From Burkholderiaceae bacterium (GTDB lineage: Bacteria; Pseudomonadota; Gammaproteobacteria; Burkholderiales; Burkholderiaceae_D), in NCBI GenBank assembly GCA_030158675.1, contig JAOASL010000045.1:41124-105123 (forward strand): a stretch of DNA of 64,000 nucleotides. The letters run 5' to 3'. The position numbers and the translations under genes are program-made. Each line of letters starts with the position of its first letter. Positions within the stretch are counted from its first letter, which is position 1. Below, piece by piece: positions 1 to 64,000 of the stretch. The notes below the pieces were generated by a model. It did not search any database. It was not told the DNA's origin and saw nothing but the letters and a program-made list of their open reading frames with translations.

Positions 1-200
1 ATCTCGAGAAAACCATCAAGGCGGCACGCAAGACTTCGCAAAACCCGCGCCTTACTGTACTGGTCGGCGGACCGCTGTTGCTGCGCCGGCCCGAACTGTG
101 CGACATGATCGGCGCCGACGGCACGGCAGCCGATGCGCCCACCGCGCTGACCCTCGCCGGCAAACTCGTTCAGATCCAGCAGGAAGTCCGATTAAATTGA
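1..200 (+). CDS. C-terminal fragment of a cobalamin-binding-domain protein, AerR/PpaA type
   Basis: Only the last 65 codons are present, ending at TGA 198-200; the rest lies left of the window. The visible part contains a V-G-G-P-L-L-L run followed by a stretch around I-G-A-D-G-T-A-A-D-A, the usual end of a B12-binding Rossmann domain. In purple bacteria a B12-binding antirepressor (AerR/PpaA) is commonly encoded next to ppsR/crtJ and modulates it in response to light and redox. The neighbouring ppsR at 337 makes this the best reading, but the domain end alone cannot separate AerR/PpaA from other B12-binding proteins. Confidence 0.65.
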   Translation, partial: LEKTIKAARKTSQNPRLTVLVGGPLLLRRPELCDMIGADGTAADAPTALTLAGKLVQIQQEVRLN

Positions 201-336
201 GGTAAGTCAATATAGTCAGGCTAAATTGACACGACTCACTGTAATCCGATTGATAAAATTCGCAAACGCAGTCACAATCTGACTCGTTAGTAACTTATTT
301 CGGGCCTGCCCGGGTCGGGTGGGCAAGCCGGGATCC

Positions 337-1773
337 ATGCGAACATCAGTCGGCCAAACCTACGTGTCCACCTTCGAAACCCCCAAGCAGTCGCTGTCCG
401 GCCTCGGTTCGGATGCCATCTCCGCGGTGCTTAGCGCCGCGGCCGACGTGGTGCTGGTGCTCGACGCGGACGGTGTCATCCGCGATGTGTCCTCCACCAG
501 TCCCATCATCACCGCCAGCGGCGGATTGCGTAACTGGGCCGGCAAGCACTGGGTCGACCTCGTCACCATTGAATGCAAGGCAAAGATCGGGCGCATGCTG
601 GATGATGCCGCCGACGATGCGCGTGTCGTCTGGCGCCAGATCAACATCCCCTCCGAAGACGGCGGCGACCTCGCGCTGTCGTTCTGCGCGATTGGCGTCG
701 GCCCGAAAGGGCGTGTGATCGCGCTCGGCCGTGACCTGCGCGCGCAAGCCGAACTCCAGCAGCAGCTGGTCGATGCGCAACAGGCGCTCGAACGCGACTA
801 CCTGCGCCTGCGCCATCTCGAATCGCGCTATCGCATCCTGTTCGACCTGACCGGTGAAGGCGTGCTCGTCGTCGACGGCAAGAACCTGAAAGTCATCGAA
901 GCCAACCCGGCCGCCGCCACCGCGTTCGGCGCCAATGTGAGCAAACTGGTCGGGCGCAGCGTGCTTGATTGCATCGACGCGTCCTCGAAGACAGCGGCAG
1001 CCAAACTGCTCGACACCGTGCACGCCAGCGGCAAGCCGGACCAGCTGTCGATTCGGCTGGGCAAGCAGCGCGTCACCCTGTCGGTGTCGCTGATGCATGA
1101 AGAAACCGGCGAATTGCTGCTGCTGCGCGTCGGCAGCCTGCCGACCACGCAGGACGCCGCCAATGACGCGCGCGCCGAGGTGGTGCTGCGCGTGCTGGAG
1201 CAAACGCCGGATGCCTTCGTCGTCACCGACAACGATGGTGAAATCATCGCGGTCAATCGCGCTTTCTCCGAGATGGTGCAGCTGCCGCGCGCCGACCTGG
1301 CGCTGGGCGAATCGCTGGACCGCTGGCTCGGCCGTGCCGGCGTCGACCTGAACGTGCTGCTGGCCAATCTGCGCCAGCGCGGTAGTGTGCGGCTGTTCGC
1401 CACCACGCTGCGCAACGAAAACGGCCACGGCATTCCGGTCGAGATTTCCGCGGTGTCCGTGCCGCAGGGCGAGATGCCCGGACTGGGCTTCACCATCCGC
1501 GACATCGGTAGCCGCCTGAGTCCCGCTGACACCGGCCGCCACGACCTGCCTCGTTCGGCCGCGCAGCTGACCGAACTGGTCGGCCGCGTACCGCTGCGCG
1601 AGATCGTCGGCGAAACAACCGACCTGATCGAGAAGCTCTGCATCGAGGCCGCGCTGCAGCTGACGCAGGATAACCGCGCGACCGCAGCCGAAGTGCTGGG
1701 CCTGTCACGCCAGAGCCTGTATGTGAAGCTGCGTCAGTTCGGCATTGGCAACCTGGCCACCGAAGCAAAATAA
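337..1773 (+). CDS. ppsR: Photosynthesis gene repressor PpsR/CrtJ
   Basis: Transcriptional repressor of bacteriochlorophyll, carotenoid and light-harvesting genes. About 478 residues from ATG 337; an in-frame GTG at 319 would add six residues and neither start has a convincing ribosome site. Domains: an N-terminal PAS (about 25-140), a glutamine-rich helical linker (about 145-165), two more PAS domains (about 165-275 and 285-395), and a FIS-type helix-turn-helix at the extreme C terminus. A cysteine (about C435) sits just before the HTH, where the redox-sensitive cysteine of CrtJ/PpsR lies. It follows the B12-domain gene and precedes bchG, an order typical of purple bacterial clusters. A perfect PpsR-type box lies immediately downstream. 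Confidence 0.93.
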   Translation: MRTSVGQTYVSTFETPKQSLSGLGSDAISAVLSAAADVVLVLDADGVIRDVSSTSPIITASGGLRNWAGKHWVDLVTIECKAKIGRMLDDAADDARVVWRQINIPSEDGGDLALSFCAIGVGPKGRVIALGRDLRAQAELQQQLVDAQQALERDYLRLRHLESRYRILFDLTGEGVLVVDGKNLKVIEANPAAATAFGANVSKLVGRSVLDCIDASSKTAAAKLLDTVHASGKPDQLSIRLGKQRVTLSVSLMHEETGELLLLRVGSLPTTQDAANDARAEVVLRVLEQTPDAFVVTDNDGEIIAVNRAFSEMVQLPRADLALGESLDRWLGRAGVDLNVLLANLRQRGSVRLFATTLRNENGHGIPVEISAVSVPQGEMPGLGFTIRDIGSRLSPADTGRHDLPRSAAQLTELVGRVPLREIVGETTDLIEKLCIEAALQLTQDNRATAAEVLGLSRQSLYVKLRQFGIGNLATEAK

Positions 1774-1843
1774 GCGCCGCGCCGGAACGGCGGACGGAGG
1801 GCGGCAGTCCGTTCGAAAACACAGAAGTAAACTAATTAGTACA

Positions 1844-1875
1844 AAATCGGTGTCAATCTAGATTGACACCGATTT
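1844..1875. promoter_or_regulatory. Perfect 32-bp palindrome with PpsR/CrtJ-type box before bchG
   Basis: Arms AAATCGGTGTCAATCT (1844-1859) and AGATTGACACCGATTT (1860-1875) are exact reverse complements. The core 1851-1868 fits the PpsR/CrtJ consensus TGT-N12-ACA with the preferred TGTCA and TGACA ends. It lies 24 bp before the bchG start and 70 bp after ppsR. The right half also contains TTGACA (1863-1868), so a bound repressor could cover a -35 element, although I see no good -10 behind it. Assignment rests on the motif match and its position. Confidence 0.8.
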
Positions 1876-1899
1876 CTCCCGCATGCCACAATCGTTCGC

Positions 1900-2778
1900 A
1901 TGGCACGCCCTTCCCTGTCCGCTGTCGCCGAGCTGCTCAAACCCATCACCTGGTTCCCGCCGATGTGGGCTTTTGCCTGTGGCGTGATCGCCTCCGGTGT
2001 CGCGCTCGACGGGCAATGGCCACGGATTGCGATCGGCATCGTGCTCGCCGGACCGATGGTCTGCGCCAGCAGCCAGGCAGTCAATGACTGGTTCGACCGT
2101 CATGTCGACGCGATCAATGAACCGCAACGACCCATCCCCTCCGGCCGCATGCCCGGACGCTGGGGCCTCTATATCGCGATACTGTGGACCGGACTATCGC
2201 TGCTGGTCGCCACTCTGCTCGGGCCGTGGGGCTTCGGTGCGGCGGTTGCCGGATTGCTGCTGGCCTGGGCCTACAGCGCGCCGCCGCTGCGCCTGAAAAG
2301 CAATGGCTGGTGGGGCAATGCCGCCTGCGGCCTGTCCTACGAAGGCCTGGCATGGTTGACCGGCGCAGCCGTAATGGCCGGCGGCGCAATGCCGGGCGCC
2401 GGCTCACTGCTGCTGGCGCTGCTGTACAGCATGGCCGCCCACGGCATCATGACGCTTAACGATTTCAAGGCGATCGACGGCGACCGGCAGATGGGCATCG
2501 CGTCGCTGCCGGTGCAGCTGGGGGTTGACCGCGCCGCGCGCACGGCGTGCTGGGTGATGGTGCTGCCGCAGCTGGCCGTGGTCGGACTGCTGCTCAACTG
2601 GGATAAGCCATGGCATGCGCTGGCCGTGACGGCACTCGTGCTCGGACAAATACAACTGATGCGGCACTTCGTCGCGTCGCCGGTGGCGCGGGCGCTGCGG
2701 CTGTCCGCCTTCGGCGTGCCGCTGCTGGTGACGGGCATGATGATCGCGGCCTTCGCGCTGCGCAGCTTGGAGAAATGA
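1900..2778 (+). CDS. bchG: Bacteriochlorophyll synthase BchG
   Basis: Membrane prenyltransferase of the UbiA family that esterifies bacteriochlorophyllide with geranylgeranyl or phytyl diphosphate. The 292-residue protein has the family length and multiple hydrophobic helices. The Asp-rich motif N62-D-W-F-D-R-H-V-D70 followed by N-E-P-Q-R-P-I-P-S-G is the signature of chlorophyll synthases. A second polar motif (L-N-D-F-K-A-I-D-G-D) appears about two thirds along. Its last codons overlap a possible ATG of the next gene (ATGA at 2775-2778), indicating an operon with the carrier gene and bchP. The upstream palindrome suggests PpsR control. Confidence 0.95.
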   Translation: MARPSLSAVAELLKPITWFPPMWAFACGVIASGVALDGQWPRIAIGIVLAGPMVCASSQAVNDWFDRHVDAINEPQRPIPSGRMPGRWGLYIAILWTGLSLLVATLLGPWGFGAAVAGLLLAWAYSAPPLRLKSNGWWGNAACGLSYEGLAWLTGAAVMAGGAMPGAGSLLLALLYSMAAHGIMTLNDFKAIDGDRQMGIASLPVQLGVDRAARTACWVMVLPQLAVVGLLLNWDKPWHALAVTALVLGQIQLMRHFVASPVARALRLSAFGVPLLVTGMMIAAFALRSLEK

Positions 2779-2780
2779 AC

Positions 2781-4109
2781 ATGGACAAAACCTTCGGATG
2801 GCTACAGGTGGTGCGGCTGGGTCTGGTGCAGGCCTCGCTCGGCGCGATCGTCGTGCTGATGACGTCCACGCTGAACCGGATCATGGTGGTCGAACTGGCG
2901 CTGCCGGCCATGCTGCCCGGCGCACTGGTCGCGCTGCACTATCTGGTGCAGATGTCGCGGCCGCGAATGGGACACGGCTCCGACCAGGGCACACGCAGAA
3001 CGCCATGGATCATCGGCGGCATGACCGTACTGGCCGCCGGCGCACTCAGTGCGACGCTGGCCACGGTATGGATGCCGGGCTCACCGGTGCTCGGCCTGCT
3101 GCTGGCGCTGGCCGGCTTCGTGATGATCGGTCTCGGCGTCGGCGCGGCCGGCACCTCGCTGCTGGTGCTGCTGGCCATGCGCGTGGCCAGCGAACGGCGC
3201 GCCGCCGCCGCAACCGTGGTCTGGCTGATGATGATCGTCGGTTTCGCCGTCACCGCCGGGGTGGCCGGCAAGCTGCTCGATCCGTATTCGCCGATGCGAC
3301 TGCTGGCGGTGACGGGCGTGGTCTGCTTGGTGGCGCTGACGATCACCGTACTGGCGTTGTTCCGTGTCGAGGGCGGTGCAGGCGAGCCGGCCGCCGGCCG
3401 TCGGCCCGCGCGCGCGGTCGCATTCCGCACCGCGCTGGCCGAAGTCTGGCAGGAAGCCGCCGCGCGCCAGTTCACGGTGTTTATTTTCATATCGATGCTG
3501 GCGTATAGCGCGCAGGATCTGATCCTCGAACCCTTCGCCGGCAGTGTATTCGGCTTCACACCGGGCGAATCGACCAGCCTGTCCGGCGTGCAGCACGGCG
3601 GCGTACTGGCCGGCATGCTGCTGGTCGCTGCAGTGGGCAGCAAATTTGCGCGTGGACGCGCCGGCTCGCTGCGGCTCTGGTGCGTCGGCGGCTGCATCGC
3701 ATCGGCCGCAGCACTCGCCGGCCTTGCGCTGGCCGGCCATGTCGGCGCGCCCTGGCCGCTGAAGGCCAACGTCTTCCTGATGGGGGCGGCCAACGGCGCC
3801 TTCTCGATCGCCGCGATCGGCCAGATGATGCGGCTCGCCACCGAAGGGCGCGCATCGCGCGAAGGCGTGCGCATGGGGCTGTGGGGCGCGGCGCAAGCCA
3901 TTGCATTCGGCTTCGGCGGACTGGCCGGCACGGCCGCCAGCGACCTGGCGCACTGGCTGATCGCATCCAACGGTGCCGCCTATGGCAGTGTGTTCGCTGC
4001 CGAGGCGCTGTTATTCGTCGCGTCCGCCGCGCTCGCGCTGCGCATTCCTCTGGCGGGCAGCCAGTGGAGCAAGCAGCCTCCGCGGACGGCACGGCCGTCG
4101 TTCTCCTGA
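2781..4109 (+). CDS. BCD-family MFS carrier, PucC/LhaA/Bch2-like
   Basis: Polytopic membrane protein of the bacteriochlorophyll delivery family within the major facilitator superfamily, thought to help assemble light-harvesting complexes. From ATG 2781 it has 442 residues and about twelve hydrophobic segments. ATG 2781 is preferred over ATG 2775 because GGAG at 2769-2772 is 8 bp from it but only 2 bp from the other. The family signature region M-S-R-P-R-M-G-H-G-S-D follows the second helix. Its place between bchG and bchP matches the ORF known as bch2/orf428 in Rhodobacter. Which complex it serves cannot be told from the sequence. Confidence 0.9.
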   Translation: MDKTFGWLQVVRLGLVQASLGAIVVLMTSTLNRIMVVELALPAMLPGALVALHYLVQMSRPRMGHGSDQGTRRTPWIIGGMTVLAAGALSATLATVWMPGSPVLGLLLALAGFVMIGLGVGAAGTSLLVLLAMRVASERRAAAATVVWLMMIVGFAVTAGVAGKLLDPYSPMRLLAVTGVVCLVALTITVLALFRVEGGAGEPAAGRRPARAVAFRTALAEVWQEAAARQFTVFIFISMLAYSAQDLILEPFAGSVFGFTPGESTSLSGVQHGGVLAGMLLVAAVGSKFARGRAGSLRLWCVGGCIASAAALAGLALAGHVGAPWPLKANVFLMGAANGAFSIAAIGQMMRLATEGRASREGVRMGLWGAAQAIAFGFGGLAGTAASDLAHWLIASNGAAYGSVFAAEALLFVASAALALRIPLAGSQWSKQPPRTARPSFS

Positions 4110-4188
4110 ATTTTTACTGACTCGCTGCCGGCTTGTTGCTGATGTTTGCCGACTTTTCCCGATGCTTGCCATCCGCCCGGAGGCTGCC

Positions 4189-5397
4189 ATGAATGAAGTT
4201 TTCGATGTCGCCATCGTCGGCGGCGGCCCCGCCGGCGCCACAGCCGCGCACGACCTCGCACGGCGCGGATACCACGTGATGCTGCTCGACCGAGGCGGCC
4301 GGATCAAGCCCTGTGGCGGCGCGATTCCGCCGCGCGCAATCAAGGACTTCGATATTCCCGATCACCTGCTGGTGGCCAAGGCACGTTCGGCGCGCATGAT
4401 CGCGCCGAGCGGCAAGACTGTCGATATTCCGATCGAAGATGGTTTCGTCGGACTGGTCGACCGCGAGCACTTCGACGAATGGCTGCGCGAGCGCGCCGCG
4501 TCGGCCGGTGCGGTGCGCCGCAACGGCAAGTTCGAGCGCGTCGGCCACGACGAGGATGGCTGCGCGACGATTACTTTTATTGACGGCAGCACCGATGAGG
4601 CCGCAGAGAGTGGCATCGCCCTACGCCGCACGATTCGCGCGCGCGCCGTGATCGGCGCGGACGGCGCACGCTCAGCGGTGGCGCAGCAGGCCGTGCCGGG
4701 CGCCGAAAAAACGAAATATGTGTTTGCATATCATGAGATCGTGCGCGCGCCCGACATCAAGCCGGCCGACTATGACGGTACGCGCTGCGACGTGTTCTAC
4801 CAGGGCCATCTGTCGCCGGACTTCTACGGCTGGGTCTTCCCGCACGGCGACACACTGTCGATCGGCACCGGCAGCGCCGACAAGGGCTTCTCGCTGCGCC
4901 ACGCGACCAGCGCGTTACGCTCGGCAGTCGGGCTGCAGGATGCCGTCACGGTACGTCGCGAAGGCGCGCCGCTGCCAATGAAGCCATTACCTCGCTGGGA
5001 CAATGGACGCGATGTGGTGCTGGCCGGTGATGCAGCGGGCGTAGTCGCACCCTCATCCGGCGAAGGTATCTACTATGCGATGGCGGGCGGACGGCTGGCG
5101 GCGGACGCGGTCGCGCAGATGCTGGCCACCGGTGACGCGCGCTGCCTGGCGCAGGCGCGCCGCAACTTCATGCGCGCGCATGGCAAGGTGTTCTGGGTTC
5201 TGGGTATCATGCAGAAGTTCTGGTACGCAAACGACCGTCGGCGCGAACGCTTCGTGGCGATGTGCCGCGACAAGGATGTGCAAAAGCTCACCTTCGACGC
5301 GTACATGAACAAGGAACTGGTGCGCAGCAAACCGCTGGCGCACGCGAAGATTTTCTTCAAGGACATGGCCCACCTGCTGGGTCTGGCGAAAGTTTGA
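4189..5397 (+). CDS. bchP: Geranylgeranyl reductase BchP
   Basis: FAD-dependent reductase that saturates the geranylgeranyl tail of bacteriochlorophyll (or its diphosphate) to phytyl. From ATG 4189, preceded by GGAGG at 4179-4183, the protein has 402 residues. It opens with the dinucleotide-binding motif G-G-G-P-A-G-A-T-A-A, followed by the C-G-G-A-I-P-P stretch of this family. The second FAD motif G-D-A-A-G-V-V-A-P-S-S-G-E-G lies near residue 285. An 79-bp gap separates it from the carrier gene, and tspO follows closely, so the four genes probably form one transcription unit. Confidence 0.95.
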   Translation: MNEVFDVAIVGGGPAGATAAHDLARRGYHVMLLDRGGRIKPCGGAIPPRAIKDFDIPDHLLVAKARSARMIAPSGKTVDIPIEDGFVGLVDREHFDEWLRERAASAGAVRRNGKFERVGHDEDGCATITFIDGSTDEAAESGIALRRTIRARAVIGADGARSAVAQQAVPGAEKTKYVFAYHEIVRAPDIKPADYDGTRCDVFYQGHLSPDFYGWVFPHGDTLSIGTGSADKGFSLRHATSALRSAVGLQDAVTVRREGAPLPMKPLPRWDNGRDVVLAGDAAGVVAPSSGEGIYYAMAGGRLAADAVAQMLATGDARCLAQARRNFMRAHGKVFWVLGIMQKFWYANDRRRERFVAMCRDKDVQKLTFDAYMNKELVRSKPLAHAKIFFKDMAHLLGLAKV

Positions 5398-5417
5398 AAC
5401 GAAAGTCTGAAACAACA

Positions 5418-5912
5418 GTGATATCCGTGACACCCTCCGCACGCGCACCAAACAAAGACATCCTCATCGCCGTCGTGCTGGCGATCGTCGTCGGCGGCAT
5501 CGGCGGCGCCGCCACCAACATCGGCCCGTGGTATTACGGCCTCATCAAGCCGTCATGGCAGCCGCCCGACTGGCTGTTCGGCCCGGTCTGGACAACGATT
5601 TACGTGCTGACGGCCATTGCCGGCGTGCGCGCATGGCGGCGCGCCAATCCGACCGAACGTCGCTACTTCAGCGGTGCGCTGGCACTGAATATTGTGCTGA
5701 ATATTCTGTGGAGCGTGATCTTCTTCACGCTCCGGCGACCTGAACTGGCGCTGCTCGAGGTGGTGCCCCTGTGGCTGTCGATTGCACTGCTGGCACTGCT
5801 GGTGCGGCGCTATTCGCCGCTGTCCGCAGCGCTGCTGATGCCCTATCTGCTGTGGGTGGCGTTTGCGGCTTACCTGAACTGGACCATCGTGCGCCTGAAT
5901 GGCCTGATCTGA
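5418..5912 (+). CDS. tspO: Tryptophan-rich sensory protein TspO
   Basis: Small outer-membrane or membrane protein of the TspO/MBR family that binds tetrapyrroles and tunes photosynthesis gene expression in Rhodobacter. About 164 residues with five hydrophobic segments and the family motif W-Y-x-x-L-x-K-P-S-W-Q-P-P near the start of the conserved part. The start is uncertain: GTG 5418, GTG 5427 and an upstream TTG overlapping the bchP stop are all in frame; no start has a clear ribosome site. It begins about 20 bp after bchP, which supports a role in tetrapyrrole or photosynthesis control here. Confidence 0.92.
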   Translation: MISVTPSARAPNKDILIAVVLAIVVGGIGGAATNIGPWYYGLIKPSWQPPDWLFGPVWTTIYVLTAIAGVRAWRRANPTERRYFSGALALNIVLNILWSVIFFTLRRPELALLEVVPLWLSIALLALLVRRYSPLSAALLMPYLLWVAFAAYLNWTIVRLNGLI

Positions 5913-5935
5913 CTGGCTTTCTCGGCGGGGGTCCG

Positions 5936-6634
5936 TCAGGCCCCCATCAGCTCAGGCATCAGTTCCGTCAACTCGTCCACAACCACCTGCGCTTCGTCGA
6001 AAAGCTCGTCGGCAAAGAATTCGCTCTTGACGATCGCCACCGGCAGCCCGGCCTGCCGTGCCGCCAGCATGCCATTACGCGAGTCCTCGATCGCACAACA
6101 GCGCAACGCCGACAAGCCCAGCCGCACGAGTGCCAGCTCATAGGCTTCCGGGTCGGGCTTCTTGGCACTCACATCCTCGCCGCAGACGATCACGGCGGGT
6201 TCGGGAATCACCAGCGGCGCAAGGCTGTAGGTCCACAGCGCTTCCCAGTTCGCGCGGCTGGTCGTGGTGACCACGCCCCAGGCAATATTATTCAGCGCCA
6301 GCGTCATCACCAGCGCACGAAAGCCGGCGCGTGCGGGCACGGCGCCGGACTGCATGATCTGCGCGACATGCCGGTTTTTTGCGCGATGCACCTGCAGCAG
6401 CCGTTCGCGCAGGGCTTCGGCATCCTCGCCATTTTCCTGGGCAAAGCGGAATAGCCGCTCGACGCCGCCGGCAGTTTTCAGCAGGCGCCGGTAGTCTTCG
6501 CGACGCCAGTGCCAGGGCAAGCCAGCCTCCCTGAACGCATGATTGAACGCCGGCAGGTGCGCCCGGCCCTCGGTCTCTGCAATGGTGCCGTCAAGATCAA
6601 ACAGCACGCAGCGATGGCGGCCCGGGATGATCAT
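5936..6634 (-). CDS. cbbY: HAD-family phosphatase CbbY
   Basis: HAD hydrolase of 232 residues. The CbbY family removes phosphate from xylulose-1,5-bisphosphate, a misfire product that inhibits red-type Rubisco. Motif I is [15 protein letters not shown] near the N terminus, motif III lies in [11 protein letters not shown], and motif IV in A-I-E-D-S. The start overlaps the cbbA stop by ATGA (6631-6634), making it the last gene of the leftward cbb operon. A second HAD phosphatase in the operon (cbbZ) has the phosphoglycolate-type sequence, so the two roles are separable by sequence and position. Confidence 0.88.
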
Positions 6635-7701
6635 GCCGCCCGCACCCGCGCGCGCAGCTCGCCCTTGACGTAGCGGTCGGCCATGCGATCGAGCGGCACC
6701 GCCTTGATCTTCGACGCATGTCCGGCCGAGCCGAAGGCATCGAAACGGTCGCGACAGACTTTTTTCGCTGCGGCCGTCGCCGCTTTCAGGAAAGCGCGCG
6801 GATCGAATTCGTCGGGCTTGTCGGCCATCGCCTTGCGCATCGCCGCCGTCATCGCCAGACGAATGTCGGTATCGATATTGACCTTGCGCACACCGTGCCG
6901 TATGCCCTCGACAATCTCGCCGACTGGCACGCCATAGGTCTCCTTGATGTCGCCACCGTAGTCACGGATCATCTGCAAATACTCCTGCGGCACCGACGAT
7001 GAGCCGTGCATCACCAGATGGGTGCTCGGGATGCGTGCATGAATCGCCCTGATGCGATCAATCGCCAGAATGTCACCGGTCGGCGGGCGACTGAACTTGT
7101 ACGCACCGTGGCTGGTGCCGATCGCAATCGCCAGCGCATCAACCTGCGTGGCGGCGACGAAGGCGGCCGCCTCGTCGGGGTCGGTCAGCAGCTGCGCCTG
7201 CTCGAGCGTGCCTTCGGCACCGACGCCGTCCTCTTCACCTGCCTGGCCGGTCTCGAGCGAACCGAGACAGCCGAGCTCTCCCTCGACCGACACGCCGACC
7301 GCATGCGCCATCTCGACCACGCGGCGCGTGACGTCCACGTTATACGCATAGTCGGCCGGCGTCTTGGCGTCTTCTTTCAGCGAGCCATCCATCATCACGC
7401 TGGAAAAGCCGCTGCGAATCGAGCCCTGGCACACCGCAGGCGATGCGCCATGGTCCTGATGCATGCAGACGGGTATGTCCGGGTATTGTTCGAGTGCGGC
7501 CTCGACCAGCTTGCGCAGGAAAGCTTCACCCGCATATTTGCGTGCGCCGGCCGATGCCTGCAGGATCACCGGGCTGTCGCACTCATCGGCGGCCTGCAAA
7601 ATGGCATGAATCTGCTCCATGTTGTTGACGTTGAATGCGGGCAGTCCGTACTGGTGCTCGGCCGCGTGGTCGAGCAGCTGCCGCAATGAGATCAGGGCCA
7701 T
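6631..7701 (-). CDS. cbbA: Fructose-1,6/sedoheptulose-1,7-bisphosphate aldolase, class II, CbbA
   Basis: Zinc-dependent aldolase of the Calvin cycle condensing triose phosphates with aldehyde acceptors. From the ATG at 7701 it has 356 residues; an upstream in-frame extension to 7788 is rejected because a GGAG ribosome site lies just before 7701. Metal and substrate motifs are visible: M-H-Q-D-H-G near residue 83, G-E-L-G-C-L-G, and V-M-H-G-S-S-S. The length and the cbb context match the CbbA subfamily of proteobacteria rather than the glycolytic FbaA. It lies between cbbZ and cbbY in the operon. Confidence 0.95.
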
Positions 7702-7720
7702 GGGGGTCTCCTCTGGATTA

Positions 7721-8374
7721 TTAATGGCGAAAGAAAGTCGGCACGTCGCGAATATCCGGCACGATCCGGTCCGGCATGGCGTCCGCAATCGGCCGGCCGA
7801 GGTTGTAGCCGTACGGGACGGCCCAGCAGATCACGCCGGCCGCGCGTGCGGTGGAGACATCGATCTCGGAATCGCCGACGAAGAGTGCCTCGCCACGGGT
7901 CGCGCCAAGCGCCGACAGGCAGTGTTCGATCACGCCCGGGTGCGGCTTCTTGACGGCCAGCGAATCGCCGCAAATGACCAGATCGAAGGCATCGGCCAAC
8001 CCGTGCCGCTCGAGCACGCGCTCGGTGAAGCGGCGCTCCTTGTTGGTGACGATGGCCTGCTTCACCCCATAGGCGCGCGCGCGCCGCAAGGTGTCCAGCA
8101 CATGCGGGAAGGGGCGGCTGCTGGTGCCGGCGGTCTGTTCGTAATGATGAATGAAGCGTTCCATCACTGTTTCCCACGGTGCGTCTGTCGGGCCAGAGGT
8201 GTGCTGCCACGCGGTCTTCATCAGCCAGCCGGTGCCGTGGCCTATCCAGTCGCGCACCTGCGCCTGACTCACCTGCGCATGGCAAAATTCGGCCAGCGTC
8301 AGGTTGACTGCCTGCGTGATTTCGGCAGCCGTGTCCAGCAGGGTGCCGTCGAGGTCGTACATCACAACTGCCAT
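7721..8374 (-). CDS. cbbZ: Phosphoglycolate phosphatase CbbZ/Gph
   Basis: HAD phosphatase that hydrolyses 2-phosphoglycolate, the toxic product of Rubisco oxygenation. The 217-residue protein starts [15 protein letters not shown], the HAD nucleophile motif. T-N-K-E (motif II) and V-K-K-P-H-P (motif III) follow, and F-V-G-D-S-E-I-D (motif IV) is close to the Gph pattern. It lies 20-25 bp from both neighbours, cbbP upstream and cbbA downstream, in the same leftward operon. A general gph function outside autotrophy is also possible. Confidence 0.9.
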
Positions 8375-8397
8375 ACCATGCTCCTCAGAGAATGCGA

Positions 8398-9270
8398 TCA
8401 GGCACGCCGCCTGCGGTCCATCAGACGCAAGATCATCGGTGTGAAAATCAGTTGCATCGCCAGTCCCATCTTGCCGCCAGGGATGACGAAGGTATTTGGG
8501 CGCGTCATCCAGGAGCGCTCGATCATGGATAGCAGATACGGAAAGTCGATGCCCTTGGGGTCCGCGAAACGGATCACGACCATGCTCTCTTCCGCGCTCG
8601 GAATGTCCTTCGCGATGAACGGATTCGACGTGTCGACGGTCGGCACCCGCTGAAAGTTCACGTGCGTGCGCGAGAACTGCGGACAGATATGGCGTGTGTA
8701 ATCCGGCATGCGCCGCAAAATGGTGTCGAGCACCGCATCCTGCGAATAGCCACGCATGTTCTGGTCACGGTGCAGCTTCTGTATCCATTCGAGGTTAATG
8801 ATCGGCACCACGCCGACCAGCAGATCGACATGCGACGCCACGTCGGCGTCGTCACCGACATAGCCGCCGTGCAGTCCCTCATAGAACAGCAGCCCGGCGC
8901 CTTCGTCCATGTCGCGCCATGGCGTGAAGGTACCGGGCGCCTGCCCGTGCTCGGCGGCCTCGCCGTCGTCATGGATGTATTTGCGCACACGCCCCTGCCC
9001 GGTCTGGCCGAACTGACGGAAAGTGTCCGCCAGCTCGCCGAGCAAGTTCGCGTCCGGACTGAAATGGCTGAACGCCAGGTTGCCGGTCGCCTGCTGCCGC
9101 TTCATTTCCTCGCGCATCGCCAGACGGTCGTAGCGGTGCATCGAATCGCCTTCGAGGATCTGCGCGCTGATGGCCTCGCGGCGGAAGATGTGCTGGAAGC
9201 TCTTCATGACCGTCGTGGTGCCGGCGCCGGATGAGCCAGTAATAGCGACGATGGGGTGTTTTACGGACAC
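8398..9270 (-). CDS. cbbP: Phosphoribulokinase CbbP
   Basis: ATP-dependent kinase making ribulose-1,5-bisphosphate, the CO2 acceptor. The 290-residue protein starts at GTG 9270, as the codon before S-V-K-H reads GTG. Walker A is G-S-S-G-A-G-T-T-T near residue 12. The proteobacterial-type features are D-S-M-H-R-Y, F-Y-E-G-L-H-G-G-Y (Walker B area) and a C-terminal basic tail. Bacterial PRKs of this octameric class are allosterically activated by NADH. It sits between cbbF and cbbZ. Confidence 0.96.
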   Translation of the reverse strand: MSVKHPIVAITGSSGAGTTTVMKSFQHIFRREAISAQILEGDSMHRYDRLAMREEMKRQQATGNLAFSHFSPDANLLGELADTFRQFGQTGQGRVRKYIHDDGEAAEHGQAPGTFTPWRDMDEGAGLLFYEGLHGGYVGDDADVASHVDLLVGVVPIINLEWIQKLHRDQNMRGYSQDAVLDTILRRMPDYTRHICPQFSRTHVNFQRVPTVDTSNPFIAKDIPSAEESMVVIRFADPKGIDFPYLLSMIERSWMTRPNTFVIPGGKMGLAMQLIFTPMILRLMDRRRRA

Positions 9271-9323
9271 AATGGTCTCCGGTATTCAGGTATCGAGGGC
9301 AATCGCTGACAGATGGTCAACGC

Positions 9324-10391
9324 TCAGTTCGCAAACAGCGAGCGTTCATGAAACAGCGGCGACGTGTATTCCTTGTCGGTACCGCTGTCATGCTCGCGGT
9401 GATAGCGCTCGATGCGCTCGACTTCATTCTTCGAGCCGAGGATCACCGGCACCCGCTGATGAATCGCGTCCGGTTCGATGTCGAGCAGACGCGCGCGACC
9501 GGTGGAACCGAGGCCGCCGGCCTGCTCGACCACGAAGCCCATCGGATTAGCTTCGTACATCAGGCGCAACCGGCCGGCGCGCGACGGATCTTTCAGGTCG
9601 CGCGGATACAGGAACACGCCGCCGCGCATCAGGATGCGGTGCACCTCGGCCACCATGCTGGCGATCCAGCGCATATTGAAGTCGCGTCCGCGCACGTCAT
9701 TGCTGCCAGCCTTGCATTCGCTCACATAGCGTTGCACCGGCGGCTCCCAGAAGCGCTCGTTGCTGGCATTGATCGCAAATTCGCTGGTGTCGGCCGGCAC
9801 CGCCATGTGCGGATGCGTGAGGATGAAATTGCCAACCTCGCGATCCAGCGTAAAACCGTGCGTGCCCTTGCCGACGGTCAGCACCAGCATGGTCGACGGA
9901 CCGTAGATCGCATAGCCGGCCGCCAGCTGGTGGCGACCCGGCCGCAGATAATCCTGTGCAACGGCCGGCCGGCCCTGCGGCGCGCGCAGCACCGAGAAGA
10001 TGGAGCCGACCGATACATTCACATCGATGTTGGATGAGCCGTCGAGCGGATCAAAGATAGCGAGAAAGCGCCCGCTGCCCTCCTGCGGATCAATGTCCTG
10101 CGGATCGTCCATCTCCTCCGATGCCAGGCCGGCCACCAGCCCGCCCATGGCCAGGGTGTTGATGAAGGCGGTATTCGACAGGACATCGAGCTTCTTCTGC
10201 GTTTCGCCCTGCACATTGGTCGAGTCGAGGCTGCCGAGCACGCCGCCCAGTTCACCCTTGGCTGTCATTGCCGAGATCGCTTTCACACAAGCGGCGATGT
10301 CGACCAGCAGCGCGGCCAGGTCGCTCTGCTCGGCGGTGCCTTTCAATTGCTGTATCAGGAATTTCGATAGCGTCGTGCGGCCCTGGTGCAT
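9324..10391 (-). CDS. cbbF: Fructose-1,6-bisphosphatase class I, CbbF
   Basis: Phosphatase that releases fructose-6-phosphate in the Calvin cycle regeneration phase; bacterial CbbF often also acts on sedoheptulose-1,7-bisphosphate. The 355-residue protein carries the metal-binding motif F-D-P-L-D-G-S-S-N-I-D near residue 115 and the substrate-site stretch L-Y-P-R-D-x-K-D-P-S-R-A-G-R-L-R. Start at ATG 10391 gives a normal N terminus (L-S-K-F-L-I-Q-Q). It is separated from cbbX by 23 bp and from cbbP by about 53 bp. Confidence 0.96.
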   Translation of the reverse strand: MHQGRTTLSKFLIQQLKGTAEQSDLAALLVDIAACVKAISAMTAKGELGGVLGSLDSTNVQGETQKKLDVLSNTAFINTLAMGGLVAGLASEEMDDPQDIDPQEGSGRFLAIFDPLDGSSNIDVNVSVGSIFSVLRAPQGRPAVAQDYLRPGRHQLAAGYAIYGPSTMLVLTVGKGTHGFTLDREVGNFILTHPHMAVPADTSEFAINASNERFWEPPVQRYVSECKAGSNDVRGRDFNMRWIASMVAEVHRILMRGGVFLYPRDLKDPSRAGRLRLMYEANPMGFVVEQAGGLGSTGRARLLDIEPDAIHQRVPVILGSKNEVERIERYHREHDSGTDKEYTSPLFHERSLFAN

Positions 10392-10414
10392 GCGGGTCTC
10401 CTCGGGTTTTGTTG

Positions 10415-11338
10415 TTATGTCGTCAGGCCACCGGCGAACACGCGTGATGCGCGCAGGTCTTCCGCCGTGATCGTTGACAATTCGGCCGCGCTGACTTCCG
10501 CGCTGCCCTGCATCGCCTGCCTGAAAATGCGATTGGCCTGGCGCAGCCTCGCGCGGTCGAGTGCATTGCGTATCGAGCGCGCATTCGCGAAATGCGGTTG
10601 TGCCCGGCGCAGCGCAATGTATTCATCCATCGCCTGCTGCGCGCCCTCATCCAGCCGGTAGTTCATCTGCCCGACCATCTTCGAGGCGATCTGCGCCAGC
10701 TCAACCTCACTGTAATCGGGAAAGTCGATGTGGTGCGCGATGCGCGAGGACATCCCCGGATTGGACTGGAAGAAGGTATCCATCCTGTCCTTGTAGCCGG
10801 CCAGGATCACCACCAGATCGTCGCGATGGTTCTCCATCACCTGCAGCAGGATCTCGATGGCCTCCTGCCCGTAGTCGCGCTCGTTTTCCGGCCGGTACAG
10901 GTAGTAGGCCTCATCGATAAAGAGCACGCCGCCCATTGCCTTCTTCAGCACCTCTTTGGTCTTGGGCGCGGTGTGGCCGATGTACTGGCCGACCAGATCG
11001 TCGCGCGTGACCGACACCACATGGCCTTTGCGCACATAACCGAGCCGGTGCAGTATCTCGGCCATCCGCAGCGCGACCGTCGTCTTGCCGGTGCCCGGGT
11101 TGCCGCTGAAGCACATATGCAGGCTGGGCGTGGCCGCATCGAGCCCAAGCGATGCGCGCGCGCGCGACACGACCAGAAAAGCCGCGATGTCGCGCAGGCG
11201 CGCCTTCACCGGCGCCAGCCCGACCAGCTCGGCATCGAGCTGGTCGATGACGGGCTGAATGTCAGCGTCGCGCAGGATCTGCTGCAGATTCACCGTCGCC
11301 GTTGCCGACACCACCTGCACTTCCGCTATCGCACTCAT
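10415..11338 (-). CDS. cbbX: Red-type Rubisco activase CbbX
   Basis: AAA+ ATPase that pulls on the C terminus of the Rubisco large subunit to release inhibitory sugar phosphates. The 307-residue protein has Walker [10 protein letters not shown] near residue 80, Walker [12 protein letters not shown] and a sensor-type R near the second half. CbbX serves only red-type Rubisco (forms IC/ID), matching the large and small subunits encoded immediately upstream. The start lies 24 bp from the cbbS stop, so the three are co-expressed. Confidence 0.96.
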
Positions 11339-11362
11339 ACCGGCTCTCCCGTGGCAGTCTGC

Positions 11363-11785
11363 TTACGCGCCGTAGCGCTGGCCCGCCGGACGGGTAGTCG
11401 CATAACTGTGCGTGGTGTAGCGAATGACGCGTCCGTGCTCCTCGGTGCGCTGCAGCCCGAAGCCCGGCTCCACGGACGGACGCTGGACGATGAAGCTCAT
11501 GACCATCGACTCGACGCCGCGCGTGTTGTCGAACGCATTCACCTTGATGTACGTCTCCGGATTGGCCGTGCGGCAGGCGTTCACCTCGAACAGTACTGCC
11601 GCGCCGTCACGCGCCTGGAACATCGGTATGCCCCACATGTTCCAGTAGCAGTTGCGCGGGTGGGGGTCGTCGGTCCACTCGACCGACAGGGCCCAGCCCT
11701 TGCCGATGGCATAGTCAACCTGCGCGCGGATGTCCTCATCGCTGAGGTCGGGGAGAAAAGAAAACTGGCCTTGGGTGATGCGCAT
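11363..11785 (-). CDS. cbbS: Rubisco small subunit CbbS, red type
   Basis: Small subunit of form I Rubisco. From the ATG at 11785 the protein has 140 residues and starts [14 protein letters not shown]. The opening and the C-terminal extension of about 30 residues (I-V-Q-R-P-S-V-E-P onwards) are features of red-type small subunits, whose tail forms a beta-hairpin in the central solvent channel. A longer in-frame extension to 11950 runs into cbbL and is not used. The gene starts 25 bp after the cbbL stop. Confidence 0.96.
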
Positions 11786-11810
11786 GATGGTCTCCTTGAT
11801 CTGGCTGCGC

Positions 11811-13432
<1,622 letters not shown>

Positions 13433-14380
13433 ATGAAAAATTTGAAACTTTTGCGAAACCTGAGCATGCGGCAGCTGCGCGTCTTCCTCGCCGCTGCGCG
13501 CCACTTGAGCTTCAGCAAGGCGGCCGCCGAACTCAGCCTGACCGCGCCGGCGGTGTCGATGCAGATCCGCGACATGGAGAACGACCTCGGGCTTGAGCTG
13601 TTTTCTCGCGTCGGCCGGCGGGTCGAACTGACCACGGCCGGCGAATATTTTCTGGTCTATGCGAAGCGGGTTGCGGCCACGCTGCGCGATGCCGAGCTGA
13701 CCTTGTCGAAGCTGCGCGGCAGCGAGCCGGGTCTGCTGAAGATCGGGCTGGTCAGTACGGCGAAATACTTCCTGCCGCAGCTGCTGGCGCGCTTCAAGGA
13801 AGAGCATTTCGGACTGCAGATCAAGCTTGAGGTTCGCAACCGCGACCAGATGGTCGAGCTGCTGCGCGACGGCGACATTGACCTGGCGATCATGGGCCGC
13901 ACGCCGGCCGACATGGACACGCGGATCGAGGCATTCGCCGCGCACCCGCATGCCTTCATCGCCAGTCCGGAGCATCCGCTGTCGCGCGAGCAGGGCATCG
14001 CGCCGATGGTGCTGAACCAGATCGAGCTGATCTCGCGCGAACAGGGTTCGGGCACCCGCGCGATCATGGAGCGCTTCCTGAAAGAACGCGGGCTGACGCC
14101 GCGCGTGTCGATGGAAATGTCGTCGAACGAAAGTATCAAGCAGGCGGCGATGGCCAATCTTGGCATTTCATTTGTGTCATTGCACACGGTCGGGCTGGAA
14201 GTCACGCACGGCAAACTCAGCGTGCTCGACATCGATGAAACACCGATCTCGCGCGCCTGGCATGTGGTCGCACTCAACCGCAGCAACCATTCGGCGTCCG
14301 CCGAGGCTTTCCGCTATTTCGTGCTTGAGCATGGCGCGGCGATACTCGATGAGTTACATCCGAATCTGGCGCGCCGTTAA
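13433..14380 (+). CDS. cbbR: LysR-type regulator of CO2 fixation, CbbR
   Basis: Activator of cbb operons, usually sensing metabolites such as RuBP, NADPH or PEP. From ATG 13433 the protein has 315 residues; an in-frame TTG at 13403 would add ten residues but lies inside the probable operator. The N-terminal winged HTH reads L-R-V-F-L-A-A-A-R-H-L-S-F-S-K-A-A-A-E-L, and the rest is a periplasmic-binding-like co-inducer domain. Its divergent position next to cbbL identifies it better than sequence alone could. Confidence 0.9.
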   Translation: MKNLKLLRNLSMRQLRVFLAAARHLSFSKAAAELSLTAPAVSMQIRDMENDLGLELFSRVGRRVELTTAGEYFLVYAKRVAATLRDAELTLSKLRGSEPGLLKIGLVSTAKYFLPQLLARFKEEHFGLQIKLEVRNRDQMVELLRDGDIDLAIMGRTPADMDTRIEAFAAHPHAFIASPEHPLSREQGIAPMVLNQIELISREQGSGTRAIMERFLKERGLTPRVSMEMSSNESIKQAAMANLGISFVSLHTVGLEVTHGKLSVLDIDETPISRAWHVVALNRSNHSASAEAFRYFVLEHGAAILDELHPNLARR

Positions 14381-14403
14381 AGACGGCGCAAACGCCAGAC
14401 GGA

Positions 14404-15747
14404 TCAAATCACCCCCTGCGCCAGCATCGCCTCAGCCACCTTCACGAAACCCGCGATGTTCGCGCCATCGACATAGCTGACCGAGCCGTCAGCGCGCTTG
14501 CCGTACTGCAGGCAGGCGGCATGGATGCCGCGCATGATCTGCCGCAGCTTTGCATCGACCTCGGTGCGCGTCCATGACAAGCGCTGTGCATTCTGGCTCA
14601 TCTCAAGGCCCGATGTCGCGACACCCCCTGCATTGCTGGCCTTGCCCGGCGAGTACAGCACGCCGGCCGCCTCGAAGGCTTTCGCCGCATCCGGCGTGGC
14701 GGGCATGTTCGCACCTTCCGTCACGCACCGGACGCCATTACGGATCAGCATGGCCGCATCGGCGGCATCGAGTTCATTCTGCGTCGCGCATGGCAAGGCG
14801 ATATCGACCGGCACATGCCACGGTCGCTTGCCTGCCTCGAAGCGCGCGCCGATTGCCTGCGCATAGTCGCTGACGCGGCCATGCCGCTGGTTCTTGATAT
14901 CCAGCAGCAGCGCCAGCTTGTCGCGAGTGAAGCCGGCCTCGTCGATCGCGGTGCCGCCGGAGTCGGAGACGGTGACGACCTTCGCATCCATCGTCATCGC
15001 TTTTTCGATCGCATACTGCGCGACATTACCGGCGCCCGAGACAGCCACGCGCATGCCTTCGAACGACAGCCCGCGGGTCTTCAACATCTCTTCGGCGAAA
15101 TAGACGACGCCGTAGCCGGTGGCCTCCGGACGTATCAGCGAACCACCGAAGCTGAGTCCCTTGCCGGTGAATACGCAGTCCGCGCGGTTCGACAGTTTCT
15201 TGAGCATGCCGGCCATATATCCGACCTCGCGCGCGCCGACGCCGATGTCGCCCGCCGGCACATCGGTGTCGGCGCCGATATGCCGGAACAATTCGCTGAT
15301 GAAGGCCTGGCAGAAGCGCATCACTTCGCCGTCGCTCTTGCCCTTGGGGTCAAAGTCTGAGCCGCCCTTGCCGCCGCCCAACGGCAGCATGGTCAGCGCA
15401 TTCTTGAAGGTCTGCTCGAAGGCGAGAAATTTCAGCACCGACAGATTGACCGACGGATGAAAACGGATGCCGCCCTTGTACGGGCCGATCGCCATGCTGT
15501 GCTGGATCCGGAAGCCGCGATTGACCTGCACCTCGCCGCGATCATCGACCCAGCACACCCGAAAAATCAGCAAGCGTTCCGGCTCGACCAGCCGCTCCAG
15601 CAGGGCCTGCCCCGCATAGCGCGGATGACTGCCGATGAAAGACCACAGGCTGCCGATGACCTCGGTGACGGCCTGCAGGAATTCCGGCTGGTTCGGATTG
15701 CGCTCGGCGACTTGCTGCAGGAACTGTTCGGCGTGGGTGTATTTCAT
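14404..15747 (-). CDS. gdhA: NADP-type glutamate dehydrogenase GdhA
   Basis: Hexameric dehydrogenase assimilating ammonium into 2-oxoglutarate. From the ATG at 15747 it has 447 residues, standard for the bacterial NADP-dependent class. Signature stretches include G-G-I-R-F-H-P, L-P-L-G-G-G-K-G-G-S-D-F-D-P-K-G-K-S (catalytic lysine region) and A-G-D-I-G-V-G-A-R-E. The coenzyme fold carries V-S-G-A-G-N-V-A-Q-Y. The gene is convergent with cbbR, 23 bp apart, so no functional link to carbon fixation is implied by operon structure. Confidence 0.95.
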   Translation of the reverse strand: MKYTHAEQFLQQVAERNPNQPEFLQAVTEVIGSLWSFIGSHPRYAGQALLERLVEPERLLIFRVCWVDDRGEVQVNRGFRIQHSMAIGPYKGGIRFHPSVNLSVLKFLAFEQTFKNALTMLPLGGGKGGSDFDPKGKSDGEVMRFCQAFISELFRHIGADTDVPAGDIGVGAREVGYMAGMLKKLSNRADCVFTGKGLSFGGSLIRPEATGYGVVYFAEEMLKTRGLSFEGMRVAVSGAGNVAQYAIEKAMTMDAKVVTVSDSGGTAIDEAGFTRDKLALLLDIKNQRHGRVSDYAQAIGARFEAGKRPWHVPVDIALPCATQNELDAADAAMLIRNGVRCVTEGANMPATPDAAKAFEAAGVLYSPGKASNAGGVATSGLEMSQNAQRLSWTRTEVDAKLRQIMRGIHAACLQYGKRADGSVSYVDGANIAGFVKVAEAMLAQGVI

Positions 15748-15961
15748 GGCGATGGCAATCGGGGTTGTCCGCAGGCGGCGGGCCATTCGATGGAGCGGAA
15801 ACCGGAATAATTAATGGCATTAATCATAATTCACGTGCGGGCCGGCACCGATAGCCGGCGGCCCGTATGCAGCGCCGGTTTGGACAAATACTTTCAACAA
15901 GGACAGTGTTGCCTTCAATCAGCGGTACACTTGCCCGACCTGACCCAGAGCCCGCGCCGCC

Positions 15962-17377
15962 GTGAAAAAACTCCTTGCCGTTACCCTTCTCCTGAGCCTC
16001 GGGGCGTTGCACCTGAAAGCCATGACCGACACGCTGCCGGCGTCGGCCGACAAGATTCCTCTGCACATGTCTTATCTGCAGCCGGTGCCGAACCTGCAGC
16101 CCGAGCAGAAGCAGAAATTCCGCAATGGCGAAAAAGTCTTCAACACCTTCTGGATCGCCGTACCGAACGACGTGATGGCCGCCTGGTGGAACCTGTCCGA
16201 ACCCGGTCCCGGCGGCGCCGAATGGGGACTCGGGCCGACCTTTACCGCCACCTCCTGCGTGGCCTGCCATATTCAGGCCGGTCGCGGCCATGCGATGGAG
16301 AGCAGCGGCGGCAAGTCGGTGTTCCCGCAATCGCTGCGGCTGTCGATCCCGGGCACGGACGCCCATGGCGGCCCGCTGCCCGATCCGAATTACGGGCTGC
16401 ACATTCAGCCCTTCGACACCATCAACAGCAAGGATACTGCGCGCCGCGCCGGCGAGGCCGAGGTGCATGTGGACTGGAAGCCGGCCAGCGCCAAGATGGC
16501 CGATGGCGAAGTGGTGTCGCTGCGCAAACCGTCGATCCGGCTGGAGCAGCTGAACTTTGGCCCGCTGGCCGACGGCGTCATGATGTCGATGCGGAATTCG
16601 CAGGCGATCTTCGGACTCGGTTATCTCGAGGCCGTCAGCGAGGCCGACATCCTTGCGCTGGCCGAGCTGCAGAAGTCGCAGGGCCTGAACGGCCGGCCGA
16701 ACTATGTGCGCGACGATGTCAACGACAAAACATCGATCGGCCGCTTTGGCTGGAAGGCCAACCAGCCTAGCCTGCAGCAGCAGATCGCGGGTGCCTTCCT
16801 CGGCGATATCGGTGTCTCCTCGCCGTTGTACCCGGAGCAGAATTGCCCGGCAGTGCAGAAGGATTGCCAGGAACAGCGCCATCACACCAATCCAGACCTG
16901 CGTCCCGAACTGTGGAGCGCGCTCACGTTCTGGGTCACTGGGCTGGATGCGCCGGCACAGCGTGACCGCGCCGAACCGGCGGTGCAGCGTGGCGAAAAAC
17001 TGTTCGCCACGCTTAAGTGCGCGCAGTGCCATGTGCCGGAACTGAAGACCGGCAGCTTCGAACGGATTCCGCAACTGGGCAACCAGACCATACGTCCGTA
17101 CACGGACCTGCTGCTGCACGACATGGGCCCGGAGCTTGCCGACGGGCGGCCGGATTACCGCGCCAGCGGCTCCGACTGGCGCACGCCGCCACTGTGGGGC
17201 ATCGGCCTGTCGAAGAACGTCAATGGCAGCAATAACTTCCTGCACGACGGCCGCGCACGCAATCTGCTCGAAGCCATCGTCTGGCACGGCGGCGAGGCGC
17301 AGGCATCGCGCGAGCTGTTCACCAAACTGCCGCGCAAGGACAGGGACGATCTGCTGGCTTTCCTGCAATCGCTGTAA
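15962..17377 (+). CDS. Exported di-haem oxidoreductase (DHOR, putative thiol peroxidase-type cytochrome c)
   Basis: Periplasmic c-type cytochrome of 471 residues starting at GTG 15962. An N-terminal signal (K-K-L-L-A-V-T-L-L-L-S-L-G) precedes the mature part. Two haem-binding motifs are visible: C-V-A-C-H (residues 99-103) and C-A-Q-C-H (353-357). The order and the surrounding text match the family annotated as di-haem oxidoreductase, putative peroxidase, often with an imelysin or other iron-uptake partner. No such partner is visible here, and the gene stands alone, convergent with the SulP transporter. Its electron donor and substrate are unknown. Confidence 0.85.
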   Translation: MKKLLAVTLLLSLGALHLKAMTDTLPASADKIPLHMSYLQPVPNLQPEQKQKFRNGEKVFNTFWIAVPNDVMAAWWNLSEPGPGGAEWGLGPTFTATSCVACHIQAGRGHAMESSGGKSVFPQSLRLSIPGTDAHGGPLPDPNYGLHIQPFDTINSKDTARRAGEAEVHVDWKPASAKMADGEVVSLRKPSIRLEQLNFGPLADGVMMSMRNSQAIFGLGYLEAVSEADILALAELQKSQGLNGRPNYVRDDVNDKTSIGRFGWKANQPSLQQQIAGAFLGDIGVSSPLYPEQNCPAVQKDCQEQRHHTNPDLRPELWSALTFWVTGLDAPAQRDRAEPAVQRGEKLFATLKCAQCHVPELKTGSFERIPQLGNQTIRPYTDLLLHDMGPELADGRPDYRASGSDWRTPPLWGIGLSKNVNGSNNFLHDGRARNLLEAIVWHGGEAQASRELFTKLPRKDRDDLLAFLQSL

Positions 17378-17428
17378 GCATCGGTTAGTGTCAGCTGGCG
17401 TCTGTTTGCAAGTGCCTGAGCGGCCCGT

Positions 17429-19102
17429 TCAGGCCGGCATACACACGCCGGCCGCAGCCCCCGGTTGCGGCATCACCTGACGCAGCGCCCCCGCCAGCCC
17501 GTCCGCATAGCCTTCCGACTGCGCTGCGCCGATCACCCCGGCGCGTTCCAGCTTGGCCTTGACGCGCTCGTTCGCTTCGCACAGCACCACCTGCACGCCG
17601 CGCGCGCGCAGCTTGCCCATCATGTCGCCCAGCGTCTGTATGCCGGTGATGTCCATGAAGGGCACGCGGCGCAGCCGAATCACCAGCGCCTGCGGCTCGC
17701 CGTGGGTCTGCGCCAGCGCGCGCTCGAAATTCTCCACAGCGCCAAAGAACATCGGTCCGGCGATCTCATACACCCGCAGCCCGCGCGGCAAGGACGGCAC
17801 ACCCAGCTGCGCCAGTTCGGCATGCAGCTCGGCCTCATTCACCGGTTGGGTCTCGACCGAATCGGCCATGCGGCGCAGGAAGTGCAGGATGGCGAGAATC
17901 ATGCCGACGTTCACCGCGACCACCAGATCGGCGAATACGGTCAGCAGGAAAGTGATCAGCAGGATCACGCGGTCGGCGCGCGGCGCGGTCTTCAGCAGGC
18001 GCGCAACATGCCGCGCCTCGCTCATGTTCCATGCCACCACGAACAGGATCGCTGCCAGCACCGCCAGTGGAATGCCGGCGGCCAGCGGCGCAAGGAACAG
18101 CAACACGGCCACCAGGGTCAGCGCATGCATGATGCCGGCCAGCGGGCTGGTGGCGCCATTGCGAATATTGGTCGCGGTGCGCGCGATCGCACCGGTCGCC
18201 GCAAAGCCGCCGAACAGCGGTGTCACGATATTTGCCAGTCCCTGCCCGATCAGCTCCTGATTGGAATCATGCCGCGTGCCAGCCATGCCGTCGGCCACCA
18301 CCGCCGACAACAGCGCCTCGATGGAGCCGAGCATCGCGATCGTGAACGCCGGCCCGATCAGGGGAATCGCCTGTGCCAGCGACAGCTGCGGCAGCGCGAA
18401 TTCCGGCAGGCCGGTCGGTATGCCGCCAAACGCCGAGCCGATGGTGGCCACACCCGGTAATTGCACGGCCGCCTGCACCAAGGTCACCACCACCATCGCG
18501 ACCAGCGGGCCGGGCACGCGCACGAACCATTTCAGGCGCGGCGTCAGCAGCACCAGCGCGAGACCGAGCGCGGCCAGGCCCAGTGTGGGCAGATGCAGCT
18601 GCGGCATTGACATCAGCAAGTGCCACAGCTTGTCATGAAAATGCTCGCCGGTCGGCTTCGGCAGGCCGAAGAAATCACGCCACTGACCGACGAAGATGAT
18701 CACGCCAATGCCTGCGGTGAAACCGACCACCACCGGCGCCGGTATGAAACGGATCACGCCGCCCATCTTCGCCAGCCCCATCAGCAGCATCATCAGGCCC
18801 GCCAAAAGTGTGGCTATCTGCAGCCCGGCGATGCCGTATTTCGCGGTAATGCCGGCCAGGATCGCGATGAACGCGCCGGTTGGTCCGGCAATCTGCAAGC
18901 GGCTGCCGCCAAACACCGAGATCAGGCCGCCGCCGATGATCGCGGTGTAAATGCCCTGCTCCGGCCGAGCGCCGCTGGCGATGGCGAACGCCATCGCCAG
19001 CGGCAGTGCGACCACGCCGACCACCAGCCCGGCGACGATATTGGGCAGCCAGTGCACGCGCGACAGCAGCCCCGCGCGTCGGGCCTCAAGCAAGGCGATC
19101 AT
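17429..19102 (-). CDS. SulP-family anion transporter with STAS domain
   Basis: Inner-membrane anion carrier of 557 residues. The membrane part has about twelve segments with the SulP signature around L-P-L-A-M-A-F-A-I-A-S-G and G-P-T-G-A-F. A C-terminal cytoplasmic STAS domain begins near residue 430 (V-Y-E-I-A-G-P-M-F-F-G-A) with the D-I-T-G-I-Q-T-L loop. SulP members carry sulfate, bicarbonate or C4-dicarboxylates (DauA). Sequence does not decide among them. Bicarbonate would suit an autotroph, but nothing in the immediate neighbourhood supports that directly. Confidence 0.88.
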   Translation of the reverse strand: MIALLEARRAGLLSRVHWLPNIVAGLVVGVVALPLAMAFAIASGARPEQGIYTAIIGGGLISVFGGSRLQIAGPTGAFIAILAGITAKYGIAGLQIATLLAGLMMLLMGLAKMGGVIRFIPAPVVVGFTAGIGVIIFVGQWRDFFGLPKPTGEHFHDKLWHLLMSMPQLHLPTLGLAALGLALVLLTPRLKWFVRVPGPLVAMVVVTLVQAAVQLPGVATIGSAFGGIPTGLPEFALPQLSLAQAIPLIGPAFTIAMLGSIEALLSAVVADGMAGTRHDSNQELIGQGLANIVTPLFGGFAATGAIARTATNIRNGATSPLAGIMHALTLVAVLLFLAPLAAGIPLAVLAAILFVVAWNMSEARHVARLLKTAPRADRVILLITFLLTVFADLVVAVNVGMILAILHFLRRMADSVETQPVNEAELHAELAQLGVPSLPRGLRVYEIAGPMFFGAVENFERALAQTHGEPQALVIRLRRVPFMDITGIQTLGDMMGKLRARGVQVVLCEANERVKAKLERAGVIGAAQSEGYADGLAGALRQVMPQPGAAAGVCMPA

Positions 19103-19362
19103 GAGCTGAGCACGACGTCACTCCACGGCGTGAGAGGCTGAAAAAAACGACAGCGGTATACCGGAGAGCGGTATGCGGACGAGGAGCTGGATTCCATGCT
19201 GGCCTGAAGGTTCAGATTGATGCAGGAAGACGCGATACGACGATGATAGCCGACACGCGCGCTGGTATAGTCTGCGCTCGCGCAGGCGCTGCGGCAACTC
19301 AGGACGCGAACCCTGTAATTCGTGCAGCGCAAATTCACTTATAAAAAACAGATCGGGAAGAC

Positions 19363-20373
19363 ATGTCCGCAAACCGTAACCGCCAGGTCGTGCTGGCCAG
19401 CCGCCCCGAAGGCATACCGCAGGCCGAACATTTCAACATCATCGAGGCACCGATGCCGGTGCCGTCCGCAGGACAGGTGCTGATCCGCAATCATTTCCTG
19501 TCGGTCGAGCCGGCGATGCGCGGCTGGGTGAATGCAATCGCCAACTATTCGACGCCGGTCGGCATCGGCGAAGTGATGCGCGCGTTCGCCGCCGGCGAGA
19601 TCGTCGCGTCGATGCACCCGGACTGGCCGGTCGGCACCCGCGTGACCGGCATGTTCGGCTGGCAGGAATACGCGGCAGTCGACCCCGCCGTGATCGACGA
19701 GCGCGTCGACTATGACGACCTGCCGCTATCGACCGCACTCGGCGTGCTCGGCATCAATGGCATCACCGCGCATTACGGGCTACTGAAGATCGGCCGGCCG
19801 CAACCGGGACAGACAGTGGTGGTCTCCACCGGCGCCGGCGCGGTCGGCTCCTGCGTCGGCCAGATCGCCAAACGCCTCGGCTGCCGCACCGTCGCCATCA
19901 CCGGCGGACAGGCCAAGCGTCAGCTGTGCCTGGACCGCTTCGGCTATGACGCCGCAATCGATTACAAGCAGGCGGATTTCGCCGCGCAGCTGGCCGATGC
20001 CTGCCGCGGCGGCGTCGATGTGTACTTCGACAATACCTCGGGCACGATCAGCGACGAAGTGGTGAAGCATCTGGCCGTCGGCGCGCGCGTGATCATCTGC
20101 GGCACCGCGTCGATTGCGAACTGGGATCCGACACCGTCAGGCCCGCGCGTCGAGCGGCAGCTGCTGGTCAGGCGCGCGAGCATGCAGGGGTTCGTCATCA
20201 TGGACCATCGCGACCAGTATGCGGCGGCGCGCAAGGACCTGCTGCAATGGGTGCGCGAGGGGGCGATACGCTATGAAGAAGATATCCTCGACGGCATAGC
20301 ACAGGCACCAGGATCGATTGCATCGCTGTATCGCGGAGAGAACCTGGGGAAACGGCTGATCCGGCTGAGGTGA
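19363..20373 (+). CDS. NADP-dependent MDR oxidoreductase, CurA/YncB-like
   Basis: Zinc-independent medium-chain reductase of 336 residues, related to prostaglandin/leukotriene reductases and E. coli CurA, which reduce double bonds of alpha,beta-unsaturated ketones. The N terminus N-R-Q-V-V-L-A-S-R-P-E-G is typical. The coenzyme motif is V-S-T-G-A-G-A-V-G-S near residue 145, and V-Y-F-D-N-T-S-G-T-I-S follows, where the family reads D-N-V-G. It is divergent from the SulP gene; a TATAGT -10-like box lies at 19266-19271 without a clear -35. A detoxifying role is inferred from the family. Confidence 0.85.
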   Translation: MSANRNRQVVLASRPEGIPQAEHFNIIEAPMPVPSAGQVLIRNHFLSVEPAMRGWVNAIANYSTPVGIGEVMRAFAAGEIVASMHPDWPVGTRVTGMFGWQEYAAVDPAVIDERVDYDDLPLSTALGVLGINGITAHYGLLKIGRPQPGQTVVVSTGAGAVGSCVGQIAKRLGCRTVAITGGQAKRQLCLDRFGYDAAIDYKQADFAAQLADACRGGVDVYFDNTSGTISDEVVKHLAVGARVIICGTASIANWDPTPSGPRVERQLLVRRASMQGFVIMDHRDQYAAARKDLLQWVREGAIRYEEDILDGIAQAPGSIASLYRGENLGKRLIRLR

Positions 20374-20424
20374 GCTTGCCGGCGAAAATCAGCGCTTGGC
20401 AGAGTGGTAGAGGCGCTGAAAACG

Positions 20425-20452
20425 ATGGATCCCGGCGCAGGCCGGGATCCAT
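20425..20452. terminator. Palindromic hairpin between convergent genes
   Basis: ATGGATCCCGGC (20425-20436) and GCCGGGATCCAT (20441-20452) are exact complements around a GCAG loop. It lies between the converging MDR and denD-like genes. The GGATCCCGGC type of dyad is common as an interspersed element in betaproteobacterial genomes, and here it would also work as a bidirectional transcription barrier. There is no T tract, so a classical intrinsic terminator is not certain. Confidence 0.55.
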
Positions 20453-20467
20453 GTCTCATGTTACTTA

Positions 20468-20491
20468 CCGGCGCAGAAAAATCCGCGCCGG
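20468..20491. terminator. Second short GC-rich hairpin between convergent genes
   Basis: CCGGCGC (20468-20474) pairs with GCGCCGG (20485-20491) around a ten-base A-rich loop, just past the denD-like stop. It has no T run. Together with the hairpin at 20425 it probably separates the two converging transcripts. Confidence 0.35.
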
Positions 20492-20499
20492 CAGAGCAA

Positions 20500-21483
20500 T
20501 CAGGCGGCCTTCCCGCCCAGTTCCTCTTCGATATACGCCGTCACGACGTCGTCAAAGCTGACGTCGTGCACAAAGCCCATCGCATTGGCGCGCTCGGTGA
20601 CGAAGTCGCCCGGCCAGGTGCGTACCAGCTTCATCACGGCTTCGTCTTCCTTCCACTGCACCAGATTCATCGTGTCTGCTCCGGCCACACGACCCATCGC
20701 GGCGACCATCTCGCCGACCGTGATAGTCAGGCCTGGCAGGTTGACCGCGCCCTTGCGTGCGAAGCCTGCTGAATCGAGCTCATGCGCGTGAATCAGATTC
20801 TTGATGGTACAGCGCGGCGACAGCACCCAGACCTTGGTGTCCGGCGGCACCGGGCACTCGGACACCACGCCATTCAGCGGCTCACGGATGATGCCGCTGG
20901 CAAAGCTCGATGCCGCCTTGTTGGCCTTGCCCGGACGGACGCTGATCGTCGGCAGGCGCAGCGAGCGACCGTCAATGAAGCCCTTGCGCGTGAAGTCCGA
21001 CACCAACAGCTCGCACGCCGCTTTCTGCGAACCATACGAACCCTGCGGCGTGGCCGGCGTGCTGTCGAGCACTTTCGGCGGCATGTCGCCGCCAAACACT
21101 GCCACCGTGCTGGTAAAGACCACGCGTGGACGATTGCCATTCTTGCGCGCCTGTTCCAGCAGCAAGCGGGTCGAATCGAGATTGATGCGCATACCCAGGT
21201 CGAAATCGGCCTCGGCCTCGCCGCTGACCACGGCCGCCAGATGGAAGATGGCCTGCACCGACGGCGTCACCACGCGCGCCAGCGTGGTCGCATCGGACAC
21301 GTCACCGGTGACCACGTTCACGCGCGGATCCGCAAAGCCCTGCGCCGCGACCATGTCCAGCAGCGTCAGCCGGGTGATCGGCTGCTGCTTGCCGGATGCG
21401 TCGGCCAGCGTGCCTTTTTCAAGCAGCTGGCGAGCCAGCTTCGCGCCCAGGAATCCGGCGCCGCCGGTGATCAGTACTTCCAT
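20500..21483 (-). CDS. denD: NAD-dependent dehydrogenase, D-erythronate dehydrogenase (DenD)-like
   Basis: Extended short-chain dehydrogenase of 327 residues with the Rossmann motif T-G-G-A-G-F-L-G near the N terminus and the catalytic S-T-V and Y-G-S-Q-K pair (Y about 150). The text resembles DenD, which oxidises D-erythronate to 2-oxo-D-erythronate in tetronate catabolism. The usual partners (an OtnK-type kinase, OtnC-type decarboxylase and isomerase) are not adjacent, so the substrate call is provisional. It may instead serve another sugar acid. Confidence 0.72.
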   Translation of the reverse strand: MEVLITGGAGFLGAKLARQLLEKGTLADASGKQQPITRLTLLDMVAAQGFADPRVNVVTGDVSDATTLARVVTPSVQAIFHLAAVVSGEAEADFDLGMRINLDSTRLLLEQARKNGNRPRVVFTSTVAVFGGDMPPKVLDSTPATPQGSYGSQKAACELLVSDFTRKGFIDGRSLRLPTISVRPGKANKAASSFASGIIREPLNGVVSECPVPPDTKVWVLSPRCTIKNLIHAHELDSAGFARKGAVNLPGLTITVGEMVAAMGRVAGADTMNLVQWKEDEAVMKLVRTWPGDFVTERANAMGFVHDVSFDDVVTAYIEEELGGKAA

Positions 21484-21603
21484 GCTTGTCTCCTGACTTT
21501 TGAAATTGAAAACCGGCCTGCGCCGAAACGGGTGTTATCGTGCCCAAATATAGCCCTTAATACCATCGGCTTTTGCCAAAGCCGTGCTTAATCCGAAGAA
21601 AAA

Positions 21604-23514
21604 ATGCGTGGTTGTCTACTGAGGGCTGTCGTTGCCCTGCTGGCCCTGGCCAGCCTGTCCGTACCGGCGCTGGCCGGACCCTTGTGGAAAGAGGATGTCG
21701 AGCGACTGGTCGGCTCCGACTATGTGGTCGGCGAGATCCAGTCCGACCTGCCGGTCTATCCGCTGTACGTGCAAAACCCGTCCGACGCCAACGCCAAGCC
21801 GGAGCTGAAAGCCTATGCGTTCGAGACCAACGGACTGACGTCGGTGCGCGGCTACAGCGGCAAGCAGATCAATCTGCTGGTGATAATGGACCTGAATGGC
21901 ACCTTCCTCAGCGCGCAGCTGCTCGAGCAGAAAGAGCCACTGTTCGTGCGCGATGACGATGCCGCCAGGCTGCACATCTACACGAAGCAGCACAACGGAC
22001 TGTCGCTGCGTCACACGATCGAGGTCGGCAAGGCCAACGACACACCGAGCCGCAGCGAGCAGGCGGCCCATCTGCGCGGTATTCATACCGGCACGATCAC
22101 AGCGAAGGCCATTACCCGCACCATCCTCAGCGCCGCCACGAACGTCGCGCTGGCACGACTGAAGCTGGCCGGCGTTGCGCCCGACAACGGCAAGCCCAGC
22201 GCACCCGCTGCGCTGCCAGCGGCCTCGCTGCAAGCGACTGCGCCGGCCGATGCACCCCAAGCTGCTGCAGCGCCTGCCGCCGCTGACAAGGCCGCCGACA
22301 AAGCAGCAACGCCGACCGAGCCGGCGGTAACGATAGCGGCCGGCAAAGCGGTCGCCACGGCCAGCAGCGTCGCCACCCCGGTCGTTCTGGCGAAGCCACT
22401 GGCAACAACCCCAGGCAGCGCACCGGCCGTGGCAGGCACATCCGCCAGTTCCAATTCCAGTGCCAGTGCCGCTGCCGCAAACCCGGCAACGGCCTCGCCT
22501 GTGGACGCCGCAATTTCTCCAACCGACCCGGCAGCTGCCATGCCGGCAGCGTCGGCCACCCCGGCCGTCCTTCCCGCATTCGCACTGCCGCCGGCCGGCG
22601 AGCCCGAGTGGCTCGCGCAATGGCAATCGCGCAAGGCCGAGATTCTCGTGCTGCTGAGCGGACTGACGCTGCTCTCGATCGCGCTGATTGCGCAGAAGCG
22701 CTTCAGCGCCCATGCACGATGGCTGCGCCTTCTGCGCACGCTGTACCTGCTGTTCACGGTCGGCTTCATCGGCTGGTATGCACAGGGACAGCTGACGGTC
22801 GTGAATATCACCGCCGCCATCGAATCGCTGACCAGCGGCGGCAATCTCGACTTCCTGATGAACGACCCGATGACGGTAATCCTGTGGATCTTCGTCGGCT
22901 TCACACTGCTGATATGGGGACGCGGCACGTTCTGCGGCTGGCTGTGCCCATTTGGCGCGCTGCAGGAGCTGATAAGCCTGATCGCGAACACCGTTGGCGT
23001 GCGCCAGCGGCGTCTTCGCGCGGCGCTCGATGCGAAGCTGAAGTGGATCAAATACGGCGTGCTGGCCGTGATCATCGGCTCGCTGTTCATCGCGCCCGAC
23101 TTCGCCAGCTGGGCGGTCGAGATCGAACCGTTCAAGACCGCCATCAGCCTGTATTTCGTGCGCTCGTGGCCGTTCGTGCTGTGGGCCACCGGCTGCCTCG
23201 CGCTCAGCGTTTTCGTCTATCGCGGTTACTGCCGCTATATTTGCCCGCTGGGGGCAGCGCTGGCATCGATGGGCTTCTTGCGGCGCTGGTCATGGATCGC
23301 GCGCCGCACCGAATGCGGCACCCCGTGCCAGAGCTGCCGGCATCGCTGCGAATATCAGGCGATCGAGCAGACCGGCAAGATCAACTACCGCGAATGCTTC
23401 CAGTGTCTCGACTGTGTGTCGATTTATCAGGATGAGCACCGCTGCCTGCCGTTGATTCTTGAGAAGAAAAAGGCCGGGAAAATCATTCCTGTGCGGGAGG
23501 TGGCGCGGTTGTAA
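21604..23514 (+). CDS. NosR/NirI-like membrane flavo-iron-sulfur protein
   Basis: Membrane electron-transfer protein of 636 residues. A signal peptide leads a periplasmic FMN-binding-like domain (to about residue 190), followed by a long Ala/Pro/Thr low-complexity linker (about 195-330). Then come about five membrane segments with paired C-x-x-x-C motifs (C-G-W-L-C at 444 and C-R-Y-I-C at 543) and two cytoplasmic 4Fe-4S clusters (C-x3-C-x2-C-x3-C from 571; C-F-Q-C-L-D-C from 598). In NosR the FMN thread carries S-G-A-T-x-T; here that site reads T-G-T-I-T-A, so flavin attachment is doubtful. No nos, nir or nap gene is adjacent. Confidence 0.82.
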   Translation: MRGCLLRAVVALLALASLSVPALAGPLWKEDVERLVGSDYVVGEIQSDLPVYPLYVQNPSDANAKPELKAYAFETNGLTSVRGYSGKQINLLVIMDLNGTFLSAQLLEQKEPLFVRDDDAARLHIYTKQHNGLSLRHTIEVGKANDTPSRSEQAAHLRGIHTGTITAKAITRTILSAATNVALARLKLAGVAPDNGKPSAPAALPAASLQATAPADAPQAAAAPAAADKAADKAATPTEPAVTIAAGKAVATASSVATPVVLAKPLATTPGSAPAVAGTSASSNSSASAAAANPATASPVDAAISPTDPAAAMPAASATPAVLPAFALPPAGEPEWLAQWQSRKAEILVLLSGLTLLSIALIAQKRFSAHARWLRLLRTLYLLFTVGFIGWYAQGQLTVVNITAAIESLTSGGNLDFLMNDPMTVILWIFVGFTLLIWGRGTFCGWLCPFGALQELISLIANTVGVRQRRLRAALDAKLKWIKYGVLAVIIGSLFIAPDFASWAVEIEPFKTAISLYFVRSWPFVLWATGCLALSVFVYRGYCRYICPLGAALASMGFLRRWSWIARRTECGTPCQSCRHRCEYQAIEQTGKINYRECFQCLDCVSIYQDEHRCLPLILEKKKAGKIIPVREVARL

Positions 23515-23733
23515 CGAGTAAGCTGCGGCCGACTTGAAAGAAATCCATGCCAGGGGAATTCTTTGCAACCGGGGGCTGGGTGAGCACAGGCATCCGGTTA
23601 CGAGATGGCAAGGATTTTTGATTTTTTGGATGGCTATTTATCTTGAAACGGTCGATTGGCTGAAGATGCTCTCAACCACGAGGTTTCGGCATCAACACAG
23701 TCGTTCATTCACCATCCCGGAAAGCACAGCCCG
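23515..23733. other. Intergenic stretch before the SnoaL-like gene
   Basis: These 219 bp have no convincing gene. A T-rich run around 23608-23645 gives TTGATT and TATCTT at 15-bp spacing, a weak promoter-like pair. No clear hairpin terminator for the NosR-like gene was found. Confidence 0.3.
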
Positions 23734-24180
23734 ATGAACAAGTTCATTTACTCTGTTTTCGCAATCATGATCATGGCGACATCACCTGCAAGCGCAGATT
23801 CAAAAAACGGAGCGCTCAGCGCAGCACAAGCCTGGATCGATGCCATCAATCGAAACGACCTCGATGCCATCGTTGCGATTTTCGCCGGCGATGCACATTT
23901 TTTCGGCACAAGCACAAAGACTCTGGTCGACTCTTCCGACGGCATCAAAAAATATTTCGCAGCGGTTTACGCGAAATTCGCACCGCTTTCCGTTCAGCTG
24001 GGAGAAGTCAGCGTCAGCGAACTGTCGGCTGACAGCGCCGTGATGACCGGATACGACCAGTGGCAGCTAACGATTGACGGCCAGCCCACGAAAGGAATCG
24101 GGCGACTCAGCATCGCTGTCGCAAGACGTGACGGCCAGTGGCGCATCGTCAGCTTCCATCGTTCTGCCATGCCTAACTGA
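23734..24180 (+). CDS. Exported SnoaL/NTF2-like protein
   Basis: Small exported protein of 148 residues from ATG 23734. The first about 21 residues form a signal peptide ending A-S-A. The mature part begins with helix A-A-Q-A-W-I-D-A-I-N-R-N-D-L-D-A-I-V, followed by F-A-G-D-A-H-F-F-G-T and ends with D-G-Q-W-R-I-V-S-F-H. This is the SgcJ/EcaC branch of the SnoaL-like (DUF4440) cone fold. These proteins have varied ligands, so no reaction is assigned. Base composition is less GC-rich than the flanking genes. Confidence 0.75.
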   Translation: MNKFIYSVFAIMIMATSPASADSKNGALSAAQAWIDAINRNDLDAIVAIFAGDAHFFGTSTKTLVDSSDGIKKYFAAVYAKFAPLSVQLGEVSVSELSADSAVMTGYDQWQLTIDGQPTKGIGRLSIAVARRDGQWRIVSFHRSAMPN

Positions 24181-24350
24181 TTAAGATTCGACGTCAACAT
24201 GCCGCTGGTGGCGTCATAGCAATTGCAGGGTGCGCACTGGCTTGCATGCCAGGCCACCGCAGGCGAACTGCATGCCGCCCACATTCCCAGTGGCGCCCTT
24301 GCCGACGCCCGTACTGCCTGCGGCATGCCCCGGTTTATTTAAATTGTCGT

Positions 24351-25283
24351 TTAAAGAGCAATCCCCTCGATCTCAATCAAGCGCTGCAAACTTTCCTCAA
24401 GAATCATGCGCGCCTTCCCTGCAGACTGATTCAGTTGGGCATGCAGCTGCGCGTCTTTGTCGTTTCGATTTGCGCACTCGCTGCTGTACTGCTCAAATGC
24501 CGCAAGATTAATTATCAGTTCGGCCAGGTGATTCGGACATTCACAGGCAATCGTTCCGTTCATGGTGGCGACCCTGGCTAGCTGTTCCGCATCAAAGCGA
24601 CGAGGAGCCACAGTGTCGGCAACGTGCGAAGCGGCGCGGGAAGCAAGCTTTTGAACTGACAGACAGGCACGGCGGATTTCAGCAGCGCTAACCGAACCCT
24701 TCAGGCAAATTATTCCGGAACGTTCAAGCTGTGCAATCGCGTTCCTGGTACCAAAATTGAACACGACTATGGCGGCAGCGCAGCCAATTTCCAGTATTTT
24801 TTTCTGAATTTGGGGCAACGATCTTTCATTGATCGTCGCCAGCTCAACGACAAAGACATCGGCGTCTGGCTGCTGCGCAAATGGCGAATTTTGTGGCTGA
24901 TTAACAATGTCAATGTCGTCAAACAGCAGTAAATCCCGTCCAATCCTCATCCGCAAAGACTCGTCCAGAAAGATGACGCGACACTTGTCGTGCTGCCGAT
25001 GTATTTCGCTGGATACACCCGTGGCTTCTGCACTGAGTCGCGCCTTCAACTCGTCGTCCGACAAGTCGGCCACGCTGCTGATTGAATGACCCAAGTCAGT
25101 CAGCTGCTTGACCAGCAGCAGTTTGCTGATGTCACTCTCTGAGTAAAGGCGCCTTCCCGTGTCGCTTCGCCCAGGCACGATGAGTTTGTAGCGCCGCTCC
25201 CAGACTCGAAGCGTTTCCGGGTGCATTTGAGTACGCCGCGCAACAACGCCGATGGTGTACTGATATTTATTTGAAAAGTCCAT
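24351..25283 (-). CDS. MerR-family regulator with degenerate B12-like sensor domain
   Basis: Transcription factor of 310 residues. The N-terminal HTH is clear (Y-T-I-G-V-V-A-R-R-T, then L-R-V-W-E-R-R-Y near residue 25 and R-R-L-Y-S-E-S-D-I). The body reads as a Rossmann-like domain (about 95-215) like the B12-binding half of LitR/CarH regulators. The C terminus is a helical bundle with C-E-C-P-N-H. The D-x-H-x-x-G cobalamin motif is missing, so light sensing through B12 is unlikely; the Cys/His motif could bind a metal or haem. It is divergent from the secreted-protein gene at 25616, which may be its target. Confidence 0.78.
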   Translation of the reverse strand: MDFSNKYQYTIGVVARRTQMHPETLRVWERRYKLIVPGRSDTGRRLYSESDISKLLLVKQLTDLGHSISSVADLSDDELKARLSAEATGVSSEIHRQHDKCRVIFLDESLRMRIGRDLLLFDDIDIVNQPQNSPFAQQPDADVFVVELATINERSLPQIQKKILEIGCAAAIVVFNFGTRNAIAQLERSGIICLKGSVSAAEIRRACLSVQKLASRAASHVADTVAPRRFDAEQLARVATMNGTIACECPNHLAELIINLAAFEQYSSECANRNDKDAQLHAQLNQSAGKARMILEESLQRLIEIEGIAL

Positions 25284-25615
25284 GGTGATTCCTGAGGCAA
25301 AATTGGTGTCCGAGGCATCGGATTAGGCGGCTTGTCCATATTTTGTTTTTAAATTACCCCCGCCTCTCGTTCAATTTTAGCACCGAACCTCAGTCAGCCC
25401 TTACAATTAGTTTCTTTTATACAATAAAATATCTCATTAAGTTTCCTTAATAGAATTATTTTTATGTGAAATACAGGTTTATCAACGTGAAATTGCCCAC
25501 GAAGTAAGCAAAATCATTATTTGTTTAAGTTAAACATTGACAAAGTATGTTCATCAGGTAGAATCCGTTCTGTCGCATCAATTTCGCTGCTTACTTCCAA
25601 TAAAAGGAATTCATC
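25284..25615. promoter_or_regulatory. AT-rich divergent control region between merR and a secreted-protein gene
   Basis: These 332 bp are the most AT-rich of the window and contain no gene. For the rightward gene, TTGACA (25537-25542) and TAGAAT (25559-25564) are 16 bp apart, a good sigma-70 promoter. For merR, TTGAAC and a TAAAAA box occur on the minus strand around 25350-25380, much weaker. The T/A runs around 25410-25450 are where a MerR-type operator would be expected, but I see no convincing dyad. Confidence 0.5.
25537..25564 (+). promoter_or_regulatory. Sigma-70 promoter for the gene at 25616
   Basis: A perfect TTGACA at 25537-25542, a 16-bp spacer and TAGAAT at 25559-25564 form a strong vegetative promoter. 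The expected start point near 25571 leaves a 5' leader of about 45 bases before ATG 25616, which is preceded by an AAGGA ribosome site. Confidence 0.7.
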
Positions 25616-26038
25616 ATGTTGAACAAATTTGCTTTCGTATCGATCCTGTTTTTGAGCACCGCAGCCTCTGCCGCAAATCTGGACAACGCTGCAACGATTT
25701 CAGAGAAAGACACTGTAGCCATCGTGGCGATGGCTGAGAACACCTGGTCCATCGCTGCCATTGACAGCCGCAGCGGCCTGACCAAAGTGCGCGAGTTTCA
25801 CGATGTGAGCGACCGCGGCGTACAACAAATTGACTACGTAGTCAGCTGCGCAAAAGGGCAACTTGCTCTGGCGGGATTTAATTTGCTGACCACAACCGCC
25901 TACAAGGCAGAGCGTGTGGCACAACCGTCCTACGCAGATCTTTCTTTCTACAAGCCTGCGATTCAGCACGACGCCAACATCGTCGATAACGTGTGCGGCG
26001 ACAGACTCGCCATGCTGAACATCCCGGCCACAAACTGA
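25616..26038 (+). CDS. Small exported protein of unknown function
   Basis: A 140-residue protein starting at ATG 25616 behind a good ribosome site. The first about 19 residues form a signal peptide (M-L-N-K-F-A-F-V-S-I-L-F-L-S-T, ending A-S-A). The mature part has a pair of cysteines (in V-V-S-C-A-K-G and D-N-V-C-G-D) that could form one disulfide. I recognise no family. It is driven by a strong promoter and is divergent from the MerR regulator, so it may be its regulated partner. Confidence 0.75.
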   Translation: MLNKFAFVSILFLSTAASAANLDNAATISEKDTVAIVAMAENTWSIAAIDSRSGLTKVREFHDVSDRGVQQIDYVVSCAKGQLALAGFNLLTTTAYKAERVAQPSYADLSFYKPAIQHDANIVDNVCGDRLAMLNIPATN

Positions 26039-26117
26039 TTTGAAGCGGGAACTGCTGGCGCGATTTCATTAAATGCAATTCACGCTGAAGCGCGCGTCGT
26101 CCCACTGAAGATTTAAT

Positions 26118-26178
26118 TCCTGCCGAGTCGTTTCAATCGTTGAGATCAACAGTTGAAAGGGTTCGGCAGGATTTTTTT
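26118..26178 (+). terminator. Rho-independent terminator after the secreted-protein gene
   Basis: TCCTGCCGA (26118-26126) pairs with TCGGCAGGA (26163-26171), and an inner TTTCAA/TTGAAA pair extends the stem. A seven-T run (26172-26178) follows. It lies about 80 bp after the 140-codon gene and should end its transcript. Confidence 0.75.
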
Positions 26179-26237
26179 ATCCAACTGCAATCAAACGCTG
26201 ACATCTGCACCTCCCCCCATCTCACCGAAGATGTCTA

Positions 26238-26510
26238 TTGCATCTGGCCATCGAACCACAGCAACGCCTGGTCTGGATCAATGCGCTCAGTCCTGATTTT
26301 CGTCCCAAGCCCAAGCCTGAAGACGAACATCTCGGCTTCTTCTTCGTGGTCGATCTCAGATTTTTGCCGCTACCGAACGGCGGTACCCGCTACACGGCGC
26401 GGGTGATGCATCAGGACGAGGCGGGCAGATAAGCTCATGCCAACATGGGCTTCGAGCAAGGATGGGGAATGGCGTTTGATCAGTTGGTGGAGCTGATGGG
26501 ATCAACCTGA
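26238..26510 (+). pseudogene. Remnant of an SRPBCC/AHSA1-type gene
   Basis: The frame from 26238 reads a typical AHSA1/START-like core (I-E-P-Q-Q-R-L-V-W, then F-F-V-V-D-L-R-F-L-P-L and T-R-Y-T-A-R-V). An in-frame TAA at 26430-26432 interrupts it. After the stop the same frame continues A-H-A-N-M-G-F-E-Q-G-W-G-M-A-F-D-Q-L-V, the usual C-terminal helix of the family, ending at 26510. The N-terminal part of about 60-90 residues is missing, with other-frame stops upstream. It is a truncated, nonsense-interrupted relic. Confidence 0.6.
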
Positions 26511-26773
26511 AAGCGTAGTCCGTCAGGCAGCTTGGCTGCATTGGTGCCTTCGGCCAGCGTCAGCAGGCTGGGGCTATTGCGGGGGAGATGCCTCCCCCTC
26601 CTGCTAAAGGTAGCGGTGTCGGTGGCGGTCGTGCCCGGCGTTGCGGCGGCCGTGTTCGGTTTTTATTTGTTCGAGCGCCGTAACCGGTCGGCACAGAAGA
26701 CTAGATCGAGCATCCGGCCGGACGCAGCTGCAAAGTGAGGACGGTAGCGCTGCTGAGTGGGCAGCGCTGAGGT
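26511..26773. other. Gene-poor stretch after the SRPBCC remnant
   Basis: These 263 bp contain one possible short frame (26532-26738) that would encode a hydrophobic segment followed by F-Y-L-F-E-R-R, but it has no ribosome site and no family match. With the terminator and the gene remnant to the left, 26039-26773 looks like decaying intergenic DNA. Confidence 0.3.
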
Positions 26774-27532
26774 TCAGCCCCGTCCCACGTACGGCATATT
26801 GGTCGCCATGATGGTCATGAACAGGATATTGCTCTCCAGCGGCAGGCTGGCCATCTGCGCGACCGCATCGCCGACGTGATTGACATCCATCCGTGGCTCG
26901 ACTTTCATCGATCCGTCGGCCTGGATGATGCCGGAGGCCATGCGGTCGGTCATTTCGGTGGCGGCGTTGCCGATGTCGATCTGGCCGCAGGCGATATTGA
27001 ATGCGCGGCCGTCGAGTGCGATCGCCTTCGTCAGTCCCGAGATCGCATGCTTGGTCGCGGTATAGGGCGCGGACATCGGACGCGGCGTGTAGGCCGAGAT
27101 CGAACCGTTATTGATGATACGGCCGCCCTGCGGGCTCTGCGCCTTCATCATCCGCATCGCCTGCTGTGCGCACAGGAAAGGGCCGGTCAGGTTGGTATCG
27201 ACCACGGCCTTCCACTGTGCGTAGGTCAGCGTCTCCATCGGTACCGGCGGCGCGCCGGTGCCCGCATTGTTGAACAGCACATCCAGTCGGCCGAACTGCT
27301 GCTGCGTGGCCTCGAACAGCCGCTGCACACTGTCCGGATCACCGACATCGCAGGCCACCGCCAGCGTGTTGCCATCGTTGCCGCCGATATCTTTGATCGC
27401 CGCGGTCAGCTTGTCCATGCTGCGCCCGGTCAGCACGACCTGAAAACCGGCCTTCAGCAAGGCGCGCGCTGCCGCCTTGCCGACGCCGGTGCCGGCGCCG
27501 GTTACCAGCGCCACTTTGTTCGTCTGCGTCAT
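26774..27532 (-). CDS. Short-chain dehydrogenase/reductase
   Basis: Classical SDR of 252 residues with coenzyme motif T-G-A-G-T-G-V-G near the N terminus, N-N-A-G-T, and the catalytic S-I-S with Y-T-A-T-K (about residue 155). Ending P-Y-V-G-R-G is common in an SDR group annotated as probable oxidoreductases of sugar or hydroxy-acid catabolism. It lies about 150 bp downstream of the sugar-acid dehydratase in the same direction and may work with it. The substrate is unknown. Confidence 0.82.
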
Positions 27533-27684
27533 CTGTTTTTCTCCTGTATGAAATGAATCAAACTGGGTGTCTGTTTGAAAACGTGGAAGCGGCGCGAGTC
27601 AGGTCCGGGAAGCGCAGCCGTACATCACATACGGCGAGCATCGCAGGGCCTGAACGGGCCGCACAGTAGTTTTAAAACGGATAC

Positions 27685-29469
27685 TCAGTGGTTGTCGCGC
27701 GGCACGCCGTGAGTCGCGGCGACCTTCTGGAAATCGACCGCGAAATCGAGGCAGCCACCGGTATGCAGCTGGCCGACATACTGCCGGTGGATCGCCTGCC
27801 ACGGCGTCTGGTTGACCAGCTTTGGCGGCTGCCAGGCGGCCTTGCGGCGCGCGAGTTCCTCGTCGCTGATCAGCATGTTAGCGGTGCGCTGGGTCAGGTC
27901 AAAGCGCACGCGGTCGCCGGTCTGCAGGAAAGCCAGGCCGCCGCCGACGGCCGCCTCCGGCGACGCATTCAGCACTGACGGGCTGCCGGAAGTACCGGAC
28001 TGCCGGCCGTCACCCACGCAAGGCAGCACGGTAATGCCCTGCCGGACCAACGCATCCGGCGGCAGCATGTTCACCACTTCGGCCGCGCCCGGATAGCCGA
28101 CCGGACCGACACCGCGAATGAACAGAATCGAGTCGGCATCGATGCCCAGCGTCGGATCGTTGATGCGGTCGTGATAATCCTCGGTACCTTCGAACACGAT
28201 CGCCTTGCCTTCAAACGCACCCGGATCGTCCGGACGTTCGAGGTAGCGCTTACGGAAGTCCGGCGAGATGACCGACGTCTTCATGATCGCCGCATCGAAC
28301 AGATTGCCCGACAAAACCGCGAAGCCGGACTCGGCCTGCAGCGGATTGTCATAGGTGCGGATCACGCGGGTGTCGCTGGTCTTGGCATCGGCACTATGCT
28401 CGCCGATCGTGCGACCGGACACGGTCAGTGCGTTTTCATGCAGCTTGCCCGCCTTCAGCAGCTCGTGCAGCACCGCCGGCACGCCGCCGGCGCGATGGAA
28501 TTCTTCACCCAGGTATTCGCCGGCCGGCATGCAGTTCACCAGCAGCGGGATCTTGTAGCCGATGCGGTCCCAGTCCTTGATATCCAGTTCAACGCCGATG
28601 TGGCGCGCGATCGCATTGATATGCGGCGGGCAGTTGGTGGAACCGCCGATGGCGGAGGCGAGCACGATCGCATTTTCGAACGCTTCGCGCGTCATGATCT
28701 GCGACGGCTTCAGGTCCTCGCGCACCATGTCGACGATGCGACGGCCGGTCTCGTAGGCCATTTGCGGACGTTCGCGGTAAGGCGCGGGAATCGCCGCGCA
28801 ACCGGGCAGCGTCATGCCCAGGCCCTCGGCCAGGCTGTTCATCGACAGCGCCGTGCCCATGCTGTTGCAATGGCCGACCGAAGGCGCGGAGCTGGCGACC
28901 ATCTTCAGGAATTCTTCGAAATCAATGCGGCCGGCGGCCATCTCGGCGCGCGCATGCCAGACCACGGTGCCGGAACCGGCGCGCTCGCCCTTGAACCAGC
29001 CGTTCAGCATCGGCCCGCCGGACAGCACGATGGCCGGAATATCGACCGTGGCCGCGCCCATCAGCATGGCCGGCGTGGTCTTGTCGCAGCCGGTGGTCAG
29101 CACGACGCCATCGAGCGGATAGCCGTACAGCACCTCGACCAGCCCGAGATAGGTCAGGTTGCGATCCAGCGCGGCGGTGGGGCGCTTGGTGGTTTCCTGG
29201 ATCGGATGCACCGGAAATTCGATCGGAATGCCGCCGGCATCCCGGATGCCCTCTTTCACGCGCACTGCCAGGTCGATGTGGTGTCGGTTACAGGGCGACA
29301 GGTCACTGCCGCTCTGCGCGATACCGATGATGGGCTTGCCGCTGTCGCGCAGTTCCTCCAGCGTCAGGCCGTAGTTCATGCAGCGCTCGAGATAGAGCGC
29401 GGTCATGCCGGGATTGTCTTGGTTGTCGAACCAGGCGCGCGAACGCAGCCTGTTCTTGGAATCGGTCAT
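27685..29469 (-). CDS. IlvD/Edd-family sugar-acid dehydratase
   Basis: Iron-sulfur dehydratase of 594 residues. Cluster ligands are visible in [16 protein letters not shown] and G-H-C-N-S-M-G-T-A. The motif [14 protein letters not shown] is well conserved. Length and the C-terminal text resemble pentonate dehydratases (arabonate, xylonate, fuconate) rather than dihydroxyacid dehydratase. The product would be a 2-keto-3-deoxy sugar acid. The nearby SDRs and the transporter are consistent, but an aldolase or dehydrogenase partner is not adjacent. Confidence 0.85.
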
Positions 29470-29576
29470 CGCTGTCCCCTCGTCTTGTCATGCCCTGCTC
29501 AAACGGGCTCCGAGGCATTCTAGGTCAGCCGATGCAGAAGGATCTTTTAGATTGCTGAAGGGAGGTACAGATGGCA

Positions 29577-29610
29577 GGCAAAAGACGCCGGCATCACCGG
29601 CGTCTTTGCC
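29577..29610 (-). terminator. Intrinsic terminator after the aminotransferase gene
   Basis: AAAGACGCCGG (29581-29591) pairs perfectly with CCGGCGTCTTT (29597-29607), extended by GGCA/TGCC at the ends. Read on the minus strand the stem is followed by a short T run. It lies 10 bp beyond the aminotransferase stop and upstream of the dehydratase gene, so it separates the two leftward units. Confidence 0.7.
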
Positions 29611-29619
29611 ATCGACAGG

Positions 29620-30825
29620 TCAGCGCGTATTCTTGCGCACGAACGCATCAATCCGTCCGACGCCTTCGCGGATCGCTTCGTCCGACGCCGCATACGACAG
29701 GCGAATATGCTGCCCTTCGCCCTCAGCCCTCGGGCCGAAGTGAATATCGGCCAGCACCGCGACGCCCGCCTCGTTCAGCAGACGCTTGCGGAACTCTTCC
29801 GAATCCTTGCAGCCCGTCAGGCGGCAGGCTTCGGTCACGTTCGGCCACGCATAGAAAGCGCCGCCCGGCGATTTGCAGCTGACGCCCGGCACCTCGTTCA
29901 GCAGGCCGACCACCAGGTCGCGCCGCTGGTGGAAGATCTCGCGCATGCGGTCGGCGTCGTCCTGCGGACCCGTCAGCGCCTCAAGGCCGGCCCATTGCGT
30001 GATCTGCGACGCGCACGACTCGGTATTGGTGATCCAGGTGGTGAAGTAAGGCGCGAGCTTGCGGTTGGCAATATAGCCAAGGCGCCAGCCCGTCATCGCA
30101 TAGGTCTTCGACAGGCCGTCGGAGATGATGGTGCGTTCCAGCATGCCGGGCTCGGACGCGATCGAGTTGAACTCGCCGTCATAGATCAGGCGTCCGTAAA
30201 TTTCGTCCGCATACACCCACACCTGCGGATGCTTGCGCAGGATCGCGGCGATGGCCTCGATGTCCTTCTTGGGGATGATACCGCCGGTCGGGTTCTGCGG
30301 TGAGTTCAGGATCAGCAACTTCGTCTTCGGCGTGATCTTCGCTTCCAGCTCGGCCGGATCCAGGCTGAAGCTGCGCGCCTCGCGCAGGAAGACCGGCACG
30401 CCGACGGCGCCGTTGGCCTTGATCTGTGATTCATAGATCGGAAAGCCCGGCACCGGATAAATCACCTCATCGCCGGCGCCGTAGTCGGTGACGGACAGGA
30501 TGGTGTAGCCAATGAAGGGCTTTGCGCCGGCCGCGATGACCACGTCATCGGCCGTCACGTCGACGCCGCGCGTGCGCGAAATTTCCAGCGCCGCTGCCTG
30601 GCGCAGCTCGGCGATACCGGCCGACGGCGTGTAACCGTGTTTGCCTTCGCGAATAGCCTTGACCGCCGCGTCCTGCACGTTCATCGGGGTATGGAAATCC
30701 GGCTGGCCGATGCAGAAGGACACGACATCGCGCCCTTCGCGGATCAGCTTGTTGACTTCTGCAAGGACGATGAACGCGTTCTCGGTACCGAGGCTTTGCG
30801 CGCGCTGACTGACAATCGACATCAT
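29620..30825 (-). CDS. Pyridoxal-phosphate aminotransferase class I/II
   Basis: Fold-type I aminotransferase of 401 residues from the ATG at 30825 (GGAG lies just before; a longer extension is rejected). The lysine anchor is in D-G-L-S-K-T-Y-A-M-T-G-W-R-L-G-Y, the N-P-T-G-G motif precedes it, and the substrate arginine is in H-I-R-L-S-Y. This is the aspartate/aromatic-type subgroup common in betaproteobacteria. The amino-group acceptor and donor cannot be fixed from sequence. Confidence 0.88.
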   Translation of the reverse strand: MMSIVSQRAQSLGTENAFIVLAEVNKLIREGRDVVSFCIGQPDFHTPMNVQDAAVKAIREGKHGYTPSAGIAELRQAAALEISRTRGVDVTADDVVIAAGAKPFIGYTILSVTDYGAGDEVIYPVPGFPIYESQIKANGAVGVPVFLREARSFSLDPAELEAKITPKTKLLILNSPQNPTGGIIPKKDIEAIAAILRKHPQVWVYADEIYGRLIYDGEFNSIASEPGMLERTIISDGLSKTYAMTGWRLGYIANRKLAPYFTTWITNTESCASQITQWAGLEALTGPQDDADRMREIFHQRRDLVVGLLNEVPGVSCKSPGGAFYAWPNVTEACRLTGCKDSEEFRKRLLNEAGVAVLADIHFGPRAEGEGQHIRLSYAASDEAIREGVGRIDAFVRKNTR

Positions 30826-31110
30826 GTCTCCGTGTGTGTTCATTGAAAGAAGGCCGGCCTGCCAGGCGGCGGCGCGGCAAGGCACGACCAATGCCGGCCA
30901 CCACCTGATGAGACAGGCGCGAATAATGCCCGGGCATGCAGGGGCGAATATTTGCATGAATTCGCCCGTCGTTGGTTGAATGATAGTAAAGCCGGCCCGC
31001 AGTTCGCTTAAAAGCGGCCGGCAGAGTTTGGTCATTTGGGTTAAAAAGGCTGCGTCGCCGGCCCGTCCGGCCCAGAGCCAGTTTGAAAACCACCTCCCGG
31101 AGAACACCAG

Positions 31111-31974
31111 ATGCTTCGTCCCTTTGACCGGCTGTCCCGACCTGCCTTCGTACTCGCGCTGCTGAGCGCCTCGCTGTCATTTTCCCTGCCGCCGGCACAG
31201 GCGGCCCACCACGAGGCCGCGACAGCCAACGTCGACGCGCTGCTCGATGAAGCCATCGAAGGCGCGCATCGCAGTGCAGCAAACCGCGCGCGCGACCTGT
31301 ACCGCAGCCCCAAGACCACCCTGCAGTTTTTCGGTCTGCAGGCCGACATGACCGTGGTCGAGATCTCTCCTTCGGCCGGCTGGTACAGCGAGATCCTTGC
31401 GCCGGTGCTGAGGGATCACGGCCAGTACCATGCGGCGGTGCCACAGATCACTTCCGGCATGCCGGAAGTGATGCGGAAGCGCGATAGCGCGTTCCGCGAG
31501 AAGCTGACCTCCAGTCCCAAACTCTACGGCGACGTGAAAATCACCAGCTACGATGCCGCGGCGCCCAGCTTCGCTCCTGCCGGCAGCGCCGATCTGCTCC
31601 TCACCTTCCGTAACGTGCACAACTGGGCCAAGGCCGGCCATACCGACGCGATGTTCAAGGGCTTTTATGCCGCGTTGAAAAAAGGCGGCGTGCTGGGCTT
31701 GGTCGAACACCGCGCGAACCCCGGCACCGAACTGCAGGAGCAGATCGATTCGGGCTACATGACCGAGGACTACGTAATCGCCGCGGCCGAGCGCGCCGGC
31801 TTCAGGCTTGAAGCATCAGCCGAAATCAATAGCAACTGGCGCGACACGAAAGACCATCCGGGCGGCGTCTGGACCCTGCTGCCAAACCTGCGCGGCGTGA
31901 CCGAGGCAGACAAGCCGAAGTACCTGCAGATCGGCGAGTCCGACCGGATGACGCTGCGCTTTGTGAAGCCCTGA
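31111..31974 (+). CDS. Exported SAM-methyltransferase-like protein
   Basis: A 287-residue protein with an N-terminal signal peptide (A-F-V-L-A-L-L-S-A-S-L-S-F, ending P-A-Q-A). The mature part has a class I methyltransferase fold: V-V-E-I-S-P-S-A-G-W-Y-S as motif I, and F-R-N-V-H-N-W-A near the C-terminal side of the sheet. Such predicted periplasmic methyltransferases recur in proteobacteria, often annotated only by fold. How SAM would reach the periplasm is unclear. No partner gene is adjacent. Confidence 0.78.
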   Translation: MLRPFDRLSRPAFVLALLSASLSFSLPPAQAAHHEAATANVDALLDEAIEGAHRSAANRARDLYRSPKTTLQFFGLQADMTVVEISPSAGWYSEILAPVLRDHGQYHAAVPQITSGMPEVMRKRDSAFREKLTSSPKLYGDVKITSYDAAAPSFAPAGSADLLLTFRNVHNWAKAGHTDAMFKGFYAALKKGGVLGLVEHRANPGTELQEQIDSGYMTEDYVIAAAERAGFRLEASAEINSNWRDTKDHPGGVWTLLPNLRGVTEADKPKYLQIGESDRMTLRFVKP

Positions 31975-31990
31975 ACCGGCGAACGTCCTA

Positions 31991-32025
31991 GCCTCCCGGC
32001 TGGCGCCTGAAGGCGACCGGGAGGC
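31991..32025 (+). terminator. GC-rich hairpin after the methyltransferase-like gene
   Basis: GCCTCCCGG (31991-31999) pairs with CCGGGAGGC (32017-32025) with a small inner GCGCC/GGCG pairing. It follows the stop by 17 bp. There is no T tract, so it may be a transcript-stabilising or rho-assisted end. Confidence 0.45.
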
Positions 32026-32094
32026 CGTCTGGTGGGGCGTGTCGGCGTCTGGCCATCACGATGGCCTCGTTCATGGCCGCACCCGTGCCGTCGC

Positions 32095-32100
32095 TATAAT
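32095..32100 (+). promoter_or_regulatory. TATAAT -10 element before lrgA
   Basis: A consensus TATAAT sits 30 bp before the lrgA ATG. The only -35-like hexamer is TTCATG at 32070-32075 with a 19-bp spacer, so the promoter would be weak or activator-dependent. Confidence 0.5.
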
Positions 32101-32130
32101 GCGCGGCTTCGCCCAACGAAAGCCCGCATC

Positions 32131-32484
32131 ATGCTGCACGCCGTCGCCGCCCTCCTGCTGTTTCAGCTGCTGGGCGAACTGATCGTCCGCTGGACCGCCT
32201 GGCCCCTGCCCGGCGCAATGGCCGGCATGGTGCTGCTGCTCGGCGCGCTCATCCTGAAAGGCCGCGTGCCGGAGCCGCTGGAGCGCGCGTCCGGCCGGCT
32301 GTTCCGCCACATGATGCTGATGTTCATACCGCTGGTGGCCGGCGTAGTCATGCACTACGAGCGCATCTCGGCCGAATGGCTGCCTTTCGTGGCCGCCTGC
32401 TTGATCGGCTCGGCAGTCACCCTCGCCGTCACCGCGCTGACGCTGCAATGGCTGCTGGCACGCGGCGCACAGAGGGCGGACTGA
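32131..32484 (+). CDS. lrgA: LrgA/CidA-family membrane protein
   Basis: A 117-residue membrane protein with four hydrophobic segments and the family motif around G-E-L-I-V-R and P-G-x-x-x-G-M-V-L-L. LrgA/CidA proteins form a holin-like or, in plants and some bacteria, glycolate/pyruvate-transport pair with LrgB. The start ATG 32131 lies downstream of a TATAAT box. The stop overlaps the lrgB start (TGATG at 32482-32486), showing translational coupling. Confidence 0.85.
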   Translation: MLHAVAALLLFQLLGELIVRWTAWPLPGAMAGMVLLLGALILKGRVPEPLERASGRLFRHMMLMFIPLVAGVVMHYERISAEWLPFVAACLIGSAVTLAVTALTLQWLLARGAQRAD

Positions 32485-33221
32485 TGGACTTCATCCGCGA
32501 GCACCTGCTGGCCGGGCTGGCCGACACCCCGCTGCTGTGGACCGCCGCCACCCTGCTTGCCTATCTCGGCGCGCTTGCGCTGTACCAGCGCAGCGGCCGC
32601 AACCCGCTGCTGCTGCCGGTAGCGAGCGGCGCGGCCGTCGTGATCCTGCTGATGAAGCTCACCGGCACGCCCTATCCGGTCTATCTCGACGACACCCGGC
32701 TGATCCATTTCTTCGTCGGTCCAGTGATCGTGGCGCTCGCCGTGCCGCTGTACCACCAGCTGTCCAGACTGAGGGCGCACTGGTTTCCGATCATGGTCGC
32801 GACTGTTGTCGGCTCAGGCGCCGGCATTCTGTCCGGTGTGCTGATCGCGTGGGCACTCGGCGGCTCGCAACTGACAATGATCTCGGTGGCCGGCAAGGCC
32901 GCGACGATGCCGATCGCGATGGCGCTGGCCGACAAATTCCACGGACTGGTCGCGCTCGCCGCAGTATCGGTCGCGCTGGCCGGCTTCTGCGGTGTCGTGC
33001 TCGCACGACCGCTGCTGAACCTGCTGCGCGTGCACGACCCGGCCGTGCGCGGCTTTTCGCTCGGGCTGCCCGCGCATGCGCTTGGCACCGCCCGAGCGCT
33101 GCAGCACCGTGAGACCGCCGGCGCCTTCGCGGCGCTCGGCATGGCACTGAACGGCGTGGCCACACCGCTGCTGCTGCCCCTGCTGTTCTGGGCGATACAG
33201 TGGGCCGGCATCCTCGGCTGA
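32484..33221 (+). CDS. lrgB: LrgB/CidB-family membrane protein
   Basis: A 245-residue polytopic membrane protein, partner of LrgA. It contains the conserved S-V-A-G-K-A-A-T-M-P-I-A (LrgB motif S-x-x-x-K-S-x-T-x-P-I-A) and the final G-L-P-A-H-A-L-G-T-A-R-A motif. The start overlaps the lrgA stop. In phototrophs and autotrophs a glycolate-export role (as plastid PLGG1) would fit carbon metabolism, but that is inference from a distant homologue. Confidence 0.87.
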   Translation: MDFIREHLLAGLADTPLLWTAATLLAYLGALALYQRSGRNPLLLPVASGAAVVILLMKLTGTPYPVYLDDTRLIHFFVGPVIVALAVPLYHQLSRLRAHWFPIMVATVVGSGAGILSGVLIAWALGGSQLTMISVAGKAATMPIAMALADKFHGLVALAAVSVALAGFCGVVLARPLLNLLRVHDPAVRGFSLGLPAHALGTARALQHRETAGAFAALGMALNGVATPLLLPLLFWAIQWAGILG

Positions 33222-33375
33222 ATCCCGTCGCTATCGCCAGCGCGTTGGCGCGCCGGAAGCTGACCGCGCGGCGCCTGTCCGTCCACCCCCTATCCTCAAC
33301 GCTGGCGAGCTGAGCTGCGACGCTCTATGATCGTCGGCGCAAGCGGCGCTATCCCGTGCGCTGCAGGAGGATGCG

Positions 33376-34995
33376 ATGGACTTTCCCACCGGGCGGCCGC
33401 CCACGCTCGCCCCGTACGGCGTCGTCACTTCACCGCACGCGCTGGCCTCGCAGGCGGGGCTGGATGTGCTGCGTGCCGGCGGCTCGGCCGTCGACGCGGC
33501 CATCGCCACCAGCGCCACGCTGTCGGTGGTCTATCCGCACATGACCGGTCTGGGCGGCGATGCCTTCTGGCTGATCCATGAAGGCGACAGCGGCCGCGTA
33601 CGCTTCCTGAACGGCGGCGGACCGGCGGCGGCGTCCGCCGACATTGCCGCGTTCCGTGAGCGTGGGCTGAATGACATTCCGCTGCGCGGCATGCTGGCCG
33701 GCAGCCTCACCGTGCCGGGGGCCGTGGCCAGCTGGTGCGAAGCGCATGCCGCCTACGGCCGGCTCGAACTGGCGCGCGTACTACAGACAGCCACCGCCTA
33801 TGCGCGCGACGGCTATCCGGTAACGGCGCGGCTGGCCGGCTGGATCGCGCAGTGTGCCGACGCGCTACAGGCCGACCCGGCCGCCGCCGCGCTGTTCCTG
33901 CCCTATGGTCCGGCCTGCGCCGGCAGCCTGCTGCGCAATCCGTCACTGGCGTGCACGCTGGACGCAATCGCGCAGCATGGCCGCTGCGGCTTCTACGAAG
34001 GACAGGTTGGCGAATCCATGGCCGCTGACGTGCAGGCGCGCGGCGGTTTCTTCAGCGCCGCCGACCTGGCGGCACAGCGCGCCGTCTGGGGCGAACCGCT
34101 GGTCGGCAGCTACCGCGAACTGACGCTGTACCAGACGCCGGCGCCGACCCAGGGTTTTACGCTGCTCGAGATGCTGAACCTGGTCGAGCCCTTCGATCTG
34201 ACGCGCGACGGCTTTCTCGGCGCCGAGCATCTGCACCTGCTGGTGCAGGCCAAGCAGATCGCCTTCCACGACCGCGACCGTTATCTCGGCGACCCGCGCT
34301 TTGTCGACGTGCCGATGTCCCGGCTGCTGTCGAAAGCCTATGCCGCCGAGCGTCGCGGCCTGATCGATCCGGCACGCGCATTACCGTGGGATGCGGTGCC
34401 ATCCTATGGCAGCCTGTCCGGCGACACCGTCTATATCGCCGTAGTCGACCGCGACGGCAATGCGGTCTCGCTGATTCATAGCCTCTACAGCGCCTTCGGT
34501 GCGGCCGTCGTCGCCGGCGACAGCGGCGTGCTGCTGCAGAACCGCGGCGCATATTTTTCGCTGGAGCCATCGCATCCGAATGCGCTCATGCCCGGCAAGA
34601 TTCCGGCGCACACGCTGATGGCCTCGATGGGCAAGCGGCACGGCCGGCTCTGGAGTGTGCTGGGATGCATGGGCGCGGACGGCCAGCCGCAGATACAGCT
34701 GCAGGCCTATGTCGCGCTGCGCGACTTCGGCTGCAATATTCAGCAGGCGCTGGAGGCGCCGCGCTGGCTGTCGGGACGCTTCGCGCTCGGCGATCCGCGC
34801 GACACCCTGCATGTGGAAGAACGCATTCCGGCCACAACGCTGGCCGAACTTGAACGGCGCGGACACCGGCTCAAGCGCTGGGGTCCATGGAATGAGCTGG
34901 CCGGCCATGCACACGGTATCGTGATCGATCCGGACAGCGGGCTGCGCTGGGGCGGTGCAGACCCGCGCAGCGACGGCGCGGCCGCCGGATATTAA
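33376..34995 (+). CDS. Gamma-glutamyltransferase-family Ntn hydrolase
   Basis: Self-processing Ntn-hydrolase of 539 residues. The autocatalytic nucleophile is predicted at T351 (S-G-D-T-V-Y-I-A-V-V-D), which becomes the N terminus of the small subunit. The large subunit holds A-S-Q-A-G-L-D-V-L-R-A-G-G-S-A-V-D. There is no signal peptide, unlike the periplasmic Ggt; cytoplasmic members often act on gamma-glutamyl or acyl-amide intermediates in catabolism. The divergent or convergent amidase next door supports an amide-related route. Exact substrate unknown. Confidence 0.85.
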   Translation: MDFPTGRPPTLAPYGVVTSPHALASQAGLDVLRAGGSAVDAAIATSATLSVVYPHMTGLGGDAFWLIHEGDSGRVRFLNGGGPAAASADIAAFRERGLNDIPLRGMLAGSLTVPGAVASWCEAHAAYGRLELARVLQTATAYARDGYPVTARLAGWIAQCADALQADPAAAALFLPYGPACAGSLLRNPSLACTLDAIAQHGRCGFYEGQVGESMAADVQARGGFFSAADLAAQRAVWGEPLVGSYRELTLYQTPAPTQGFTLLEMLNLVEPFDLTRDGFLGAEHLHLLVQAKQIAFHDRDRYLGDPRFVDVPMSRLLSKAYAAERRGLIDPARALPWDAVPSYGSLSGDTVYIAVVDRDGNAVSLIHSLYSAFGAAVVAGDSGVLLQNRGAYFSLEPSHPNALMPGKIPAHTLMASMGKRHGRLWSVLGCMGADGQPQIQLQAYVALRDFGCNIQQALEAPRWLSGRFALGDPRDTLHVEERIPATTLAELERRGHRLKRWGPWNELAGHAHGIVIDPDSGLRWGGADPRSDGAAAGY

Positions 34996-35002
34996 CGCGT
35001 GA

Positions 35003-36421
35003 TTAAAGCAATTCCGGCGGGCGTGGCACCGGATGCAACGCCTCATACGCGCGCGCCGCACGCAGCACCAGCGCATCCCCGAACATCGGGCCGACGAATT
35101 GCAGGCCAATCGGCAATCCGCCGCCGGTCAGTCCGCACGGCACCGTGATGGCCGGCTGCTGCGTCAGGTTGAACGGATAACTGAACGGGGTCCAGCCCAG
35201 CATCGTCTCGGGCGTCATACGTCCATGCCCGGCCGGTCGTGCTTCGAACGCGGGAATTGCAACAGCCGGTGTCACCAGCAAGTCGTAGCGCTGCATGAAC
35301 TGCCGCATCAGCGAGCCTAACGCACCACGGCGCTGGTTCAGCTGATGCAGCGCGGCCGCGTCGAGCGCGCCACCCTGCACGGCTTCGGCGGCGAAATCCG
35401 GATCAGCCAGCGCCTGCTGCGCCGGCGTCAGCGCGCACCACAGCTGGTAGGCGACCGCAAACCATAAGCCGGTGGAGATATCGAGCGGATCCTCAAAGCC
35501 GGGATCGACCTGCTCGACCAGCGCGCCCTGCGCCTGCAACGAAGCAACCGCGCGGTCGACCGCCTGCGCCACGTCAGGATGCACCTTCGCATGGCCGAGC
35601 GTCGGCGAATAAGCGATGCGCAGCCCGCGGATGCCGTCGTTCAGGCCGATCGTGTAGTCGGCCGGATCAGCCGGCAGCGCATGCCAGTCGCGCGCGTCCG
35701 GTTGCTTCATCACGTTCAGCATCAGCGCGCAGTCGGTCACGCCCATGGTGTGCGCCCCGAGGTGCGCCACCGTGCCGAACGGCGACAACGGATACGCAGG
35801 TACGCGGCCGAAGCTGGGCTTCATGCCGACGTTGCCGCAGAACGCGGCCGGAATGCGCACACTGCCGGCGCCGTCGGTGCCGACTGCCAGCGGCCCCAGC
35901 CCGGCCGCCACCGCCGCGGCGGCGCCGCCGGACGAGCCACCCGGTGTGCAGGACAGATTCCACGGATTGCGCGTGATACCGTGCAGCGGCGAATTGGTCT
36001 CGGCCTTGCAGCCGAACTCGGGCGTGGTGGTCTTGCCGAGCAAGACCGCGCCTGCTTCGCGCAGCCGCGCCGTCACCGGCGCATCGATGTCCCATGGCTG
36101 CGCAGCGTCGATGGTGCGGCTGCCGCGCAGCGTCGGCCAGCCGCGCGTCAGGATCAGGTCTTTGATCGACACCGGCACGCCGTCAAGCGCGCCGACTGGC
36201 GAGCCATGCTGCCGGTGGTGCAGCCAGCGCGCCTGGCTGGCGCGGGCGTCGGCCAGCGCCGCGTCCGGGTCGACCACACAAAAAGCGTTCAGCGTGGGAT
36301 TGAGCCGCGCAACGCGATCAAGGATCGCCTGCGTGACATCGACCGGCGACAGCTGGCCGCTGCGATACAGTGCCAGCAGATCGCTGGCGGTCAGTGCGTG
36401 AAGTGCATCCATGGGTGTCAT
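35003..36421 (-). CDS. Amidase-signature hydrolase
   Basis: Amidase of 472 residues with the Ser-cisSer-Lys triad visible: K87 (in V-S-I-K-D), S163 (G-G-S-S-G-G) and S187 (D-G-A-G-S-V-R-I-P). Start either ATG 36421 or ATG 36412 (three residues later). It converges with the gamma-glutamyltransferase-like gene, the two stops only 7 bp apart. AS-family enzymes have broad substrates; GatA is unlikely because no gatB/gatC is present. It could act with the liv importer on amides. Confidence 0.88.
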   Translation of the reverse strand: MTPMDALHALTASDLLALYRSGQLSPVDVTQAILDRVARLNPTLNAFCVVDPDAALADARASQARWLHHRQHGSPVGALDGVPVSIKDLILTRGWPTLRGSRTIDAAQPWDIDAPVTARLREAGAVLLGKTTTPEFGCKAETNSPLHGITRNPWNLSCTPGGSSGGAAAAVAAGLGPLAVGTDGAGSVRIPAAFCGNVGMKPSFGRVPAYPLSPFGTVAHLGAHTMGVTDCALMLNVMKQPDARDWHALPADPADYTIGLNDGIRGLRIAYSPTLGHAKVHPDVAQAVDRAVASLQAQGALVEQVDPGFEDPLDISTGLWFAVAYQLWCALTPAQQALADPDFAAEAVQGGALDAAALHQLNQRRGALGSLMRQFMQRYDLLVTPAVAIPAFEARPAGHGRMTPETMLGWTPFSYPFNLTQQPAITVPCGLTGGGLPIGLQFVGPMFGDALVLRAARAYEALHPVPRPPELL

Positions 36422-36585
36422 TGGTACGGTGGTTTACGGGGGCGTGGCCCGCGCTGAACGCCGGCGCTGCCGCAGGTACAATGCGGAACCCGGCATGCAC
36501 CGGCAGGGCAAATGCCGCGCCATTGCTTTACCGATCCGGCTCGACCCATCGACGATCCAGCAACGATCCATCAAAAAAATAAAAG

Positions 36586-36873
36586 ATGAAACTGAAGACA
36601 ACAGCAACCCTGCTTTTGGCGGCAAGCCTGGCCGGCTGCGGCGGCGTGTACCAGATCGCACGCGCGCCCGGTTACGAAGGCTCGCGTGACGATTTCCGGC
36701 GCGACGAGCTGGTCTGCAACCAGCGCAATTTCTTCGTGTTCGCCGACCCGACCGACATGACGCAGACCATTTTCATGACTAACGCTTTCCTCGGCTGCAT
36801 GCGCGAGAAAGGCTGGAAATATTCGCTGCGCGAACGCAAGTTCTCGATGATGAAACAGGCCGGGTTCTACTAA
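36586..36873 (+). CDS. Small putative lipoprotein
   Basis: A 95-residue protein with an N-terminal signal ending in the lipobox L-A-G-C (about C18), so probably a membrane-anchored lipoprotein. The mature part has three further cysteines (L-V-C-N-Q, L-G-C-M-R and none paired obviously) and an F-A-D-P-T-D motif. I do not recognise a named family. It stands alone between the amidase and the liv operon. Confidence 0.7.
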   Translation: MKLKTTATLLLAASLAGCGGVYQIARAPGYEGSRDDFRRDELVCNQRNFFVFADPTDMTQTIFMTNAFLGCMREKGWKYSLRERKFSMMKQAGFY

Positions 36874-36899
36874 ACCCATGTCGGCATCGACATCGGCAT

Positions 36900-36917
36900 C
36901 GCCGCGCTGCCGCGGCG
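36900..36917. terminator. Hairpin between convergent lipoprotein and livF
   Basis: CGCCGCG (36900-36906) pairs exactly with CGCGGCG (36911-36917) around a CTGC loop, between the two stops. No T run follows in either direction. A shared transcription end point is plausible. Confidence 0.4.
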
Positions 36918-36918
36918 A

Positions 36919-37626
36919 TCAGCCAACGCCCAGATAGATCCGCCGTACCCGGTCATCTTTGCCCAGCTCGGCCGCGCTGCCCTGCTGCGCCACATGGCCG
37001 TGCTCGAGCACATACGCGCGGTCGGCAATGCCCAGCGCCGATTGCGCGTCCTGCTCGGCCATCAGGATCGCGACGCCATCGTCGCAGATCTTGCGTATCG
37101 CATCGAAAATTTCCAGCTTCAGCCGGTGCGCGATGCCGACCGACGGTTCGTCAAGCAGCAGCAGCTTCGGCGCACCCATCAGCGCGCGGCCGATCGCCAC
37201 CATTTGCTGCTGGCCGCCGGACAGCGTGCCGACAATCTGCTGCGCGCGCTCCGCCAGGATGGGAAAGAGCGAATACACGCGCTCGAAATCCGCCGCCACC
37301 GCCGCCTTGTCGCGACGCAGGTAGGCGCCCAGCTGCAGGTTCTTCAGCACCGTCAGTTCTGCGAACAGCCGCCGCCCTTCCGGGCAATGGCAGATGCCCC
37401 GTCCCACCACCTGCTCGGTTGAGTAACGATGCAGCGACTGTCCTTCGAATTCCAGCGTGCCCTGCGACGGCAGTGCGCGCGAGACCACCTTCAGCAGCGT
37501 CGATTTGCCGGCGCCATTCGGACCCAGCACCGTCACCAGCTCACCTTGCGCGATTTGCAGGTCGACGCCCTCGAGCGCGATCGCCTTGCCATAGGCCGCG
37601 GTCAGCTTGCGCAGCTCGAGCATCAT
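36919..37626 (-). CDS. livF: Branched-chain amino acid/amide ABC transporter ATPase LivF-like
   Basis: Cytoplasmic ATPase of 235 residues with Walker A G-P-N-G-A-G-K-S-T, signature L-S-G-G-Q-Q-Q and Walker B L-L-L-L-D-E-P-S. Length and the C-terminal G-R-A-Y-V-L-E-H-G text (here D-R-A-Y-V-L-E-H-G-H-V) match LivF, the shorter of the two liv ATPases. Its start overlaps the livG stop (ATGA at 37623-37626). It is the last gene of the importer operon. Confidence 0.9.
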   Translation of the reverse strand: MMLELRKLTAAYGKAIALEGVDLQIAQGELVTVLGPNGAGKSTLLKVVSRALPSQGTLEFEGQSLHRYSTEQVVGRGICHCPEGRRLFAELTVLKNLQLGAYLRRDKAAVAADFERVYSLFPILAERAQQIVGTLSGGQQQMVAIGRALMGAPKLLLLDEPSVGIAHRLKLEIFDAIRKICDDGVAILMAEQDAQSALGIADRAYVLEHGHVAQQGSAAELGKDDRVRRIYLGVG

Positions 37627-38378
37627 GCGTCTTCCCCCACGGCCTGGCGGCCAATGTACGCCTCGATCACGCGCGGATGGCTGACGATGGCCTCGGGCGT
37701 GCCCTGCGCGATCACCTCGCCGAAATCCAGCGCGACCACGCGCGAGACCAGCTGCATGAACTCGCGCAGCTTGTGCTCGATCAGCAGGATGGTCAGGCCG
37801 GTATCGCGATGCAGCTGGCGGATCAGTGCGGAAATCGCCTCGATCTCGGCGCTGCCGAGGCCGGCGAACGGCTCATCCAGCAGCAGCAGCAGCGGGTCGG
37901 TGGCCAGCGCACGCGCAATCTCGAGCCGGCGCAGGTCACCATACGACAGCAACTCGGACGGCGTGTCGGCCTTGGCGGCGAGTCCGACCTGGTCCAGCAG
38001 ATGCAGTGCGCGCGCGCCGAGGTCGGCATCGTGCACGCGCGGCCCGAGGCTGCCGACCAATACGTTTTCTATCACCGACAGGCCGACGAAGGGCCGGCAC
38101 AGCTGAAAGGTGCGCGCCATGCCGAGGTTGACGATCTTGTGCGGCTTCAGGCCGCGCAGCGAATGGCCATTGAAGATCACCTCGCCTTCGTCCGACGGAA
38201 TGAAGCCGGTCAGCAGGTTGAACAGCGTCGTCTTGCCTGCGCCGTTCGGACCGAGGATGCCGACGATCTCGCCGTGCCCGACGTCGAGCGTGACGTTTTT
38301 CACCGCGTGCAGTCCGCCGAAGCGCTTGTTCAGGTTCTGCACCCGCAGCAAGCTATCGCCTTGCGGCATATCGCTCAT
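37623..38378 (-). CDS. livG: Branched-chain amino acid/amide ABC transporter ATPase LivG-like
   Basis: ATPase of 251 residues from the ATG at 38378; an upstream extension to 38492 overlaps livM and is not used. Walker A G-P-N-G-A-G-K-T-T, signature L-S-Y-G-D (replacing L-S-G-G-Q as usual in LivG), and Walker B L-L-L-L-D-E-P-F-A-G-L. The start overlaps the livM stop by ATGA (38375-38378). Functions as one of two nucleotide-binding subunits. Confidence 0.9.
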   Translation of the reverse strand: MSDMPQGDSLLRVQNLNKRFGGLHAVKNVTLDVGHGEIVGILGPNGAGKTTLFNLLTGFIPSDEGEVIFNGHSLRGLKPHKIVNLGMARTFQLCRPFVGLSVIENVLVGSLGPRVHDADLGARALHLLDQVGLAAKADTPSELLSYGDLRRLEIARALATDPLLLLLDEPFAGLGSAEIEAISALIRQLHRDTGLTILLIEHKLREFMQLVSRVVALDFGEVIAQGTPEAIVSHPRVIEAYIGRQAVGEDA

Positions 38379-39325
38379 CGACGACCTCCGGTCACTGCCC
38401 GGCGAATACGCGCCCAGGCCGGCGCGACGATGCCGTTCGGCAGGAAGAACAGAATGAAAATCAGCAGCAGGCTGTAAATCATCAGCCGCCATTCACCGAA
38501 GTTGCGCAGGCCCTCGGTCATCAGCGTCAGCAGCAGCGCGCCGCCGACCGGACCAAAGATGGTGCCGATGCCACCCACATACACCATCGTGATCACCGTG
38601 ATCGACGTGACTACCGCGAACAGCTGCGGACTGACCTGCAACTGATAATGCGCATACAACGCGCCGCCGAGGCCGGCGAAGGCTGCGCTGATCACCAGCG
38701 ACATGATCTTGTAGGCCGTAATTGGCAGGCCGGCGGCCAGACAGGTCGCCTCGTCGCCCTTGATTGCGCGCAGGATCAGTCCCCAGCGCGAACGCGCCAG
38801 CCACGACAGCAGCGCGGTGGTCACGCCGAGCGCGCCGAGCACAAACCAGTAGTAGTGCAGCGGATTGCGGATCAGTGGCGTGATGTCCTGTATGCCCTCT
38901 TCGCCGCCGCTGTATTCCCAGAAGATCAGCATCAGCCGCTGCATGATGACGGCGGCCGACAGCATCGCCAGCGCAAAGTAAGGGCCGCGCAATCGCAGCG
39001 TCGGAAAGCCCAGCAGCAACCCGAACGTCATCGCCGCCAGCATGGCCGCCGGCAGGCTCCACCACGGGCCCAGCCCCATCTGCACATTCAGGAAGCCGGC
39101 CGCATAGGCACCGACGCCGATGAATAATGAATGGCCAAAGTTTTCGCGGCCGGTCAGGCCGGACATGAAATCCCAGCTGACCGCCCAGATGCCATAGATC
39201 GCCGCTACCGTCAGCACGCCGATCAGGTAATTGCCGGGAACGGCCAGCGGCAGCCCGGCCAGCGCCGCCAGCAGCACGACGCCGGTGACGCCGCTGGCTT
39301 TGTCGAGTCGTCGAAAGCCCGCCAT
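38375..39325 (-). CDS. livM: Branched-chain amino acid/amide ABC transporter permease LivM-like
   Basis: Inner-membrane permease of 316 residues with about eight to ten hydrophobic segments. The motif G-x-x-G-A-Y-A-A-G and, near the C terminus, G-G-x-G-T-x-x-G-P-V-x-G-A (here G-G-I-G-T-I-F-G-P-V-G-G-A) are the usual LivM/LivH coupling text. The start overlaps the livH stop by ATGA (39323-39327). Confidence 0.9.
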   Translation of the reverse strand: MAGFRRLDKASGVTGVVLLAALAGLPLAVPGNYLIGVLTVAAIYGIWAVSWDFMSGLTGRENFGHSLFIGVGAYAAGFLNVQMGLGPWWSLPAAMLAAMTFGLLLGFPTLRLRGPYFALAMLSAAVIMQRLMLIFWEYSGGEEGIQDITPLIRNPLHYYWFVLGALGVTTALLSWLARSRWGLILRAIKGDEATCLAAGLPITAYKIMSLVISAAFAGLGGALYAHYQLQVSPQLFAVVTSITVITMVYVGGIGTIFGPVGGALLLTLMTEGLRNFGEWRLMIYSLLLIFILFFLPNGIVAPAWARIRRAVTGGRR

Positions 39326-40176
39326 CAGAATGCCGCCCGTTTGCCGAAAATGCCCGCCGGCCGAAACACCAGCATCAACAGAGTCGCCAGCACCGAGACA
39401 ATCTCGGTCCAGCTGGTCGACAGCTCATAGGCGACGATGGTCTCCGCATAGCCGAGCATGAAGGCCGCGAGAATGCTGCCGGGGATCGAGCCGAGCCCGC
39501 CGACGACCACGATCGCGAAGGCCTTCACGATCGGCAGCAGATGCATCGACGGCTGCACCGACAAAAAGGGTCCGGCGAGGATGCCGGCCAGCGCCGCCAG
39601 CGCGGCCGAGATCGCCATCACCAGCGAGAAGATGCGGTCGCTCGGTATGCCCATGTATTTCGCCGCCTGCGGATCCTGCGAGATCGCCAGGATGGCGCTG
39701 CCCAGCCGGGTGCGCTGGATGAACAGGTACAGCGCGCCGATGGCGACCGCTGCCACCAGCAGGGTCAGCAAGCGCTGGCCGGCAACATCGACACCGCCGA
39801 TGCTGAGCTTGGTATCGACAAAGGCCGGCACGTTGCGGTATTCCGATCCGAAGGTCAGGAACAGCGCCTGCTCGACCACCAGCGAGATCGCCAGCGTGAT
39901 CATCAGCACGCCGAGCTGCGAATGGCGCAGTGGCCGGATCAGCACCTTCTCGGCGATCACGCCGAACAGCGCGACGCCGGCAATCGACAGCAGCGCCGCC
40001 AGCCACAGCGGCAGGCCGACGATCGAGGTCAGCACATATGCACCGTACGCCCCCAGCGCATAGAACGAGCCATGTGCCAGGTTCAGCACGCGCGCCACGC
40101 CGAAGATCAGCGTGAAGCCGACCGCGAGCATCGCGTAGATGGCGCTGGTGACAGCGCCGTAGATCAGGATTTCCAC
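39325..40176 (-). CDS. livH: Branched-chain amino acid/amide ABC transporter permease LivH-like
   Basis: Inner-membrane permease of 283 residues, starting at GTG 40176. It has the LivH features L-A-V-G-F-T-L-I-F-G-V-A-R-V-L-N-L-A-H and, near the end, V-V-V-G-G-L-G-S-I-P-G-S. It begins 10 bp after the livK stop. With livM it forms the membrane channel. Confidence 0.9.
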   Translation of the reverse strand: MEILIYGAVTSAIYAMLAVGFTLIFGVARVLNLAHGSFYALGAYGAYVLTSIVGLPLWLAALLSIAGVALFGVIAEKVLIRPLRHSQLGVLMITLAISLVVEQALFLTFGSEYRNVPAFVDTKLSIGGVDVAGQRLLTLLVAAVAIGALYLFIQRTRLGSAILAISQDPQAAKYMGIPSDRIFSLVMAISAALAALAGILAGPFLSVQPSMHLLPIVKAFAIVVVGGLGSIPGSILAAFMLGYAETIVAYELSTSWTEIVSVLATLLMLVFRPAGIFGKRAAF

Positions 40177-40186
40177 GGCCGCGCGC

Positions 40187-41458
40187 TTATTTCTTCATCC
40201 ACGGCGGCAGCATGAAATTGCCGGTACGCAGTTCCTTCGGATACAGCACGACCCGCTCGCCCTTGGCCTGCCATTGCACGAAGATCAGGTTGTTCTTGCC
40301 CTTGCCGACCTCGAGGTCATGGGTGGCATCGAAGGTGATCTCGCCGGCGACACCTTCGTGCCTGGTCTTCTCGAGTTCCTTGATAATTTTCTCGGTGTCC
40401 ATGCTGCCGGCGCGCCGCACTGCGTCCGCATACAGCAGCACCGCGTCGTACGCATAGAAGGCGGTGTACACCGGATAGTTCGGCGAATTCTTCTTGAAGT
40501 TGTCGAAGAACGGAATGGTCTTCTTGGTGATCGGCGCGCGCACCGCAAAATTCACCGCAACCTCGGAGATACACTTGCCACCGATGCGATTGAAGAAGTC
40601 GCCGTCCTGGCTCTTCACGTCGATGCCGCCGTACGGTATCGGCACCTGGGCGTCATGCCACTGCTTGGCCAGCACATCGCTCGAGCCATGCGACAGCACC
40701 ACGATCATGTACTGCGCGCCGCTGGCCTTGACCTTCGCCAGCAGCGGCGAAAAATCCGAGGTCTGGGTGTCGAACAGCTCGGTCATCCGGATGTCGGCGC
40801 CAGCCTCGGTGGCGCCCTTCTTCAGCACCGGCACCAGATCCTGCACCCACTTCGCATTCTCGCCGACAATCGCGATCTTCTTGTAGCCCAGCTCGCCCAT
40901 CACGAAGCCGGAAATATAGTCGACCAGCGCGCGCGCCTGATGCACTGCATTGATCGGGCCGACGCGGAAAATGTACTTGTAATTATCGTAGTCGTTCTTC
41001 ACCTTGGCGGTGATGCTTGGCGACGCGGCGCCAACGCCGAGGTAGATGGTCTTCGATGCGGCAATGTGCGGCAACTGCGCCAGTGTGACGCCGCTGGTAT
41101 AGCCACCGATCAGCACGTCGGCCTTTTCGTCGGCCACCAGCTTCTTGATCGCGCTGATGCCGGTCTCGGGGTTCTCGGTCTCGTCGGCGCTGACGAAGTC
41201 GAACTTGCGGCCAAGCACGCCGCCCTGGCGGTTGACTTCATCGACTGCCATCTTCACCGCAGTCAGCGTGTCACGCCCGACCTGCAACTGCACCGACGTC
41301 GGCACACCGATACGGATCGGCTTGCCCTTGTCCTCGGCGACGCCGGGCAAGGGTGCCAGTAACGCCAGCGACGGCGCCAGCCACGCCAGCAGCGCCAGCG
41401 CGCGACGGCGCGAACGTGAATGAAAAACACCCGGACGATCTGTGACAACGCCTGCCAT
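40187..41458 (-). CDS. livK: ABC transporter substrate-binding protein, LivK/AmiC-type
   Basis: Exported binding protein of 423 residues with a long signal region (about residues 18-42, ending G-V-A). The mature part starts P-I-R-I-G-V-P-T-S, the usual Peripla_BP_6 opening, and has the G-G-Y-T-S-G ligand-side loop. The length is above that of LivJ/LivK and closer to binding proteins for aromatic acids, amides or urea. The adjacent amidase and gamma-glutamyltransferase genes suggest an amide-type ligand, but this is a guess. First gene of the leftward operon. Confidence 0.87.
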   Translation of the reverse strand: MAGVVTDRPGVFHSRSRRRALALLAWLAPSLALLAPLPGVAEDKGKPIRIGVPTSVQLQVGRDTLTAVKMAVDEVNRQGGVLGRKFDFVSADETENPETGISAIKKLVADEKADVLIGGYTSGVTLAQLPHIAASKTIYLGVGAASPSITAKVKNDYDNYKYIFRVGPINAVHQARALVDYISGFVMGELGYKKIAIVGENAKWVQDLVPVLKKGATEAGADIRMTELFDTQTSDFSPLLAKVKASGAQYMIVVLSHGSSDVLAKQWHDAQVPIPYGGIDVKSQDGDFFNRIGGKCISEVAVNFAVRAPITKKTIPFFDNFKKNSPNYPVYTAFYAYDAVLLYADAVRRAGSMDTEKIIKELEKTRHEGVAGEITFDATHDLEVGKGKNNLIFVQWQAKGERVVLYPKELRTGNFMLPPWMKK

Positions 41459-41758
41459 GCGGCCTCCCCTTTGAGGATCTGCCGGCGCGCGGTTGCGGCC
41501 GGCCTGTCATTTGCCCATGCTGCCTGTTGCTGTTACCTGTGCTCGCTGTGATGCGGGCCGTAATGCTGCCTGTGTGCCGATAGTGCCTGTATTTTTATAT
41601 CTCTATATTTTTTGTTTCGGAATTTTTTCCGATATGTCTTTTATTACCTTGCCGCCGATGCTAGCGCAGCCTGCGATCCTTGCAGCTTTCCTTTTTCTGA
41701 AACCCGCCGTTCAGCCAGCCGCGCGCACTCCGTGGGATGCGGCAGCGCACTGGCAGCC
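41459..41758. promoter_or_regulatory. Control region upstream of the liv operon
   Basis: This 300-bp gap has no gene I can support. It should hold the promoter of the leftward livKHMGF operon. AT-rich runs lie at 41580-41640, with a short perfect dyad TCGGAA-TTTT-TTCCGA (41617-41632) about 160 bp from the livK start. The run of T/A around 41590-41610 might form the promoter, but no consensus hexamer pair is convincing. Confidence 0.4.
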
Positions 41759-42076
41759 TCACAGAGGGAAAAACCCGGCCGGCCGCGCCAGTTTGTTGTG
41801 CTGCACCTCGAGCGCGCCGAGCGCTGCGCTTTTTTCGATATAGCTGAGCCATTCCGGATCGGCCCACATTGCGGCACGTTTGCGCTCGCGGTCGGCGGCG
41901 CTCTCATAACACCAGATGTGCGTGTATTCACACGGATTGCCGGTCTCGGTGAGCGCAAACAGCAGCGGCTGCCCGAGATGGCGCACCTGCGGCTCCTTGC
42001 CGCATTGTTCGTACAGCGCAAGATGCGCGTTCAGCGTGCCGGGCCGGCAAGCATAGGTCCGGATGTCGAGCAGCAT
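41759..42076 (-). CDS. NIPSNAP-family protein
   Basis: A 105-residue protein opening D-I-R-T-Y-A-C-R-P-G-T-L, the usual first strand of the ferredoxin-like NIPSNAP fold, with H-I-W-C-Y-E-S in the middle. NIPSNAP domains occur as orphan stress or small-molecule-handling proteins next to catabolic genes. It is 36 bp from the SDR gene (42113) in the same direction. No reaction is known. Confidence 0.8.
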   Translation of the reverse strand: MLLDIRTYACRPGTLNAHLALYEQCGKEPQVRHLGQPLLFALTETGNPCEYTHIWCYESAADRERKRAAMWADPEWLSYIEKSAALGALEVQHNKLARPAGFFPL

Positions 42077-42112
42077 CGGTGTCTCCTGTCAGAAGCAGTT
42101 CGTGGAAGGTGG

Positions 42113-42847
42113 TCAGATCGTCATGCCGCCGTCGATCGAATACACATTCCCGGTGGTGAAGGTCGATTCGTCGGACGACAGGAACACCACCAGCGGCGCG
42201 ATCTCCTCGGGCTTGGCCAGCCGCCCCATCGGCTGGCGCGCGACGAACTGCTTGCGCGCCTCGATTGGATCGTCATACGCATTGATACGGTCGCCCAGCG
42301 ACGGCGTATCGACGGTGCCGGGACAGATGGCGTTGCAACGTATGCCGCGACCCACATAGTCGGCGGCGACCGACTTGGTCAGGCCGATCACGGCCGCCTT
42401 GCTGACGCCGTAAACACAGCGATTCGGCAGGCCGCGCACGCTGGAGGCGACGCTGGCCATATTGATGATCGAGCCACGGCTGCGGTCCAGCATCGCCGGC
42501 AGCAAGGCCTGGATCATCCAGAAATGCGACTGCACATTAAGCGACATCGCGAACGCGAAGTCGTCATCGGTGGCCTCGAGAATGGTGCCGGCATGGACAT
42601 AACCGGCGCAGTTGAACAGCGCATCGACTGCGCCGACGGTCTCGGCGATTCCCTGAATGGCGTCCTTGTCGCGCACGTCCAGCACGGCGGTGCGGATGTT
42701 CGGCGTTCCCTCAATCTGCCGCAGCAGCGTGGAATTCAGGTCGGTGGCCCAGACGGTGGCGCCTTCGGCTGCCATCGCCAGCGCGGCCGCGCGGCCGATT
42801 CCCTGCCCGGCAGCCGTCACGAGCACGACCTTGTCCTTCAGGCGCAT
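42113..42847 (-). CDS. SDR dehydrogenase, 2-keto-3-deoxy-L-fuconate/BDH2-like
   Basis: Classical SDR of 244 residues from ATG 42847. Coenzyme motif T-A-A-G-Q-G-I-G, N-C-A-G-Y, catalytic S (A-S-V-A-S-S) and Y-G-V-S-K. It resembles the human BDH2/DHRS6 and bacterial 2-keto-3-deoxy-L-fuconate dehydrogenase branch. This would fit the sugar-acid dehydratase at 27685, though the two are 13 kb apart. A hydroxy-acid role is an alternative. Confidence 0.8.
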   Translation of the reverse strand: MRLKDKVVLVTAAGQGIGRAAALAMAAEGATVWATDLNSTLLRQIEGTPNIRTAVLDVRDKDAIQGIAETVGAVDALFNCAGYVHAGTILEATDDDFAFAMSLNVQSHFWMIQALLPAMLDRSRGSIINMASVASSVRGLPNRCVYGVSKAAVIGLTKSVAADYVGRGIRCNAICPGTVDTPSLGDRINAYDDPIEARKQFVARQPMGRLAKPEEIAPLVVFLSSDESTFTTGNVYSIDGGMTI

Positions 42848-43085
42848 CTTGTCTCCCCGATAGTTCGTTATTTTTCTGGTGGTCGCGTCAGATGTCCGCG
42901 CCGTCGGCAAAGTTGAACGAGCCGGCGATGTTTGTCAATTGTGCAGCGCGGTCGACGAAAGGGAGCGTTCGGCTCAGGCAAAGTCGCTTCACGTTCGGGC
43001 GGCAGTCAAGTAAAGTGACACCCGCCGGAATTTCTGGCGCAAAAATACAAAAACACCATCATCCATCTGATCTGAGGCAATACAC

Positions 43086-43499
43086 ATGAGACACCTGCTG
43101 CTGGGCTTAGCGCTCACCTGCTCGCTGAGCGCCAACGCTGCCAATATCTTCCAGATCTCGCCGGACGCGACCAATCCGAAATTCGAGCAGTGCCGTTTCC
43201 AGGCTTACGAAAAAGGCGCGAAGCTGATCAGCATCTACATGCAGTCACAGCTGTCGACCAAGTACCTCAGCGAGTGCAACCCCGAATTCCTGAAGGACGT
43301 CGAGGACGCGCAACGCAAGCAAACGCTGATGCCGCCGGCAATCGAGGCGCAAGTCGATTCCTGCTATTCGGCCGAGGATGTCACCTTCATCAAGACAACG
43401 ATCACGAAGCTGCTGAGCGACATTCCAACGTTCTGCGAATCGAAGAACGTGAGCGAGGCGATGAATGACTGGGTCACGAAGCTGAACGCGGAAAAATAA
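43086..43499 (+). CDS. Small exported protein of unknown function
   Basis: A 137-residue protein with a clear signal peptide (M-R-H-L-L-L-G-L-A-L, ending A-N-A). The mature part contains four cysteines (E-Q-C-R, S-E-C-N, D-S-C-Y, T-F-C-E), so two disulfides are possible, and a helical C-terminal half. I recognise no named family. It precedes the acyltransferase gene by about 65 bp, and the two may be co-transcribed, but nothing ties their functions. Confidence 0.72.
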   Translation: MRHLLLGLALTCSLSANAANIFQISPDATNPKFEQCRFQAYEKGAKLISIYMQSQLSTKYLSECNPEFLKDVEDAQRKQTLMPPAIEAQVDSCYSAEDVTFIKTTITKLLSDIPTFCESKNVSEAMNDWVTKLNAEK

Positions 43500-43566
43500 A
43501 CTCCTCTGTCCCGCCACCGGGATCCCCTGAATCCACAAGGCGGCCGTGGCACGGTCGCCGGGCACG

Positions 43567-45570
43567 ATGATCTACAGACGTGATGTCGATGGCCTGCGTG
43601 CCATCGCGGTGATCCCGGTGATGTTGTTCCATGCCGGCCTGCCGGTTTTCCCGGGCGGCTTCGTCGGCGTCGATGTCTTCTTTGTCATCAGCGGCTACCT
43701 GATCGGCAGCCTGATCTGGCAAGATCTGCAGCAAGGCCGCTTCACGCTGGCCGGTTTTTACGAGCGGCGCATCCGCCGCATCGTGCCGGCGCTGACGGTG
43801 GTGATGCTGGCCTGCGTGCCGGCGGCCTGGGTACTGATGCCCCCGGCCGACCTGAAGGATTTCGCCGAAAGCGCCGCGTCGGTGCCGCTGTTCCTGTCGA
43901 ACCTGCTGTTCTGGAGCGAGAGCGGTTATTTCGACACCGCCGCCGAGCATAAGCCCCTGCTGCACACCTGGAGCCTGGCGGTCGAAGAACAGTTCTATCT
44001 GCTATTCCCGTTATTGCTGGCCTGGGTCAGCCGGCACCGCCGCATCGGACGCTGGCTGCTCGCGGCGCTCGGGATCGGAAGTCTCGCGCTGGCGCAGTGG
44101 CAACTGCGCCAGCAGCCGGATGCGGCGTTCTACCTGCTGCCAGCACGCTTCTGGGAATTGCTGGCCGGCGTGCTGGCCGCGTTCCTGCTGCAGGAACGTG
44201 CCGAGTTTGCCACGCCGCCACTGCGGCAGACCGGTGCCGCCGCCGGCTTGCTGATGATCGTTGCCGCCGCGCTGTGCTTCGGCCAGGACACGCCCTTTCC
44301 CGGCCTGACGGCGCTGCTGCCGGTCGCAGGCAGCGTGCTGGTGATCCTGTGCGCGCGCCCGGACAACCTGACCGGACGCCTGCTGGGCAGCCGCGCGCTG
44401 GTCGGCATCGGCCTGATCAGCTACAGCGCCTACCTGTGGCATCAGCCGCTGCTGGCCTTCAGCCGCTATCGTGAACATGCGGCCAGCAGCGAAGCCGTCG
44501 GCGCGCTGCTGGTGGCGCTCAGCCTGGCGCTGGCCTGGCTCTCCTGGCGCTTCGTCGAGCGGCCATTCCGCACGCGCGGCCTGATCGCGACGACAACTGT
44601 GCTGTGGCTGGCGCTGGTAGCCGGCATCGGCTTCATTGCGTTCGGCGTCGCCGGCCATCTGTACGACGGCTTCGCGCCGCAGCGCGTCAGTGCCGCCACG
44701 CAGCAGCTGCTGGCCAGTGCCACCAAACATCCGAAAACCAAAGCCTGCTCGACCCAGGGCTGGAACTACCGCAAGCCGGCGCACGCCTGCGTACTTGGCA
44801 ATGGCAATGGCAATGGCAATGGCAGCGGCACGCCGGAAGTGGCGGTGGTCGGCGACAGCCACGCCAACATGCTGTCGTATCCGCTGGCCGACGTGCTGAA
44901 TCCGATGGGAATCTCCGTGCGCCAGCTGAGCTTCGGCGGCTGCGCGCCGACACTCGGCGCGCCGGACGGCAGCGCGTGCGCGGCCTGGACACAGGAAGTG
45001 GTGGACTATCTGAAATCACGGCGCGACATTGGCACAGTGGTGATTGCCTACCGGCTGTACACGCACCTGCACGGCGGCCATGTGAACGCCTATCCGGGCC
45101 AGCCGACCGCCATTGACGAGCGCACCCGCGATCGCCGCTGGCAAGCCTGGGTCAGGCTGATCCGCGAACTTGATGCGGCGGGCAAGCAGGTCATCGTGCT
45201 GCATCAGGTGCCGGAAGTGCGGCGCCGGATCGACGACCTGATCTTCACCGCCGCCGACCCGGCACGACCGCTGGTCAGCGTCAGCCGTTCCTGGTGGGAG
45301 GCTCGCCGCAGCTACGCGCTGCGCCGGCAAAACGAACTGCCGGCGAGCGTGCTACAGGTCGATCCGACCGGACTATTCTGCGATACGGACAACTGCCACG
45401 CGAGCGGCAACGGGCTGGCCTATTACTTCGACCACAACCATCTGTCGGCGACCGGCGCGGCCATGCTGGCTTCGCTGATCGGCGACTGCGCGCGCACGCA
45501 TGGCTTCCTGCCCAGCAGCGCCGCTGCGACACAACCGGGACATTGCGCGCCATCGGCCATGCCGGAGTGA
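43567..45570 (+). CDS. Acyltransferase-3 membrane protein fused to an SGNH domain (OafA/WecH-type)
   Basis: Bifunctional 667-residue protein from ATG 43567. The N-terminal half has about ten membrane helices of acyltransferase-3, with the D-V-D-G-L-R-A-I-A-V motif and H-T-W-S-L-A-V-E-E-Q-F-Y (about residue 142). The C-terminal half is an extracytoplasmic SGNH/GDSL-like domain beginning V-V-G-D-S-H-A, followed by D-H-N-H-L near the end (catalytic His). It would move acetyl or acyl groups onto surface glycans such as O-antigen. A Gly-Asn repeat links the two halves. Confidence 0.88.
   Translation: MIYRRDVDGLRAIAVIPVMLFHAGLPVFPGGFVGVDVFFVISGYLIGSLIWQDLQQGRFTLAGFYERRIRRIVPALTVVMLACVPAAWVLMPPADLKDFAESAASVPLFLSNLLFWSESGYFDTAAEHKPLLHTWSLAVEEQFYLLFPLLLAWVSRHRRIGRWLLAALGIGSLALAQWQLRQQPDAAFYLLPARFWELLAGVLAAFLLQERAEFATPPLRQTGAAAGLLMIVAAALCFGQDTPFPGLTALLPVAGSVLVILCARPDNLTGRLLGSRALVGIGLISYSAYLWHQPLLAFSRYREHAASSEAVGALLVALSLALAWLSWRFVERPFRTRGLIATTTVLWLALVAGIGFIAFGVAGHLYDGFAPQRVSAATQQLLASATKHPKTKACSTQGWNYRKPAHACVLGNGNGNGNGSGTPEVAVVGDSHANMLSYPLADVLNPMGISVRQLSFGGCAPTLGAPDGSACAAWTQEVVDYLKSRRDIGTVVIAYRLYTHLHGGHVNAYPGQPTAIDERTRDRRWQAWVRLIRELDAAGKQVIVLHQVPEVRRRIDDLIFTAADPARPLVSVSRSWWEARRSYALRRQNELPASVLQVDPTGLFCDTDNCHASGNGLAYYFDHNHLSATGAAMLASLIGDCARTHGFLPSSAAATQPGHCAPSAMPE
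44797..44826 (+). repeat. Hexanucleotide tandem repeat GGCAAT in the acyltransferase linker
   Basis: Four exact GGCAAT units (44797-44820) are followed by a GGCAGC variant. They encode G-N-G-N-G-N-G-N-G-S just before the SGNH domain. Because the unit is six bases, copy-number changes would keep the frame and only change linker length. Confidence 0.85.
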
Positions 45571-45655
45571 ACAACGCAGCGGCGCCGGTAGCCGCTGCGC
45601 CTTGAAGACACAAGTATCAGACGTTCATTGAGAGGCGCTGCTGAGGGGCCCTTAT

Positions 45656-46615
45656 TCAGCCACCGGCCGCCTTGCGGCGATGCACCGCAAATTTCATCAA
45701 CTGGTCATCGCGCCAGCTGCGGCGCTCGTTCAGCTGCGAAGCCTGCAGCTTTTCGCGGCGCTGTCCTTCGACTTCAGCGATCAGCTGCGCGTCCCACGGA
45801 CGCTGCTGGTCGCGCGACGCGGCGATACGGTGAAACAGCGGACCGAAGCGCACGGCATAGTCGGCCACACCGTTCGGCGCGTTCAGGTCGATCGTCTCGA
45901 ACGGCCCCATGAACGACCAGCGCCAGCCGAGGCCGTCGCGGATCGTCTTGTCGATATCATCGGCGCTGGCCACGCCGTCGGCGACCATCGTCCATGCCTC
46001 GCGCAGCAGCACCGCCTGCAGCCGGTTCAGGATGAAGCCTTCGATTTCCTTGTTGACGCGCACGACCGACTGGCCGACTGCTTCCATCAGCTGGTGCGTC
46101 CAGTCGATGGTGGATGGCGCAGTCTGCGGCGAACCGACCAGCTCGACAATGGGCACCAGATAAGGCGGGTTGACCGGATGCGCGACCAGCACGCGCGGCG
46201 AGATCGCCAGGTTCAGCGCAAAGTCGGATGCCGGGAAGCCGGAGGTCGAACTGCCGACGATCAGATCAGCAAATCCGAGCGCATCGATCTCTTCCATCAG
46301 CTGCCGCTTGATGTCGACCTGCTCCAGCACCGACTCCTGCGCATAGGCCGCACCGTCCAGGGCGTCACGCAGGCTGTGCGCAACGCTGATGCGCGCACGA
46401 ATCACGTCGGCCGGCTCGGGCAGCAAACCGTAGGCGTCGAGCTGGGCGAGCTGCTGCGCGACCAGCGCCGGCGCACTCTCCAGCACCTGCGGCGCACGAT
46501 CGTACATTCGGACCGGCAGACCGGCGCGCGCGAACACGATGGCCCAGCCCGCGCCAACCAGACCGGCGCCGATTACGGCCACCGGCCTGCCGCCGGTCAG
46601 ATCAGTTACTTTCAT
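45656..46615 (-). CDS. 3-hydroxyacyl-CoA dehydrogenase-family protein, L-carnitine dehydrogenase/lambda-crystallin-like
   Basis: NAD-dependent dehydrogenase of 319 residues with the N-terminal motif V-I-G-A-G-L-V-G-A-G-W-A and the H-P-V-N-P-P-Y substrate strand (catalytic His). The length and the S-S-T-S-G-F-P-A-S text match the L-carnitine dehydrogenase/lambda-crystallin branch more than FadB-type enzymes. It is divergent from the BKACE gene 260 bp away. In carnitine catabolism such a dehydrogenase makes 3-dehydrocarnitine, which a BKACE then cleaves with acetyl-CoA. Confidence 0.82.
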   Translation of the reverse strand: MKVTDLTGGRPVAVIGAGLVGAGWAIVFARAGLPVRMYDRAPQVLESAPALVAQQLAQLDAYGLLPEPADVIRARISVAHSLRDALDGAAYAQESVLEQVDIKRQLMEEIDALGFADLIVGSSTSGFPASDFALNLAISPRVLVAHPVNPPYLVPIVELVGSPQTAPSTIDWTHQLMEAVGQSVVRVNKEIEGFILNRLQAVLLREAWTMVADGVASADDIDKTIRDGLGWRWSFMGPFETIDLNAPNGVADYAVRFGPLFHRIAASRDQQRPWDAQLIAEVEGQRREKLQASQLNERRSWRDDQLMKFAVHRRKAAGG

Positions 46616-46875
46616 GATGTCTCCTCATCTTTGTTTTGGTAATGGAATAAATACTGAAAAAGCGCGCAATGAAACGTCAAACCGGAACATAAAACCGAAA
46701 CAACCTTGCCTGGCGCGGCACGGCCGCATGACCGCCAGCCGGGGACGCGCTAGTGTGCGTCGCAGCGGCTGCGACCTGCATTCGCTTTCCACGAACCCGC
46801 GATTCCAATTGCCAAAACATGCTCAACTCAAAACGGGACACACTTTCGCCTGACCAAAAAAGACCAGGAGACCCT
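46616..46875. other. Intergenic region between the dehydrogenase and BKACE genes
   Basis: These 260 bp must carry divergent promoters for the two genes. I found no consensus promoter pair or clear dyad; a GGAG ribosome site lies just before ATG 46876. Confidence 0.3.
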
Positions 46876-47802
46876 ATGGCACGCAAAGTCATTATTACCT
46901 GCGCCGTTACCGGCGCGATCCACACCCCGTCGATGTCGCCGTACCTGCCGGTCACGGCGCGAGAGATCGCCGACGCGGCCCTGGGCGCGGCTGAGGCCGG
47001 CGCGGCCATCGTGCACCTGCACGCGCGCGAGCCGCACAACGGCAAGCCGTCGCAGGATCCGGCGCTGTTCACGCCGTTCCTGTCGGAGATCAAGGAAAAG
47101 AGCGACGTGGTGATCAATATCACCACCGGCGGCGCGCCGACGATGCTGGTGGAAGAACGGCTGCGTCCGGCCCATCAGTTCCAGCCGGAAGTCGCGTCGC
47201 TGAACATGGGTTCGATGAACTTCGGCCTGTACGGCATGCTGTCGCGCTTCAAGGAATTCAAGCATGACTGGGAACAGCCGTATCTGGCCGGCAGCGACGA
47301 CCGCGTGTTCAAGAACACCTTCCGCGACATCGCCTACATCCTCGAATCCTGCAGCGACAACGGCACGCGCTTCGAGATCGAGTGCTATGACATCGGCCAT
47401 CTGTACACGGCCGCACACTTCATCGACCGCGGACTGATCAAGGCGCCGTTCCTGATCCAGTCCGTGTTCGGCCTGCTCGGCGGCATCGGCACGCATCCGG
47501 AAGATGTCGCGCACATGAAACGCACCGCCGACCGTCTGTTCGGCAACAACTATGTCTGGTCGGTGCTGGGCGCCGGCAAGAGCCAGATGCCGATCAGCAC
47601 GCAATCGCTCGCGCTCGGCGGCAACGTGCGCGTCGGCCTCGAGGATTCGCTGTGGGACGGCCCCGGCCAGCTGGCACGCACCAACGCCGATCAGGTACGC
47701 CGCATCCGCAAGGTGATCGAAGGCCTGTCGCTGGAAGTGGCCACGCCTGACGAAGCACGTGCCATGCTGCAGCTCAAGGGACGCGACAACGTCAACTTCT
47801 GA
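46876..47802 (+). CDS. BKACE-family beta-keto acid cleavage enzyme (DUF849)
   Basis: Zinc-dependent enzyme of 308 residues that cleaves a beta-keto acid with acetyl-CoA to acetoacetate plus a CoA ester. The N-terminal C-A-V-T-G-A-I-H-T-P and the zinc motif V-H-L-H-A-R (about residue 48) are present, and the second half has F-E-I-E-C-Y-D. Start ATG 46876 is preceded by GGAG. The family has several substrate classes (dehydrocarnitine, beta-ketoadipate, others); the divergent dehydrogenase makes the carnitine or a similar 3-hydroxy acid possible. Confidence 0.87.
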   Translation: MARKVIITCAVTGAIHTPSMSPYLPVTAREIADAALGAAEAGAAIVHLHAREPHNGKPSQDPALFTPFLSEIKEKSDVVINITTGGAPTMLVEERLRPAHQFQPEVASLNMGSMNFGLYGMLSRFKEFKHDWEQPYLAGSDDRVFKNTFRDIAYILESCSDNGTRFEIECYDIGHLYTAAHFIDRGLIKAPFLIQSVFGLLGGIGTHPEDVAHMKRTADRLFGNNYVWSVLGAGKSQMPISTQSLALGGNVRVGLEDSLWDGPGQLARTNADQVRRIRKVIEGLSLEVATPDEARAMLQLKGRDNVNF

Positions 47803-47818
47803 CGCTCGGCCGGAGGGT

Positions 47819-47852
47819 CGGTAAGCTTGCACGTATACTCGCCAGCTTACCG
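47819..47852 (+). promoter_or_regulatory. Inverted repeat with -10-like core upstream of senB-like gene
   Basis: CGGTAAGCT (47819-47827) and AGCTTACCG (47844-47852) are exact complements with a 16-bp spacer. TATACT (47834-47839) lies in the middle, a likely -10, 23 bp before ATG 47863. A regulator binding both arms would cover the promoter. It could also be a hairpin ending the BKACE transcript; no T run follows. Confidence 0.5.
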
Positions 47853-47862
47853 ATCTGCTTCG

Positions 47863-48819
47863 ATGCATCTCCACATAATCACTCCCGCTCCTGCCGGCAG
47901 CTTGCACGGCAACCGTATGACCGCGCTGCGATGGCAGCGCCATCTGCGCGCGCTCGGGCATCAGGTCACCATGTCGAACCACTGGACCAGCGAACCGGCT
48001 GATGTGCTGGTCGCGCTGCATGCGCGACGCAGTCACGATGCGATCGCCGGATTTCGCGTGGCTCACCCCGACCGGCCAGTCGTACTGGTGCTGACCGGCA
48101 CGGATCTCTATCGCGATCTCGCCGGCGACGCGGATACGCGGGCATGCGTGCTGGCATCGATGCAGACCGCCGACCGTCTGGTGACGCTGCAGCAGGAAGC
48201 CATCGAGGCGATGCCGGCAGCGTTGCGCGACAAGGCAGTCACGATCCATCAATCGGTGCCGCCGATCGCGCGACAGCCGACGGTAGACAAGCGCTTTCTC
48301 GTCACCGTGCTGGGCCACCTGCGCGAAGAAAAAGATCCGTTCTGCATCGCGCGCGCGCTGCGCCACCTGCCGGAATCGCGCCAATTGCGGGTGCTCCATC
48401 TGGGCAAGGCGATGGACGAAGCACACCAGCGCAATGCCGAGCAGGCGATGCGGGAAGACAACCGCTATGCGTGGATAGGCGAACTGCCGCATCAGGCCGC
48501 ACTGCACTGGCTGTCTTCCAGCCACCTGATGGTGATCTCGAGCTGGATGGAAGGCGGCGCGCATGCGCTGTCCGAAGCGGTCGCGGCCGGCGTGCCGGTG
48601 CTGGCCTCCAACATTCCCGGCAACCGCGGCCTGCTCGGCGCCGATTATCCGGGCCTGTTCACCGCCGGCGACGACGCCGCGCTGGCGGCGCTGCTCAGGC
48701 AGGCGATGGATTCATCCGCATTTCTTGCCAGGCTGACCGATGCCGTGCTGGCGCGCCGCCCGCTGGTGTCGGCCGAGACCGAGCGCGAGCGCATCGCGCG
48801 CCTGATCGATAGTCTGTAG
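47863..48819 (+). CDS. senB: SenB-like glycosyltransferase (selenosugar synthase family)
   Basis: A 318-residue GT-B-type glycosyltransferase from ATG 47863, starting M-H-L-H-I-I-T-P-A-P-A-G-S-L-H-G-N-R. This opening and the overall text match the TIGR04348 family, later identified as SenB, which joins selenophosphate to UDP-GlcNAc to make a selenosugar for selenoneine. The C-terminal half has the usual nucleotide-sugar side (E-G-G-A-H-A-L-S-E-A-V-A-A-G-V-P-V). It converges with egtD and lies next to senA. Without senC/selD here the role is probable, not proven. Confidence 0.78.
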   Translation: MHLHIITPAPAGSLHGNRMTALRWQRHLRALGHQVTMSNHWTSEPADVLVALHARRSHDAIAGFRVAHPDRPVVLVLTGTDLYRDLAGDADTRACVLASMQTADRLVTLQQEAIEAMPAALRDKAVTIHQSVPPIARQPTVDKRFLVTVLGHLREEKDPFCIARALRHLPESRQLRVLHLGKAMDEAHQRNAEQAMREDNRYAWIGELPHQAALHWLSSSHLMVISSWMEGGAHALSEAVAAGVPVLASNIPGNRGLLGADYPGLFTAGDDAALAALLRQAMDSSAFLARLTDAVLARRPLVSAETERERIARLIDSL

Positions 48820-48835
48820 AAGACTGATCCGGCAG

Positions 48836-49813
48836 TCACTCACGCTCATCGGTGGTGGCGAGGAACACGGCGAAATACGCCCGTTCGTCGGTCCAGCTGC
48901 GTACGTTCGCAAAGCCGGCGTCTTTCAGCAGCGCGGTGAAATCGGCAGTCGTGTATTTGTAGCTGTTCTCGGTATGCAGAGTCTGGCCGGCCGCGAACTC
49001 GCGTCGCCCGGGCAGGCCGCCGGCGGCCGGGCAGCGCCAGTGCACCGTCAGCGATTCACGCGCGCGCAGATGCATCTCGATGCGCGCCGCGCGCACATCG
49101 AAGAACGCCACATGGTCCCATTGCCGCGGCTGGAAATCGCTGGCGATCAAGCGGTTCAGGTGACGCAGCAGATTCAGGTTGAAAGCCGCGGTCACCCCCA
49201 GCGCATCGTTATACGCCGCATGCAACACCGCCGCATCCTTGACCAGATCAACGCCGATCAGCAAGCCACCCTGCCCGCGGCAATCGGCCCGCATGCGCGC
49301 AGCCAGCGCGCGCGCCTCCGCCGGCGTGAAGTTGCCGATCGATGAGCCGGGATAGAAAAACAGCCGGCTGCCGCCGGCCTCGGGCAGCGGCCAGCGCTGC
49401 GTGATGTCGGCGCCGACGGCGCTCATCGCGACGGCCGGGAAATCGGGCCGCAGCGACTGCAGCGCCTGTTCGACAAAATACGCCGACACATCCAGCGCCA
49501 GATAGTGCGCCGGACGCAGCGCCGGCAGCAGGTGACGCACTTTTTCGCAGTTGCCTGCACCCGGCTCGATCAGCCAGTCGCAGTCCCCGACGGCATCGGC
49601 GACTGCGGCGGCGATCTCGGTCGCATGCCGGCGCAGCAGGCCATGCTCGGTCACGGTCGGGTAGTACTCGTCGAGCAGCGTAATGACTTCGAACAGTCGC
49701 GAGCCGGCCAGGTCATAGAAATATTTGGGTGACACCCGGGCTTGTGGTGCCAGCAATCCTGCGATCAGCTGCGCGTGCTCGTCGTTATCCATGCCTTGCT
49801 GAAGGTCCGTCAT
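48836..49813 (-). CDS. egtD: L-histidine N-alpha-methyltransferase EgtD
   Basis: SAM-dependent methyltransferase of 325 residues from ATG 49813 that converts histidine to hercynine, the shared precursor of ergothioneine and selenoneine. Motifs visible are I-E-P-G-A-G-N-C-E-K-V, F-F-Y-P-G-S-S-I-G-N-F-T-P and H-T-E-N-S-Y-K-Y-T, all characteristic of EgtD. It starts 25 bp after the senA/egtB-like stop and is in the same leftward unit. It converges with senB, leaving only 16 bp between stops. Confidence 0.9.
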   Translation of the reverse strand: MTDLQQGMDNDEHAQLIAGLLAPQARVSPKYFYDLAGSRLFEVITLLDEYYPTVTEHGLLRRHATEIAAAVADAVGDCDWLIEPGAGNCEKVRHLLPALRPAHYLALDVSAYFVEQALQSLRPDFPAVAMSAVGADITQRWPLPEAGGSRLFFYPGSSIGNFTPAEARALAARMRADCRGQGGLLIGVDLVKDAAVLHAAYNDALGVTAAFNLNLLRHLNRLIASDFQPRQWDHVAFFDVRAARIEMHLRARESLTVHWRCPAAGGLPGRREFAAGQTLHTENSYKYTTADFTALLKDAGFANVRSWTDERAYFAVFLATTDERE

Positions 49814-49838
49814 CACCGCTCCTGATTCCTGATAGCTT

Positions 49839-50990
49839 CTATGCATCGATGGCACAGGTTCGAAAGCCGCTGAACACATCGCCGCGCTCCGGCAGGTAAA
49901 AATTTCGGTAGCCGGCACGCCGCAGGCGCGGCGCAGTCCAGCAGCTGCCGCCTTTGAGCACGCGATGGCGGCCGTCGAACCACGGGCGCGAATAATCGGC
50001 ATAGGGATCAGCCCGAAAACCGGGAAACGGCGCGAACAGGCTCGATGTCCACTCCCATACACCGGCAAACGCCTGCGCCGGCGCAATCGCCGTTGCGAAG
50101 CGCAGCCATTCGAATTCGGTCGGCAGCCGGCGTCCGGCCCAGGCGCAATAGGCGTCAGCCTCGACCGCGCTCACATGGCAGACGGGTGCATCATGATCGA
50201 GCGGCCGCCAGCGATCGCGCACCCGCTGTTCCCACTGCGCGCCGCTGCGACGCCAGTAGCGCGGCATGCGCTGTTCCGGGTCGCCTTCAACGAAGGCCAG
50301 ATACGCGCCGTTGCTGACCGGCGCGCTGTCGATCGTGAAAGCCGGTACATGCACGCGGTGCCCCCACTTCTCATTGTCGAACACGAAACCTTCGCCGCAG
50401 CGCGCGCCAACCTCGATGTCGGCAGCGTCAACCCGGCACGGCACGAGCTGCGCGCTGACCCCGTGCCCATAAGGCGGCAGATCGTCCGGCCACGGCCAGC
50501 CGGTCGTTTGCCAGCTGTAGGCGAAGGCTTCGTTGTGCATATCCTGATGAAACAGCGACAGCTGAATGAAATACGCATCCGCCGGATCCGGCTGCGCCGC
50601 CGGATGGCTTAGTCGCTGCTTCGTGTGCTCGAACACGCTGCACAGATAGGCGCGCAGCGCCGGCGCCGACGGCAGCGGCAAATCCCAGCGCGTGTCGTGG
50701 GCGACGACGGAAGAATTGAACAGCGCGTCGGCATCGCGCAGGCACGAGAGCCGCGCTGCGTCACCACGGCGCTGCACCCAGAATTCGTGGAACCACGCCA
50801 GATGGCCGAACTCCCACAGCGGCGGATTGACGATGGCCAGCTTCGGCATCTGCAGGCCGAGCGCAATGAAGTGATCGAACAGCCGCAGCGTGCGCCGCTG
50901 GCTTTCAGCCAGTCCGGCGAGCAGCGCTGCGGGCGCCGGCAAGCAGCCGTAGCGCAGGTAATCGTCCGCCTCAGGCGCGATGTGATCCAC
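49839..50990 (-). CDS. senA: SenA/EgtB-like non-haem iron enzyme
   Basis: Formylglycine-generating-enzyme-like iron oxidase of about 383 residues, from a GTG at 50990 with GGAG just upstream; an extension to 51149 is not supported. A DinB-like N-terminal bundle carries the iron ligands H63 and H148-x-x-x-H152-x-E154 (H-Q-D-M-H-N-E). The C-terminal FGE-sulfatase domain begins near 215 and ends with W-E-W-T-S-S and R-V-L-K-G-G-S-C-W. EgtB joins hercynine with a thiol; SenA does the same with a selenosugar. The SenB neighbour favours SenA. Confidence 0.8.
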   Translation of the reverse strand: MDHIAPEADDYLRYGCLPAPAALLAGLAESQRRTLRLFDHFIALGLQMPKLAIVNPPLWEFGHLAWFHEFWVQRRGDAARLSCLRDADALFNSSVVAHDTRWDLPLPSAPALRAYLCSVFEHTKQRLSHPAAQPDPADAYFIQLSLFHQDMHNEAFAYSWQTTGWPWPDDLPPYGHGVSAQLVPCRVDAADIEVGARCGEGFVFDNEKWGHRVHVPAFTIDSAPVSNGAYLAFVEGDPEQRMPRYWRRSGAQWEQRVRDRWRPLDHDAPVCHVSAVEADAYCAWAGRRLPTEFEWLRFATAIAPAQAFAGVWEWTSSLFAPFPGFRADPYADYSRPWFDGRHRVLKGGSCWTAPRLRRAGYRNFYLPERGDVFSGFRTCAIDA

Positions 50991-51301
50991 AAGCTCTCTC
51001 CTTCTTCTGTCGCTTATCTTGCGCGATCCGGCGCGATGACGCCGAAGCCTGACGAGGATTATCGGGCCAAGCGTTCGACCACCCGCAATTATTTGACACG
51101 AGTTAAATAATTTTGGCGAGCAAACACTCACGCTACGGCGAACGATCAACCAACCGTTATGAAAAACAATGCAAACAAGATCGAGTTCACCGGCCCGGCC
51201 GCGATGGCCGCCGCCCGACTGAAGATTCAGAAGGGACTGCTGAACAACGCTATCGTCAGCGTCTATACCTCAGACCTGTAAGAGCCTGTGCTGTCAGGCA
51301 C
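50991..51301. promoter_or_regulatory. Intergenic region upstream of senA with AT-rich inverted repeat and small ORF
   Basis: These 311 bp separate leftward senA from leftward GT2. A perfect dyad AATTATTT (51087-51094) / AAATAATT (51105-51112) with 10 bp between lies 97-122 bp upstream of senA, a candidate operator. TTGACA at 51093-51098 overlaps it. A 40-codon frame occupies 51159-51281. Otherwise no gene is seen. Confidence 0.5.
51159..51281 (+). CDS. Possible 40-residue peptide
   Basis: ATG 51159 to TAA 51281 encodes 40 residues: a polar start (M-K-N-N-A-N-K), a middle G-P-A-A-M-A-A-A-R-L-K and the ending N-N-A-I-V-S-V-Y-T-S-D-L. I recognise no family. There is no ribosome site of the usual kind upstream. 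It lies 47 bp downstream of the AT-rich dyad and points away from senA, so it could be regulated with it. It could equally be chance in a 311-bp gap. Confidence 0.35.
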   Translation: MKNNANKIEFTGPAAMAAARLKIQKGLLNNAIVSVYTSDL

Positions 51302-52306
51302 CTACAAAAAAAATGTCCGGAAACGGATCGCACCGACCGCGCGCCAGAACACTGCCAGCGGCGGAATCAGCACTGAGGTGACGAGCAACGCAGCCACGGC
51401 AGACGGCTGGCGACTGGTGCCGCGCAAACGCCTGCGGAAGAAGGCGCCGACCGACAGCAGCCACACCGGCAGCGCCAGCGCCGCCAGCACGGGCTGCCCG
51501 GCCGGCAGTGCCGCAATACCCAGCGCCAGCGCGACCGTGCACAGATAGTAATCCCAGCGCGGAGCGCGCCTGATGGTCTGCCGGTAACGGCGCCGGTGCT
51601 TCTTGTAGAGCAGCGCATCGAACAGGATCTTGCGCTGCTGCGTCAGGCTCACCAGCCAGCCTGCCGGCCGTACCGGATGCAGTACCACAGCGTCACCGAC
51701 GAACAGCACGCGTGCGCCGGCATCGCATAGCCGGAAATACAGATCCGTATCTTCACGCCACGCCACCCGGAAACGTTCATCGAAGCCGCCGATCCGCTCA
51801 AGCAGCGCACGCCGGCAAAAACAATTGGCGGTAACAAAACCGGCCTGCTGCAGCCGGCCCGCATCGCGTTCGTAATCAGTCGGCAGCGCAGGCAGCGGCA
51901 CCGCCACATTTCCCCAGAGCGCATCCGCTGCCGCCGCATCGGCGTTGCCCGCAGTGAACGCGACGCAAGCACGCGCGAGCCAGTCAGGCTGTGCAATCGT
52001 ATCGTCATCGGTAAAGCCTACCCACGCGCTGCGGGCGGCGCGCCAGCCGAGATTGCGCGCCGCTGCCGGCCCGTGCCGGCCCGTGTTGCGCAGGCAATGC
52101 ACGCTCAGCCCGCGCCGACGCGCCTGCGCGCAACAAGCGCTGATTGCCGTTTGCGCGGACGGGTCTGTTGCGCGACTGTCGTCGACGACGATCAGCTCAA
52201 ACTGGTCCGGCCGCAGCGTCTGCGCGCACAGGCTGTCGACACAACGTGCCAGCAGCGCGATGCGACCGCAGGTCGGCACCACGACGGAAACGAGGGGCGA
52301 ATTCAT
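51302..52306 (-). CDS. Family 2 glycosyltransferase
   Basis: GT-A glycosyltransferase of 334 residues from ATG 52306. The N terminus S-V-V-V-P-T-C-G-R is standard, followed by I-V-V-D-D-S (metal/nucleotide strand), T-D-D-D-T (second acidic cluster) and R-E-D-T-D-L (base region). A hydrophobic C-terminal region of two or three helices suggests membrane attachment. It diverges from the carbamoyltransferase across 138 bp. With that gene and the UDP-xylose-synthase-like gene it may build or decorate a surface glycan. Confidence 0.86.
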   Translation of the reverse strand: MNSPLVSVVVPTCGRIALLARCVDSLCAQTLRPDQFELIVVDDSRATDPSAQTAISACCAQARRRGLSVHCLRNTGRHGPAAARNLGWRAARSAWVGFTDDDTIAQPDWLARACVAFTAGNADAAAADALWGNVAVPLPALPTDYERDAGRLQQAGFVTANCFCRRALLERIGGFDERFRVAWREDTDLYFRLCDAGARVLFVGDAVVLHPVRPAGWLVSLTQQRKILFDALLYKKHRRRYRQTIRRAPRWDYYLCTVALALGIAALPAGQPVLAALALPVWLLSVGAFFRRRLRGTSRQPSAVAALLVTSVLIPPLAVFWRAVGAIRFRTFFL

Positions 52307-52444
52307 CCACGACAAGCTGCAAGCTTCGTTCCAGCGCAGCGCATTTGTCGCGCATTGTTGCCTGTTGCAGCAACAGGTCAGCAGCATCACGAAATGGCAC
52401 GGCATTTGCAGCATCTCATGCCTGAACCCGGAGGAGCCTGTCCC

Positions 52445-54190
52445 ATGCTGACCCTCGGAATCAATGCCGCCTTTCATGACTGCTCGGCCTGCATCGTGCG
52501 CGATGGCATCGTGCTGGCCGCCACCGAAGAGGAACGCTTCACGCGCATAAAGCATGGCAAGCGGCCGGTGCCGTTCAGCGTGTGGCAATTGCCCTTCCAT
52601 GCAATCGACTACTGCCTGCAAGAGGCGGGCGCGACGCTGGCCGATATCGATCATGTCGCCTATGCGTACGACCCGTGGATGCAAATCGCGCGTGACAGGA
52701 CATCGATCGCGCTGCCGCTGCAACCCTCGTTACAAGCGTCGTCGGCAGCGCCCGGAGACGCCCGGTCGCCCTGGGAGCCGCTGGCGCTTTGTTACGCAGT
52801 CAATGCACCGCTTCAGCTGGCCGGCGGCGCACCGCACCACCTGCGCGAACGCTTCGCCGGTGCGACCGCGAAGACCGGCACGCCGTACCGCTGGCATTTC
52901 GTCGAACATCATCGCGCGCACGAGGCCAGCGCCTTTCTTGCCGCTCCCTTCGACGACTGCGCGGTGCTGGCCATCGACGGACGCGGCGAACGCGCCACGA
53001 CCAGCTATGGCGTGTATCGCGATGGCCGCTACCGGCGGCTGCGGCAGCTGGACCTGCCGCATTCGCTCGGCCTGCTGTATGAGGCCGTGACCACCCACCT
53101 CGGCTTCCTGCATTCGTCCGATGAGTACAAGGTGATGGCGCTGGCCTCCTATGGCGAGCCGGTGTATGCGGCAGCCTTGTCGAAGCGCGTGCGCTGGCTC
53201 GGTGACGGCGACTGCCACATGGCGCCGCTCGACTGCGCCACATTGTTCGGACCGCCACGGCAGCGTGGCGCAGCACTGCTGCGACGCCATTTCGATGTGG
53301 CGCGCTCTTTGCAGCAGGTACTGGAAGACACGGTCCTGAAGATGGCACGCTGGCTGCATGAACAGACGCAATCGCCGCGCCTGGCGCTGGCCGGCGGCGT
53401 GGCACTGAACTGCGTGATGAATGCGCGGCTGCGCGACGAAGGCCCGTGGCAGCAAGTCTGGGTGCAGCCGGCCGCCGGTGACGCCGGCACGGCATTGGGC
53501 GCTGCGCTGTGGATTGATGCGCAACAGCGCGGCGACGGCCAGCGCCGCTGGCAAATGACGCATGCCTATCTCGGGCCGGCCTTCGCGGATGACGCCATCG
53601 AACGCTTGCTGCAACAGGCGCGCCTGCCCTACCGCCGCGCGCGCGATCTGGCAACCGAGACTGCGGCGCTGCTGGCGCAGGACAAAGTGGTCGGCTGGTT
53701 CCAGCAACGAATGGAATTCGGCCCGCGCGCGCTCGGCGCGCGCTCCATCCTGGCGTCGCCGCTGCATGCCGGGATGCAGGCCAGGCTAAACCTGATCAAG
53801 GATCGCGAAGACTTCCGTCCGGTCGCGCCCGTGGTGCCCGACGAGGATGCGGATCAGTGGTTTGAGGGGGCCCGCGATGCGCCGTTCATGACCTTCGTGT
53901 TTCGCGTGCGCGCCGACCAGGCCGCGCGCATACCCGCGGTGCGGCATGTCGACGGCACCGCACGCGTGCAGACGGTGACGCACGCGCAAAATCCGGCATT
54001 GCATGCGCTGCTGCAGGCGTTCAGGCGGCAGACCGGCGTGCCGGTGCTGGTGAACACCTCGTTCAACACGCGTGGCCAGCCGATGGTATGCACGCCGCGC
54101 GATGCGCTTGAATCGTTCTGCACGACGGCGCTGGATGCGCTGGCGATCGGCTCGTTCATTGTCGACAAATCAGATTGGGGACACGCATGA
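52445..54190 (+). CDS. Carbamoyltransferase of the NodU/CmcH family
   Basis: A 581-residue enzyme that transfers a carbamoyl group from carbamoyl phosphate through a carbamoyl-adenylate. The YrdC/Kae1-like N-terminal domain has [12 protein letters not shown] and [11 protein letters not shown] (iron-binding His). The C-terminal domain has [12 protein letters not shown] and [11 protein letters not shown]. From ATG 52445. The stop overlaps the next start (ATGA at 54187-54190). The acceptor is probably a sugar, given the neighbours. Confidence 0.9.
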
Positions 54191-55224
54191 TGAAGCGTCC
54201 TGCGCGCATCCTCGTCACCGGTGGCGCCGGCTTTCTCGGTTCGCATGTGTGCGAACGGCTGCTGCTGGAAGGCCACGACATTCTGTGCGTCGACAATTTC
54301 TCCAGCGGCAGCAAGCGCAATATCGCGCACCTGCTTGGCCATCCGCGCTTCGAACTGCTGCGGCATGACGTCAGTTTTCCGCTGTATGTGGAGGTTGATG
54401 AGATCTATAACCTGGCCTGCCCGGCGTCGCCGCCGCAATATCAGCAAGACCCGGTGCAAACCACCAAGACCAGCGTACATGGCGCCATCCATCTGCTCGG
54501 ACTGGCCCGCCGTACCGGCGCGCGGCTGCTGCAGGCATCGACCAGCGAGGTATATGGCGATCCGGTCTGTCATCCGCAGCGCGAGGATTACTGGGGTCAT
54601 GTGAATCCGGTCGGACCGCGCGCCTGCTACGACGAGGGCAAGCGCTGCGCCGAGACACTGTGCATGGATTACCGCCGCCGGCACGGCTTGTGCGTCAAGG
54701 TCGCGCGCATCTTCAATACCTATGGACCGCGTATGCTGGCCGACGATGGCCGGGTGGTGTCGAACTTCGTCGTGCAGGCGCTGACGGGCCGCGCGCTGAC
54801 GGTGTTCGGCAACGGCCGGCAGACGCGCTCGTTCTGCTATGTCGACGACCTGGTCGACGGGCTGCTGCGGCTGATGGCCAGCGCAGATGATTTCTGCGGC
54901 CCGGTCAATCTCGGCAATCCGGTCGAGTCGACGATGCTGGAACTGGCGCGGAAGGTGATTGCGCTGACCGGCTCAGGCGCAGCGATAGACTTCGCGCCGC
55001 TGCCGGTGGATGATCCCGCGCGCCGGCGGCCGGATATTTCGCTGGCACAGCAGCGGCTGAGCTGGCAGCCGGCCGTGTCGCTGCATGACGGGCTGGAAAA
55101 GACAATCGATTATTTTCGCGGGCTGCTGCCGCCGGAGCCACCGCAGCCACCGGCATCGCGGCCGCCCGCGCCGGGCTGGCTGGCGGTCGGGCAGGCGCCG
55201 TCGCCGAGCCGGCTGCGGCATTGA
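54187..55224 (+). CDS. UDP-glucuronate decarboxylase (UDP-xylose synthase)-like
   Basis: Extended SDR of 345 residues starting at ATG 54187, overlapping the carbamoyltransferase stop. N-terminal [10 protein letters not shown], then [10 protein letters not shown], the UXS signature, catalytic S-T-S-E-V-Y-G and Y-D-E-G-K-R. This oxidises, decarboxylates and reduces UDP-GlcA to UDP-xylose. A Pro-rich tail of about 30 residues follows the fold. A close relation to GDP- or TDP-sugar dehydratases cannot be excluded. Confidence 0.87.
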
Positions 55225-55262
55225 CGCCGAGCCGCCGCCATGGCGGGGAGTAAGCCTTGCGT

Positions 55263-56510
55263 TCAGGCGCCCGCAGGCAAAGCGTCGCCGCGGCCGAGCA
55301 ACCGCTGCAGCAAGTCGCGCACCGGACGGATCTCGCTGCCGAATGGCAGCTGGCCTGCACCACGGAAGAACAGGCCTTTATGGGTGTCGCCGTCGAATGC
55401 ATGGCCGAGCTGTTTGTCGATGCAGAACTGGCCCATCTCCCCCTTGCCATCACGCAGCCCGCAGTGTGCAAGGCAGTCGAAGGCCATGTTGCAGAGTCCC
55501 TTCACATGCGCGACCGCCTTCAGCTTCGGCTCAATATGCAAATATTTGTCGAGCCAGGGCGTGCGCACCGCGCGCGCCGGCAGGCCGGCAACGCTGATGA
55601 ATTCGACCAGGTCTTCCGGCTTTGCCTCGGCCAGCACCCGCTTGAACTCGGGCGCGGCATTCGATTCGACGGTAACGGCGAAGGCCGTACCAAGCTGCAC
55701 TGCAGCCGCGCCCAGCGCCTGCAGCCGCACGATGTCTTCATGCGAACTGATGCCGCCGGCCGCAATCAGCGGAATGTCGATGCCTTCGGCGGCGAAAAAT
55801 GTGCGCACCTGCGGAATGGCGACATCGAAATCGAAACGACGGTCGCCCAGGTCGGACACGCGCGCCGCGCCGAGATGTCCGCCGGCCAGTCGCGGATGCT
55901 CGATCACGACGGCGTCCGGCAGACGACCCTTCTTCATCCACTTGCGCACCACCAGCTGCACGCCGCGCGCATCGGACAGGATCGGTATCAGCGCAACGTT
56001 CGGGTAGTCCTGCGCCAGGTCCGGCAGATCCAGCGGCAGGCCGGCGCCGACCACGATTGCATCGGCGCCGCTGGCCAGTGCCTGCTTCACATAGGCCTCG
56101 TATTCGCTGAGAGCGCGCATGACGTTCACCGCGATCATGCCATGGCCGTCGGCGCGCGCGCGCGCGGTACGAACTTCACGGTCGAGCGCCTGAAGATTGG
56201 CCGCATCGATGGCGGGCTTGGAGCCGGCCATCTTGGTCAGGTGCGCGGTCTGTTCCATCAGGTCCGGATGCAGCCGGCGCAAATCAACCGCCGAGATCGT
56301 GCCGACGCCGCCAGCGCGCGCAACGGCGCCGGCAAGACCGCCGGCCGACACGCCCACGCCCATGCCGCCCTGCACCACCGGGATCAGTTCGCGTCCTGCC
56401 AGCCGCAGTGGCCGCAGGCCGCTGGCACAGGCCAGCGCGAGAAATTCGTTCAGGCTTGTCGACTCGGTGGTCAGTCCGGTCGTTGATTCGGTGGCGGCGG
56501 CGATCATCAT
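55263..56510 (-). CDS. Nitronate monooxygenase-family flavin oxidoreductase
   Basis: FMN enzyme of 415 residues with the N-terminal V-V-Q-G-G-M-G-V-G-V-S and a TIM-barrel. H (in I-E-H-P-R-L-A-G-G-H-L-G) and G-G-I-S-S-H-E-D follow, as in the NMO/2-nitropropane dioxygenase family. An extension of about 50 residues at the C terminus contains three cysteines (G-L-C-N, A-H-C-G, F-C-I-D). Its substrate is not known; many members act as enoyl-CoA or unknown reductases. Confidence 0.8.
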   Translation of the reverse strand: MMIAAATESTTGLTTESTSLNEFLALACASGLRPLRLAGRELIPVVQGGMGVGVSAGGLAGAVARAGGVGTISAVDLRRLHPDLMEQTAHLTKMAGSKPAIDAANLQALDREVRTARARADGHGMIAVNVMRALSEYEAYVKQALASGADAIVVGAGLPLDLPDLAQDYPNVALIPILSDARGVQLVVRKWMKKGRLPDAVVIEHPRLAGGHLGAARVSDLGDRRFDFDVAIPQVRTFFAAEGIDIPLIAAGGISSHEDIVRLQALGAAAVQLGTAFAVTVESNAAPEFKRVLAEAKPEDLVEFISVAGLPARAVRTPWLDKYLHIEPKLKAVAHVKGLCNMAFDCLAHCGLRDGKGEMGQFCIDKQLGHAFDGDTHKGLFFRGAGQLPFGSEIRPVRDLLQRLLGRGDALPAGA

Positions 56511-56785
56511 TGAATTTGTCGAGTCAGAATGCGCGCGATGTTCTCACCGCACATCGCAAATTTGCTTGACTCATGTCAAAAACGTCCGGATCGACGGCTT
56601 GTCCTGCGGCCGTTCAAGGCAAGGGGTAAGCGGCGGCATTGCCTCCATGTGTTTTTCATAACGGTCGTCGCGAACGCGCTGGCACAACCTGGCACGCAGC
56701 GCCTTTGCCCTGCCGCTGCCGGCATGATTTACCATGCAGTCTGTCGGTGCGCGGCGCGCGCCGGCGTTTCTTTGAAAGGCACAAG
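56511..56785. other. Divergent intergenic region
   Basis: 275 bp between the leftward nitronate-monooxygenase-like gene and the rightward secreted protein. No consensus promoter pair is clear; GACTCA/TGAGTC-like repeats occur near 56520 and 56570. AAGG at 56776-56779 serves the GTG start. Confidence 0.3.
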
Positions 56786-57259
56786 GTGAACCACGAAATC
56801 AGAATGGCCGCGGCAGCGCTGCTGGCCTGCGCCGCTTTCAGCAGCCATGCCGGCACGGAGAATGCACGCATGGCGAAGCAGGCACTGCACTGCTCGGCGA
56901 TCTTCACGGTATTCGCCGAGACCCACGCGGACGATGCCGTGCTCGGCAAGCAGTTCGCGCAGGGCGTCGAGATTTTCACCGCGCTGTATGCGAAAGAAAG
57001 CGGCGGCGAGTCTGCCGCGATACGACAGGAAGCCGCCACGCAGCGCGCTGCATTGCTGCAGCAGTTCCGCGAGCAGCTGGCCGACCGTGAACCTTATCTG
57101 CGCGAAGACGGCGTGGTGTGCGGCGCATGGGCCGATGGTTTTTTCGCGCAGGGGAATGACTACGCTTTCGTGCCGGTCTATCCGAAGGTGATCGGCATGG
57201 GCGCGCGGCAGAAATACACGAAGATCGCGGCGGACGCGTTCACGCGCTGGAAGAAGTGA
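56786..57259 (+). CDS. Small exported protein of unknown function
   Basis: A 157-residue protein from GTG 56786, which has AAGG 6 bp upstream; ATG 56804 is an alternative that shortens the signal. The signal peptide ends S-S-H-A. The mature part has two cysteines (L-H-C-S and V-V-C-G) and a helical body. It is reminiscent of several secreted orphan proteins in this window (25616, 43086), but I see no shared family. No operon partner. Confidence 0.68.
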   Translation: MNHEIRMAAAALLACAAFSSHAGTENARMAKQALHCSAIFTVFAETHADDAVLGKQFAQGVEIFTALYAKESGGESAAIRQEAATQRAALLQQFREQLADREPYLREDGVVCGAWADGFFAQGNDYAFVPVYPKVIGMGARQKYTKIAADAFTRWKK

Positions 57260-57306
57260 ACTACGCCTGAATGAAGTACGGCCGGCGAAGGCCCGCCGGC
57301 ACACGT

Positions 57307-58170
57307 TCAGATCATCGCCAGCGGCTGCTTGCGTTTCGGCGGCGGATACAGCGCATCGATGCGCGCCAGCGTATCGGCGTCCAGCGCCACCGTGGCGGCG
57401 GCGAGGTTCTCATCGATGCGCGCCGGCGTGGCCGACTTCGGTATCGCGACCACCTCTCCGCCGCGCACGACCCAGGCCAGCGCGAGCTGGGCGGCGCTCA
57501 GTCCGAGCGGCGCGGCGATGGCGGCCAGCCGCGCATCCTGCGCCAGTTCGCCCGAGGCCAGCGGCGTATACGCCATCAGCGGCATGCGCCGCGCCGACAT
57601 CGCCGGCAGCAGGTCGAACTCGGGGCCGCGTGCCTGCAGGCTGTAGTACACCTGGTTCGCCGCGCAGGCATCGCGTCCCGCATCCAATCCCATCCGTGCC
57701 TCAGTCGCGCACCAGGCAGCGAGCTCGGGCGCATCGAAATTGCTGACGCCCCAGTGCCGTATCAGGCCGCGCTCGCGCAGCGCGGCGAAGCCTTCCAGCG
57801 TGCGCTCGTAAGGCACGCTGCCCTCCCAGTGCAGCAGGAACAGGTCGACATACTCAAGGCCCAGCCGGCGCAGGCTGGCCTCGCAGGCGGCAATGGTGCC
57901 GTCGCGGCTGGCGTGCGTCGGCAGCACCTTGGTGACGATGCACAGGGCATCGCGACGGTTCGCTCCAAATGCCTTCAGCGCCTGTCCGACCACCCCCTCG
58001 GCACCGCCGTCCGCATACATCTCGGCGGTATCGATCAAGCGCACGCCGCGCTCCAGCGCATGCAGGATCGCATCGGCCTCCGTCTGCGCAGCCAGGCGCG
58101 ATTCGCCCATGTGCCAGGTGCCAAGACCAATCGGCGCATCCCTGAACAGCGACAGCATGGTGGTCGTCAT
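57307..58170 (-). CDS. Aldo-keto reductase
   Basis: NADPH-dependent (beta/alpha)8 reductase of 287 residues with the tetrad D47, Y52, K81 and H114 (in R-L-I-D-T-A-E-M-Y, V-T-K and L-L-H-W). The C-terminal coenzyme loop P-K-S-A-T is present. The length and text match the AKR5-like prokaryotic group. It is the last of a leftward set with the SDR (58212) and the hydrolase (59028), and may handle aldehydes from aromatic ring cleavage, though this is inference. Confidence 0.85.
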   Translation of the reverse strand: MTTTMLSLFRDAPIGLGTWHMGESRLAAQTEADAILHALERGVRLIDTAEMYADGGAEGVVGQALKAFGANRRDALCIVTKVLPTHASRDGTIAACEASLRRLGLEYVDLFLLHWEGSVPYERTLEGFAALRERGLIRHWGVSNFDAPELAAWCATEARMGLDAGRDACAANQVYYSLQARGPEFDLLPAMSARRMPLMAYTPLASGELAQDARLAAIAAPLGLSAAQLALAWVVRGGEVVAIPKSATPARIDENLAAATVALDADTLARIDALYPPPKRKQPLAMI

Positions 58171-58211
58171 CGGGGGCTCAGCGAGCGGCCAGCGTCAGAA
58201 CCGTGCGCGCC

Positions 58212-59000
58212 TCAGAACACGCCCGGATAATTGCCGCCGTCGATCAGCAGGTTCTGCCCGGTGATGTAGCCGGCCTGCGCGCTGCACAGGAAAGCGCAAT
58301 ACGCGCCGAACTCCTGCGGGTCGCCGAAACGACGCGCCGGAATCCCTTGCTGGCTGGCCGCGAGCATCGAGTCGGCGTCCTTGCCCTGCGCGGCGGCGAG
58401 CTTGCCGAGCATGCCGACCAGCCGGTCCGTCGCGAACGAACCGGGCAGCAGGTTGTTGATGGTGACGTTGTGCTCCACGGTTTCGCGCGCGATGCCGGCG
58501 ATGAAGCCGGTCAGTCCCGAGCGCGCACCACCGGACAGGTCGAGCATCCTGATCGGCGCCTTCACCGAACTGGAGGTGATGTTGATGATGCGGCCGAAGC
58601 GGCGCGCGATCATGGCATCCACGGTCGACTTGATCAGATCGATCGGCGTCAGCATGTTGTTCTCGACCGCGCGGCGCCAGTCCTCCAGACCAAACTGGCG
58701 GAATTCGCCAGGCGGCGGACCGCCGGCATTGGTAACCAGAATGTCCGGCGACGGGCAGGCGGCCAGCGCCTGCTGGCGACCTTCGGCGGTGGTGATGTCG
58801 CAGGCAATCGCCTGCACGCTGGCGCCGGACCCGGCGGCGATGGCCTGCATCGCCGTGCGAGTGGCATCCAGCGTGGCGGCGTCACGCGCGACGATGGTCA
58901 CGTTCACGCCCTCGCGCAGCAGCGCTTCCGCACAGGCGCGGCCCAGTCCCTTGCTGGCGCCGCAGACCAGCGCGTTTTTTCCTCTGATTCCCAGATCCAT
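58212..59000 (-). CDS. SDR-family protein lacking the YxxxK catalytic motif
   Basis: A 262-residue SDR-fold protein with the coenzyme motif C-G-A-S-K-G-L-G and N-A-G-G-P-P-P-G. The catalytic Y-x-x-x-K is replaced by S-G-G-A-R (residues 156-160), although the neighbouring serine strand I-T-S-S-S-V-K is kept. This divergent subgroup is widespread as 3-oxoacyl-ACP-reductase-like proteins. Either a different proton donor is used, or it is not a reductase. It is next to the DmpD-like gene. Confidence 0.8.
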   Translation of the reverse strand: MDLGIRGKNALVCGASKGLGRACAEALLREGVNVTIVARDAATLDATRTAMQAIAAGSGASVQAIACDITTAEGRQQALAACPSPDILVTNAGGPPPGEFRQFGLEDWRRAVENNMLTPIDLIKSTVDAMIARRFGRIINITSSSVKAPIRMLDLSGGARSGLTGFIAGIARETVEHNVTINNLLPGSFATDRLVGMLGKLAAAQGKDADSMLAASQQGIPARRFGDPQEFGAYCAFLCSAQAGYITGQNLLIDGGNYPGVF

Positions 59001-59027
59001 GATGCGTTTATCTCCTTAGTTTGGTGG

Positions 59028-59864
59028 TCAGCCTTCTTCTGCGAGGAAGTTTGCCACAAGCTGAGCGAAGCGCGCCGAATGTTCGATCTGAGTCCAGTGG
59101 CCGCAGCGGCCGTACACATGCAATTGCGAGCGCGAGATCAGCTGCGACAGCCGCACCGAGTTCTGCAGCGGGATCACCTGGTCCTCGCGACCATGGACGA
59201 TCAGCGTTTCCTTGTCGATCGCCGCAATGTCCTCGTCGCGGCTGGCCAGCGCGTCGACCGAGCGCTGCCGCGGCGCCGGGAACATCTGCGCATAGCTCTC
59301 GTGAAATCCGGGACGGATGCTGGCCTCGTAGCGCAGCTGCGCTAGCTCGTCATTGACCAGCCCGCGGTCATAGGCGAACACGTCCATGATGCGACGCATG
59401 TTCTCGAATGAGGGCTCATAGCCCCAGACGGCATCGAGTGCCGACGTGATCGGGAAGGACACACCGGCCGCCCCCATCAGCACCAGCCGGCGCACACGCT
59501 GCGGATGGCGGATCGTCAGCGCCAGCGACAGCGCGCCGCCGAATGAGTTGCCGACCAAATCCACCTGGTCGAGGCCGAGCGCATCAAGGAAGTCGATCGC
59601 CTGCTGCACCCAATTGTCCATCGTGTACTGGTAGCCGACCGGGCGCTCGGTGAAGCCGAAGCCGACCATATCCGGCGCCAGCACGCGCCGCGACTTCGCC
59701 AGTTCCGGCATCACCAGCCGCCAGTTCGCAAACGCCGACACGCCGGGGCCGGAGCCATGGATCAGTAATACCGGGAAACCGCTGCCGTTGTCGTGATAGT
59801 TCACCTGGATGCCGCCGGCCTGAATGCTGCGGCCGATTTCGGGCGATGTGACGGTCGTGCTCAT
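59028..59864 (-). CDS. 2-hydroxymuconic semialdehyde hydrolase-like, DmpD/XylF family
   Basis: Alpha/beta-hydrolase of 278 residues. The oxyanion strand L-L-I-H-G-S-G-P-G, nucleophile G-N-S-F-G-G (about S112), acid in H-G-R-E-D-Q-V-I-P and catalytic H in C-G-H-W-T-Q-I-E form the triad. This text matches the meta-cleavage-product hydrolases that split 2-hydroxymuconic semialdehydes after catechol 2,3-dioxygenase. Position close to the phenol hydroxylase supports this role. The next steps lie outside the window. Confidence 0.83.
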   Translation of the reverse strand: MSTTVTSPEIGRSIQAGGIQVNYHDNGSGFPVLLIHGSGPGVSAFANWRLVMPELAKSRRVLAPDMVGFGFTERPVGYQYTMDNWVQQAIDFLDALGLDQVDLVGNSFGGALSLALTIRHPQRVRRLVLMGAAGVSFPITSALDAVWGYEPSFENMRRIMDVFAYDRGLVNDELAQLRYEASIRPGFHESYAQMFPAPRQRSVDALASRDEDIAAIDKETLIVHGREDQVIPLQNSVRLSQLISRSQLHVYGRCGHWTQIEHSARFAQLVANFLAEEG

Positions 59865-59871
59865 GTTGTCC

Positions 59872-60591
59872 TCATGAAGTCTTGAAAAGATTGTTGCCGT
59901 TGCGGATGACGCGAACGATTAATTCGGGAGTGGCGCGAATGTGCGCCTCCAGTGCCAGCGCCGCGCGCGCATCCTGCCCGGCCAGTGCGGCGTCGAAGAT
60001 CTGCCGGTGCTCGCTGTGCACGTCGCGTCCGGTATGCAGGCCGATGGCATAGCGGCGATAACGCTCTGCATGCTGGGTCAGCTGGCGCACCAGTCGCAGC
60101 GACCACGGCGAGCCGCAGGCCGACAGCAGCGCCTCGTGGAACGCCGCGTTGGCTCTCTCCCAGCGCGGCACGTTCTCGTCGAGCAGCGGTTGCTCAAGCA
60201 CCGACATCCGCTCCCATGCGGCCGACAGCCGCGTGCGCCATTCGGCGTCGCCGTGGCGTATCGACAGCCGCAAGGCCTCGGTCTCGACGGCGACGCGCAC
60301 ATTGGTCACGTCGGTCAGGTCTTCGATGCTGATGGGTGCAACGGTAAAGCCGCGCTGCCCTTCGGCGGTCACGATCGCCTCGCTGACCAGCCGCGACAGC
60401 GCCTCGCGCACCGTGCCGGCGCCGACGTCGTAGCGCAGCTTCAGGTGCTCGACCAGCAGCTTCTCGCCAGGCACTAGCCGACCATTCAAAATGTCTTCGC
60501 GCAGCAGCCCGTAGGTGCGCTCGATCAACGTGCGATAACCCGCCGGTTCCTGACCTGCCTCACCGAGGCCGATCACTGATTTTTTTGCCAC
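59872..60591 (-). CDS. GntR/FadR-family (FCD) regulator
   Basis: Transcription factor of 239 residues, probably starting at GTG 60591. The N-terminal winged HTH reads L-R-E-D-I-L-N-G-R-L-V-P-G-E-K-L, and the C-terminal FCD domain has metal-binding-type histidines (F-H-E-A-L and E-H-R-Q-I-F-D-A). GntR regulators control meta-pathway genes in several Comamonas- and Burkholderia-type clusters. It sits between the DmpR regulator and the hydrolase gene, in the same direction, so it may govern the downstream SDR, hydrolase and AKR. Confidence 0.86.
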   Translation of the reverse strand: MAKKSVIGLGEAGQEPAGYRTLIERTYGLLREDILNGRLVPGEKLLVEHLKLRYDVGAGTVREALSRLVSEAIVTAEGQRGFTVAPISIEDLTDVTNVRVAVETEALRLSIRHGDAEWRTRLSAAWERMSVLEQPLLDENVPRWERANAAFHEALLSACGSPWSLRLVRQLTQHAERYRRYAIGLHTGRDVHSEHRQIFDAALAGQDARAALALEAHIRATPELIVRVIRNGNNLFKTS

Positions 60592-60633
60592 TTCCCTGCT
60601 CCAGATATTCTTTAGTTCACGTCCGGCTGCGTA

Positions 60634-62310
60634 TCAACGCTCGTGTATCCGCTGCAACCGATAGGACAGTTGCGGCCGCGTCAGCCCCAGCGCGCGCGCG
60701 GCCGCAGACAGGTTGCCGCCGGCGCGTTCGACTGCCTGCTGTATCAGCCCGTCCTCGAGCGCATCGAGCGACAGACCGCGCTTCTGCAATTCCTCATATA
60801 GCGCGCCGAGGTCCGCCACCGGCCCGGGCTTCAATTCGCCGCTGGCGCCGACGGTCATCTGCGGCGCGCTCGGCGCGACCGCGAACAGATCATCGACATC
60901 AACCATCTGGCCGGGCGACGTAATGATCAGGCCGCGCTCGATCAGGTTTTCCAGCTCGCGCACATTGCCCGGCCATGCATAGCTGCGCATCACATCCAGC
61001 GCGCGGTCGGTGAAGCCGGCGACGCGCTTGTTATGCAGCGCCATGAAATGCTGCAGCATGTGGTTGGCGAGCGGTTCGATGTCCTCGACGCGCTCGCGCA
61101 GCGACGGTATACCGATCGGATAGACGTTCAGCCGGTACATCAGGTCGCGCCGGAACCGTCCGGCCTCGACCGCCGCCTGCAGATCGACGTTGGTGGCGGC
61201 CACCACACGCACATCGACCTTGCGCGTGGCCGTCGCGCCAAGCCGCTCGATCTCGCCGGTCTGCAGCACGCGCAACAGCTTGGCCTGCGCCGCCGGCGGC
61301 AGTTCGCCGAGTTCGTCGAGGAACAGCGTGCCGCCGTCGGCGCGTTCGAAACGGCCGGGCCGCGCCGCGCCGGCGCCGGTGAAGGCGCCCTTCTCCGCAC
61401 CGAACAGCTCGCTCTCGATCAGGTCATGCGGCAGCGCTGCGCAATTGATTGCCACGAAGGGCTTGGTCGCGCGCAGGCTCATCGCGTGCAGCGTACGCGC
61501 AAAGCGCTCCTTGCCAACGCCGGTCTCGCCGGTCAGCAGCACCGTCACCTGCGTGGCCGCCGCCTTGCGCAAGAGCCCGATGGCTTTCTCGAACGCCTTG
61601 GAGCGGCCGATCAGTTCGCCCAGGTCATCGCGGGGCTGCAGCGAGTCGCGCAGGCTCTCGAGGTCGGCCTGCATGTCCTCGATGCGTACCAGCATCGAGT
61701 CGGCCTCGTAGTCTTCCTGCATCTGCTCGGCGTCGGGCCAGTCCTTCAGCGGCCGGCCTTCGATCACGCAATGCTCATGGCCGCAGCCCGCGCACTGCAC
61801 TTCCTTGTAGACGATCTGCTGCCCGAAAAAGGCGGTGGTATAGCCGGACGCATAGCCAATCAGCATCCAGCAGACCGGTTCGTCCTGCGGACCGAAGTCG
61901 CGCAGGTGGGTCTCGACTTCCCAAGAATGGTCCCAGCGGAACAGGCCATGGTAGGTGCCGGCCTCGACATCAAACTCGAGACTGTCCGGCGTCACCTGCA
62001 CCGCGCCTTCGAGCATGTGCAGTTGCGGGCCGACCGTGAACTGCTCGAACGGCGTGCCGTCCGGCCGCACCTGGCGCGCCAGCGCGGCATCGCGCATGCC
62101 CGCTTCGAAGCCGGCGCGCTTGAGCACGCGGCGGGCCTGTTTGACGCCGATGGTCTGGATCAATTCCTTGCGCAGGCTGCCCAGCGCGCCCAGGTGAAGC
62201 AGCACCATCCGGTGGCCGGCAAGCCAGATCCGGCCGTCGCTGGCCGAAAAATGGACCAGCCGACGCAAATCCGCATCACTGGGAAAGGGTGGGAGCTTAT
62301 CCGTAGGCAT
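60634..62310 (-). CDS. dmpR: DmpR/MopR-type phenol-responsive sigma-54 activator
   Basis: A 558-residue activator of sigma-54 promoters. The N-terminal V4R sensor keeps the phenol-contact pair of MopR (H98 and W126 here, H106/W134 in MopR) and the zinc ligands C147, E170, C173 and C181, all at MopR spacing. The AAA+ domain has Walker A G-E-T-G-V-G-K-E and the sigma-54 loop G-A-F-T-G-A. A FIS-type HTH ends the protein. It is divergent from dmpKL and, by homology, binds the upstream sites and activates them when phenol is present. Confidence 0.95.
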   Translation of the reverse strand: MPTDKLPPFPSDADLRRLVHFSASDGRIWLAGHRMVLLHLGALGSLRKELIQTIGVKQARRVLKRAGFEAGMRDAALARQVRPDGTPFEQFTVGPQLHMLEGAVQVTPDSLEFDVEAGTYHGLFRWDHSWEVETHLRDFGPQDEPVCWMLIGYASGYTTAFFGQQIVYKEVQCAGCGHEHCVIEGRPLKDWPDAEQMQEDYEADSMLVRIEDMQADLESLRDSLQPRDDLGELIGRSKAFEKAIGLLRKAAATQVTVLLTGETGVGKERFARTLHAMSLRATKPFVAINCAALPHDLIESELFGAEKGAFTGAGAARPGRFERADGGTLFLDELGELPPAAQAKLLRVLQTGEIERLGATATRKVDVRVVAATNVDLQAAVEAGRFRRDLMYRLNVYPIGIPSLRERVEDIEPLANHMLQHFMALHNKRVAGFTDRALDVMRSYAWPGNVRELENLIERGLIITSPGQMVDVDDLFAVAPSAPQMTVGASGELKPGPVADLGALYEELQKRGLSLDALEDGLIQQAVERAGGNLSAAARALGLTRPQLSYRLQRIHER

Positions 62311-62373
62311 CGCGTAATTATCGATAAAAATAAGAAAAAGGGAAGAATTTTCTCAAGGTGACCTCCGGCAGGA

Positions 62374-62391
62374 TTTGATCATTTCATCAAA
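62374..62391. promoter_or_regulatory. DmpR-type upstream activating sequence
   Basis: TTTGATCATTTCATCAAA is an imperfect palindrome with TTTGAT and ATCAAA ends. This matches the DmpR/XylR binding-site style (TTGATC-AATTGATCAA type). Its centre is about 175 bp upstream of the -24 element, in the range of known UASs. A weaker half site (TTTGATGAATTCAAGA, 62414-62429) lies 39 bp closer to the promoter and could be the second UAS. Confidence 0.65.
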
Positions 62392-62553
62392 TTACGCCAA
62401 ACATCCTCAATCATTTGATGAATTCAAGATGCATTTACGGCATTTTTTGCTGTATTGCACCATTGAAATGCAGAAGCACTCGCTGAGACTTCACCTAGCA
62501 AAACCAAGCCTTTCCGGTTTTTTATCGAGATTATTTGAATTTCCGGTACCAGC

Positions 62554-62569
62554 TGGCACAGCTATTGCA
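62554..62569 (+). promoter_or_regulatory. Sigma-54 promoter of the phenol hydroxylase operon
   Basis: TGGCAC (62554-62559), a 5-bp spacer and TTGCA (62565-62569) give an exact -24/-12 element. The transcription start would be near 62580, leaving a leader of about 40 bases before dmpK. Its position between the DmpR-type UAS and dmpK is the standard Po-type arrangement. Confidence 0.9.
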
Positions 62570-62620
62570 AGAGGGATATACGTCCGACAGATAACTTGTT
62601 ATAGGGCAACTGATCCGATT

Positions 62621-62902
62621 ATGAGCGCACCCAACTTAAATTCCAAGCCGACATCTGTCGCACCTGACAGCCTCGACGCGCTGGTAACCGACGAGGCCAC
62701 GCTGGCTCGCCGTTACGTGCGCATCACCGGTCAGCAGCCCAACGGCATCATCGCCTTCGAGTTTTCCGTCGGCTGGCCGGACATGAGCGTGGAGCTGGCA
62801 TTGCCAGAGCCACTGTTCAATGAGTTCTGTTCAAAAAACAAAGTCGAATTCCTCACCGAAGCGGTGGGGGAAAAGCTGGGAGACCATCATGACGAGCATT
62901 GA
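62621..62902 (+). CDS. dmpK: Phenol hydroxylase assembly protein DmpK
   Basis: A 93-residue protein from ATG 62621, the first gene after the sigma-54 promoter. DmpK-type proteins (PhcK/P0) help insert iron into the oxygenase and are dispensable for catalysis. The motif R-Y-V-R-I-T and G-I-I-A-F-E-F-S-V-G-W-P-D are typical. Its end overlaps dmpL by 14 bp, showing coupling. Confidence 0.9.
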   Translation: MSAPNLNSKPTSVAPDSLDALVTDEATLARRYVRITGQQPNGIIAFEFSVGWPDMSVELALPEPLFNEFCSKNKVEFLTEAVGEKLGDHHDEH

Positions 62903-63887
62903 CCTGCAGGCAAAGGAAATCAAGCCGGCCCGCAACACCTTCACCCATGTGGCGAAGTACATCGGCGGCGACAAGCCGGCCACCCGCTATCAGGAAGCCA
63001 CCTTCGGCGCGCAGCCGACGCAGAACTTCCACTACCGCCCGACCTGGGATCCGAAGCATGAGCTGTTTGATGCCTCACGCTCCGCGATCAAGCTGGCCGA
63101 CTGGTATGTGCTGAAGGATCCGCGCCAGTATTACTACGCCACCTGGACCATCGCCCGTGCGCGCCAGCATGAGGCGGTCGAGGCCAACTACCAGTTCGTC
63201 GATTCGCGCGGACTGCTTGCGCGCATGACCGACGAAGTGCGCGCCAGCGCCTGCCAGGTGCTGATGCCGCTGCGCCATGTGGCCTGGGCCGGCAACATGA
63301 ACAACACCTTCATCTGTGCGTACGGCTACGGCACCGCGCTGACTGCCGCCGCCAACTTCCACGCGATGGACCACCTCGGCATCGCGCAATATCTGACCCG
63401 CTTCGGACTCGCAGTCGACGAGCCGGGCGTGCTCGACGCCGGCAAGAACGACTGGCTGAACGATCCGCGCTGGCAGGTGCTGCGCCGGCTGGTCGAGGAC
63501 ACGCTGGTGATGCAGGATCCGATGGAGATGTTCGTTGCGCAGAACCTCGTACTGGACGGCATGCTCTACCCGCTGATCTATGGCGCCTATATCGATGAAT
63601 ACCTGACGCTGAAGGGTGGAACGGCGGTGGCGATGCTGACCGCGTTCATGCCCGAGTGGCACGACGAATGCGCGCGCTGGGTCGAAGCCGTCGTCAAGTC
63701 CGCCGCCGCCGAATCCGAAGAGAACAAGCAGATCGTCACCGACTGGATCCGCACCTGGGCCGACCGCGTGCAGGCAGCGCTGGCGCCGGTTGCCGAGATC
63801 GCGCTCGGCGAACACGGACAGGAAGCGCTGGCCGAGACGCGCACCGTGTTCAATGCGCGCGTGACAAAGATCGGCATCACGCTCTGA
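62889..63887 (+). CDS. dmpL: Phenol hydroxylase beta subunit DmpL
   Basis: Non-catalytic oxygenase subunit of the soluble diiron phenol hydroxylase, 332 residues from ATG 62889. Features are Y-R-P-T-W-D-P, the A-R-A-R-Q-H-E helix and F-I-C-A-Y-G-Y-G-T-A-L. It packs with DmpN (alpha) and DmpO; those genes should lie to the right. The ATG sits within the end of dmpK. Confidence 0.94.
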   Translation: MTSIDLQAKEIKPARNTFTHVAKYIGGDKPATRYQEATFGAQPTQNFHYRPTWDPKHELFDASRSAIKLADWYVLKDPRQYYYATWTIARARQHEAVEANYQFVDSRGLLARMTDEVRASACQVLMPLRHVAWAGNMNNTFICAYGYGTALTAAANFHAMDHLGIAQYLTRFGLAVDEPGVLDAGKNDWLNDPRWQVLRRLVEDTLVMQDPMEMFVAQNLVLDGMLYPLIYGAYIDEYLTLKGGTAVAMLTAFMPEWHDECARWVEAVVKSAAAESEENKQIVTDWIRTWADRVQAALAPVAEIALGEHGQEALAETRTVFNARVTKIGITL

Positions 63888-63935
63888 CCGGCCGCGCCGG
63901 CACAACAACAAAATAACTCATTACTAGGGGAAGAC

Positions 63936-64000
63936 ATGTCCAATGTATTCATCGCGTTCCAGGCGAATGAGGAATCGCGCCCGCTGGTCGACGCGATCAT
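63936..64000 (+). CDS. dmpM: Phenol hydroxylase effector protein DmpM, partial
   Basis: The first 21 codons (M-S-N-V-F-I-A-F-Q-A-N-E onward) follow an AGGGG ribosome site and match the start of DmpM, the small cofactorless activator that couples reductase and oxygenase. The gene is cut by the window edge, and its place after dmpL is standard. Confidence 0.85.
   Translation, partial: MSNVFIAFQANEESRPLVDAI

Follow-up and report, generated by a model that had tools for sequence, protein, structure and literature searches.

The senB, egtD and senA genes that lie side by side in the window (i.e. the whole analysed stretch of 64,000 nucleotides) very probably specify a pathway for the selenium-containing antioxidant selenoneine, for which the selenophosphate donor is encoded elsewhere in the genome, and on the basis of the sequence data selenoneine is the most likely product of the locus. 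The identity of the genes, their phylogenetic placement, the conservation of the catalytic residues and the presence of SelD in the genome are observed, and from these we infer the chemistry. In the proposed route, EgtD would convert histidine into hercynine by trimethylation, the single SelD of the genome would make selenophosphate from selenide and ATP, SenB would combine the selenophosphate with a UDP-sugar (by analogy preferably UDP-GlcNAc) to yield a selenosugar, and the non-haem iron enzyme SenA would join this selenosugar to hercynine, after which selenoneine would be formed. The locus would represent a compact form of the arrangement found in Polynucleobacter, i.e. senA-selD-(sometimes a putative selenate ABC transporter)-egtD in convergent orientation with senB, with the resident SelD taking over. 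The original prediction had put forward a candidate selenoneine locus in which egtD supplies hercynine, a proposal to which the placement of SenA and the presence of selD in the genome lend support; its alternative, namely that the locus makes a different product, found no support.

Organisation of the locus

The host genome has a size of 3.0 Mb and a completeness of 100%. Within the window, senB (47863-48819, + strand) encodes a predicted selenosugar synthase (Se-glycosyltransferase) of 318 aa that scores 380 bits on model TIGR04348 (cut-off 300), egtD (48836-49813, - strand) a predicted histidine N-alpha-trimethyltransferase of 325 aa that gives hercynine (345 bits on TIGR03438, cut-off 290.9; 323 bits on Pfam Methyltransf_33), and senA (49839-50990, - strand) a predicted iron-dependent selenoneine synthase of 383 aa (411 bits on NF041186). 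These scores confirm the earlier recognition of a SenB-type gene beside egtD and an EgtB/SenA-type iron enzyme, and all three reading frames are open and intact at the coordinates given before. The senB gene converges on the senA-egtD pair, with some 17 bp between the stops of egtD and senB. As the gap between senA and the start of egtD is only about 25 bp, these two genes probably form one operon. Ribosome-binding-like sequences precede both, i.e. AAGGAG upstream of the GTG start of senA and AGGAG upstream of the ATG start of egtD. The GC content of the locus (0.657) is ordinary compared to the window mean (0.639), and no Rfam elements were found across 46-53 kb of the window.

Several neighbouring frames were noted. 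A 40-codon open frame (51159-51281, + strand; MKNNANKIEFTGPAAMAAARLKIQKGLLNNAIVSVYTSDL) is divergent from senA, and its only match among the fetched loci is the window's own copy. The stretch 45656-47802 holds, on the + strand just upstream of senB, a gene of the BKACE family (544 bits on NF053538), which adjoins a 3-hydroxyacyl-CoA dehydrogenase gene on the opposite strand; the two are possibly a small catabolic unit without relation to selenium. On the other side, inspection by eye of the open reading frame list revealed a long carbamoyltransferase-like frame (52073-54190, + strand) followed by a frame resembling NAD-dependent sugar epimerases (54175-55224).

The Se-glycosyltransferase SenB

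The solved structures that best match the SenB of the window are those of the Se-glycosyltransferase 8k5u (215 bits) and of SenB itself (8jjq/8fbx, 183 bits). The catalytic and selenophosphate-binding residues of the Variovorax paradoxus enzyme have been assigned roles (PMC10891094, PMC10702425), and in the alignment V. paradoxus N20, T23, H58, R61, T83, T85, R155, K158, E231 and E239 are all kept, as N17, T20, H53, R56, T78, T80, R154, K157, E230 and E238, respectively. Besides exceeding the TIGR04348 cut-off, the protein thus retains each of the nine residues used to delineate the family (K158, R155, N20, E231, E239, H58, R61, T83 and T85 in V. paradoxus numbering). V. paradoxus R22 is replaced by M19, in a column that is variable across the family; mutation of R22 lowers the activity of the V. 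paradoxus enzyme moderately (PMC10891094, PMC10702425). A chance match to a glycosyltransferase was considered and rejected: the six other matches to the SenB model in the genome reach 33 bits at most. Searching the genome collection with the single SenB sequence gave no match, and searching it with the alignment gave 571 relatives.

The iron enzyme belongs to a divergent SenA clade

The enzyme encoded by senA scores 411.4 bits on the SenA model NF041186 (cut-off 420) and 220.6 bits on the EgtB model TIGR03440 (cut-off 360), and it passes the EgtB-related signature TIGR04373. It carries the iron-site motifs 'GHLAWFHE' and 'FHQDMHNEA', i.e. the iron-binding histidine and the HxxxHxE motif expected of a SenA, and among the solved structures it is closest to SenA (8ryz/8k5i, 236 bits), followed by OvsA (187) and EgtB (127). 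In a tree of 68 sequences it falls on the side of SenA and OvsA (49 rows, support 100/98), apart from a clade of canonical-type EgtBs (18 rows, 100/100) that nearly all adjoin egtD; its sister (98/99) is the protein of locus L102, which comprises senA, selD, egtD and senB. When 28 diagnostic columns were taken that separate the SenA side from the EgtB side at 80% or more, the window enzyme proved SenA-like in 27 and like neither in one. Five of its clade mates that are encoded beside selD and egtD/senB score 374-398 bits on the SenA model and the protein of L102 scores 379, all below 420, and therefore the NF041186 cut-off does not separate this clade. The narrow miss of the cut-off appears to reflect the divergence of the clade, and judged by its sequence the iron enzyme is a SenA and not an EgtB, which answers the question that the original prediction had wanted settled by phylogeny.

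It is very unlikely that the enzyme is an EgtB that works with EgtD in ergothioneine synthesis, and that senB has no connection with the two and yields a selenosugar or some other sugar product. Such a reading would fit the location of egtD, which follows immediately in what is probably one operon and thereby resembles the EgtB-EgtD pairs of relatives; it would also fit the narrowly missed SenA cut-off and the fact that at least 18 genomes of the order sample have SenB but no SenA (see below). However, the tree and the diagnostic residues put the enzyme outside EgtB, and an AU test rejected its union with the EgtBs of the same family (p = 0.008). Moreover, the EgtB model gives 544-555 bits for two tested EgtBs of that family and 220 for the window enzyme, and egtD and senB are likewise convergent in Polynucleobacter-type clusters that include senA and selD. 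The EgtBs of the family reach about 393-397 bits on the SenA model, and a search of the host genome with that model gave no second match of the SenA/EgtB class near full score, so that a separate EgtB in the genome is unlikely.

We consider it slightly less probable still that the enzyme is OvsA-like (ovoselenol branch) or gives a different selenium-histidine product. In the tree OvsA does fall on the same side as SenA, and it provides the next-best solved structure (187 bits), but it pairs with L113 (100/100), the window enzyme being located elsewhere and outside the OvsA family. At five positions the enzyme also has residues typical of SenA (P329, P336, W337, W71 and A155), the OvsA counterparts being M, L, Q, F and S, and the egtD of the operon provides hercynine, i.e. 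the substrate of SenA.

Probable supply of selenophosphate by a single SelD on another contig

Among the open reading frames next to senB, egtD and senA (~47-51 kb) no SelD-like gene was found, and the locus therefore lacks the senC (SelD type) that marks the three-gene sen cluster. The earlier statement that no SelD-like gene is present thus holds for the locus and not for the genome: own-genome searches, performed family by family, recovered one full-length SelD, encoded on contig C4 (40205-41134) between unrelated genes, with a score of 440 bits (cut-off 125) and a GCGCK motif. The suggestion that selenophosphate comes from elsewhere is in agreement with this location. The genome also has selA (543 bits), which together with selB and tRNA-Sec lies next to genes for formate dehydrogenase, and mnmH (362 bits; 485 bits on a sharper model). 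SenA, SenB, EgtD and SelD, i.e. the complete set for selenoneine, are hence present in one genome, and the single SelD probably feeds the selenocysteine, selenouridine and selenoneine pathways. For the selenate-type binding protein the host genome yielded distant PhnD-type proteins (best 27% identity) and no close relative.

Adjacent senA and senB with a remote selD are common in the order

A sample of 349 genomes of the order was searched, in which SenB exceeded the cut-off in 106. In at least 11 of these 106 genomes (the window included) SenA is adjacent to SenB while SelD lies on a different contig or at a distance exceeding 6 kb, and it follows that a remote selD is an ordinary arrangement that poses no puzzle. 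Both SenA and SelD adjoin SenB in 13 of the 106, and in a further 33 SenA is adjacent and the position of SelD is not among the matches listed. The least probable reading, namely that the pathway has decayed or is idle, senC having been lost and selenoneine no longer being made by the genes left, could draw on the absence from the window of the selD and transporter genes that relatives have between senA and egtD, but it is countered by the three open frames with their kept catalytic residues and the ribosome-binding-like sites at senA and egtD, by the intact SelD in the genome, and by the other genomes with adjacent senAB that likewise have selD elsewhere.

In at least 18 of the 106 SenB genomes no homologue of SenA/EgtB was found at E <= 1e-60 (e.g. 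L124, L126, L130, L187, L199 and L204). Thirty loci were treated as lacking SenA, and 23 of them encode a putative RNA methyltransferase near senB on the opposite strand, often with rnhB and lpxB close by; in L123 and L125 SelD adjoins SenB. The SenB of such loci may produce a selenosugar that serves a different function; alternatively, the scope of TIGR04348 may be wider than the model name suggests.

Polynucleobacter-type clusters and the probable origin of the locus

In Polynucleobacter and similar MAGs, which have the clusters most closely related to that of the window, the gene order is senA-selD-egtD, convergent with senB. The convergence of egtD and senB is found in ten Polynucleobacter-type clusters that have senA and selD (L102, L145, L148, L149, L151, L153, L154, L155, L157 and L159) and in L152. 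Four ABC-transporter genes separate selD from egtD in L102, L152, L153 and L155, and in L102 and L152 the binding protein scores above the threshold of TIGR04553 ('putative selenate ABC transporter substrate-binding protein'). Such a putative selenate transporter operon, with a TIGR04553 binding protein and PhnC/PhnE-like components, is found repeatedly next to selD or egtD in sen loci (L102, 7741-11070; L152, 11926-15299; beside egtD in L087, L089, L092, L093, L094 and L218). The window shares with the Polynucleobacter-type cluster (L102, L149, L152, L153, L155 and L159) the order and orientation of senA, egtD and senB as well as the phylogeny of the three proteins; it differs in lacking the selD, and the transporter that some have, between senA and egtD, and in having a SelD of the host-family type on another contig.

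The grouping with the Polynucleobacter-type clusters has a support of 90 for SenA, 86 for SenB and 95 for EgtD (starred for EgtD, unstarred for the other two), and the window branches within these groups are long. In AU tests, for which the groups were chosen after the trees had been seen, grouping with the same family was rejected for SenA (p = 0.04, an especially weak value), SenB (p = 8e-6) and EgtD (p = 0.008), and for SelD, which sits with the SelDs of the same family at a support of only 77, grouping with the cluster-type SelD was rejected (p = 1e-69). We take the host family to be Oxalobacteraceae because a named neighbour of the SelD, Keguizhuia sedimenti, is a member of that family. 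Since SenA, SenB and EgtD go with the cluster type and SelD with the host family, the cluster probably came from outside, i.e. from a Burkholderiaceae-like source into an Oxalobacteraceae-related host, where it would use the resident SelD; this is the simplest reading, with the selD and transporter of the cluster lost before or after arrival. The composition lends no support to a transfer, the GC content of the locus being ordinary, and together with the long branches this makes an old event or an unsampled donor likely. Taken as a whole, we lean somewhat towards a mosaic selenium metabolism, in which a foreign selenoneine cluster that never had or has lost its own selD and selenate transporter was rewired onto the single SelD of the host, which would divide selenophosphate among selenocysteine, selenouridine and selenoneine.

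Implications and comparison with known systems

A local senC would not be required for recognising selenoneine producers, and screens that start from the neighbours of selD would miss the window locus. Since SenAs of the divergent clade score under the present NCBIfam threshold, genomes of this kind may carry no annotation beyond EgtB-like. An organism whose single SelD would have three uses should offer a simple setting for studying the sharing of selenophosphate.

Our survey of the open literature gave no report of selenoneine in Polynucleobacter or of senAB with a remote selD, an earlier mention in the original Nature paper being possible. Among relatives of the same family, L084, L087, L089, L092, L093 and L218 combine senB-selD genes with a canonical egtB-egtD pair in a stretch of ~12 kb, in some cases with senA too; L093 (G321) has senB-selD and EgtB and no separate SenA at E <= 1e-60. 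The canonical pairs of the family (L083, L085, L092 and L094) resemble the window in that egtD lies beside an iron enzyme of the FGE type, but their enzymes form a separate clade, with two tested members at 544-555 bits on the EgtB model, and no such pair was found in the genome of the window. The published sen cluster, senA-senB-senC of V. paradoxus (Kayrouz et al. 2022, as cited through PMC9814287 and PMC10891094), includes a local SelD-type gene (PMC9814287), SelD and SenC being treated as the same activity (PMC10891094). It has in common with the window the SenA and SenB families, a selenophosphate source of the SelD type and hercynine as acceptor, whereas the window has no local senC, contains egtD inside the locus, has senB converging on senA-egtD and encodes a SenA of a divergent clade. 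Selenoneine loci are already known, and by the evidence of its genes the window would be a further example, one with a divergent-clade SenA and with selD elsewhere in the genome.
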